Shown here: in pieces, positions 1 through 34,228 of the stretch
How positions within the stretch are numbered: the first letter of the stretch is position 1
Layout of the letters: the number at the start of each line of letters is the position of its first letter
DNA from: Eubacteriales bacterium
GTDB taxonomy: Bacteria > Bacillota > Clostridia > Saccharofermentanales > DTU023
NCBI GenBank assembly: GCA_028706195.1
Contig: JAQWBU010000006.1
Span: 1 to 34,228, forward strand
Direction: 5' to 3'
Length of the DNA stretch: 34,228 bases
Translations under genes and position numbers: made by a program
The notes under the pieces: model-generated
What the model was told of the DNA's origin: nothing
The model's input: only the letters and a program-made list of their open reading frames with translations
The model's database searches: none

Positions 1-617
1 TGTTATTGGATGATTCTATCGATGCCTGCGATGCCGTACGCAATGTGCGCCCCAATTTTGATTTGATTCCGGCAACAATAGACCTGGCCGGAGCGGAGAT
101 TGAACTGGTACCTATGCAGCAGCGCGAGCACAGGCTGCGCAAGTCGCTGGCGGCAGTGCACGATAAATATGATTACATAATCATGGATTGTCCGCCGTCA
201 CTGGGACTTCTCACACTGAATGGCCTGATTGCGGCCGAAGCGGTTTTGGTTCCGGTGCAGGCGGAATATTATGCGTTGGAAGGATTGATGCAGCTCTTTT
301 CAACGATGGACATCGTGCGCAAGACACATAATCCGAAATTGAGATTGGCGGGTGTGTTTATTACTATGTTCGATGTTCGTACCCAGCTGTCACAGCAGGT
401 TAAAGATGAAGTATCCTGGTATTTTGGAGAAAATTTCCTGCAGACGGTAGTGCCGCGAAATGTTCGTCTTAGTGAGGCGCCCAGTCATAGCCAGACCATT
501 TTTGAATATGACAAACGATCAAAAGGAGCCAAAGCCTACGCCAAGTTAACAGACGAACTACTGCAAAAGCTGGAGAGTGACGCCTGGAAGCAGGACAAAA
601 TAGGTCATTTCGATTGA
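1..617 (+). CDS. parA: ParA/Soj chromosome-partitioning ATPase, 5'-truncated by window edge
   Basis: Deviant-Walker (MinD/ParA) ATPase that drives chromosome segregation together with ParB, acting on the nucleoid. The reading frame is open from the first bases of the window and continues a ParA protein whose N-terminus, including the P-loop, lies outside. The TTG at 6 is internal and not a real start. Visible family signatures are the Walker B-like YDYIIMDCPPSLGLLTLNG segment, the PVQAEYYALEGL segment and the late VPRNVRLSEAPSHSQTI segment typical of Soj proteins. The last 203 codons are present and end at TGA. parB follows 49 bp downstream, the standard parAB operon order, which in Gram-positive bacteria usually lies near the replication origin. 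Identification is very secure; only the N-terminal part is missing. Confidence 0.97.
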   Translation, partial: LLDDSIDACDAVRNVRPNFDLIPATIDLAGAEIELVPMQQREHRLRKSLAAVHDKYDYIIMDCPPSLGLLTLNGLIAAEAVLVPVQAEYYALEGLMQLFSTMDIVRKTHNPKLRLAGVFITMFDVRTQLSQQVKDEVSWYFGENFLQTVVPRNVRLSEAPSHSQTIFEYDKRSKGAKAYAKLTDELLQKLESDAWKQDKIGHFD

Positions 618-666
618 GATATGAATACCGACAATTTAGTCATTGAAGAATAGATGAGGTAAGTGT

Positions 667-1605
667 ATGACTGAAGCAGCTAAGAATAGTAAGACGGAAA
701 ATCCGGAAGAAAGACCTAAACGCAAATCCAGAGGTCTGGGCCGTGGATTAGACGCTCTGTTTGAGCCGGATTCTGTCCGCAGTGATTCAGATATAAGTCC
801 AGATCAGCAGCAAGTGGTCATGATTAATATAAATGATCTTGTGCAGAATCGCGCACAGCCTCGCAAAGATTTTGACCCTGATAAACTGGCGGAGCTGGCT
901 GAGTCCATAAAGAACCAGGGGGTAATACAGCCTTTAATCGTGGCTGCCAATGATACGGGAAAACCGCCGTATACAATTGTAGCTGGCGAAAGACGCTGGC
1001 GTGCGTCGCGTTTAGCCGGTCTGAGCGAAGTGCCATGCCTTGTCCGCCAGCTGGATAATTTGGAGATGCAGCAACAGGCCCTGATTGAAAACGTTGTGCG
1101 TGAGGATCTCAATCCCATAGAAGAGGCTGTCGCCTATGAAGAGCTGGCAAAAGAATACGGAATAACGCAAGAAACGCTGGCACGCGCCTTGGGAAAGAGC
1201 AGGTCCGCCATCAGCAATACGATACGCCTCTTGCAGCTGCCTGATCTGGTCCAGAGCTATGTCAGAAGCGGGCAAATTTCCGCAGGTCATGCCCGCACGC
1301 TTCTTCCGTTGTCTCCGCAGGAACAGGAAGCTACTGCGAAGCTGATCAAAGATAAGCAACTTTCAGTGCGCGAGACTGAGGAATTGGTTAAAAAAATTCT
1401 CAACCCTGTGCAGAAAGTAAAGCCCGGACAAAGTAAAAATAACGCTTTCACACTGCACGCTAAAAAAATGGAAGATGAGATGACGAGAGCAATGGGAACT
1501 AAAGTTCGCATTAACTCCAAAGGGGGGAAAGGCAATATCGTAATCTCCTATTCTTCTGCAGATGAATTAGAGCGTATCATTGATAAAATAATAACGGAAA
1601 GATAG
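667..1605 (+). CDS. parB: ParB/Spo0J family chromosome-partitioning protein
   Basis: Sequence-specific DNA-binding CTPase clamp that loads at parS and works with ParA. The 312-residue protein is a normal length for Spo0J. It has the N-terminal ParA-interacting segment RGLGRGLDALF (about residues 22-32), the CTP-binding box GERRWRA (107-113), the ENVVREDLNPIEEA box (141-154), and a helix-turn-helix around residues 166-192 (ITQETLARALGKSRSAIS). The C-terminal segment would be the dimerisation domain. The ATG at 667 is the natural start after parA, although the Shine-Dalgarno is only GAGGTAAG. No full parS site (TGTTTCACGTGAAACA) was seen in the window. The downstream gene begins 42 bp later and may share the transcript. 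Confidence 0.97.
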   Translation: MTEAAKNSKTENPEERPKRKSRGLGRGLDALFEPDSVRSDSDISPDQQQVVMININDLVQNRAQPRKDFDPDKLAELAESIKNQGVIQPLIVAANDTGKPPYTIVAGERRWRASRLAGLSEVPCLVRQLDNLEMQQQALIENVVREDLNPIEEAVAYEELAKEYGITQETLARALGKSRSAISNTIRLLQLPDLVQSYVRSGQISAGHARTLLPLSPQEQEATAKLIKDKQLSVRETEELVKKILNPVQKVKPGQSKNNAFTLHAKKMEDEMTRAMGTKVRINSKGGKGNIVISYSSADELERIIDKIITER

Positions 1606-1647
1606 CGAACATACGTGCGGATTGCCGACGTTTAAGTTCATAAATAT

Positions 1648-3261
1648 ATGAGAAGTGAATCCAAATCTGAAGACGAGCGATATCGTCACAATAGAAATCT
1701 GAATAGCAATAATAATCCACAAGGCAAATCTCCTTCTCCTCGCAGAATGACTCGCTGGCCCTGGGGTATTATTATCATCTCTTTAAGCGCATTTCTTCTG
1801 GCTGCAACAATTTGGTATATGGGCAACATTGGGGATGTAAGCTTTGAACAGCTGCTTTTTCATATCAAGGTGCCTCTTGAGACCACGGGTTTTAATCCGC
1901 TGAACAGTTTTGCTTTGCAGGCATCAATCGCCGCGCTGCTCGCTGCAGCTATTTATTACATCATTGCCAGATTTATTTTGATAAAACATCGTGTCAGAGT
2001 CAGAAACGTCATACTAATAACGTCCGGAATTCTGCTTTTTGTAATTATCTTTGGACTGGCTCAACTCGGTGTCTTCAGCTACCTTCGCAATCTTTTCCAT
2101 GAATCTGATGGCTGGGAAGGATATTATACCGACCCGGAAAATGTGGAGTTAGTCTTCCCGGAAGAAAAGCGAAATGTTATTTATATCAATCTGGAATCCA
2201 TTGAAACAACTTATGCAGACGAGGTCAACGGCGGCGCCATGCAGCAAAACCTGATTCCAAATCTGACTGAACTCGCACTAGATCCGGATAACATTTCTTT
2301 CTCTCACAGCAAACGCATGGGCGGAGCGAAGCAATTCAACCCTCTCGGCTGGACTGCTGCCAGCCTGGTTGGCCAAATGGGCGGTATTCCACTCAAACTG
2401 CCTATTGCTGATCCCAATGCCTTCAATGCCAGCAACGATGAATATTTGCCTGGTGCGATCATGATCGGCGACATTCTGAAAGAAGAAGGCTATTATCTGG
2501 AAATGATGATGGGTTCCAGCTCACGTTTTGCTTCGCGGGATGATCTCTATGAAATGCACGGTGGATTTGTTATGACCGATTACAGATATTTAGCTCACAA
2601 CGGCTACATTCCGATTGTTAATGGGAAATATGAGTTTGATTTCTGGGGTATTAATGACAGAAAGTTATTCACGATTGCTCAGGAGCGTCTGCTCAAGGTT
2701 TCTCAGCAAGATGAGCCCTTTTTCTTCTCCATACTTACAGTGGACACTCATTTTCCGGATGGATACCAGTATGAAGACAGGGAGAGATTGCATCAAACAA
2801 ATTACGCCAATAGCATCATGTGGTCGGATCGGGATGTTGCTGAATTTGTAGATTGGTGTCTCAGGCAGAGTTTCGCCGATAACACGACTATAATTTTGTC
2901 CGCCGATCACCTTTCAATGGATAAGAGTTTCTTCGCTGAAATCCCCGCAGAGTATCAACGGCGTATTTACAATGTGATTCTGAACTCAGCTCAGGATCTG
3001 CCGCAAGAAAGGCAGTATCAGCGCTTATTTTCAGTCATGGATTTTTACCCCACAACCCTTGCGGCCATGGGTGTTGAGATAGAGGGTGATCGCCTGGCTT
3101 ACGGATGTAATTTATATTCGGATCAGCCCACTTTATATGAAATAATGGGTGAAGCAGAGTTTTCCGATATGCTGGACAGCCTTTCTACTTTCTATAATGA
3201 TAAATTCTTGTATAATATAGAACCAAGCACTAGCCGCCCGAATGCAAAAATACAGCCCTGA
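1648..3261 (+). CDS. OpgB/LtaS-like membrane phosphoglycerol transferase (alkaline phosphatase/sulfatase fold)
   Basis: Predicted polytopic membrane enzyme that moves phosphoglycerol from phosphatidylglycerol to an extracellular glycan or teichoic acid-like acceptor. There are three hydrophobic segments at about residues 37-58, 89-112 and 121-145, followed by a large extracytoplasmic sulfatase-fold domain. The domain opens with NVIYINLESIETTY (from residue 176) and has a GWTAASLVGQMGGIPL segment with Thr236 as the likely catalytic nucleophile. It then has LTVDTHFPDGY and the metal-binding SADHLSM (D420, H421). The WTxxxxVxxxGGIPL, TVDTHxPDG and S(A/S)DHL motifs resemble E. coli OpgB (MdoB) more than S. 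aureus LtaS. The start is uncertain: ATG at 1648 has no clear Shine-Dalgarno, and ATG at 1747 lies just before the first membrane segment. Family placement is firm; the acceptor is unknown. Confidence 0.85.
   Translation: MRSESKSEDERYRHNRNLNSNNNPQGKSPSPRRMTRWPWGIIIISLSAFLLAATIWYMGNIGDVSFEQLLFHIKVPLETTGFNPLNSFALQASIAALLAAAIYYIIARFILIKHRVRVRNVILITSGILLFVIIFGLAQLGVFSYLRNLFHESDGWEGYYTDPENVELVFPEEKRNVIYINLESIETTYADEVNGGAMQQNLIPNLTELALDPDNISFSHSKRMGGAKQFNPLGWTAASLVGQMGGIPLKLPIADPNAFNASNDEYLPGAIMIGDILKEEGYYLEMMMGSSSRFASRDDLYEMHGGFVMTDYRYLAHNGYIPIVNGKYEFDFWGINDRKLFTIAQERLLKVSQQDEPFFFSILTVDTHFPDGYQYEDRERLHQTNYANSIMWSDRDVAEFVDWCLRQSFADNTTIILSADHLSMDKSFFAEIPAEYQRRIYNVILNSAQDLPQERQYQRLFSVMDFYPTTLAAMGVEIEGDRLAYGCNLYSDQPTLYEIMGEAEFSDMLDSLSTFYNDKFLYNIEPSTSRPNAKIQP
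3189..3216 (+). promoter_or_regulatory. Possible sigma-A promoter for the DivIVA-like gene
   Basis: A perfect -10 hexamer TATAAT (3211-3216) lies 16 bases after a weak -35 TTTCTA (3189-3194). It sits inside the 3' end of the phosphoglycerol transferase gene and about 84 bp before the next start codon. The position is right for an independent promoter, but the -35 is poor and chance AT-richness is possible. Confidence 0.35.
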
Positions 3262-3299
3262 TCATAATGGCTGAACAAATGATCGAGAGGATTTAACTG

Positions 3300-3965
3300 A
3301 TGGCACAATCAATTAAGTACCGTTTTGACGAAGTTATGCTCCGCTATGTCAAAGAACTGAGAATTAAGACGACTGCGTTCGGCGGTTATGACAGGGATGA
3401 CGTCTATGAAAAGATTAAAGACCTGATCTCTGAAGCGCGCACTGTCTGTGAAGAAGTCTATGAAGAAGCAGTCAGTGAACTTCAAGACGAGACAGCGGCT
3501 TTGGACGCAGCTCACGAAACAGCAGCTTCAGATATCTCGCTTGATCAGGATCGGATTGATGGTCTTCTGCAGGAGATAGTAGAACTCGAAGCCAGGGTTG
3601 TTGAACTTGAAGCTGTTGAGAGCAAATTGAGTCAGGAAGTTAAAGAGCTTCAAGCTAAGCTTAATTATTTTGATGAGAATGATGAGAAGCTGGAGCGAGC
3701 TAATGAGATCCTGCGTGAAGCTCGTTTAGAGGCTGACAGAATTATTGTTGATGCCAAAGAGAAAGGCGAACAGGAAGTCTTATTGGGTCGTGCCAGAAGC
3801 AGGGCGGAATCAGAAGAGGCTCAAAAGGATCTGGAAGATTTGCGAAAGAAGAGCGAAAAGCTTCGCGAATACCTCAAGAGCGGCGCAGAGATGCAAAAAC
3901 AAATGCAGACCTTCGCTGAGTCTTTTGTTCTGGATGACGATTTAGGTCTGACCAGCAAAGAATAA
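3300..3965 (+). CDS. DivIVA-like coiled-coil protein
   Basis: A 221-residue, strongly charged, almost entirely helical protein. Near the N-terminus (about residues 22-38) it has TTAFGGYDRDDVYEKIKDLI, which resembles the F-x-GYDxxEVDxFL membrane-targeting motif of the DivIVA/GpsB family. The rest is long heptad-rich coiled coil, rich in Glu, Lys and Leu, ending in an acidic tail. DivIVA proteins mark curved membrane at septa and poles and organise division, segregation or cell-wall growth. The neighbourhood (parAB, envelope phosphoglycerol transferase) fits such a role. ATG 3300 is preceded by GAGAGG (3285-3290) at 9 bases. It is short on other diagnostic residues and could be another coiled-coil cell-division factor, so the family call is moderate. 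Confidence 0.55.
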   Translation: MAQSIKYRFDEVMLRYVKELRIKTTAFGGYDRDDVYEKIKDLISEARTVCEEVYEEAVSELQDETAALDAAHETAASDISLDQDRIDGLLQEIVELEARVVELEAVESKLSQEVKELQAKLNYFDENDEKLERANEILREARLEADRIIVDAKEKGEQEVLLGRARSRAESEEAQKDLEDLRKKSEKLREYLKSGAEMQKQMQTFAESFVLDDDLGLTSKE

Positions 3966-4052
3966 TTCTGTTTTTTGCCCGACGCATTGAGCCTCTTCAG
4001 GGCTCTTCAGCAAGCCGTTTTTTAAACTTTAATTTTCACAGCTATATTTAGC

Positions 4053-5498
4053 TCACAGCGAGTCGCCGAAATCCGACCTGAAACGCGCGACTAGTTTTTC
4101 CTGCCAGTCAGAGACGGCTTCCAGTTCTCCTGTGAAGAAACGTAAAATCTTGGGTTCTCTCGTGAAACGAAGCCCTGCAATCAGCTCTCGGTTTTGCCAC
4201 AGCCAGTGTACACGGTCGATGCAGTATTTAATCTGACTCAAGGTGAAGACTCGACGGGGCACAGCCAGGCGGAGAAGCTCCATCGAGGCATGGGCTTCAC
4301 TGCCATCTGCATGGCGATCTTCACTCAGCGTACCTCTTTCCATACCACGGATACCGCCTGCGATGAATAACGCAGAAGCCAGTGCGGCTGCCGGATATTC
4401 ATCAGAAGCAATGTGGGGAACAAATTCCTTAGCATTCAGATGACAACCTAAACCGCCGGCAGGTGTAACTACCGGCACCCCCAGTTTTGTCAGTTCCTCG
4501 ACCATATAGCGAATGAATTCAGGGCCTTGAGAAATGACGGATTCATCCATGGACTCTTCGAGCCCTACAGTAATTGCAGCCATTTCCCGCACCGACATAC
4601 CGCCATAAGTTAAAAATCCCTCATTCAAAACGATCAACTCCTGAAGAGGGTTGACCAGAGGGCTTTCTCTTAAAGCTATACCGCCACCCCTGGCGAAACC
4701 GAATTTCCTGGCGGAAAAGTAGATAATGTCGCAGCAGTCAGCAATAGCTCTCATGATCTCCCGAACAGACATCTCGCGACAGTTTGTCTCTCTGCTTTTA
4801 ATAAAATATAAATTATCCTGAACTAATGATGCATCAAGGACTAAAGGCACGTCATGTTCGCGACAGATCCCGGAGCATTCCTGCAGGTTGGCCAGGGAGA
4901 ACGGCTGACCGCCAATTAAGTTAGTGCCTGCCTCCATGCGTACAAAGGGAATATTTCTCTCACTATTTTTCAAAAGTGTTCGCAGAGCATCGTTGTCCAT
5001 GTTTCCTTTAAATGGCTTATCGCTGGTGTACACTTCGCCTTCTGCACACAGCAACTCCAGTACTTCGCCGCCGCAGCGCACAATGTGCGCTCTGGTCGTT
5101 GTGAAGTGGTAGTTCATGGGAATGAGATCACCGGGCCTGACTAATAAGTCTGCCAGAACCTTCTCACAACCGCGACCCTGGTGGGCCGGCAAAAAGTGCT
5201 CCATGCCAAAGAGATCCTGGACTTTTGCCTCTAATTGGAAAAATGTCTCGCTACCGGCATAAGCATCATCCGCATCCATCATGGCAGACTGCTGCTTGTC
5301 ACTCATGGCATTGACGCCACTGTCCGTCAGCATGTCCAGGAAGACATCCCGGTTTTTCAATAAATACAGGTTATTATGTGCTTCTTGCAGTTTACTTAAC
5401 CTTTCTTCAACCGGAAGCAGCTCCAATTTCTGGACTATGCGCACCTTGTGACGCTCCAGAGGTATCATCTCTCCACTAAATAAACGAATTTCCTGCAT
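4053..5498 (-). CDS. Tryptophanase/tyrosine phenol-lyase family PLP enzyme, TPL-like
   Basis: PLP-dependent beta-eliminating lyase of the TnaA/TPL family, 481 residues. Recognisable blocks are LTDSGVNAMSDKQQSAMM, DAYAGSETFFQLE, AHQGRGCEK, MNYHFTTTRAH, NLIGGQPFSLANL, the PLP-lysine segment FSARKFG (Lys265) and LRLAVPRRVFT with the substrate-carboxylate Arg. Two positions that separate the subfamilies look TPL-like: Thr133 in FTTTR (TPL Thr124; E. coli tryptophanase has Asp) and Arg388 in GMERG (TPL Arg381, phenol-binding; hydrophobic in tryptophanase). Some usually conserved residues differ: DATR reads DASL, the Lys before the PLP-Lys is Arg, and NIGG reads RGGG. Substrate is therefore uncertain. 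The start is ATG 5498, with GGAGG a few bases upstream; an in-frame TTG at 5513 overlaps that Shine-Dalgarno and is unlikely. It is controlled by the T-box at 5551-5829. Confidence 0.85.
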   Translation of the reverse strand: MQEIRLFSGEMIPLERHKVRIVQKLELLPVEERLSKLQEAHNNLYLLKNRDVFLDMLTDSGVNAMSDKQQSAMMDADDAYAGSETFFQLEAKVQDLFGMEHFLPAHQGRGCEKVLADLLVRPGDLIPMNYHFTTTRAHIVRCGGEVLELLCAEGEVYTSDKPFKGNMDNDALRTLLKNSERNIPFVRMEAGTNLIGGQPFSLANLQECSGICREHDVPLVLDASLVQDNLYFIKSRETNCREMSVREIMRAIADCCDIIYFSARKFGFARGGGIALRESPLVNPLQELIVLNEGFLTYGGMSVREMAAITVGLEESMDESVISQGPEFIRYMVEELTKLGVPVVTPAGGLGCHLNAKEFVPHIASDEYPAAALASALFIAGGIRGMERGTLSEDRHADGSEAHASMELLRLAVPRRVFTLSQIKYCIDRVHWLWQNRELIAGLRFTREPKILRFFTGELEAVSDWQEKLVARFRSDFGDSL

Positions 5499-5550
5499 GT
5501 CTCTTTCCTCCAAATATTAGTTTTGTCGATGGCCATGGCGGGAGGATCCG

Positions 5551-5593
5551 GAAAAAAGAAAAACGTCCATCCTGCTATGGCGCAAGAGGACGT
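5551..5593 (-). terminator. Regulatory intrinsic terminator of the T-box
   Basis: On the minus strand ACGTCC (5588-5593) pairs with GGACGT (5563-5568), with an inner TGC/GCA pairing. It is followed by an almost pure T tract (5551-5562). The left arm overlaps the 3' half of the antiterminator, so the two structures are mutually exclusive, as expected for tRNA-controlled attenuation. Confidence 0.92.
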
Positions 5594-5829
5594 CATGAGA
5601 CGTGTTACCACCTCTGTTCACTTTCAACTCACATTGAAAGCCTCGACAGGTTCTCCACACTGAACAGATTTCTGTGCTTTTAAACCTTAACGCTGTTACG
5701 GGCGCACCCGTCGTCTCCTACTCTTAGTTCAGGACGCTGCTCCGGAGATGTATTCGCTCTGCTTTGACTTAATGCCTCGCACCACCCGGCATCTCTCTGA
5801 AAGTCTCGATACAAAGTTACTTCTTCTCC
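5551..5829 (-). promoter_or_regulatory. T-box riboswitch leader with tyrosine (UAC) specifier
   Basis: All main T-box parts can be traced on the minus strand. The Stem I base is GGAGA (5825-5829) pairing TCTCC (5744-5748). Above it are the loop-E partners AGTA and GAA, then CTTTG/CAAAG, GACTT/AAGTC and a TGCC/GGCA apical stem with the typical AGAGAG and GGTGGTGCGAG elements. The specifier directly after GAA is TAC (5750-5752) followed by A. A further hairpin is ACGGG-TGCG-CCCGT (5698-5711). The T-box core is AGAGGTGGTAACACG (5601-5615). The antiterminator pairs AGAGG (5611-5615) with CCTCT (5585-5589) and ACGT with ACGT, leaving a 7-base bulge TGGTAAC whose TGGT matches an ACCA tRNA end. A competing terminator follows. 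Uncharged tRNA-Tyr should therefore permit transcription of the TPL-like gene. Identification as a T-box is very secure; Tyr specificity is read from the specifier. Confidence 0.93.
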
Positions 5830-5851
5830 ATCACTGCATTTGCTTGAAAGA

Positions 5852-5880
5852 AAGATATCACATGCAAAATTATTTGTAAA
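5852..5880 (-). promoter_or_regulatory. Promoter of the T-box/TPL-like transcript
   Basis: On the minus strand, -35 TTTACA (5875-5880) and -10 TATCTT (5852-5857) are separated by 17 bases, with a TG one base before the -10 (extended -10). Transcription would begin near 5845, about 15 bases before Stem I of the T-box. The element lies just after the stop codon of the upstream cupin gene, so the lyase is a separate unit. Confidence 0.65.
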
Positions 5881-5889
5881 GCGAAGTGT

Positions 5890-6231
5890 TTACTCAGCAT
5901 CCGGAGGGAAAAAGACACAGAGCCAGAGGCAGGGATCGGACGTGCGTGTCACCTTATGCCTGCGGCCTGCTTCCAAATGGAAAAAATCACCGCTGCTTAG
6001 AGCTATAGTGTGGCCGTGCTCGTCTGGAAAAGTGATTTCAGCTTCTCCGACCAGAACTATGACCCACTCGTCATCGTCCTGGTCATAAACCACACTGGTC
6101 TGACCCTGGGAAAGAATGCGAGTTATACGCACAGAGCTCTTGCTCAGCAAGTCTTCGTCCCGTTCAAAGCGGCTTGCATCCGGCAGTCTTTGGAATATAT
6201 TAGTTAATTGATCCTTATCCACGAAACCCAA
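5890..6231 (-). CDS. Small single-domain cupin protein
   Basis: A 113-residue cupin. The two conserved motifs are visible as YDQDDDEWVIVLVGEAEI (first barrel strand pair) and SGDFFHLEAGRRHKVTRTS (second), ending in WLCVFFPPD. It belongs to the small stand-alone cupins of unknown reaction. The usual first-motif His pair is absent, leaving Asp/Glu and the His of RRHKV as possible metal ligands, so metal binding is uncertain. The frame starts at a TTG (6231) with only a weak upstream purine stretch; a GTG at 6222 is an alternative. It sits head to head with the GNAT gene and upstream of, but not obviously cotranscribed with, the TPL-like gene. Confidence 0.75.
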   Translation of the reverse strand: MGFVDKDQLTNIFQRLPDASRFERDEDLLSKSSVRITRILSQGQTSVVYDQDDDEWVIVLVGEAEITFPDEHGHTIALSSGDFFHLEAGRRHKVTRTSDPCLWLCVFFPPDAE

Positions 6232-6240
6232 CTTTCATTT

Positions 6241-6268
6241 TTTATCTATATGTATTTTAGCTTATAAT
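6241..6268 (+). promoter_or_regulatory. Possible promoter for the GNAT gene
   Basis: A consensus -10 TATAAT (6263-6268) is placed 16 bases after a weak -35 TTTATC (6241-6246), in the 75-bp gap between divergent genes and 39 bp before the ATG. The -10 is convincing, the -35 is not. Confidence 0.4.
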
Positions 6269-6306
6269 TGCTGTATCTTATGATCAAGTAATTTTTGGAG
6301 GTGATT

Positions 6307-6759
6307 ATGCCGGAAAAAAAGATTGAAATCAGACCGATTGAATATGGCAGTGATGATTATAATCAGACTCTTTATCTGCGACACGAGGTACTGCGCAGAC
6401 CCTGGGGCAAGTCGATTGCGGAGGATGAACTTGAGCACGAAGTCAATGATTTGCTGATAGGTGCTTTCGACGGTGACAAACTTGTCGGCTTCGGATCTTT
6501 GCTCTTCCTGGAAGGCGATACCGGCCAGGCCCGCTACATGACAGTTGCCGAGGACTATCAGATTCACGGCATCGGTGCCCGCATTTTGCAGGCAATTGAG
6601 CAAGCTGCCCGTGATGCCGGCAAAAGTAAAATGATTCTTAACGCCAGAGAAAAGGCCATCCCGTTTTATGAGAAACAAGGCTATACCTTGATAAGTGAGC
6701 TCGAAGTTCCGCCTCACATCCCGATTCCGCATGCAATGATGGAAAAAGAGTTACTATAA
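6307..6759 (+). CDS. GNAT family N-acetyltransferase
   Basis: A 150-residue Gcn5-related acetyltransferase. Acetyl-CoA binding is indicated by ARYMTVAEDYQIHGIGARILQAIEQAARDAG, where the Q-x-x-G-I-G segment is the pyrophosphate loop. ILNAREKAIPFYEKQGYTLI is the C-terminal motif B. The N-terminal R-xx-VLRRPWG segment resembles the ElaA-like and related subgroups. The substrate is unknown. The start is set at ATG 6307 because GGAGG (6297-6301) stands five bases before it; the earlier in-frame TTG at 6295 lies on the Shine-Dalgarno itself. A femX-like gene follows after 44 bp, so it may be cotranscribed with envelope-related genes. Confidence 0.88.
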   Translation: MPEKKIEIRPIEYGSDDYNQTLYLRHEVLRRPWGKSIAEDELEHEVNDLLIGAFDGDKLVGFGSLLFLEGDTGQARYMTVAEDYQIHGIGARILQAIEQAARDAGKSKMILNAREKAIPFYEKQGYTLISELEVPPHIPIPHAMMEKELL

Positions 6760-6803
6760 GGATTTGGATATTCTGTTTTCCTGGGAACGGTATTGGAGGA
6801 ATA

Positions 6804-7898
6804 ATGTTACTTGATGTCAATAACATAGTACTTACAAAAGAATATGATGATTTTATAGCTAGGTCTGACTTTGGGAATTTTTATCAAAGCAGGCAATGGT
6901 CAGAGGTGAAAAACACCTGGAAACACTACTATTTTTATTTAAAGGATCAGGGCGAAATCTGCGCAGCAATGTCCGTACTGTCGATCTCAGACAGTATTGC
7001 CGGGAAAGAGTTCTTCTATGCTCCCCGTGGTCCTGTCTGTGACCTGCATGATCTTAAAACCGCCCGAACTTTAATTGAAGAAGTTAAAGAATTTGCTTCA
7101 AAAAGCAATGCCTTCCTTCTGCGCATAGACCCGGAAGTGGCTCACGACGACGAACTTGTCAGTCAATACGCTAACGAAGGACTACATTTTTCGAAAAATC
7201 CTGCTTTGACCAGCCAGCCTCTGATGAGTCTTATCCTCGAAATCAAGGGACGCAGTGCCGCTGAAATCTTATGGGATTTCGATAAAGGTACACGTTATGA
7301 AATACGCAGTTCCTATCGTAAAGGAGTTGAACCTTACGTCGGTGGACGCGAGGATATGGAAGCGTTCTACAAATTGATTGTTGAGATGTCCGAGAACAAG
7401 TCTATCGGTCATCGCCCTTTGGATTATTACTATCGAATCTATGACTCATATAGCAAAACCTCACGCCTGCATTTTGCCCGTTTCGAGGACGAGCTGCAGG
7501 CAGGTGCTATGCTGATAGGCTGTAACAGGACTCTGACCTATCTCTACGGCGCCGATCCCCTTCACATCAAGAAAAATCAGAGTGCGTTAATACAGTTTGA
7601 GAATATTACGCACGCAATTAATGCAGGCTATGACTTTTACGATATGGGAGGAATTTTCAGCTGCGACATTAACGACGGTTTGTATCAATTCAAGCGCAAA
7701 TTCACTGAGGACAATATCGTGCACTGGATCGGCAATCTGGATATCGTGCTTGATCAGGAAGCCTATAAGAAATATTACGCATACCACATGGAACATTTTG
7801 ACTGGTCAATAGTTGATGTTTCCAAAGAAGAATTTGAAAAAACCCGGCATGGAGGAGAATATGCACTTATTTGCGAAAAAAGAAATCGATCAATCTAA
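6804..7898 (+). CDS. FemX/FemAB family peptidoglycan aminoacyltransferase
   Basis: A 364-residue protein of the FemABX fold (paired GNAT-like domains), which adds amino acids from aminoacyl-tRNA to lipid II to build peptidoglycan interpeptide bridges at the cytoplasmic membrane. Typical signs are NFYQSRQWSEVKN near the N-terminus, FFYAPRGPVCDLHD, LLRIDPEV, RYEIRSSYRKGVE, and YDFYDMGGIFSCDINDGLYQFKRKFTE near the C-terminus. The coiled-coil arm found in FemA/FemB is absent, as in FemX. Which residue is added cannot be read from the sequence. ATG 6804 has GGAGG about six bases upstream. Its 3' end overlaps the start of the aminopeptidase gene by 38 bp, indicating translational coupling. Confidence 0.88.
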   Translation: MLLDVNNIVLTKEYDDFIARSDFGNFYQSRQWSEVKNTWKHYYFYLKDQGEICAAMSVLSISDSIAGKEFFYAPRGPVCDLHDLKTARTLIEEVKEFASKSNAFLLRIDPEVAHDDELVSQYANEGLHFSKNPALTSQPLMSLILEIKGRSAAEILWDFDKGTRYEIRSSYRKGVEPYVGGREDMEAFYKLIVEMSENKSIGHRPLDYYYRIYDSYSKTSRLHFARFEDELQAGAMLIGCNRTLTYLYGADPLHIKKNQSALIQFENITHAINAGYDFYDMGGIFSCDINDGLYQFKRKFTEDNIVHWIGNLDIVLDQEAYKKYYAYHMEHFDWSIVDVSKEEFEKTRHGGEYALICEKRNRSI

Positions 7899-9444
7899 AG
7901 CTTTAGCAGTAGTTTTTTCTGAACTTGGCGATTTAGACAATGCAGCTCAGGAAATTAAGGAAAAGGCGGAGCGTGACAGTGAACTGTTCACTAAAGATGA
8001 ATGCATGCAATATTATCGTCAGGCCTTGGCAGAAGGCGGCGATCTCTATTTACTGCGTCTGGATCCGGAAGACAGATCACACCGTAAACTGCAGAAGACC
8101 TTCCACGCATTAGCAAATGCTTTCACAAAAAATTCAGCAGCAGATTTACAGTTCTCGTTTCCGGCCGCTTTGAGTGATGAGCAGAAACTGCAGTGTCTGA
8201 AGGCTTTTCTGCTGGCTTTGCCTGTGTACAATCCCTATTCAGGCAGCGGTTTCAAGCCGGAGAAGGATTTGAAATCTGAGGACAAAGAAGATGTAAAAGC
8301 AGAGACAGAAGTAACTGCAGCCGGCGAAGCCGGACTGGCTGCCCAACTCCTGGAGCGGGCAAGAAAGCTGGAACTGGCCAACGGGAACTCTGAAAAGACT
8401 TTGAAAAATATTGCGCTGATACAAGAAACTGAGCTGTCAGGAGATAAACTCAACGAATTGCAGGCTCTGGTTTCGTCCGTATATTTAGGCCGCGAGCTGG
8501 TCAATGAGCGGGCCAACGTCATGACGCCGACTGAACTGGCAGCTGTAGCCGAACTCATTGGTAAGCAAAGCAATGTCGAGGTGGAGATCTTCGAACCCGA
8601 CGCTATAAAAGAACTGGGCATGAAAGCTTTCCTCGAAGTTGCCAAAGGCTCGGATGAAGAAGCGCGCCTGATCGTGCTGCGTTACCGCGGAAAGCCGGAC
8701 AGTGACAAGACTCTGGCACTTGTAGGTAAAGGCATGATGTATGACAGTGGCGGTTACGCTCTGAAAACAACTCAAGGTATGTTCAGCATGTTCGGAGACA
8801 TGGCCGGTTCTGCTGCAGTCATCTCTGCAATTCGCGCGCTGGCCGAAACTAAAGCCGAGGTCAATGTTACCGCGATCGTTGCTGCCTGCGAAAACATGGT
8901 CTCAGGCCGTGCCTACCGTAATGGCGACATCATCGGCTCCATGTCAGGAAAAACTATTGAAATATTCAGCACCGATGCTGAAGGTCGCCTGACTCTGGCT
9001 GACGCTGTAACTTATGCGAGCCAGAAGGAGCACGCCGATTACATTGTGGATATCGCCACCCTGACCGGCGCTGTCGTTGTTGCTCTAGGGGATCTTATGA
9101 CCGGAGCCATGTCTGATGATGAAGAGCTCTGGTCTGCCTTGAGCCTTGCCTCAGAAAAATCAGGAGATTTGGTCTGGCGTCTGCCTTTCCACGAGGAATA
9201 TGCCGAACTTAACAAGAGTGACCGCGCTGATATCAAAAATTCGGGTGGCCCTGCAGGCCGCGGAGCCGGCACGATTACAGCAGGACATTTCGTGCGGGCC
9301 TTCACAGGCAACACTCCTTTTCTACATCTGGATATTGCCGGAACTTCCTACTCCGGTTCCGCAACGGACAGAAAACCCATAGGTGCCAGCGGGATCGGCG
9401 TTGAACTGCTCTATAATCTGTCAAAAGAGATGTTTAGGGAATAA
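7861..9444 (+). CDS. pepA: M17 leucyl aminopeptidase
   Basis: Cytosolic dimetal exopeptidase of the PepA/leucine aminopeptidase family, 527 residues. The C-terminal catalytic domain has all the expected metal and catalytic residues: Lys290 and Asp295 in VGKGMMYDSGG, Asp313 in FGDMAG, Asp372 and Glu374 in STDAEGR, and Arg376. The N-terminal half is less conserved and contains an acidic, Lys/Glu-rich linker around residues 130-150. ATG 7861 is chosen because GGAGGAG (7851-7857) precedes it; an upstream ATG in the same frame would extend the protein 16 residues without a Shine-Dalgarno. It overlaps the femX-like gene. A role in peptide or glutathione turnover is usual for the family. Confidence 0.95.
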   Translation: MHLFAKKEIDQSKALAVVFSELGDLDNAAQEIKEKAERDSELFTKDECMQYYRQALAEGGDLYLLRLDPEDRSHRKLQKTFHALANAFTKNSAADLQFSFPAALSDEQKLQCLKAFLLALPVYNPYSGSGFKPEKDLKSEDKEDVKAETEVTAAGEAGLAAQLLERARKLELANGNSEKTLKNIALIQETELSGDKLNELQALVSSVYLGRELVNERANVMTPTELAAVAELIGKQSNVEVEIFEPDAIKELGMKAFLEVAKGSDEEARLIVLRYRGKPDSDKTLALVGKGMMYDSGGYALKTTQGMFSMFGDMAGSAAVISAIRALAETKAEVNVTAIVAACENMVSGRAYRNGDIIGSMSGKTIEIFSTDAEGRLTLADAVTYASQKEHADYIVDIATLTGAVVVALGDLMTGAMSDDEELWSALSLASEKSGDLVWRLPFHEEYAELNKSDRADIKNSGGPAGRGAGTITAGHFVRAFTGNTPFLHLDIAGTSYSGSATDRKPIGASGIGVELLYNLSKEMFRE

Positions 9445-9473
9445 GATCGCAAACAGTTTTAATTTAGCTCGAA

Positions 9474-9505
9474 CTAAAGGCGAGATGGGCTCGTCTCGCC
9501 TTTAG
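9474..9505 (+). terminator. Strong perfect hairpin after pepA, terminator-like but without T tract
   Basis: CTAAAGGCGAGA (9474-9485) pairs perfectly with TCTCGCCTTTAG (9494-9505) around an 8-base loop. The position, 29 bp after the pepA stop and 26 bp before the next start, suits a terminator or mRNA 3'-end stabiliser. The bases after the stem (CCTTGAAG) contain no T run, so intrinsic termination is doubtful. Confidence 0.5.
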
Positions 9506-9531
9506 CCTTGAAGTCATAGGGGGTATGTTAA

Positions 9532-9927
9532 ATGCTTAAGAAATTTTCTCTCAAGACAGATCCTGAAGGTTTTTACAATATTACGGCAGCTGTCGAGTCG
9601 TATCTGCGTGAAAGCGGAATTGAAAGCGGTATCTGCCTGGTTTATTGTCCACACACAACCGCAGCTATTACCGTCAACGAAAACGCTGATCCGGATGTCC
9701 GGAAGGATATGCTCCTGGGCCTGAACCGGACCTTCCCGGATGATCCCGATTACCGCCATTACGAAGGAAATTCGTCTGCCCACCTGAAATCAAGCACTAT
9801 TGGCTGCAGTACCTTGCTGATTATCGAACACAACCAGCTTGTGCGAGGCACATGGCAGGGTATCTATTTCGTGGAGTTTGATGGTCCCCGCAACCGCCAT
9901 TACTATGTGAAGCTTATTTCGGATTAA
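9532..9927 (+). CDS. YjbQ/UPF0047 family protein
   Basis: A 131-residue single-domain protein of the widespread UPF0047 (YjbQ) family, whose E. coli member has been linked to weak thiamine-phosphate synthase activity; the physiological role remains unclear. All three family blocks are present: YCPHTTAAITVNENADPDV, NSSAHLKSSTIGCS and RGTWQGIYFVEFDGPRNR. The conserved His residues in CPHTT and SSAHLK are the presumed metal or active-site ligands. ATG 9532 follows a GGGGG Shine-Dalgarno-like run. It ends 3 bp from the convergent threonine aldolase gene. Confidence 0.93.
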   Translation: MLKKFSLKTDPEGFYNITAAVESYLRESGIESGICLVYCPHTTAAITVNENADPDVRKDMLLGLNRTFPDDPDYRHYEGNSSAHLKSSTIGCSTLLIIEHNQLVRGTWQGIYFVEFDGPRNRHYYVKLISD

Positions 9928-9930
9928 GAA

Positions 9931-10968
9931 CTAAGACAGCAACTCACCCAACTTGTTTACAGCCAGCTCGATATCACTGCGGGTGATATCCTTGTGCGTG
10001 ACCCAGCGCCATTCCCCGTTTGTCTCCTGACCGTTAATGAGGATATCGTCCTTTGCCAGCAGCTCAGGAAGCTGGTTCAGCTGCTCTTCAGCCCTATCAA
10101 TTCTGAAAAAAACCATATTAATATCACGGCGTTCTGTCAGTACGGTTACCGAGTCGATTTCGCCTAATTTCTCTGCCAGATAGTCCGCGTTAAGGTGATC
10201 TTCCTTCAGGCGACGGGGCATCTCCTGAAGTGCCAGCAATGCAGGAGCAGCCAGGAAACCGGTCTGTCTCATGCCTCCGCCCAGCAGCTTACGCCACTTG
10301 CGGGCCCTTTTCACCAGATTGGCAGGACCTGCAAAAATGCTGCCCACCGGTGCACACAAAGCTTTTGAGAGACAGACATTGACGGTATCCGCATATTGCG
10401 TGATCTCTTTGACGTCAACACCAAGATAAGTCGCTGCATTGAACAGCCTGGCCCCATCCAAATGAACAGAGAGCCGGCGACGCCTGGATAGCTCGTAGAC
10501 TTCCTTCATCAAATGCAACGGTACAACCCTGCCATTGGACAATGCATTCTCAAGGCAAATCAAGCTTGTTTCGGGTTCATGTATATCTTCCGCGCGGATT
10601 GCAGCCTCAATCTTGTCCGGCTCAGGCAGATCCCCAGAATATTCAAGTGTTCTCATGCTGACGCCTGAAAGCACCGCAGCTGCTCCGACTTCGTGCACGA
10701 AAATATGAGCATTGGAGCCAAGAATAATCTCCTGTCCGCGTTGTGTGTGCACCAGCACGCCCAGCTGATTGCCCATCGTGCCACTGGGAACGAAGAGCGC
10801 AGCTTCCTTACCCAAAATCTCTGCGGCAAGCCTTTCCAGCTCATTGGTGGTCGGATCGTCACCATAGACATCATCGCCGACTACTGCTTCAAACATAGCC
10901 TGGCGCATCTCGGCTGTAGGATGGGTAACCGTGTCGCTTCTGAAATCAATTAATCCACGTTCATTCAT
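9931..10968 (-). CDS. ltaE: Low-specificity L-threonine aldolase
   Basis: PLP fold-type I enzyme that cleaves threonine, allo-threonine and other beta-hydroxy amino acids to glycine plus an aldehyde. The 345-residue protein has [10 protein letters not shown] at the N-terminus, [17 protein letters not shown], a glycine-rich [10 protein letters not shown] cofactor segment, [10 protein letters not shown] with the pyridine-binding Asp, and the PLP Schiff-base Lys202 in [11 protein letters not shown], followed by [12 protein letters not shown]. All expected active-site residues are in place. ATG 10968 has AGGAG upstream. It is transcribed divergently from an Old Yellow Enzyme - D-serine ammonia-lyase operon, forming a small hydroxy- and D-amino acid catabolic neighbourhood. 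Confidence 0.95.
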
Positions 10969-10987
10969 TATCTTGCTCCTTTAACAT

Positions 10988-11047
10988 GAGTCTAATCGGA
11001 CTCTGCACTATCGAGTTTATTCTACACAAGAAAACTTGTCCACAAGT
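10988..11047. promoter_or_regulatory. Inverted repeats in the ltaE/OYE divergent intergenic region
   Basis: The 184-bp divergent gap contains GAGTC-TAATCG-GACTC (10988-11003) and a tighter cluster of ACAAG half-sites. In that cluster ACAAG (11026-11030) faces CTTGT (11035-11039), which in turn forms the perfect dyad ACTTGTCCACAAGT (11034-11047). Three alternating half-sites suggest an operator for a dimeric repressor or activator. No regulator gene is adjacent and no clear promoter pair could be assigned. Confidence 0.4.
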
Positions 11048-11152
11048 CACTGCACAGACGAAAGAGAAAGGTTAAAGTGTAGAGAATAAGAAAAATTAAA
11101 TTTTCGAGATGAACAGATCAAGTAAAAACATCAAAAGACTGAAGGAGAATAT

Positions 11153-12184
11153 ATGCGAATTTTTGAGCCCTTTAAAGTGAAAAACCTCGAGTTAAAAAAC
11201 AGAATAGTTATGCCTCCGATGTGCCTCTTTACAGCCAGAGACGGTCTGGTAAATGACAGGCATTTTGTCCATTACACAAGTCGCGCGCTTGGCGGAACCG
11301 CTTTGATTATTATGGAGGCGACTGCTATTATGCCCAACGGACGCATCACTGATGACTGCCTCGGCATCTGGGACGATAGCTATATCGACGGGCTGAAAAG
11401 AGTTGTTGATTCCTGCCATGACGAAGGCGCTCTCATGGCTCTGCAGTTAAACCATGCCGGACGCAAAAGTGAAGCAGAAGGCGAGAAAGAGAACTACACA
11501 ATTTCGCCCAGCCCGCTTGCTTCTGATGCGGAATACCGCACCCCCCGCGAGATGACGGCTGAAGATATGAGAGAAGTGAAACAGGCTTTCTGTGATGCAG
11601 CCATAAGAGCGGATGCGGCAGGCTTTGACGCTATCGAGATTCATGGAGCGCATGGCTATTTACTGAGCACCTTCCTGTCACCTGTATCCAATCAGCGCAG
11701 AGATGAATATGGCGGAAGTCTGGAAAACCGCGCCCGTTTCCTGTTGGAGGTGCTGGAAGCAGTTCGCGGGGTCTGGCCAGAGGAGAAAGCTTTGCTCCTG
11801 CGTCTGTCCGCAACAGATTATCTGGCGGGAGGAACTAATCTGGAGGAAACAGTGCAAGTTGTAAATATGGTAAAAAAATTCGTCGATCTCTTTCATATCA
11901 GTTCAGGTGGCATCGCTGAGGCTGAGATCGATGTTTACCCCGGTTATCAGATCCCGTTGGCAGAAACAATCAGGAAAGAATGTGATGTTCCGGTCATAGC
12001 TGTGGGTCTGATCCGTGAAAGAGAGATGGTGGAGGAAATTCTGGCCAATGGGCGCGCTGATTTAGTGGCTCTGGGCAGAGAACTGCTGCGTAATCCCTAC
12101 TGGGTGGCTAATAATGCCTGGGAAGCGGACGAGCCCTATGAATATGCCGATATCTACAAAAGAGGATTTGGCCGAAAATTCTAG
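11153..12184 (+). CDS. Old Yellow Enzyme family NADH:flavin oxidoreductase (YqjM/NamA-like)
   Basis: FMN-dependent ene-reductase of the short, YqjM-like class (343 residues, single TIM barrel without the Fe-S extension of 2,4-dienoyl-CoA reductases). The substrate-activating pair His164/His167 and Tyr169 in HGAHGYL fall at the same numbers as recalled for B. subtilis YqjM. The class-specific active-site Cys is Cys24 in MPPMCLF. One difference is Phe26 at the place of the usual Tyr of the MCMY motif. SNQRRDEYGGSLENRARF and the C-terminal ADLVALGRELLRNPYW phosphate-binding segment complete the family pattern. AGGAG precedes ATG 11153. The physiological substrate is unknown; it heads an operon with dsdA. 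Confidence 0.92.
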   Translation: MRIFEPFKVKNLELKNRIVMPPMCLFTARDGLVNDRHFVHYTSRALGGTALIIMEATAIMPNGRITDDCLGIWDDSYIDGLKRVVDSCHDEGALMALQLNHAGRKSEAEGEKENYTISPSPLASDAEYRTPREMTAEDMREVKQAFCDAAIRADAAGFDAIEIHGAHGYLLSTFLSPVSNQRRDEYGGSLENRARFLLEVLEAVRGVWPEEKALLLRLSATDYLAGGTNLEETVQVVNMVKKFVDLFHISSGGIAEAEIDVYPGYQIPLAETIRKECDVPVIAVGLIREREMVEEILANGRADLVALGRELLRNPYWVANNAWEADEPYEYADIYKRGFGRKF

Positions 12185-12206
12185 TACAGACTTGCAGGAC
12201 AGGAAG

Positions 12207-13517
12207 ATGATTGATATTCAAAAATATCTTGATAAATCTCCGGCTTTAGCCGATGTACTGAAGCTAAAGCCGACGGTCTGGCTGAATCCCAACTTAATGC
12301 CAGCCAGCCAGGCCTGGGATGAGATCTCCTTTTCTTTGGAAGACATCATTGATGCTGATCAGAGGTTAAGACGTTTCGCTCCCCTCTTGATGGAGTATTT
12401 CCCGGACACCAGGGCAGATGGCGGACTAATCGAATCAGAGCTCAGAGAAATCCCTGAGATGGCTGGAAGCTTAAGCTCTCAATCGGACTTTCAGGGCAGA
12501 TTGTTTTTGAAAATGGATTCACATCTGCCGGTGGGAGGTTCCGTCAAGGCTCGCGGCGGGATCTATGAAGTTTTGCACTATGCAGAGCAGCTGGCTATGG
12601 AGCACAATCTGCTCAAGGAAGAAGATAATTACAGTGTGCTGGCGCAGCCGGAGCAGCGCAAACTTTTTTCACAATATACGATTCAGGTTGGATCCACCGG
12701 TAATCTGGGCTTGTCAATCGGAATCATTTCTTCTGCCCTTGCTTTCAAAGTTATCGTGCATATGTCAGCTGACGCCAAACAGTGGAAAAAGGATTTGCTG
12801 CGTTCAAAAGGCGTTGTTGTCAAGGAATATGCCGGAGATTTCAGCGCAGCTGTCGCACAGGGACGAGCGGATTCTTTAGCTGATTCCGGCAGTTATTTTG
12901 TGGATGATGAGAATTCAGTTAATCTTTTTCTGGGTTATGCTGTTGCCGCCTTGCGCATTAAAGAACAGATGCGCCAGTTAGATATTCTCCCGACTAACAA
13001 TCGACCTGCCATCTTCTATATTCCTTGCGGTGTGGGCGGCGCTCCCGGTGGCATAACTTTCGGTTTAAAGAAGCTGTTTGGAGATGCAGTTCATGTGTTT
13101 TTTGTCGAGCCGACTCACGTTCCCGGCATGTTGCTCGGCATGGCAACAGGCCTGCATAACGAAATCAGCGTGAAGGACTTCGGACTTGACGGGAAAACGG
13201 AGGCGGATGGCCTGGCAGTAGGACGTTCGTCAGGCTTTGTCGGTCGCCTCATGGAACCTTTGCTCAGTGGAATTTTCACAATTGAAGATGCGGATCTCTT
13301 CACTTACCTGCGCGCACTGGATCAGAGAGAGCAAATCAGGATTGAGCCTTCTGCAGCGGCCGCTTTCGCCGGCCCGGTCGGGCTTTTCCGATATGAATCA
13401 GCTAAACGATATCTGGCTGAGCTTCAGCTCGCTGACACTCACGACATTATCCATGTTGTCTGGGCCACCGGAGGTAATTTAGTACCGGCGGAGATCATGA
13501 ACGCTTATCTGGCATAG
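12207..13517 (+). CDS. dsdA: D-serine ammonia-lyase (D-serine dehydratase)
   Basis: PLP fold-type II enzyme converting D-serine to pyruvate and ammonia. The 436-residue length matches DsdA (E. coli 442). The PLP Lys is Lys114 in LPVGGSVKARGG; the phosphate-binding loop is GSTGNLGLSIG; PCGVGGAPGGITFG and the FVDDENSVNLFLGYA segment are typical. ATG 12207 is chosen because AGGA (12196-12199) lies seven bases upstream and it gives the family N-terminus. The longer open frame upstream merely overlaps the OYE gene. It follows that gene by 22 bp, so it is probably in the same operon. D-serine is toxic and also arises from wall precursors, so detoxification or catabolism is the likely role. No dsdC-type regulator is near. 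Confidence 0.95.
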   Translation: MIDIQKYLDKSPALADVLKLKPTVWLNPNLMPASQAWDEISFSLEDIIDADQRLRRFAPLLMEYFPDTRADGGLIESELREIPEMAGSLSSQSDFQGRLFLKMDSHLPVGGSVKARGGIYEVLHYAEQLAMEHNLLKEEDNYSVLAQPEQRKLFSQYTIQVGSTGNLGLSIGIISSALAFKVIVHMSADAKQWKKDLLRSKGVVVKEYAGDFSAAVAQGRADSLADSGSYFVDDENSVNLFLGYAVAALRIKEQMRQLDILPTNNRPAIFYIPCGVGGAPGGITFGLKKLFGDAVHVFFVEPTHVPGMLLGMATGLHNEISVKDFGLDGKTEADGLAVGRSSGFVGRLMEPLLSGIFTIEDADLFTYLRALDQREQIRIEPSAAAAFAGPVGLFRYESAKRYLAELQLADTHDIIHVVWATGGNLVPAEIMNAYLA

Positions 13518-13550
13518 CTGGCCGGCGCTATCAAATTGAAGTTTGCTTGA

Positions 13551-14300
13551 GTGAAAGGACTGACATTGAACAAACCGACATCAAGCTCGGAGTCGAAAGC
13601 ACTGGATCGCGGCTTTCTTCATAGTCTGGCTGTACTCTACAGTATGTACGGATCTTTGGAGTGGTGGCCTGCTGAGACGGCCTGGGAGATGATGGCAGGA
13701 GCCATCCTGACTCAAAACACAGCCTGGTCAAATGTCGAACTGGCGTTGGCTAATCTTAAAGAGGCGGCCGGATTCGGTAATTTCACAGCCTCGTGGCTGG
13801 TGCAAGAGGACCCGGAAGATATTAAGGAATGGATACGGCCTTCAGGTTTTTTCAATCAGAAAACACCGCGTCTGTTTGATTTGGCCCAGTGGTTTCTTGA
13901 TCATGGTGAAGACACAAAAAAACTAAGCACTATGTCTCTTGATCTGTTAAGAACGGAATTGCTGTCAATTAATGGGGTCGGTCCCGAGACATGTGACTCG
14001 ATCGTTTTGTATGCAGCGCATCAGCCTGTATTTCTCATTGACAGCTACACCCGGAGATTTCTGGGAAGACTCGGTTATGTAGTGCCTCGTGGCTACGAGG
14101 CGCTGCGGTCAGATTTGGAAACTTTGGTCAGAGCTGAAGAGCCCTGGCTGGACGGCGATTTTAACCTCGGTGCCGCTTCAGCAGTGCCCTACCTGCAGGA
14201 AGCACATGCTTTGATTGTAGAACATTGTAAAACCCACTGTCTGAAGAAGCCGCTTTGTCCTGACTGTCCGCTTCGAGACAGCTGTGAACAGAGGATCTAG
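13551..14300 (+). CDS. Endonuclease III-like HhH-GPD DNA glycosylase
   Basis: Base-excision repair glycosylase of the Nth/MutY superfamily, 249 residues. The helix-hairpin-helix is LLSINGVGPETCDSIVLYA (about 138-156). The catalytic Asp is retained at Asp164 in LIDSYTRRFLGRLG. The C-terminal 4Fe-4S site is CLKKPLCPDCPLRDSC with spacing C-x5-C-x2-C-x5-C (classical Nth is x6-x2-x5). The Schiff-base Lys of bifunctional Nth (GVGRKTA) is replaced (GPETC), so this is likely a monofunctional glycosylase, as in the related endonuclease III domain proteins. The start is uncertain: GTG 13551 fits the frame, but TTG 13566 has AAAGGA (13554-13559) in a good position. The stop overlaps the convergent thioesterase gene by four bases. 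Confidence 0.88.
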   Translation: MKGLTLNKPTSSSESKALDRGFLHSLAVLYSMYGSLEWWPAETAWEMMAGAILTQNTAWSNVELALANLKEAAGFGNFTASWLVQEDPEDIKEWIRPSGFFNQKTPRLFDLAQWFLDHGEDTKKLSTMSLDLLRTELLSINGVGPETCDSIVLYAAHQPVFLIDSYTRRFLGRLGYVVPRGYEALRSDLETLVRAEEPWLDGDFNLGAASAVPYLQEAHALIVEHCKTHCLKKPLCPDCPLRDSCEQRI

Positions 14301-14719
14301 TTCGATTCATACAACTTTCTAGCCTCTTCCTGAAGCAGTATGTCTTCTTCGCTTATAGCTTCAATTGTGACACCGTGAGGAAAAGCGCGGCCTTCTTCAT
14401 CAACGTTCACAAAAGTAATGAAGCCGTTAACCATTTGTTCTCCGTCCACGCTAATGTCGATATTGGCGACAACGCTTGTTCTGCCTGCAAAAACAATTTT
14501 GCTGCAGAGCCTGATAATTTCCCCCGGCAATACCGGTCGTTTAAAAGTCATTTCATGAATTTTTACACAAACGATGTTTTCTGCAGGCAGATGTTGAGCT
14601 GCAGCCATTAGTCCGGTCTCAACAAACCATTCAGCTGCACGTCCGGCGTAAAGTGTCTTATGATGGTTTAAATCTTCACTCATAACAATACGATGCGAGA
14701 CGATTTCATTTACTTTCAT
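14297..14719 (-). CDS. Hotdog-fold acyl-CoA thioesterase
   Basis: A 140-residue 4HBT/hotdog protein of the YciA-like acyl-CoA hydrolase group. The core helix segment SEDLNHHKTLYAGRAAEWFVETGLMAA corresponds to the LN-x-x-GxxFGG-xxxxxD region. It is followed by the beta strands KIHEMTFKRPVLPGEIIRL and VNGFITFVNVDEEGRAFPHG. It would hydrolyse acyl-CoA thioesters in the cytosol; chain length cannot be predicted. ATG 14719 is preferred over a 17-residue longer frame because AAAGGGG precedes it. It has its own promoter at 14779-14808 and converges on the endonuclease III-like gene. Confidence 0.85.
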   Translation of the reverse strand: MKVNEIVSHRIVMSEDLNHHKTLYAGRAAEWFVETGLMAAAQHLPAENIVCVKIHEMTFKRPVLPGEIIRLCSKIVFAGRTSVVANIDISVDGEQMVNGFITFVNVDEEGRAFPHGVTIEAISEEDILLQEEARKLYESN

Positions 14720-14778
14720 ACTTTGCCCCTTTCCGGATTTGCCTTGACCAATCAGGTATGCAAAGATCATTTACCGAA

Positions 14779-14808
14779 AGTATACTAATTCGCTGACTTA
14801 TCTGACAA
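14779..14808 (-). promoter_or_regulatory. Promoter of the hotdog thioesterase
   Basis: On the minus strand, -35 TTGTCA (14803-14808), an 18-base spacer and -10 TATACT (14779-14784). It stands 60 bases before the ATG, and each hexamer has one mismatch to the sigma-A consensus. Confidence 0.6.
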
Positions 14809-14882
14809 CGTAATTGATACAAACAGACACAACTTAAATACTGTGTCAAATATAGATATTAATACATAATTGTGATTGATTA

Positions 14883-14912
14883 TTGATATTGTGCCCAAAC
14901 ATATGATAAAAT
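14883..14912 (+). promoter_or_regulatory. Promoter of the zinc-ribbon protein gene
   Basis: -35 TTGATA (14883-14888), an 18-base spacer and -10 TAAAAT (14907-14912) with a TG two bases upstream. Transcription from here leaves a leader of about 130 bases before ATG 15053. Confidence 0.55.
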
Positions 14913-15052
14913 ATTGGTACAAAAAACCGAAGGCTGTTTGCAATTCGAAATCAGCAGCAAGTTCTGCTTAGGATGCACGTATCTGATACGCGCCGGGAAA
15001 ATCACCAGAGACAACAGAATATGACCGCGAGCGATCTAAAAGGAGGCGACTT

Positions 15053-15634
15053 ATGACAAAGCTGAAATGCCCCCATTGCGGCATGACGGATGTTATTGAT
15101 CTTCTTCCTCTGTCAACCGATCTCCTCTGGGAAAGGTTAGCAGAGGACGAAATTAAGTACAGGTACTATTGCAGCTCCTGCGATAAATATTTCGGCGCGA
15201 CAGCATACACCAAAGATGGCAGACAAGTAATTCCGTACATTAGCGGCTTGTGCTTTTACGCGGGGAACTACTACAAAGGCTTTTCCCAAATCAATTTTCG
15301 CAGACATTATCCAAATTGCTGTACCTACAAGATCTGCATGTGTAAGGACGACACTCATGAGGAAACTCTGGGCAGAAGACCTTGTGGAGAACTGTCCGCA
15401 CTAATTGACAGCCTCTATTACAATTTGTTTCTGGACGACTGGCTTGAGACTTATAATTCGGTCAGAAGTGAAGATGGTACCTACTGGAAGCTGATTGTTT
15501 ACATTGAGGACGAGGAAAAGCGTGAATACAGTGGCACTCAAGAGCATCCGGCATACTGGAAGGAGCTGATGGATCTCTTTCAACCCTATTTCGATTCTAT
15601 GGGCAGGAAATGTTCTCCATCAACAATGAAGTAA
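15053..15634 (+). CDS. Cys-rich zinc-ribbon-like protein of unknown function
   Basis: I do not recognise this 193-residue protein. It opens with LKCPHCGMTD and has a second knuckle YYCSSCDKYFG about 35 residues later, forming a likely treble-clef or ribbon zinc site. Further cysteines (GLCFYAG, NCCTYKICMCKD, RPCGEL) fill the middle. The C-terminal half is acidic and aromatic, with a predicted alpha/beta character (WKLIVYIEDEEKREYSG, HPAYWKELMDLFQPYF). There is no signal peptide or membrane segment, so it is probably cytosolic. A strong AAAAGGAGG precedes ATG 15053. It has its own promoter, a long leader and a strong terminator, so it is transcribed alone. It could be a metal-sensing or redox protein, but nothing here proves it. 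Confidence 0.7.
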   Translation: MTKLKCPHCGMTDVIDLLPLSTDLLWERLAEDEIKYRYYCSSCDKYFGATAYTKDGRQVIPYISGLCFYAGNYYKGFSQINFRRHYPNCCTYKICMCKDDTHEETLGRRPCGELSALIDSLYYNLFLDDWLETYNSVRSEDGTYWKLIVYIEDEEKREYSGTQEHPAYWKELMDLFQPYFDSMGRKCSPSTMK

Positions 15635-15656
15635 ATGCATAATAAGCAGCAAATGA

Positions 15657-15691
15657 CAAAAAAGGGCGGCGATTGATTCGTCGCCTTTTTT
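15657..15691. terminator. Intrinsic terminator, possibly bidirectional
   Basis: GGCGGCGA (15665-15672) pairs with TCGTCGCC (15678-15685) over eight pairs (one G-T) around a 5-base loop. It is followed by six T on the plus strand and preceded by seven A, which gives a T tract on the minus strand too. It closes the zinc-ribbon protein transcript. Confidence 0.9.
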
Positions 15692-15821
15692 GTACTAATC
15701 ACTTTGTCTTTCTATATAGGATCTGTCATTAGTAGAATTGCACAGCAATTTGACTGAAGATGTCGAAATTCTCAGACCGGAAAGTCTCGGTATTGCTCTC
15801 AGTTTTGCTATTATAGTATGA

Positions 15822-16250
15822 ATGTGTAGCTCTCCTGTTAAAAAGATCGCATCAGTTTTTCTCTTAGCCCTCTTCTTCTGTGCTTTGCCGCTGTTTACTG
15901 CCTGCAAGCAGGAGGAAAATCCGTTGCTGGGATTGTGGCAGTTGGAAAGCGGCAATATGGATGTTACTCACGGTGATGGCATTACTTTACTGGATTTTAA
16001 ATCAAATGGTGCCATTGAAATCTCAGCTGAGCTGCCGGCAGACTCAGAAAATGGGCAGGCTAAGGAGGATAGAATTGTCAGGTATCACACGGTTAAGATC
16101 AAATATGAGTTTCTTTCCGATAAGAGACTTAAGCTTTCCACAACACAGTTGGGTGAAACCATTGAAGAAGAGGCGAGCTTTTCTCTTCATGAAAACACGT
16201 TGACCATTAATGGAGAAAAATCGGGAACCTTGCTGCTCACCCGCCGCTGA
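15822..16250 (+). CDS. Small putative lipoprotein
   Basis: A 142-residue protein with a positively charged start (SSPVKKIAS), a hydrophobic stretch of about 18 residues and a lipobox-like LFTAC, giving Cys28 as the lipidated residue. The mature part begins KQEENPLLGLWQLESG and continues as a beta-rich, lipocalin-like domain ending LHENTLTINGEKSGTLLLTRR. The GLWQLE...SFSLHENTLTI pattern is common in small secreted Gram-positive proteins of unknown function. ATG 15822 has no Shine-Dalgarno, and a possible -10 (TATTAT, 15809-15814) lies only eight bases upstream, so the mRNA could be leaderless. A second lipoprotein of similar plan follows after 19 bp, suggesting an old duplication. Confidence 0.72.
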   Translation: MCSSPVKKIASVFLLALFFCALPLFTACKQEENPLLGLWQLESGNMDVTHGDGITLLDFKSNGAIEISAELPADSENGQAKEDRIVRYHTVKIKYEFLSDKRLKLSTTQLGETIEEEASFSLHENTLTINGEKSGTLLLTRR

Positions 16251-16269
16251 GAATGCACAGGAGATTACA

Positions 16270-16686
16270 ATGAAAAAATCACACATACCGACCTTGCTTT
16301 TGGCGCTGATCCTAATATTATTGCTAGGTCTTATAGCCTGTAAAGAAGAATCTACAATTTACGGAACCTGGCAGATAACAGGGGGAGCTGCGTTGGACGA
16401 AGCAGCTGCAGGCAATTTTGATGAACTCAAGCTTGTAATTACGGAGCACGACAATTCGATGAAGTATGTTCTGGCAGATCCTGATAGTGCTTCTCAGGAG
16501 GCACAGCTGGTACTATTACTGCTGGAGCCACTGACTCTGTCAATAGACAAGCTGACTGAGAGTACTTTCATCATGGTGGGTGAAATGGATGGCACGATCA
16601 ACAGGAACGTGATCGAATACAGGATTGAGGGAGAGCACATGGTGTGGATCGATGAGACCGGTGCAGAACTGAATTTTGCCCGCTAA
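16270..16686 (+). CDS. Small putative lipoprotein, likely paralogue of the preceding gene
   Basis: A 138-residue protein with a clear lipoprotein signal: MKKSHIP, a Leu-rich core, and lipobox GLIAC. The mature part starts KEESTIYGTWQITGGAAL. Like its neighbour, it places a G-x-W-Q-(L/I) motif soon after the Cys and ends in short beta strands (HMVWIDETGAELNFAR). Function is unknown; it should be anchored to the outer face of the membrane. ATG 16270 is chosen because AGGAG stands just upstream and the signal peptide begins here; the longer frame overlaps the preceding gene. It is probably cotranscribed with that gene, with a terminator at 16714-16737. Confidence 0.75.
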   Translation: MKKSHIPTLLLALILILLLGLIACKEESTIYGTWQITGGAALDEAAAGNFDELKLVITEHDNSMKYVLADPDSASQEAQLVLLLLEPLTLSIDKLTESTFIMVGEMDGTINRNVIEYRIEGEHMVWIDETGAELNFAR

Positions 16687-16713
16687 TCAACATAATGACT
16701 TGAAACAAGGATA

Positions 16714-16737
16714 GTGCGTCCGAGCGGGCGCGCTTTT
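16714..16737 (+). terminator. Intrinsic terminator after the lipoprotein pair
   Basis: GTGCGTCC (16714-16721) pairs with GGGCGCGC (16726-16733), eight pairs including two G-T, around the loop GAGC. It is followed by TTTT and a T-rich stretch. Confidence 0.65.
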
Positions 16738-16767
16738 AATCTTAATTGATATACGTATGGAGGACAG

Positions 16768-17700
16768 GTGACACAAAGTAAAAAAGCACATCTGATGCTG
16801 CTTCTGACAGCCTTTCTTTGGGGTATGACTTTTGTAGCACAATCAGCGGGTCTGGAGCATGTCGGACCCTTTACTTTCAATGCTTTGCGCTATGGCATAG
16901 GAGTTCTGGTTTTAATTCCTCTGATCATAGCCCGCAAGCCAAGTTTGGATCGAAAATTCCTTAAAGCTGCTGTGATCATAGGCTTACTTCTTTTTGTTTC
17001 CAGTTCGCTGCAACAGATCGCACTACAGACAGCGAGCGCGGGGAAGGCAGGCTTTATCACCAGCCTGTACATAGTTTTCGTCCCAATCATCAGTCAGGCT
17101 TTTGGGAAAAAGGTGAATCCTCGCTTTTGGCTGGCTGTTGCTATTGCGGTAGCAGGGCTTTTCCTCATGACCTTTGGTGACAGTGGCAAGTTTGGTACAT
17201 CAGATATTCTGCTTCTGCTGGGCGCAGTCGGTTACAGTTTCCATATACTCGCGATAGCAAAATATGCCGGAGATGTGGATCCCATCGCTCTTAGTGCCTC
17301 ACAGTTTCTGATTGCGTCAGTCTTATCCTTTATTCCGGCGCTATTATTTGAAAACATGGATCCGGTGCTGATCAGGTCCGCGTTGTCACCAATACTTTAT
17401 GCCGGAGTTTTCTCCTGCGGCGTAGCATATACTTTGCAGATCGTCGCTCAAAAGCATAGCCAGCCTACTGTGGCCTCGATGATTATGAGTCTGGAAGCTG
17501 TCTTTGCAGCGATTGGAGGAGCGCTCATATTGGGACAGATGCTGAGTGTGAGAGAAATTCAGGGAAGCGTGCTCACGCTTGCTTCCGTTTTTTATGTTCA
17601 GTATTTAGAAAATAAGGAAACAAGCGAGTTGCCGGAAGAAGTAGAAGCGGAGAGCGATTCAGCTTCAGACGAAGCTGAGGCTGTCAGAGACAGTGATTGA
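16768..17700 (+). CDS. EamA/DMT family transporter
   Basis: A 310-residue integral membrane protein with two EamA repeats of about five membrane helices each (residues about 6-130 and 145-280). Characteristic features are LLLTAFLWGMTFVAQSAGLEHVGPFTFNALRYG at the N-terminus, the LQIIALQTASAGKAGFITSLYIVFVPI region and, in the second half, QKHSQPTVASMIMSLEAVFAAIGGALILGQ. Members export amino acids or other metabolites; the substrate here is unknown. The last 30 residues form an acidic Glu/Asp/Ser tail after the final helix. The GTG start at 16768 is supported by GGAGG seven to ten bases upstream. It converges on the ABC transporter operon with 17 bp between stops. Confidence 0.9.
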   Translation: MTQSKKAHLMLLLTAFLWGMTFVAQSAGLEHVGPFTFNALRYGIGVLVLIPLIIARKPSLDRKFLKAAVIIGLLLFVSSSLQQIALQTASAGKAGFITSLYIVFVPIISQAFGKKVNPRFWLAVAIAVAGLFLMTFGDSGKFGTSDILLLLGAVGYSFHILAIAKYAGDVDPIALSASQFLIASVLSFIPALLFENMDPVLIRSALSPILYAGVFSCGVAYTLQIVAQKHSQPTVASMIMSLEAVFAAIGGALILGQMLSVREIQGSVLTLASVFYVQYLENKETSELPEEVEAESDSASDEAEAVRDSD

Positions 17701-17717
17701 AGCAAGCGCAGTCAATA

Positions 17718-19268
17718 TCATCCGGCCTTTATTTGCTCTGCGTCTGAGTCTTTTCCTACCATCCACATGGCGATATCTTTCATTTTGACCTTGTCACGGC
17801 TAACTTCACCTTTTATTTTTCCTTTATACATTACACCGATGCGATCACTTAAGGCCAGGATCTCTTCAAGATCCGTGGATATCAGCAAAACCGCGCAGCC
17901 TTCGTTTCTGGCAGCGATGATCTGTTTATGGATAAAGTCGATTGCTCCAATATCAACCCCACGGGTAGGGTGCATTGCCAAAAGCAATTTAGGTTTCTTC
18001 TCCAGCTCCCGGGCAACAAGCAGCTTCTGCTGATTACCACCTGACAATGAAGACAGCGGCGCTTCAACTCCGGGAGTTCTAATGTCATATTTCTCTACGA
18101 TTTTTTCAGCATAGGAGTTGATCTTCTTCCAGTCCAGAAGTCTATGATTGCGAAATTCCAGATTATCTATGTTGTGGAGCACCAGATTTTCCCCAACTGT
18201 CATACCCATAGCAGTACCTATACGCTGTCTGTCTTCGGGGATATGCGCTACATTGCAGTCCAAAACATCTTTTGGTGAACACATCAGCTCAAGCTGATTG
18301 CAATCGATGGCAATGCTCCCACTTTCATATTCACTTAACGAACTTATTGCCATGATCAGTTCAGATTGTCCATTTCCATCTACACCGGCAATGCCATAGA
18401 TCTCTCCTGAACGCACTTCCAAATTCAAATGGTCCACAGCTGTAGAGCCGCCAGATGACTTTGCAAGCAGGTCTCCTATTTGCAGAACAACGTCACCTTC
18501 GGGCTCATTATTTCGCTGCAACTGTATGTTTAAGCGTTTTCCAATCATCAGATAGGACAGTTCCTGCGCTGTAGTTTCTTCTATCGCCACTGTGTCAATA
18601 ATTTTCCCATCCCGTAACACAGTAATTCGGTCACAGATGTCCATTAACTCCTGAAGTTTATGTGAGATGAATATGACGGATTTTCCCATATCCCGCAATC
18701 GCTCAACGATGATGAAAAGTTCTGCCGCTTCATTTGGGTTAAGAACAGCAGTAGGTTCATCAAGTATCAGAATGTCAGAGTCATTGTAAACGGCTTTAAT
18801 AATTTCAACACACTGTTGTTGTCCTAAGCTTAAGTCTCGAACAAGCGCATTCGGGTCTACGTCCAGAGAGAAAATTTCGGAAAACTCCAGGATACGTTGT
18901 CTGACCTGATTTGCTTTCGGAAAAAAGCTTTTGTCTTCGTTACTCAACATTAAAAGCACATTTTCCAATACGCTGATTGTCGGCACCAACATGAAATGTT
19001 GGTGTACCATGCCTATGCCGTGAGAAATTGCATCAGCCGGTGAAGTGATTTGAACTTCCTGCCCGTCAATCAGAATTTTGCCGGAATCGGCAGCGAGGAG
19101 TCCATAGAGAACATTCATTAAAGTGCTTTTACCCGCACCGTTTTCGCCAAGGAGACCATGGACTTCGCCTTTTTTAACCATTAAAGATAAATCATCAACA
19201 GCCACTAAGCTGCCGAATGTTTTCGTAATGTTTTTCAGCTCCAATTTTATTTGGCTCTGTTCTTGCAT
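17718..19268 (-). CDS. Duplicated ABC ATPase of a BMP-type (nucleoside/simple sugar) importer
   Basis: A 516-residue cytoplasmic protein with two fused nucleotide-binding domains, as in RbsA/MglA and the nucleoside importers of the YufO/NupO type. The N-terminal domain has Walker A GENGAGKST, Q-loop HQHFMLVP, signature LSLGQQQ and Walker B ILILDEPTAVL. The C-terminal domain has the degenerate Walker A GVDGNGQSE, signature LSGGNQQK and AMHPTRGVD, where the Walker B Asp-Glu pair is replaced, as is normal in this family. It energises the two permeases encoded upstream. The start ATG 19268 follows GAGG. It is the last gene of the operon, 37 bp after the receptor gene. Confidence 0.95.
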   Translation of the reverse strand: MQEQSQIKLELKNITKTFGSLVAVDDLSLMVKKGEVHGLLGENGAGKSTLMNVLYGLLAADSGKILIDGQEVQITSPADAISHGIGMVHQHFMLVPTISVLENVLLMLSNEDKSFFPKANQVRQRILEFSEIFSLDVDPNALVRDLSLGQQQCVEIIKAVYNDSDILILDEPTAVLNPNEAAELFIIVERLRDMGKSVIFISHKLQELMDICDRITVLRDGKIIDTVAIEETTAQELSYLMIGKRLNIQLQRNNEPEGDVVLQIGDLLAKSSGGSTAVDHLNLEVRSGEIYGIAGVDGNGQSELIMAISSLSEYESGSIAIDCNQLELMCSPKDVLDCNVAHIPEDRQRIGTAMGMTVGENLVLHNIDNLEFRNHRLLDWKKINSYAEKIVEKYDIRTPGVEAPLSSLSGGNQQKLLVARELEKKPKLLLAMHPTRGVDIGAIDFIHKQIIAARNEGCAVLLISTDLEEILALSDRIGVMYKGKIKGEVSRDKVKMKDIAMWMVGKDSDAEQIKAG

Positions 19269-19305
19269 TAATTATCCTCATAAGCCTGATGTCTGCAGGC
19301 TTGAT

Positions 19306-20385
19306 TTATTCCTCGGGAAGAGCAGCTACTTCGTCAGCTATGATAATCTTTCCCGCTTTTATATCCTCAATTATTGTATCCATCCGGCTTAGTACTTCTT
19401 CCGGAATGACTTCGAGTGCGTGTTCACCGTATTCAAGGAAATAAACGGCTCCTTCGACAATGCCATTCATGTATGGGATGGGCTGCAGCTCACCCTTTGC
19501 GTAAAGGGTGGCAGTATTCACAACTGCCGAGCCCCAGTCGGTAATAACGCTGTTCAGGACGGTCTCCGGATCAACTGAGGACCAATCGGATGAATTTCCA
19601 ACAAAGTACTTGCCTGCATCTGCTGCAGCTGAGATTACTCCAGGAGCGCCGGTGCCGGCAGTGGTGGAAAGGATATCACTGCCGCTATCCAACAAAGCAA
19701 CTGCTGCTTCTTTGCAGGCGGCCATATCAGCTCTTGCGTCCGTGTACACATTAGCAATTTCCACTTCGGGATTTATATATGCAGCTCCGGCACGCAAGCC
19801 ATCATAAATCATAACCAGGGGTGGGATTTCCGCACCGGATACCATACCGATCTTGTCAACATCAGGCATTTGAGCCATGAGAGCCCCACTGAGAAAACCG
19901 ACATCATGACTGCTGAGATTCATGCCTGAAATATTCTTCTCGTTTGTAGTAAAAGCACTGGTGACAGCAAACCATGTATCAGGAAACTCTTCTGCCACTA
20001 TCGTAACGGTCTCCAGGAATTGGTTACCGTGTGCAAAGATCAGATTGTAACCTTCCTGCGCATAGGTGCGAAGCACATTTTCATAGTCGGCGGGATCGAC
20101 CGATTCCGCATAACTGATTTCATAAGCAAGCTCGGATTCGATTCTCAACAAACCCTCGTAAGCAGGTCCGTTATAGCCTATATCACTGATGGGTCCGGGC
20201 AGGAGCATAGCAGCCTTCAAGCCTTCTCCGATTAAATCAGACGTTGGCTCAGGGGCGTCTGTTTCAGTCACCACAGTTGTAGTCTCATCCGGCTCAGATG
20301 CGTTATTATTACAGCCTGCCAGCGGGACGATTGTCAGTATCAGCGCCAGAAGTGCGATTATTGTAATGTTTATTTTTGTTTTCAT
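19306..20385 (-). CDS. BMP family lipoprotein, substrate receptor of the ABC importer
   Basis: Surface lipoprotein of the BMP/PnrA-like family that captures the substrate, typically a purine nucleoside, for the importer. The 359-residue precursor has a clean signal peptide and lipobox PLAGC (Cys25), then a Thr/Glu-rich linker and the periplasmic-binding fold. Family blocks are AAMLLPGPISDIGYNGPAYEGL, YNLIFAHGNQFLETV, AQMPDVDKIGMVSGAEIPPL, DILSTTAGTGAPGVISAA and YFVGNSSDWSS. A good AGGAGG lies 12 bases before ATG 20385, a rather long spacing. The exact ligand (nucleoside, sugar or other) cannot be told from sequence alone. Confidence 0.93.
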   Translation of the reverse strand: MKTKINITIIALLALILTIVPLAGCNNNASEPDETTTVVTETDAPEPTSDLIGEGLKAAMLLPGPISDIGYNGPAYEGLLRIESELAYEISYAESVDPADYENVLRTYAQEGYNLIFAHGNQFLETVTIVAEEFPDTWFAVTSAFTTNEKNISGMNLSSHDVGFLSGALMAQMPDVDKIGMVSGAEIPPLVMIYDGLRAGAAYINPEVEIANVYTDARADMAACKEAAVALLDSGSDILSTTAGTGAPGVISAAADAGKYFVGNSSDWSSVDPETVLNSVITDWGSAVVNTATLYAKGELQPIPYMNGIVEGAVYFLEYGEHALEVIPEEVLSRMDTIIEDIKAGKIIIADEVAALPEE

Positions 20386-20439
20386 GTTCTAAATGAACCT
20401 CCTTATATGGAATAAACTGATTTATATTTTGTCATAGAG

Positions 20440-21321
20440 CTAACGGCTTTTATAATAGGGTTTTCCCAGACTGGATGGTGAATTAGGGTTTTTGGCGAAT
20501 ACTACCAGTGCAATTACAGTCATCAAGTATGGGACCATCTGCGCGAATTGATGTGGGATAATATTGCCTGCTGCTTGCAGGCGGTATTGCAAAGCATCTC
20601 CGGTGCCGAATAAAACAACAGAGGCCAGAGTTCCGATAGGAGTGAATTTGCCAAAAGATACTGCTGTCATGGCTATATATCCGCGGCCGCTTGTCATGTT
20701 TTCCGCAAAAATTCCGGAAACGCCCAGTACAAAGAAAGCTCCGCCGATACCGATCAGAAGACTGCCTAAAAAGCCCGACATGTAACGCACTCTCTTAACA
20801 CTTAAGCCAATAGATTCGACAGCGCGCGGATTCTCTCCCACTGATCTGATCTTCAGACCGGGAGTAGTGCGCTTCAGAAATAAGCTTAGCAGCGGAACCA
20901 TCAGAAAAGCGACATATACAGGGATCGAGAAACCTGCCGGTCTGAATTCAAAAGTCGGAAGAATCGGATTCATCTCCATAACAGCAGCGTATTTTTGGCG
21001 GAACAGCAGGGAGGTAATTCCCAGCGCAAGTGTATTAAAGGAAAGTCCTACAATAATCTGATTCAAATGGAATTCCTGAATGAGCCAGATGTATATGACT
21101 CCGATGATTCCGGTGGCCAGTGTTCCGACAATTAATCCGATCCAGGCGCTGCCGGTATAAAAGGCGACAATAGCAGTTATGAAGCAAGATAAGAGCATTT
21201 TTCCTTCGGATGCCATTTCCAAAATGCCGGATGTCTGTATGACGAGCACACCAAGGGCAACGTAAAGAATGGGGACAGTTTGCCGGATTACAGAGGTTAG
21301 AAAACTAAGAACTAAATCCAT
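20440..21321 (-). CDS. ABC importer permease, second subunit (YufQ/NupQ-like)
   Basis: A 293-residue inner-membrane permease of the BPD_transp_2 family with about eight to nine helices. It starts LVLSFLTSVIRQTVPILYVALGVLVIQTSGILEMASEGKML, and the LEMASEGKML segment matches the L-N-I-x-x-EG-x-M motif of these permeases. The coupling segment PGLKIRSVGENPRAVESIGLSVKRVRYMSGFLGSLLIGIGGAFF is strongly conserved. It pairs with the permease encoded immediately upstream; its ATG shares one base with that gene's TGA stop, implying translational coupling. Confidence 0.93.
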   Translation of the reverse strand: MDLVLSFLTSVIRQTVPILYVALGVLVIQTSGILEMASEGKMLLSCFITAIVAFYTGSAWIGLIVGTLATGIIGVIYIWLIQEFHLNQIIVGLSFNTLALGITSLLFRQKYAAVMEMNPILPTFEFRPAGFSIPVYVAFLMVPLLSLFLKRTTPGLKIRSVGENPRAVESIGLSVKRVRYMSGFLGSLLIGIGGAFFVLGVSGIFAENMTSGRGYIAMTAVSFGKFTPIGTLASVVLFGTGDALQYRLQAAGNIIPHQFAQMVPYLMTVIALVVFAKNPNSPSSLGKPYYKSR

Positions 21322-22397
21322 CAGTCAGAACTCCTTTTTCTCAAACTCTGATTACTGTGTTTTTTGCCCCAGATCGGTAAACGATCAAAGATTCTCATGA
21401 GAACCAAAATAATTACCAGTGACTGAACAACACTGGTAAGAGTGCTGGAGACATTGGTTTTCACCTGAATCATCAGCCCTCCGTTACGCAGTCCGCCGAA
21501 AACGACAGATGTGAGAATCATGCCCAGAGGATGCAGATTCGCCAGGATGGCCGCAAATATTCCATCAAAACCATAGCCTGAGGAAAAATTGTCAAATAAG
21601 CGGAATTGTACACCCAGTATCTCCAGCGCTCCGCCCAGACCGGCAAAGCCTCCGCCTATAGCCATAGCCGCGAACATATTTTTTCTGACATTATAACCGG
21701 CATATTCTGCATTCAGGCGGTTTTGACCAATGACACGCATCCGATAGCCACTAGATGTGTAACGATAATATATCCAGTAGAAAAAAAGACACAATAAGGC
21801 TACAAACAGGCCGGCATGCAGGCGGGTGCCAGTAAGAATTCTCGGAAGTTGAGCGCTGGTCGCAACACGATAGGAGTAAGGATATGTCTGGGACATATCC
21901 TTCATGGGTTCATGTACCAGATAGCTGACCACCAGAATCGCAATGTAGTTCATCATTAATGATGTGATTATCTCGTTGGCACCAAAGCGCTCCTTGAAAA
22001 AGCCGACAATGCCGCCCCAGATCATGCCGCCCACAAAGCCTGCCAGCAAAGCGGCAATTAAATGCAGGGCACCGGGTAAAAAAGTTCCGTAAATTCCAAC
22101 TGCGGCACTGCAGGCAGCTCCAATATACAGTTGTCCCTCAGCGCCAATATTAATCAGGCCGACCTTAGCAACAAAGGCATAGCTGAGTCCGGTCAGTAAA
22201 AGGATGCTGGATTTGATGAGGGTCTCGCTCAGATTGTTTTTGCCTATGAAAGCACCTTCAAATAATACTTTATAAGTATCTAATGCACTTTCTCCAGTCA
22301 GCTCAATAAGCAAGCCACCAAGAAAGAGTGCCAGTGCAAATGACAGGAGAGTTGAGATGACACGTTGGATCGTAGAGAAACTCTTAGTAATTTTTAT
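21321..22397 (-). CDS. ABC importer permease, first subunit (YufP/NupP-like), apparent non-AUG start
   Basis: BPD_transp_2 family permease, about 358 residues. It has a GLSYAFVAKVGLINIGAEGQLYIGA segment, FGANEIITSLMMNYIAILVVSYLVHEPMKD, the coupling region GYRMRVIGQNRLNAEYAGYNV and GFDGIFAAILANLHP. The first canonical start, TTG 22313, would remove the first membrane helix. Upstream the frame stays open and encodes a normal N-terminus, with a basic start and then STLLSFALALFLGGLLIELTG, but it contains no ATG, GTG or TTG before a TAG stop. A good site GGTGAT (22401-22406) is three bases before an ATA codon (22397), followed by ATT at 22391. I place the start at ATA 22397 (MKITKS...) as an inference; TTG 22313 is the conservative alternative. 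It is the first gene of the operon. Confidence 0.8.
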   Translation of the reverse strand: MKITKSFSTIQRVISTLLSFALALFLGGLLIELTGESALDTYKVLFEGAFIGKNNLSETLIKSSILLLTGLSYAFVAKVGLINIGAEGQLYIGAACSAAVGIYGTFLPGALHLIAALLAGFVGGMIWGGIVGFFKERFGANEIITSLMMNYIAILVVSYLVHEPMKDMSQTYPYSYRVATSAQLPRILTGTRLHAGLFVALLCLFFYWIYYRYTSSGYRMRVIGQNRLNAEYAGYNVRKNMFAAMAIGGGFAGLGGALEILGVQFRLFDNFSSGYGFDGIFAAILANLHPLGMILTSVVFGGLRNGGLMIQVKTNVSSTLTSVVQSLVIILVLMRIFDRLPIWGKKHSNQSLRKRSSD

Positions 22398-22400
22398 AGT

Positions 22401-22406
22401 ATCACC
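22401..22406 (-). promoter_or_regulatory. Ribosome binding site pointing to a non-AUG start
   Basis: GGTGAT on the minus strand, complementary to the 16S tail in the usual GGAGGTGAT register, lies three bases before an in-frame ATA (22395-22397). GGAAGGG a few bases further upstream adds purine-rich context. No ATG, GTG or TTG of the permease frame is in range. Confidence 0.5.
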
Positions 22407-22583
22407 AAACCCTTCCGTACGCAGGATATGATGAACATCTTGCGTGCTAATCTAAATGCAATGCAGTTTTATATTAGTATTCAAATAATGCAAAAATTAC
22501 ATGTTAACAAAAGCACTCTGAATAACATTCCAAAACCACAGTATACATATTAATAAAGAATGCCACTTTCGAACAGACTGAAA

Positions 22584-23861
22584 TCAGATTCTATGTAAAT
22601 AAGTATTCGCCCTCTCCAGCAGGGTCGCTTTATCATTGGGAAGATTTTCGCAAAGGACAGCTTTATAAAGATTGTCTAGTGCAGCGCCGATAGCCTCGCC
22701 TTCGAAACCAAGCGCAATCAGGTCTTGTCCATCAATATCGAGACTCCTGAGACCGTTCAAATTGGCAGCGCTTAGTTCCTGATCAATTTTCCGGAACTCT
22801 TCAATATCTTCCAACGACTGGCCGAGCAAAGTTTTCAAAAGCAATAGATCTTCAAGGCTTCGTTCAAAGCGGCTCAAATGTTGACGTGCCTCGTCGACGC
22901 TCAGTTTGTTCACAGGTATCGCTCTAACTGCATATTCGCTTAGGCAGCTGACTTCCTTTGTTAAGCTTTTTGAACACTTCAAACGTTTACAGATTGTCGC
23001 AGCCGCATCCGCTGATCTATAAAGTAGAGCCAGAGCTGAGAGGTACGCCAGACGATCTGCAACTTGTGCCGGTAATTGATTTAGCTGAGGCAAGTAGCTT
23101 TTCCGGACATCACTGTCAGCGAGAATACTGAGTTCGGGCAGAAACACGGCAATAACGGACCAATACTTGTCCATAATCCGGGGGGAGTGGGCCGCTGTAA
23201 TCAGACGTAAGAATTCAACATTGAGTCTCTCGGCAGCGACAAGTGCCAGACGCTCACAACTAGCTAGTAGCGCTTGTTCCGTGTGTTCTTCGATGGAGAA
23301 ACCCAACTCCGCGGCGAAGCGCAGTGTGCGCAGAATGCGTAAGGCATCCTCCTGATATCTTTCTCGCGGCTTACCGACTGCCCTCAGGATTTCTGCTTTC
23401 AAATCTTGCTGTCCACCGTAGGGATCCAGAATCCCGCGATTAGGATGACAGGCCATGGCATTTATCGTCAAGTCGCGGCGGGCGAGATCTTCTTCAATTG
23501 AATTTGTGAATTCGACCTGATCCGGATGACGGGCATCGCTATAGGTGGACTCCAAGCGATAGGTGGTGATTTCCAGAAGTAATTCTGAATCGGCTGCCGG
23601 CAGGATTAAAGTTACTGTACCGTGCTTAATACCGGTATCCAGCACCTTGTGTGCTGAAAACACCAGATGTACTTCTTCCGGCAACGCAGAAGTTGCAAGA
23701 TCAAGATCTGAAATTTCCCTGCCTAAAAAAATGTCGCGGACGGTTCCGCCCACGACATATGCTTCGAAATTATTTGCTTCCAGTCTTTCGATACAGTACA
23801 AAGCTGCATCCCGGTAAGACTTCACTGGTTCAGGGCTTAGATCTTCTGAGTTAGAGCTCAT
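22584..23861 (-). CDS. cca: CCA tRNA nucleotidyltransferase / poly(A) polymerase family (class II)
   Basis: Adds or repairs the 3' CCA end of tRNAs. The 425-residue protein has the class II nucleotidyltransferase head: AYVVGGTVRDIFLG, the metal-binding pair in SDLDLATSALPEE, TVTLIL, then TYRLESTYSDARHPDQVEF, ARRDLTINAMA (the RRD motif), ILDPYGGQQDL, and the neck motifs RYQEDALRILRTLRFAAELGFSIEEHT and AAERLNVEFLRLI. It lacks an HD phosphohydrolase domain. Poly(A) polymerase is the close alternative, but Bacillota usually carry the CCA-adding form. The ATG at 23861 overlaps the upstream apbE stop by one base (TAATG), with GAGGAG ahead, so translation is coupled. Confidence 0.92.
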   Translation of the reverse strand: MSSNSEDLSPEPVKSYRDAALYCIERLEANNFEAYVVGGTVRDIFLGREISDLDLATSALPEEVHLVFSAHKVLDTGIKHGTVTLILPAADSELLLEITTYRLESTYSDARHPDQVEFTNSIEEDLARRDLTINAMACHPNRGILDPYGGQQDLKAEILRAVGKPRERYQEDALRILRTLRFAAELGFSIEEHTEQALLASCERLALVAAERLNVEFLRLITAAHSPRIMDKYWSVIAVFLPELSILADSDVRKSYLPQLNQLPAQVADRLAYLSALALLYRSADAAATICKRLKCSKSLTKEVSCLSEYAVRAIPVNKLSVDEARQHLSRFERSLEDLLLLKTLLGQSLEDIEEFRKIDQELSAANLNGLRSLDIDGQDLIALGFEGEAIGAALDNLYKAVLCENLPNDKATLLERANTYLHRI

Positions 23862-24865
23862 TACAGCTCCTCAACAGGCACAAACTCCAATTTGGGGCTG
23901 ACAAAGACTTCGCCTTTGTTGTTGACCGCAGAGTAAGCTAAAAATGCTCCCGTTTTTTCAGAAAGAACTTTCATGAATTTCTCGCCACGTTCCAAGCCTA
24001 TGAGAAAAAGCACAGTGGTCGTGATATCTGCCACCCAGGGTGTATCGGAGACGCAGGTGACACTGAACAGACCTGTTTCACGCTTCTCACCAGTGTAAGG
24101 ATTGATTAAATGACGATAAAGTCGCGTTCCCTTGACATAGCCGCGTTCATCAACAGTAGCGGATGCTATCGCTTCGTCCTCCAACTCGACTACGCCGATT
24201 GTATTGCCTTCATCCAGCTGGTTAATCAGGCTGGTGCGCCAGGAACTGCCATCAGGTTTTCGGCCGATCATGTGCAGGTTGCCGCCCATATTAATATAAC
24301 CGCTGGTAACGCCATTTTTAATGAGATGTTCCTTCATGTATTTCAAGGTATACCCTCTGTATGAAACACCGTGATCGAGACGCATATTAGGTAGTTTAAG
24401 AATAACAGATGAGGTTTCAGGAAGCAGTTCGACGTGCTGCGCTCCGACGCGAGACAAAGCTTCGCTCAGCATGTCACCATAATCTGTCAGTCCTTTTTCA
24501 TCTATTTCACGCCAGGCTATTGTCAGCGGTGCGACAGTGAAATCATAGTCGCCGTCCGAAAGATCATAAACAAGTAAGTTATATTCTAAAAATTCGTATA
24601 ACATAGGGCTGATTTTGAAAGGTTTGTTTACTTCATACCGGCGCATCAGCGAAGACATCTCGGCTCTGTTAATTGTGGTATTGAGACAACGTGATACTTT
24701 ATTGGCGATACCACGGCATTCACTCAATAAGACCTTTATATCTTTTCTGTCCTTGTCTGAAAGGGGATCTGCATCCTGCATGCCCCGCCCCTGAATGGAG
24801 TGAATTACAACCGTAATCAGATTATCAAATTCATTAAAAGTAGTGCTCTGTTCTTCAATACTCAC
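23861..24865 (-). CDS. apbE: ApbE-like FAD:protein FMN transferase, divergent
   Basis: Member of the ApbE family, which covalently attaches FMN to Thr in flavoproteins such as Rnf/Nqr subunits. Family landmarks are a CLNTTINRAEMSSL segment near the N-terminus, FTVAPLTIAW, GYINMGGNLHMIGRKPDGSSWR, HLINPYTGE (usually H-x-IDP-x-TG) and VADITTTVLFLIG (the D-x-x-x-T metal site). The usual GxIAKGYxxD segment reads GVSYRGYTLKYM, losing the Lys and Asp. No signal peptide or lipobox is visible, unlike exported ApbE. Activity is therefore uncertain. GTG 24865 is chosen because GAGAGG (24876-24881) lies 10 bases upstream; GTG 24871 is the alternative. It shares a promoter and a stop/start overlap with cca. 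Confidence 0.82.
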   Translation of the reverse strand: MSIEEQSTTFNEFDNLITVVIHSIQGRGMQDADPLSDKDRKDIKVLLSECRGIANKVSRCLNTTINRAEMSSLMRRYEVNKPFKISPMLYEFLEYNLLVYDLSDGDYDFTVAPLTIAWREIDEKGLTDYGDMLSEALSRVGAQHVELLPETSSVILKLPNMRLDHGVSYRGYTLKYMKEHLIKNGVTSGYINMGGNLHMIGRKPDGSSWRTSLINQLDEGNTIGVVELEDEAIASATVDERGYVKGTRLYRHLINPYTGEKRETGLFSVTCVSDTPWVADITTTVLFLIGLERGEKFMKVLSEKTGAFLAYSAVNNKGEVFVSPKLEFVPVEEL

Positions 24866-24963
24866 TTCCACTAAACCTCTCTCACTGAAACATTTTGAAA
24901 CGATAATATTAATAATATAGATATACATATTTACATACGATTATTAGGCAAATTAACGATAAC

Positions 24964-24992
24964 ATTATAAATGACCTTATTGATTATTTCAA
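24964..24992 (-). promoter_or_regulatory. Promoter of the apbE-cca operon
   Basis: On the minus strand, -35 TTGAAA (24987-24992), a 17-base spacer and a perfect -10 TATAAT (24964-24969). Transcription would start near 24957, giving a leader of about 90 bases. Confidence 0.75.
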
Positions 24993-25140
24993 TGAACATA
25001 AATTAAAGAAAACCCCTGATTTAAGAAAAGCATACTATGGTGAATAAAATTATCTTATAGATGTTAGTATTGCTAAAAGTGCTCATTTCAATAATTATTA
25101 CAATCAGATTACATTGACTACGATATATTGAATTTATCTG

Positions 25141-25169
25141 TTGAACCACAATATGTAGTGGTATTATCT
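25141..25169 (+). promoter_or_regulatory. Probable nrdJ promoter interleaved with NrdR boxes
   Basis: -35 TTGAAC (25141-25146), a 17-base spacer and -10 TTATCT (25164-25169); TATTAT at 25162-25167 is an alternative -10. The first NrdR-type box fills the spacer and the second covers the expected transcription start. An upstream TTGACT at 25114 is a competing -35 without a convincing -10. Confidence 0.45.
25146..25161 (+). promoter_or_regulatory. NrdR box 1
   Basis: CCACAATATGTAGTGG matches the NrdR-box consensus (aCaCwAtATaTwGtgt) at about 13 of 16 positions and is itself a near-palindrome. NrdR is the Zn-ribbon/ATP-cone repressor of ribonucleotide reductase genes. The box overlaps the putative promoter spacer. 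Confidence 0.8.
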
Positions 25170-25177
25170 TTAACAAG

Positions 25178-25193
25178 ACACAATATGTCGGTT
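25178..25193 (+). promoter_or_regulatory. NrdR box 2
   Basis: ACACAATATGTCGGTT shares the core CACAATATGT with box 1 and matches the consensus at about 12 of 16 positions. Its core starts exactly 32 bp after that of box 1 (25147 and 25179), about three helical turns, the tandem arrangement typical of NrdR operators. Confidence 0.75.
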
Positions 25194-25215
25194 ATGTTAT
25201 ATAGAGGAGAGAGCG

Positions 25216-28200
25216 ATGGAGACGAAAAAACAGCACATAAGGCGTTATTTTACAGCGGAGCTGGTGGATGGCGATAAATCGGTATTTGATCTTTTTCAAT
25301 GGAAAAAGGTCGATGTCTTTTTGCAGGATCATAAGACAGACCGTGTTATCTGCGATATGAAAGATCTTGAATTCCCTGAACACTACTCGCAGCAGGCCTG
25401 CGACATTATCGCCAGCAAGTATTTCCGTAAAGCCGGTGTTCCGACCGAAAGAGGATACGAACACTCTATGCGTCAGGTCACAGATCGCATGACTTCCTTT
25501 TGGGTGGAGGCCTTGCTCGATGAAGAAATGATCACAGAGGAAGAATCCGAAATTCTTTATGACGAAATTGTTTATGCCCTTCTGGCGCAAATGTTCGCAC
25601 CCAATTCACCGCAGTGGTTTAATACCGGGCTGAAATTAAAATATGGAATAAGCGGTGGCAACAACGCCCTATTCTACTATGATCAAGAAAAGGGCGAGGT
25701 TGTGGAGTCGAAAGACACATATACACGTTCTCAGGCCTCTGCCTGCTTCATCCTCTCCATTGAAGATAAATTGCTGGGTCCGCATTCAATTTCAGAAGCT
25801 TATGTAACTGAGACCAAATTGTTTAAAGGCGGCTCAGGGACAGGTAGTAATTTTTCTAACATCAGAGCAGAAGGCGAAGGCCTTTCAGGTGGTGGACGTT
25901 CTTCCGGCCTGATGAGCTTCCTCAAGGGGCTCGATCGCAATGCCGGAGCCATCAAATCCGGAGGCACTACACGCCGGGCCGCGAAGATGGTTTGTCTGGA
26001 TGTGGATCATCCTGAAATAGAAACCTTTATCTCCTGGAAAGCTAAGGAGGAGGACAAGGTCATCGCCTTATCCAAGATGGGATATGACGCTGACATCGAC
26101 GGAGAAGCCTATCTTACTGTCTCCGGCCAGAACTCCAACAACTCCATCCGCTTCAGCGATGAGTTCATGAAGGCTGTTGACTCGCTTGATCGCAAACCGG
26201 ACGCGAAATTTGAACTGCGTGGTCGTGTTGATAAGAGTGTAAATCGCGAAGTTTCCGTGAGTTCACTCTGGAAACTTTTCAATCAGTCAGCCTGGCGCTG
26301 TGCAGATCCCGCTCCTCAGTTTGATGACACATTCAACGCCTGGCATACCTGCCCTGCCGGCGAAGACGGAGACTACGGCGCAAAGCATAATCGTATTAAC
26401 GCAACCAACCCCTGCGGTGAATATGCTTTCCTCGATGACAGCAGCTGCAACCTCGCCTCAATTAACGTCTTAAATTTCTATGACATTGAGAGCCGTCATT
26501 TCGATGTCGTCGGGTTCACGCACATGATTACCCTCTGTCAATTTGTACTCGAAGCCTCGATTCACTGGGGTCAGTTTCCGACCGAAGCAATCGCTCGCAA
26601 AACCTGGGCTTTCCGCGCTACCGGTCTGGGTATGGCGAATCTGGCCGCGTTACTGATGTCACTTGGCCTTCCGTATGACTCAGATGAAGCTCGTCAAATC
26701 GGTGCAGCTTTGGCCGGCCTGATTACGGGACAGAGTTATCGCGTATCAGCAGAGATGGCGAAACGTTGCGGTGCTTTTGAACATTATGAAAAAAATAAAG
26801 TCTACATGCAGCGCGTTATTCGCAATCACAGTCGCGCTGCCGGAGTGCGTCAGGATGACACTGAAGGACTGAATTATGAATTACCACTGCTCTCACATGA
26901 GACTTTAGAGGATCAGGGCCTAGCTGAACTCAGCGATCAGTTAAGAGCGAGCTGGCAGCTGGCAGAGCAAGAAGGTGAATTATTCGGTTATCGCAATGCT
27001 CAGGTTACTGTCATGGCACCCACCGGGACAATATCCTTTGCCATGGATTGTTCTTCTACCAGTATTGAGCCTTTCTTCTCCCATGTCACTTACAAAAAGC
27101 TGTCCGGGGGCGGTTTCATGAAACTGGTTAATCCGGTGGTGGAAAATGGCCTCCTGGCTTTGGGTTACACAGAAGCTGAACGCAAAGATATCAAGGATTA
27201 CATCCTGAGAGAAGATGATTCCGGCATGATTCTGGATGGAAAGATTGAGGGAGCGCCACATCTTAAAGAAGAGGATCTGGCAGTCTTTGATACTGCCAAT
27301 CAGTGTGGAACAGGCGAGCGCTTTATCCATTATCTCGGCCACGTGAAGATGGTTGCAGCGATTTCGCCTTTGATCTCCGGCGCGATCTCTAAAACGGTAA
27401 ATTTACCCAATGATGCAACATTAGAAGATTTCTCGGATGTAGTGCTGACTTCCTGGAAAATGGGAATCAAGGGTATTACGCTATATCGCGATGGTTCGAA
27501 ATTCACACAGCCGCTCAACCTGCGTTTGGGTGCTGAAGAACGCAGTGACATTCCGCTGGCGGAGATGTCTTACCAACAATTGCTGAGTTATGCTGGGAAT
27601 ACCCGCTCATCTTTGGAAGAGTGTGAAGAAAAACTCTCTCACCCCGGAACCCATGAACGCATTAAGCCTGAGGGAATTCGCAGTGGTGTAACGCACCCGG
27701 CTCAGATTGAAGACGTCAAAGTCTATATTACGGTTAACCGGGATGAAGAAGGCAAAGTCGTTGAATTGTTCATGACCACTGACCGTGAGGGGACATTAAT
27801 CACAGGTTTGCTGAACTCGCTTTCCAAGACAATCTCGGTCATGCTGCAATACGGTATCGAACCCGAATCGATCTCAAAAATGCTGCGCGGCCAGAAATTT
27901 GAGCCTTATGGCTTTGTACAGCGCCATCCGTATATTAAATACTGTACTTCCGTTTCAGACTTGATCAGTAAAGTGATCGACATCGAGACTGGCGATTATT
28001 CCCGCGTTCAGGTAAAACCTGATGGCAGTGAACATCAAGGCACTGCCCCCGAAACACCAATTCAGATCAGTATGGATGAATATATACACGAGAGTGCCAG
28101 CGAAGCAGCCAAAAACGGTGAACGCCTCTATGATGGCTCTACCTGTTCCAACTGCTCCGGTACACGCATGGTTCGTAATGGGACTTGCAAGGTGTGTCTG

Positions 28201-28230
28201 GACTGCGGCGAGACTACAGGATGCTCATAA
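25216..28230 (+). CDS. nrdJ: Adenosylcobalamin-dependent (class II) ribonucleoside-diphosphate reductase
   Basis: Makes deoxyribonucleotides using a thiyl radical generated from adenosylcobalamin, independent of oxygen. The 1004-residue protein has QMFAPNSPQWFNTGL, ACFILSIED (Cys177), the KGGSGTGSNFSNIRAEGE loop, NPCGEYAFLDDSSCNLASIN (thiyl-site Cys400 and Cys411, 11 residues apart as expected, with Cys177 the disulfide partner), and VMAPTGTISFAMDCSSTSIEP. A TSCPD-type domain follows around residues 835-920 (VKVYITVNRDEEG...HPYIKYCTSVSDL). The tail carries a zinc-type CSNC...CKVCLDC cluster (from Cys977) typical of long class II enzymes. There is no N-terminal ATP-cone. GAGGAG precedes ATG 25216. 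NrdR boxes upstream indicate repression by NrdR; cobO follows directly. Confidence 0.97.
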   Translation: METKKQHIRRYFTAELVDGDKSVFDLFQWKKVDVFLQDHKTDRVICDMKDLEFPEHYSQQACDIIASKYFRKAGVPTERGYEHSMRQVTDRMTSFWVEALLDEEMITEEESEILYDEIVYALLAQMFAPNSPQWFNTGLKLKYGISGGNNALFYYDQEKGEVVESKDTYTRSQASACFILSIEDKLLGPHSISEAYVTETKLFKGGSGTGSNFSNIRAEGEGLSGGGRSSGLMSFLKGLDRNAGAIKSGGTTRRAAKMVCLDVDHPEIETFISWKAKEEDKVIALSKMGYDADIDGEAYLTVSGQNSNNSIRFSDEFMKAVDSLDRKPDAKFELRGRVDKSVNREVSVSSLWKLFNQSAWRCADPAPQFDDTFNAWHTCPAGEDGDYGAKHNRINATNPCGEYAFLDDSSCNLASINVLNFYDIESRHFDVVGFTHMITLCQFVLEASIHWGQFPTEAIARKTWAFRATGLGMANLAALLMSLGLPYDSDEARQIGAALAGLITGQSYRVSAEMAKRCGAFEHYEKNKVYMQRVIRNHSRAAGVRQDDTEGLNYELPLLSHETLEDQGLAELSDQLRASWQLAEQEGELFGYRNAQVTVMAPTGTISFAMDCSSTSIEPFFSHVTYKKLSGGGFMKLVNPVVENGLLALGYTEAERKDIKDYILREDDSGMILDGKIEGAPHLKEEDLAVFDTANQCGTGERFIHYLGHVKMVAAISPLISGAISKTVNLPNDATLEDFSDVVLTSWKMGIKGITLYRDGSKFTQPLNLRLGAEERSDIPLAEMSYQQLLSYAGNTRSSLEECEEKLSHPGTHERIKPEGIRSGVTHPAQIEDVKVYITVNRDEEGKVVELFMTTDREGTLITGLLNSLSKTISVMLQYGIEPESISKMLRGQKFEPYGFVQRHPYIKYCTSVSDLISKVIDIETGDYSRVQVKPDGSEHQGTAPETPIQISMDEYIHESASEAAKNGERLYDGSTCSNCSGTRMVRNGTCKVCLDCGETTGCS

Positions 28231-28260
28231 AAATAAACCGGGGCTGAAAGAGTGATTTAT

Positions 28261-28800
28261 ATGAAGGATATTCGTGAGAAACTAGGGAAAATACATCTCT
28301 ATGCCGGTGATGGCAAGGGGAAAACAACCGCTGCTGTCGGTCTGGCAGTGCGTGCGAGCGGGAACGGACTTAAGGTGCTTTTTGTGCAGTTTTTGAAGTC
28401 CGGTGATTCCGCAGAGTTGGCACAAATGGAAAAGTTGGGTATTTCAGTTGTTTCGGGTCAGCCCTCCTCAAAGTTTGTGTTTCAGATGAATAGCGCAGAA
28501 AAAGGGGAGTCTCGTGATTTCTTTGAGCATCGTCTGGAAGAAATTTTCCGGCAGGTCAAGGCAGGATATGACTTACTTGTGCTGGATGAGGTTCTGGGCG
28601 CAGTCTCTACCGGCATGGTTTCGGAAAAACGTCTGATCGACCTTCTGCAGTCAAAGCCTCCTCAGCTGGAAGTCGTAATTACCGGTCGCGATCCTTCAGA
28701 TGATCTGATTGCTCATTGTGATTATTATTCTGAAATAAAGATGCGCAAGCACCCCTATGTCAGTGAAGGTTTGAGTGCACGGGCGGGTATAGAATATTAA
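28261..28800 (+). CDS. cobO: Cob(I)alamin adenosyltransferase, BtuR/CobO/CobA type
   Basis: Transfers the adenosyl group of ATP to cob(I)alamin, producing the adenosylcobalamin that NrdJ needs. The 179-residue protein has the unusual P-loop YAGDGKGKTTAAVGLAVRA, VLFVQFLKSG, the Walker B-like LLVLDEVLGAV, VVITGRDPSDDLI and the C-terminal SEIKMRKHPYVSEGLSARAGIEY, all hallmarks of the CobA/CobO family. It lies 30 bp after nrdJ on the same strand and is very likely cotranscribed and NrdR-controlled, so reductase and cofactor supply are co-regulated. The start could also be GTG 28252, three codons earlier; neither has a strong Shine-Dalgarno. Confidence 0.94.
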   Translation: MKDIREKLGKIHLYAGDGKGKTTAAVGLAVRASGNGLKVLFVQFLKSGDSAELAQMEKLGISVVSGQPSSKFVFQMNSAEKGESRDFFEHRLEEIFRQVKAGYDLLVLDEVLGAVSTGMVSEKRLIDLLQSKPPQLEVVITGRDPSDDLIAHCDYYSEIKMRKHPYVSEGLSARAGIEY

Positions 28801-28824
28801 ATGAATGTAGATGAAGGTTGGTTT

Positions 28825-29589
28825 ATGGAAAGTAGTCCTGCTAAATATGTAGAACGGGAAGATGGCCGTTACTATGAGGAACGTCTGATCATTACTGATG
28901 ATGTCGACTTTAATGCTAAATGGAAACTGCAATCGATACTGGCCTGGATGCAGGAAATAGCTGAAAGTCACAGCCGCGTTTATGATTACGGCTTTGAAGA
29001 TCTGAGAGCAAAAAACGCCTGCTGGGTCTGCCTGCGTTATCACTTGAAATTTGAATCTTATCCCCGTATATACGATAAGGTTCAGACTTATACCTGGGCA
29101 GAACCTGCACGACTGGGGGTATACCCGCGTATGTTTTCACTGGAAGACGGCTCCGGAACAGCAAAGATCAGGGCTGCCAGCATGTGGAGTATTATCGACC
29201 TGGACGAACGAGCCATGGTAAACCCGGTCAAACTTGGTTTGCCGCCCTATCCCACACGCAAAATTCAAAACTTTGCTGATCTCAAGCCTCTCAGCAAAAT
29301 AGTGATCCCTGATGGTGAGGAAATTCACTACAAATATAAACCGCTGTATTCGGATTTTGACATGAACGGACACGTTAACAACACCAGCTACCTGCTGTGG
29401 TTTGTCAATTGTTTTAGTCTTGAAGAACACAGAAAATACGAAGTGCGTGAATTGCTGATTCATTATAATCAGGAAGTGCGACCTGATATCGAACTGGATT
29501 TGAGATTTATCAGATCAAAAGATCAGGTTTATTTCTCCGCTGACAGCGAAGCGGGGAATCACTTCCAGATGCTTGCAGCCTTAGCTTAG
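28825..29589 (+). CDS. Acyl-ACP thioesterase (FatA/FatB-like bacterial type)
   Basis: A 254-residue double-hotdog thioesterase that releases fatty acids from acyl carrier protein. The N-terminal hotdog has YEERLIITDDVDFNAKWKLQSILAWMQEIAESHS. The C-terminal hotdog carries YSDFDMNGHVNNTSYLLWFVNC, containing the Asp/Asn/His catalytic set of this family. RAASMWSIIDLDERAMVNP is also typical. The long frame begins with an ATG (28801) touching the cobO stop, but that codon has no Shine-Dalgarno. ATG 28825 has GAAGG (28813-28817) seven bases upstream and is preferred. It is probably in the nrdJ-cobO transcript, though its function is unrelated to nucleotide reduction. Confidence 0.88.
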   Translation: MESSPAKYVEREDGRYYEERLIITDDVDFNAKWKLQSILAWMQEIAESHSRVYDYGFEDLRAKNACWVCLRYHLKFESYPRIYDKVQTYTWAEPARLGVYPRMFSLEDGSGTAKIRAASMWSIIDLDERAMVNPVKLGLPPYPTRKIQNFADLKPLSKIVIPDGEEIHYKYKPLYSDFDMNGHVNNTSYLLWFVNCFSLEEHRKYEVRELLIHYNQEVRPDIELDLRFIRSKDQVYFSADSEAGNHFQMLAALA

Positions 29590-29616
29590 AATTCCAATTT
29601 TTTAAAGCTCTTTTTC

Positions 29617-29646
29617 TTGCATCATGCGCATAAAGCAAGCTATTAT
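29617..29646 (+). promoter_or_regulatory. Possible promoter of the lipid kinase gene
   Basis: -35 TTGCAT (29617-29622), an 18-base spacer and -10 TATTAT (29641-29646), ending 31 bp before ATG 29678 in an otherwise empty 88-bp gap. Confidence 0.45.
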
Positions 29647-29677
29647 TACATGAGCATTGTTGTAGAAGAGGTAAGCG

Positions 29678-30706
29678 ATGGAAGCAAAGAGAAGATTTCT
29701 CATTATTATCAGTGGAAAAGCAGGTCAGGGCAAGCATCGCTCGAAAGATTTTAGTGAAGAGATCAGACGCTCCTTTGAAAAAGCCGGTTTAACCTCAAGC
29801 TATGACATATTAATAACTCAGCACGAGGGACACTTGAGTGAAGCTGCGAAAATCTTCGCTGAACAATACGGCAAGCAGGGTGTTGTCTATGTGGCCGGAG
29901 GAGATGGCTCACTCAATGAAGTTGCCCAGGCAATTTACGGGAGTGAATGCGCCTTAGGGGCCATACCGGCCGGCACAGCCAACGATTTCGTCAAAACTAT
30001 TTACGGAAAGAAAAAAATCTCAATTAAAGACATTGTTAGAGCTATGCCGCTTCCTGAATTTGCGCCTCTTGATCTGGTACGTCTGGTCTTTCCGCCGGGT
30101 GCCTGTTTCTATAGTCAATATAGTGATGAAGAAAAACTGGTGGAATACTATCCTGAACCGGTTTCAGGCAAGGTCACATCTTATGCCTTGAATGTGGTAT
30201 CGTTCGGTCTTGATACGCTGGTTCTCCGCAGAGCATATGAATTAATGAAATCAAACCCCCGAATAGGAGGCAACGCCTACTACGTCAGCGTATTAAATAA
30301 TTTAGGCAGCAAAAAAAGTTTCCCGACAGAGTATAAACTGAAGCTCAGTAACGGCGAGATTATTTCGGGGCTGAAAGATTATGTCACTGTTGCCCTCTGC
30401 AACGGCGGCTTTTACGGAAACGGTTTTAATCCTGCACCGATGGCTGATCCTTTCGATGGGGTATTGAACCTCTGTGATGTTGTTTGGATGGGTAATCTGC
30501 GCTTTATTCCTCTGATCCTGCGTTACCTCAACGGCAAGCATTTAGGCAGCAGATTCATTAGCATGCATGATGTGCTGTCGGGAGAATTTGTGTCCGCGAC
30601 TGATGACGAAATCCTAGGGAATTTCGATGGACGTATTTTCCGCACTCCTTCATTCTCTTTCGAGATTATTCCTCAGGCGCTGTCCTTCGCCCGCTTGAAA
30701 ATTTAG
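29678..30706 (+). CDS. Diacylglycerol kinase family lipid kinase (DagK/YegS-like)
   Basis: A 342-residue soluble lipid kinase of the DAGK catalytic fold. The N-terminal domain has LIIISGKAGQGKHRSKDF, a KHEG-like QHEGHLSEAA and the nucleotide-binding VVYVAGGDGSLNEVA, followed by LGAIPAGTANDFVKTI. The second domain has TVALCNGGFYGNGFNPAPMADPFDGVLNLCDV, typical for DgkB/YegS/BmrU proteins. It would phosphorylate diacylglycerol or a related lipid, recycling DAG produced by phosphoglycerol transferases such as the one at 1648. AGAGG precedes ATG 29678. Its stop overlaps the convergent DUF308 gene by four bases. Confidence 0.9.
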   Translation: MEAKRRFLIIISGKAGQGKHRSKDFSEEIRRSFEKAGLTSSYDILITQHEGHLSEAAKIFAEQYGKQGVVYVAGGDGSLNEVAQAIYGSECALGAIPAGTANDFVKTIYGKKKISIKDIVRAMPLPEFAPLDLVRLVFPPGACFYSQYSDEEKLVEYYPEPVSGKVTSYALNVVSFGLDTLVLRRAYELMKSNPRIGGNAYYVSVLNNLGSKKSFPTEYKLKLSNGEIISGLKDYVTVALCNGGFYGNGFNPAPMADPFDGVLNLCDVVWMGNLRFIPLILRYLNGKHLGSRFISMHDVLSGEFVSATDDEILGNFDGRIFRTPSFSFEIIPQALSFARLKI

Positions 30707-31281
30707 TTTTCTTCTTCCAGTCTTGCTACTTCCTCTGAGTTCTCAAACGGTTCAACTTTAGCAACGGGATCACGACGCAATACAGTGAGCAGCAGTATGC
30801 TGATACCGTCCAGAATTAAAGTTACTGCTATCGGTACAGTTAACTCTTTAATACCTATTCGCTGGTGCAAAATCAAGATAAGTCCCCCGGCCAGAATCAG
30901 TACACTGAGGACAATACTCACAATTTTTGAATTATGGTCCAGCAGGTACAGTGTGAAGAAGGACGCGACTGCATCAGCGATAAACCAGGCACCAACGAGA
31001 TATACAGCAATTGTGGAAGCCAGACTGGGACTGAGAAAGAGGAAGACAGCCAGCATAAGCAGGAGAATTCCCCAGACCAAAACAATATTAGGTCTGAAAC
31101 CGGATTTATCCTCAGTGCGGATATAAATCCAGATAATTCTGAGACCTTGAACCAGAGCTGCCGCACCCAATAGTATTCCAATTATCTCGGGAAGTCTGAT
31201 CATGTCTGCCAAAGCAATTATTCCTAAAACCACAAACAGGATTCCAACAATAAGAGAAATGACTTTGTTTGAATTTTTCAT
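30703..31281 (-). CDS. DUF308/HdeD-like membrane protein
   Basis: A 192-residue membrane protein with six predicted helices arranged as hydrophobic hairpins (VISLIVGILFVVLGIIAL, GILLGAAALVQGLRIIW, VWGILLLMLAVFLFLSP, STIAVYLVGAWFIADAVAS, IVLSVLILAGGLILI, LTVPIAVTLILDGISILLL). This is the pattern of the HdeD/DUF308 repeat family, linked to acid resistance in enterobacteria but of unknown role in Gram-positives. The C-terminus is acidic (EEVARLEEEN). ATG 31281 is chosen because GAGGAG (31289-31294) stands seven bases upstream; the earlier GTG lies on that site. Confidence 0.82.
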   Translation of the reverse strand: MKNSNKVISLIVGILFVVLGIIALADMIRLPEIIGILLGAAALVQGLRIIWIYIRTEDKSGFRPNIVLVWGILLLMLAVFLFLSPSLASTIAVYLVGAWFIADAVASFFTLYLLDHNSKIVSIVLSVLILAGGLILILHQRIGIKELTVPIAVTLILDGISILLLTVLRRDPVAKVEPFENSEEVARLEEEN

Positions 31282-31343
31282 ATTATGTCTCCTCACAAAT
31301 TAATTTGCTTTATCCATGCATGGATTGAAACCGTTATGCAGTA

Positions 31344-31790
31344 TTAAAGCTCGTCAGTGTCCAGCCAGATAGTGAACGGTCCCTCATTAGTCAGAGTGAC
31401 TTTCATTTCCGCGCCGAATTCTCCTGTCTGAACGTTTTTGATATCTTTTTTTGCCAGCTCGACGAACAATTCATACAAAGAGTTTCCCTTTTCCGGAGCA
31501 GCTGAATAGGAAAAGCCGGGTCGGTTTCCTCGCCGCAGGTCGGCGTAAAGGGTAAACTGTGACACGATAAGACAGTCTCCGTTCACCTGAGAGATATCGA
31601 GATTTGTTTTACCATTCTCATCCGGGAAGATGCGCAGGCGCCGGATTTTGTTCCACAGCTTGCTGCAACTGTCAGCATCATCTTCGCTGCCCACACCCAA
31701 GAGAACAACGTAGCCCGGACCTATTTCTCCTGCTGTTTTTCCTTCTATTTGAACATCCGCACGTGAAACACGCTGAATCAAAGCCCTCAT
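31344..31790 (-). CDS. dtd: D-aminoacyl-tRNA deacylase
   Basis: Proofreading enzyme that hydrolyses D-amino acids (and glycine) mischarged on tRNA. The 148-residue protein has MRALIQRVSRADVQIEG, YVVLLGVG, the active-site SQFTLYADLRRGNRPGFSYSA and the second motif TNEGPFTIW, where the Gly-Pro pair forms the D-selective pocket (usually N-x-GPVT). ATG 31790 is the start, with GGAGG five bases upstream; another ATG directly before it is too close. Its presence fits a cell handling D-serine (dsdA in the same window), but Dtd is near-universal. No strong promoter was assigned. Confidence 0.96.
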   Translation of the reverse strand: MRALIQRVSRADVQIEGKTAGEIGPGYVVLLGVGSEDDADSCSKLWNKIRRLRIFPDENGKTNLDISQVNGDCLIVSQFTLYADLRRGNRPGFSYSAAPEKGNSLYELFVELAKKDIKNVQTGEFGAEMKVTLTNEGPFTIWLDTDEL

Positions 31791-31899
31791 CATAACCTCC
31801 AAACGTAAAACATCTGACTTTTTCATTATATATCTTATATTCTAGAGCATGTGAAAGAATCTTTGTGTCATGTTTTCGTAAACTAGGGTGACCTGCGAT

Positions 31900-31917
31900 T
31901 TGTCATCAATTTGACAA
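31900..31917. promoter_or_regulatory. Inverted repeat, possible operator
   Basis: TTGTCA-TCAATT-TGACAA, perfect 6-bp arms with a 6-bp centre. The right arm overlaps a TTGACA that could serve as a -35. It has operator-like geometry, but the binding protein is unknown. Confidence 0.4.
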
Positions 31918-31943
31918 TAAAAGGCGTGTAACGCAGGGGATAT

Positions 31944-31961
31944 AAGTTTCAAATGAAACTT
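31944..31961. promoter_or_regulatory. Inverted repeat, possible operator
   Basis: AAGTTTCA-AA-TGAAACTT, perfect 8-bp arms around a 2-bp centre, 26 bp after the previous dyad (31917 to 31944). Its length and symmetry suit a dimeric regulator. Confidence 0.42.
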
Positions 31962-31993
31962 TGTACAATACAATCGTATTTAGAAAGAAAGCT

Positions 31994-32074
31994 GATATAG
32001 CTCTAACGCGCAAGTAATAAATAGCGCTCTTGCGTTGCTAAGGTGAAGCTAAGAAAGCCGTTTAGCTTGCTATC
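31994..32074 (+). ncRNA. Candidate structured 5' leader, three-way junction
   Basis: Three nested pairings fit one fold. P1 is GATATAGC (31994-32001) with GCTATC (32069-32074), leaving a 2-base bulge. P2 is AACGCGCAAG (32005-32014) with CTTGCGTT (32029-32036), eight pairs with a 2-base bulge. P3 is AAGCTAA (32046-32052) with TTAGCTT (32062-32068), seven pairs with a 9-base loop. P3 stacks directly on P1, and the ribosome binding site begins five bases after P1. It matches no riboswitch I know. The fold is inferred by eye only. Confidence 0.4.
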
Positions 32075-32092
32075 TGAAAGGAGAGAAGTATT

Positions 32093-32908
32093 ATGCAACA
32101 GTGTCCATCATGCAAGACAGAAGTGTCTTCAGAAAATCAATACTGTCCCTACTGCGGGAAACGATTAAGAGACACCCGTCATACTGTGGATGTCCATCAC
32201 AATCCTCATCAACAGGTGACGATGCCTCCCGGATATTTGGAAGGTGAAGGACCCAGAGTACACAGCACTGAGCAACCTCTTAGATACAAAGCGGACTCAC
32301 CGCTGAAAATAGATTCTAAACGGTATTTCTCGTGGCTGCGCGAGGGGCTCTTAGGAAGCGAAGCATCCATACATCCTCTTCTCGCTGCCATTATTCCTTT
32401 TGTGATCACGCTTTTCAGCACCCTGGCCGCAGCTCCTTATTTCGCCTGGAGAGCCGGTCCATTCTTCCTCTTCTGGTTGCTGACCATAATTACATATGGA
32501 GTGATGTTATTTGGCGGTTATTTGGTGGAACGAAGCATACTTAAAGGAAACAAAGATCTGAAGCAATATTTCTCGCGCTTCTCATCATTGCAAACTATGA
32601 TCTTGCCACTGACCCTATTCGCTTTTGTCGTCAACCTGTTCACAAGCCCTGCTTACAAGGTCGCACATTATTACGCTGTTGGAGGAGAGTTCTGGTTTAT
32701 TTTCACCAGGCTGATTCCGATTTTGCTGTTAATTTCAACTTATCTTTCTCTTTCTTTTGAAAAAAGAGAGCGCAGGAAACAGGTATTTGCCACTTTAGTA
32801 GTGGCAGTGGTTTTCTGCTTGAGTCTGAGCCTGATTATTTATGTCTTTAACCATAATATCGCTGTTACTATGGCAAATAGAGTAGGAGATTTTTTCAACA
32901 TTTTCTAA
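32093..32908 (+). CDS. Zinc-ribbon membrane protein of unknown function
   Basis: A 271-residue protein starting with a double-Cys zinc ribbon (CPSC...CPYCGKRL, residues about 4-25), then a polar His-rich linker to about residue 75, and then about six membrane helices. The helices begin around ASIHPLLAAIIPFVITLFSTLAAAPYF and continue through FFLFWLLTIITYGVMLFGGYLVE, MILPLTLFAFVVNLF, FIFTRLIPILLLISTYLSL and VFATLVVAVVFCLSLSLIIYVF. This zinc_ribbon-plus-Yip1-like layout is common in Gram-positives, without known function. AGGAG (32079-32083) precedes ATG 32093. The leader may fold (31994-32074). It lies upstream of an LCP gene. Confidence 0.8.
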   Translation: MQQCPSCKTEVSSENQYCPYCGKRLRDTRHTVDVHHNPHQQVTMPPGYLEGEGPRVHSTEQPLRYKADSPLKIDSKRYFSWLREGLLGSEASIHPLLAAIIPFVITLFSTLAAAPYFAWRAGPFFLFWLLTIITYGVMLFGGYLVERSILKGNKDLKQYFSRFSSLQTMILPLTLFAFVVNLFTSPAYKVAHYYAVGGEFWFIFTRLIPILLLISTYLSLSFEKRERRKQVFATLVVAVVFCLSLSLIIYVFNHNIAVTMANRVGDFFNIF

Positions 32909-33010
32909 GGAGGGTTCACGACGTCAGCTGTCTTTTCCCAAATCAAACAAATGTAATGGTCATAATATAGTTTTCTAGTGCATAATAGGATTCAGGAGAA
33001 CTATAGCTTA

Positions 33011-33040
33011 CGGCAGCGGTTCACCCGCTGCTGTATTTTC
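33011..33040 (+). terminator. Hairpin between the zinc-ribbon gene and the LCP gene
   Basis: CGGCAGCGG (33011-33019) pairs with CCGCTGCTG (33025-33033) around TTCAC, followed by TATTTTC. It could terminate the upstream gene, but it lies only about 15-25 bases before the next ribosome binding site, so attenuation or leader structure is also possible. Confidence 0.5.
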
Positions 33041-33054
33041 AGGAGAGTATTCCA

Positions 33055-34203
33055 GTGACCGATAAGAAGCCTAATCGAGCTCAGCAGCAAATTAAAAAGC
33101 GTAAGAGTTTGCTTGAAAAATTTAATCACATGTACCCGATGTACCTTGTCGTGGGTGGAGTCTTAGTCGGAATTCTCCTGTCAATTTTTACTGTCGGCGG
33201 AGTTGCACTGGCCGATCTCTATGGTCGTGTCCGGTCTCCTGAAGATATCCCCCAATTGAATAATCCCGACTGGCTGGATACAGATAGCAGTGATCCGTTG
33301 TGGCAGCCGGAAGAATTTGATCCTGAGACCGGCTGGGGAAATATTGATCATGCTTCCATACCAAGAGAAGAGCTTGAGGATATCTTTGGGGAGAAGATCG
33401 AAACGGGAGCAACGGAAGATAAAGCGGCTGTGAGCAAAGCGGGGAAATCCTACGAAGAAGTAGCTCAGGCTGTTCCGCTCCAAACCATGAACGGAATTGA
33501 AAACTTTCTCATTATAGGTACAGATACCGCCTCTTTCTCCGGCCGGTCGGATGTAATGATTGTCGCTTCACTCAACCACAATACCCGCAAACTTAATCTG
33601 GTTTCTCTCTACAGAGCCGCCAATGTGAATATTCCCGGCTATGGACAGAACTTGTTGAATGCTGCGTATGCTTTCGGCGGGGCTAATTTGCTGATACGCA
33701 CTATTGAATCCAACTTTCGCATTCCTATTAATGGATATGTAATCTTTAACTTCAAATCTTTCATCAAGGCAGTCGACGTCATGGGAGGCGTAAACATCTA
33801 TTTAAACAGCGCAGAAGCTGCAGCTCTTGGCATGAACCCTGGCAATAACCTGGCCAGCAGCTCGCAAGCCCTTGCCTATGCTCGTTTGCGTAAAATAGAC
33901 AGTGATTTTTATCGTATGGGCAGACAACGCCAGGTTTTGAATGCTGTTTTGAACCAGCTGTCAGCAAGCAGTGCTGCAACAATTTACAATGTAGCAACTG
34001 TGATACTTCCTTCTGTAGTCACTAATGTTAATGTGATGCCATATATTAACAATGCGCATAGCTATTTATCCTATGGCAGAAAGCAGATGCAGATTCCGCG
34101 CACATCAGACATGTGGATGTTCTATAACAGATACGGTCAGGAAGTCGGCGGGTTTGACCATACTTCGACTGCCAGAACGCTGATTAATTTCTTAACAAAC
34201 TAA
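33055..34203 (+). CDS. LytR-CpsA-Psr (LCP) family cell-wall ligase-like protein
   Basis: Membrane-anchored protein of the LCP family, which transfers teichoic acids or capsule from undecaprenyl-pyrophosphate to peptidoglycan. It has a basic N-terminus, one membrane helix (about 30-53), a Pro/Asp-rich acidic linker (about 58-140) and the LCP domain. Visible motifs are FLIIGTD (Asp157), GRSDVMIVASLN (Arg164, Asp166), ALAYARLRKIDSDFYRMGRQRQV (Arg287, Arg290, Arg292) and NGYVIFNFKSFIKAVDVMGGV. The usual SIPRDT segment reads SLYRAA (Arg187 kept, Asp replaced by Ala), a notable change. The GTG at 33055 is preceded by AGGAG at nine to ten bases. 382 residues is normal for the family. Confidence 0.9.
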   Translation: MTDKKPNRAQQQIKKRKSLLEKFNHMYPMYLVVGGVLVGILLSIFTVGGVALADLYGRVRSPEDIPQLNNPDWLDTDSSDPLWQPEEFDPETGWGNIDHASIPREELEDIFGEKIETGATEDKAAVSKAGKSYEEVAQAVPLQTMNGIENFLIIGTDTASFSGRSDVMIVASLNHNTRKLNLVSLYRAANVNIPGYGQNLLNAAYAFGGANLLIRTIESNFRIPINGYVIFNFKSFIKAVDVMGGVNIYLNSAEAAALGMNPGNNLASSSQALAYARLRKIDSDFYRMGRQRQVLNAVLNQLSASSAATIYNVATVILPSVVTNVNVMPYINNAHSYLSYGRKQMQIPRTSDMWMFYNRYGQEVGGFDHTSTARTLINFLTN

Positions 34204-34228
34204 TATTTCAACTCACCTTTGTTTAGGT

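Follow-up and report, generated by a model that had tools for sequence, protein, structure and literature searches.

Many anaerobic bacteria encode a relative of tyrosine phenol-lyase (TPL) that, as gene and leader sequences suggest, is turned on in tyrosine shortage and serves to produce the amino acid, with phenol as the probable ring donor, and not to break it down. The gene described here lies in the stretch of DNA that was analysed (34,228 nucleotides, hereafter the window) behind a tyrosine-specific T-box, and the reading that we favour, with fair but limited confidence, is that this T-box-controlled TPL-like enzyme supplies tyrosine, most likely by joining phenol to aminoacrylate.

The T-box leader and the gene that it precedes

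A search of the window with Rfam cmscan revealed a single T-box, at 5843-5583 on the minus strand, matching the full length of the RF00230 model (positions 1-219) with a score of 117 bits (gathering score 93 bits) and an E-value of 1.7e-25. The initial annotation had recognised a complete minus-strand T-box here, and the Infernal check agrees with it in all but the extent of the element, which had been drawn to 5829 and actually reaches 5843. No second T-box was found in the whole source genome G000 (1.67 Mb, 85% complete). The leader comprises stem I, stems II and IIA/B, stem III and the antiterminator; the Infernal alignment places the specifier codon UAC (Tyr) at 5752-5750, exactly where TAC had been proposed, within the motif GAA-UAC-A at 5755-5749. 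The T-box bulge UGGU (5610-5607, minus strand), previously noted as the site that binds the tRNA end, is predicted to pair with the tRNA 3' ACCA. Both contacts, UAC and UGGU, fit the tRNA-Tyr of G000, since its anticodon is GUA and its discriminator base is A. The Tyr reading of the specifier is further calibrated by a genome of the same order as the window's (L049), where the GAAUACA motif also stands ahead of the tyrosyl-tRNA synthetase gene.

The antiterminator hairpin (5584-5615, minus strand, from the RF00230 alignment; predicted fold −10.6 kcal/mol) and the intrinsic terminator (5552-5594, minus strand; GACGUCCUCUUGC...GCAGGAUGGACGUU followed by a U tract; −19.2 kcal/mol, z −5.5) have the 5' arm of the terminator in common and are thus mutually exclusive, as had also been claimed initially. 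The lyase gene (4053-5498, minus strand, 481 aa) begins with ATG at 5498, preceded by the ribosome binding site GGAGG (5511-5507), and is monocistronic, the next gene downstream being on the opposite strand. A gene for a small cupin-type protein (5890-6231) is located just upstream of the lyase gene on the same strand, and a similar gene adjoins the lyase gene at locus L035. The gene neighbourhood was considered as a clue to function and set aside, since the neighbours differ in L032, L035, L036 and L038-L043.

A third clade of the TPL/TnaA family

HMM searches confirm the initial assignment of the product to the TnaA/TPL family of beta-eliminating lyases (PF01212, 160 bits, cut-off 27), and the protein passes the broad NCBI 'tryptophanase' model NF009709 with 568 bits. 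The score with the TPL equivalog model TIGR02618 is 403.5 bits against a cut-off of 720.7, and with the tryptophanase model TIGR02617 it is 314.9 bits against 825.8; a canonical TPL from the same bacterial family (L028) reaches 892 with TIGR02618. The protein is identical to TPL at 38% of positions and to E. coli TnaA at 33%, and its predicted structure (pLDDT 90) fits entries of either enzyme similarly well, with Z-scores of 49-52. In a tree of 85 rows, the window lyase was placed in a clade of 70 rows (support 100/100) that lies outside the TPL clade, on a long branch away from both TPL and TnaA. Judged by sequence and modelled fold, the window lyase is a protein of the TPL/TnaA fold belonging to a third clade, separate from TPL and TnaA. 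A TnaA-type tryptophanase paralogue, with D124, I381 and H448, is encoded on another contig of the same genome (G000:C37:5163-6521).

In C. freundii TPL numbering, which is used throughout for the clade, the residues Y71, R100, T124, N185, D214, K257, M379, R381, R404, F448 and F449 are retained, the only exceptions being copies behind UGC leaders described below. The window lyase possesses the equivalent of the catalytic lysine K257 and the TPL phenol-site residues T124, M379, R381, F448 and Y71; the Thr133 and Arg388 pointed out initially correspond to T124 and R381, in support of the TPL-type pocket proposed from them. The indole-site residues of TnaA, D137, I396 and H463, are replaced by T, R and F in the window lyase. 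Of the five positions reported to distinguish TPL from TnaA (PMC5805759), four are TPL-type in the clade and position 288 is TnaA-type.

Several other positions have changed across the clade: R217L, E69D and K256R are fixed throughout, N262R/K is found in all members but one (T at 262), T183G in all except five deep ones, and H343 is replaced by L or V. Arg217 is invariant in TPL and TnaA and is Leu in the whole third clade; in TPL, it is one of the residues to which binding of the substrate carboxylate is ascribed (PMC3870968, where the numbering is offset by 18). At the TPL positions Arg217, E69 and N262, the third clade has L, D and R/K, respectively. The K+ site of TPL is formed by E69 and N262, and in the third clade the cation may therefore be replaced by the basic side chain at position 262.

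Distribution of the clade and control of its genes

Of 398 genomes that sample the phylum, 43 encode a member of the third clade; further members occur in two Betaproteobacteria and in two Mycoplasmatota genomes, one of them Haloplasma. Leaders were classified for 70 clade members with upstream DNA. The survey of homologues that the initial annotation had recommended found T-boxes with a UAC specifier in 45 of the 70, spanning many families as well as Mycoplasmatota (L077 is counted here on account of GAATACA and GGTGGTA in its longer leader), and T-boxes with a UGC specifier in three; the UGGU bulge is present in all of them. Ten further members have a G-rich GG-repeat motif in the 5' leader, three have a Tyr-rich leader peptide with a terminator, and nothing was recognised in the remaining nine leaders, which include those of both Betaproteobacteria. 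No T-box was found ahead of the TnaA-type and canonical TPL paralogues L025-L031 or ahead of the TnaA-type paralogue of the window genome.

In genomes G030 and G033 the lyase gene is present as a tandem pair, with a T-box ahead of each copy. The second copy, which in G033 is truncated where the contig ends, has a UAC specifier and the standard pocket, while the first has a UGC specifier and Ser in place of F448 in both genomes, with R381 additionally replaced by His in G030; these UGC copies have also lost H122, E139 and G333, positions that are fixed or nearly fixed elsewhere. The UGC loci are L107:1953-3395 with its leader, L021:673-2115 and the L096 leader, with F448S, R381H and H122P recorded in the tandem cases; L096 combines a UGC leader with an intact phenol pocket. 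The frames of the UGC tandem copies are intact and their dN/dS is about 0.05, indicating purifying selection, which rules out that they are degenerate copies or pseudogenes. That the UGC leaders are simply T-boxes for Cys was also rejected, as the tRNA-Cys of G030 has the discriminator U, a mismatch to UGGU. Specifier and ring pocket have changed together, in a single duplication event, and such a coincidence would be expected of a T-box that is matched to the product of the enzyme.

The same gene is linked to other putative control devices. In G094, G398 and G355, a Shine-Dalgarno sequence precedes a short frame containing ...MNRYYxYTTACxxAYR, after which comes a terminator hairpin; these leaders (L125, L126 and L127) belong to a separate lineage, and the Tyr-rich peptide and terminator lie about 190-230 bases before the gene. 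They look like devices for ribosome-mediated attenuation at Tyr codons, and the case for this reading is their conservation in three genomes, since four Tyr codons in the leader of one genome are reached by 3% of shuffles.

In the ten clade members with the G-rich motif, none of which has a T-box, WRGGAYGGTAGRA or a close variant is located near the leader start. The motif, AAGGUAGGAYGGUAGRA with GG every four bases, occurs in the leaders of L083, L084, L087, L088, L090, L093, L099, L121, L128 and L129, and was also recorded at L139, L146, L148 and L149. A genome-wide scan of twelve genomes, in which total counts of the motif were near background, revealed the exact motif ahead of aroF-tyrA in four of them (G300, G225, G269 and G405), and in G225 a TrpX-like transporter gene is preceded by it as well; 4 of the 14 other matches have tyrA within 2 kb in the same orientation, with a chance probability roughly estimated at 3e-11. 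The trp RNA-binding protein TRAP is encoded in all ten genomes with the motif and is absent from two checked genomes without it. TRAP senses Trp, and its presence in all ten means that control through the GG motif may answer to Trp and not be specific to Tyr. The UAG triplets of the motif are spaced 5 nt apart, unlike those of known TRAP sites, and the motif could possibly represent TRAP sites that are unusually spaced, or else a novel RNA element. Whether Trp or Tyr is sensed, the lineages with the GG motif treat the gene as one of aromatic amino acid supply, not of catabolism.

Proposed role and comparison with known systems

The wiring of the gene is of a biosynthetic type, which is why a tyrosine-supplying enzyme is proposed. 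Uncharged tRNA-Tyr would be sensed by the transcriptional T-box, leading to synthesis of the monocistronic TPL-like PLP enzyme, which would condense phenol with aminoacrylate, derived from pyruvate and ammonia or from serine, into tyrosine; TPL chemistry in the synthetic direction would then be its main cellular job. An anabolic role is favoured because the wiring spans the clade and arose by more than one mechanism. Tyrosine as the product is the better supported part of this proposal, and phenol as the ring donor the less supported one. The initial annotation had already argued from the tyrosine-shortage wiring to an enzyme working in synthesis, and this part gains from the clade-wide wiring and the variety of its mechanisms; the notion of an ordinary TPL run backwards is not established, in view of the separate clade, the score below TIGR02618 and the loss of R217. 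For an equilibrium constant of TPL in the order of 1e-5 M2, about 0.2 mM Tyr could be sustained at 0.1 mM phenol, 1 mM pyruvate and 20 mM ammonium, so that synthesis appears feasible in an anaerobic digester. TPL serves in vitro to prepare tyrosine derivatives, with phenols, pyruvate and ammonia as the starting materials (PMC7431475).

The pathway genes of the carriers give a mixed picture. With tyrA and chorismate synthase scored by PF02153 and PF01264, prephenate dehydrogenase and chorismate synthase are missing from all five genomes of the window's genus. In the phylum sample, tyrA is missing from 19 of 43 carriers and 72 of 355 non-carriers (p 0.0009), and chorismate synthase from 12 of 43 and 37 of 355, respectively (p 0.003), both comparisons ignoring shared ancestry and gaps in MAGs. 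Among genomes with chorismate synthase, the difference in tyrA loss (7 of 31 vs. about 40 of 318) is not significant (p 0.16), and within the window's own family the lyase gene does not track tyrA loss. About half of the carriers have tyrA, and in some the whole pathway is present; the enzyme would accordingly add to TyrA and not simply replace it; simple replacement was rejected, as many carriers possess both genes and the excess of tyrA loss has a p of 0.16 once chorismate synthase is taken into account.

A stronger version of the proposal, which we hold tentatively and rate slightly below an even chance, regards the third clade as a dedicated tyrosine synthase using phenol and a C3 unit and bypassing the shikimate pathway, put under tyrosine-starvation control by T-boxes, by an attenuator of the leader-peptide type and perhaps by one more RNA element, with the UGC tandem copy re-aimed at another product. 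The enzyme may instead supply tyrosine without phenol, as a salvage PLP lyase that uses another ring donor or frees tyrosine from a conjugate or modified amino acid. The clade-fixed catalytic changes R217L, T183G, H343L, E69D and N262R/K and the H at 122 speak for this, as does a search of the window genome in which no phenol source was found, but the full TPL phenol pocket T124/M379/R381/F448 is retained, and this reading seems unlikely, though deserving of attention.

It is quite improbable that the enzyme is an ordinary tyrosine-degrading TPL, the T-box being a quirk or serving, for example, to regulate the release of phenol or ammonia: fold and pocket are identical in type to those of TPL, but tyrosine would be destroyed exactly when Tyr-tRNA is short, the wiring has been kept over many families and reached by more than one mechanism, and the score is below the TPL equivalog cut-off. 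Similarly poor prospects are given to a broad beta-lyase or beta-synthase whose substrates would be cysteine or further C3 amino acids, and for which the Tyr T-box would be one specialisation and the UGC T-box, perhaps for Cys, another. The UGC copies of G030 and G033, which dispense with F448 (and R381 in G030), H122, E139 and G333 and yet remain under purifying selection, would suit such an enzyme, but the discriminator U of tRNA-Cys in G030 does not fit UGGU, L096 has a UGC leader with an intact pocket, and the tandem evidence comes from one duplication. A fortuitous match, or a T-box that belongs to another gene, is hardly credible given the E-value and the position directly 5' of the lyase gene, and conservation of the element in dozens of genomes refutes this reading.

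If the proposed role is correct, the reverse TPL reaction, known from biotechnology, is a natural route of tyrosine supply, also in the absence of the shikimate pathway; the name 'tryptophanase' that these genes receive from the broad NCBI model would have to be corrected, and cross-feeding of phenol would be predicted in anaerobic communities. A literature search returned only incidental co-mentions of T-boxes with TPL or tryptophanase, with no link drawn between them; an earlier mention in subscription papers is possible.

TPL and TnaA are classic examples of enzymes that break down amino acids and are induced by the substrate. Known TPLs are activated by TyrR with tyrosine (PMC1173090), whereas the third-clade gene is predicted to be on when tyrosine is short, and the opposition to TyrR and tnaC control that had been suggested initially is upheld. 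The window lyase resembles the TPLs of C. freundii and E. herbicola (EC 4.1.99.2) in predicted structure (Z-score 52, rmsd 1.6 over 446 residues, at the 38% identity given above) and in the catalytic K257, Y71 and phenol-site T124, M379, R381 and F448, but differs from them in its separate clade, its score (403 bits vs. 721) and the changes R217L, E69D, N262R/K and M288F. With TnaA (TIGR02617) it has in common the fold, the PLP site and F288; unlike TnaA, which the window genome encodes as a distinct paralogue, it has no residues of the D137/H463/I396 type. The thiocysteine lyase (SH) domains of polyketide synthases belong to the same superfamily (9cen, Z-score 36 with the predicted structure), but they are embedded domains and are reported to be without Arg381 (PMC3870968). 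The leader itself is closest to the Tyr T-box of tyrS in L049, with the same GAA-UAC-A specifier, UGGU bulge and terminator/antiterminator switch, but the gene that it would control encodes a PLP enzyme of the lyase type and not a synthetase.
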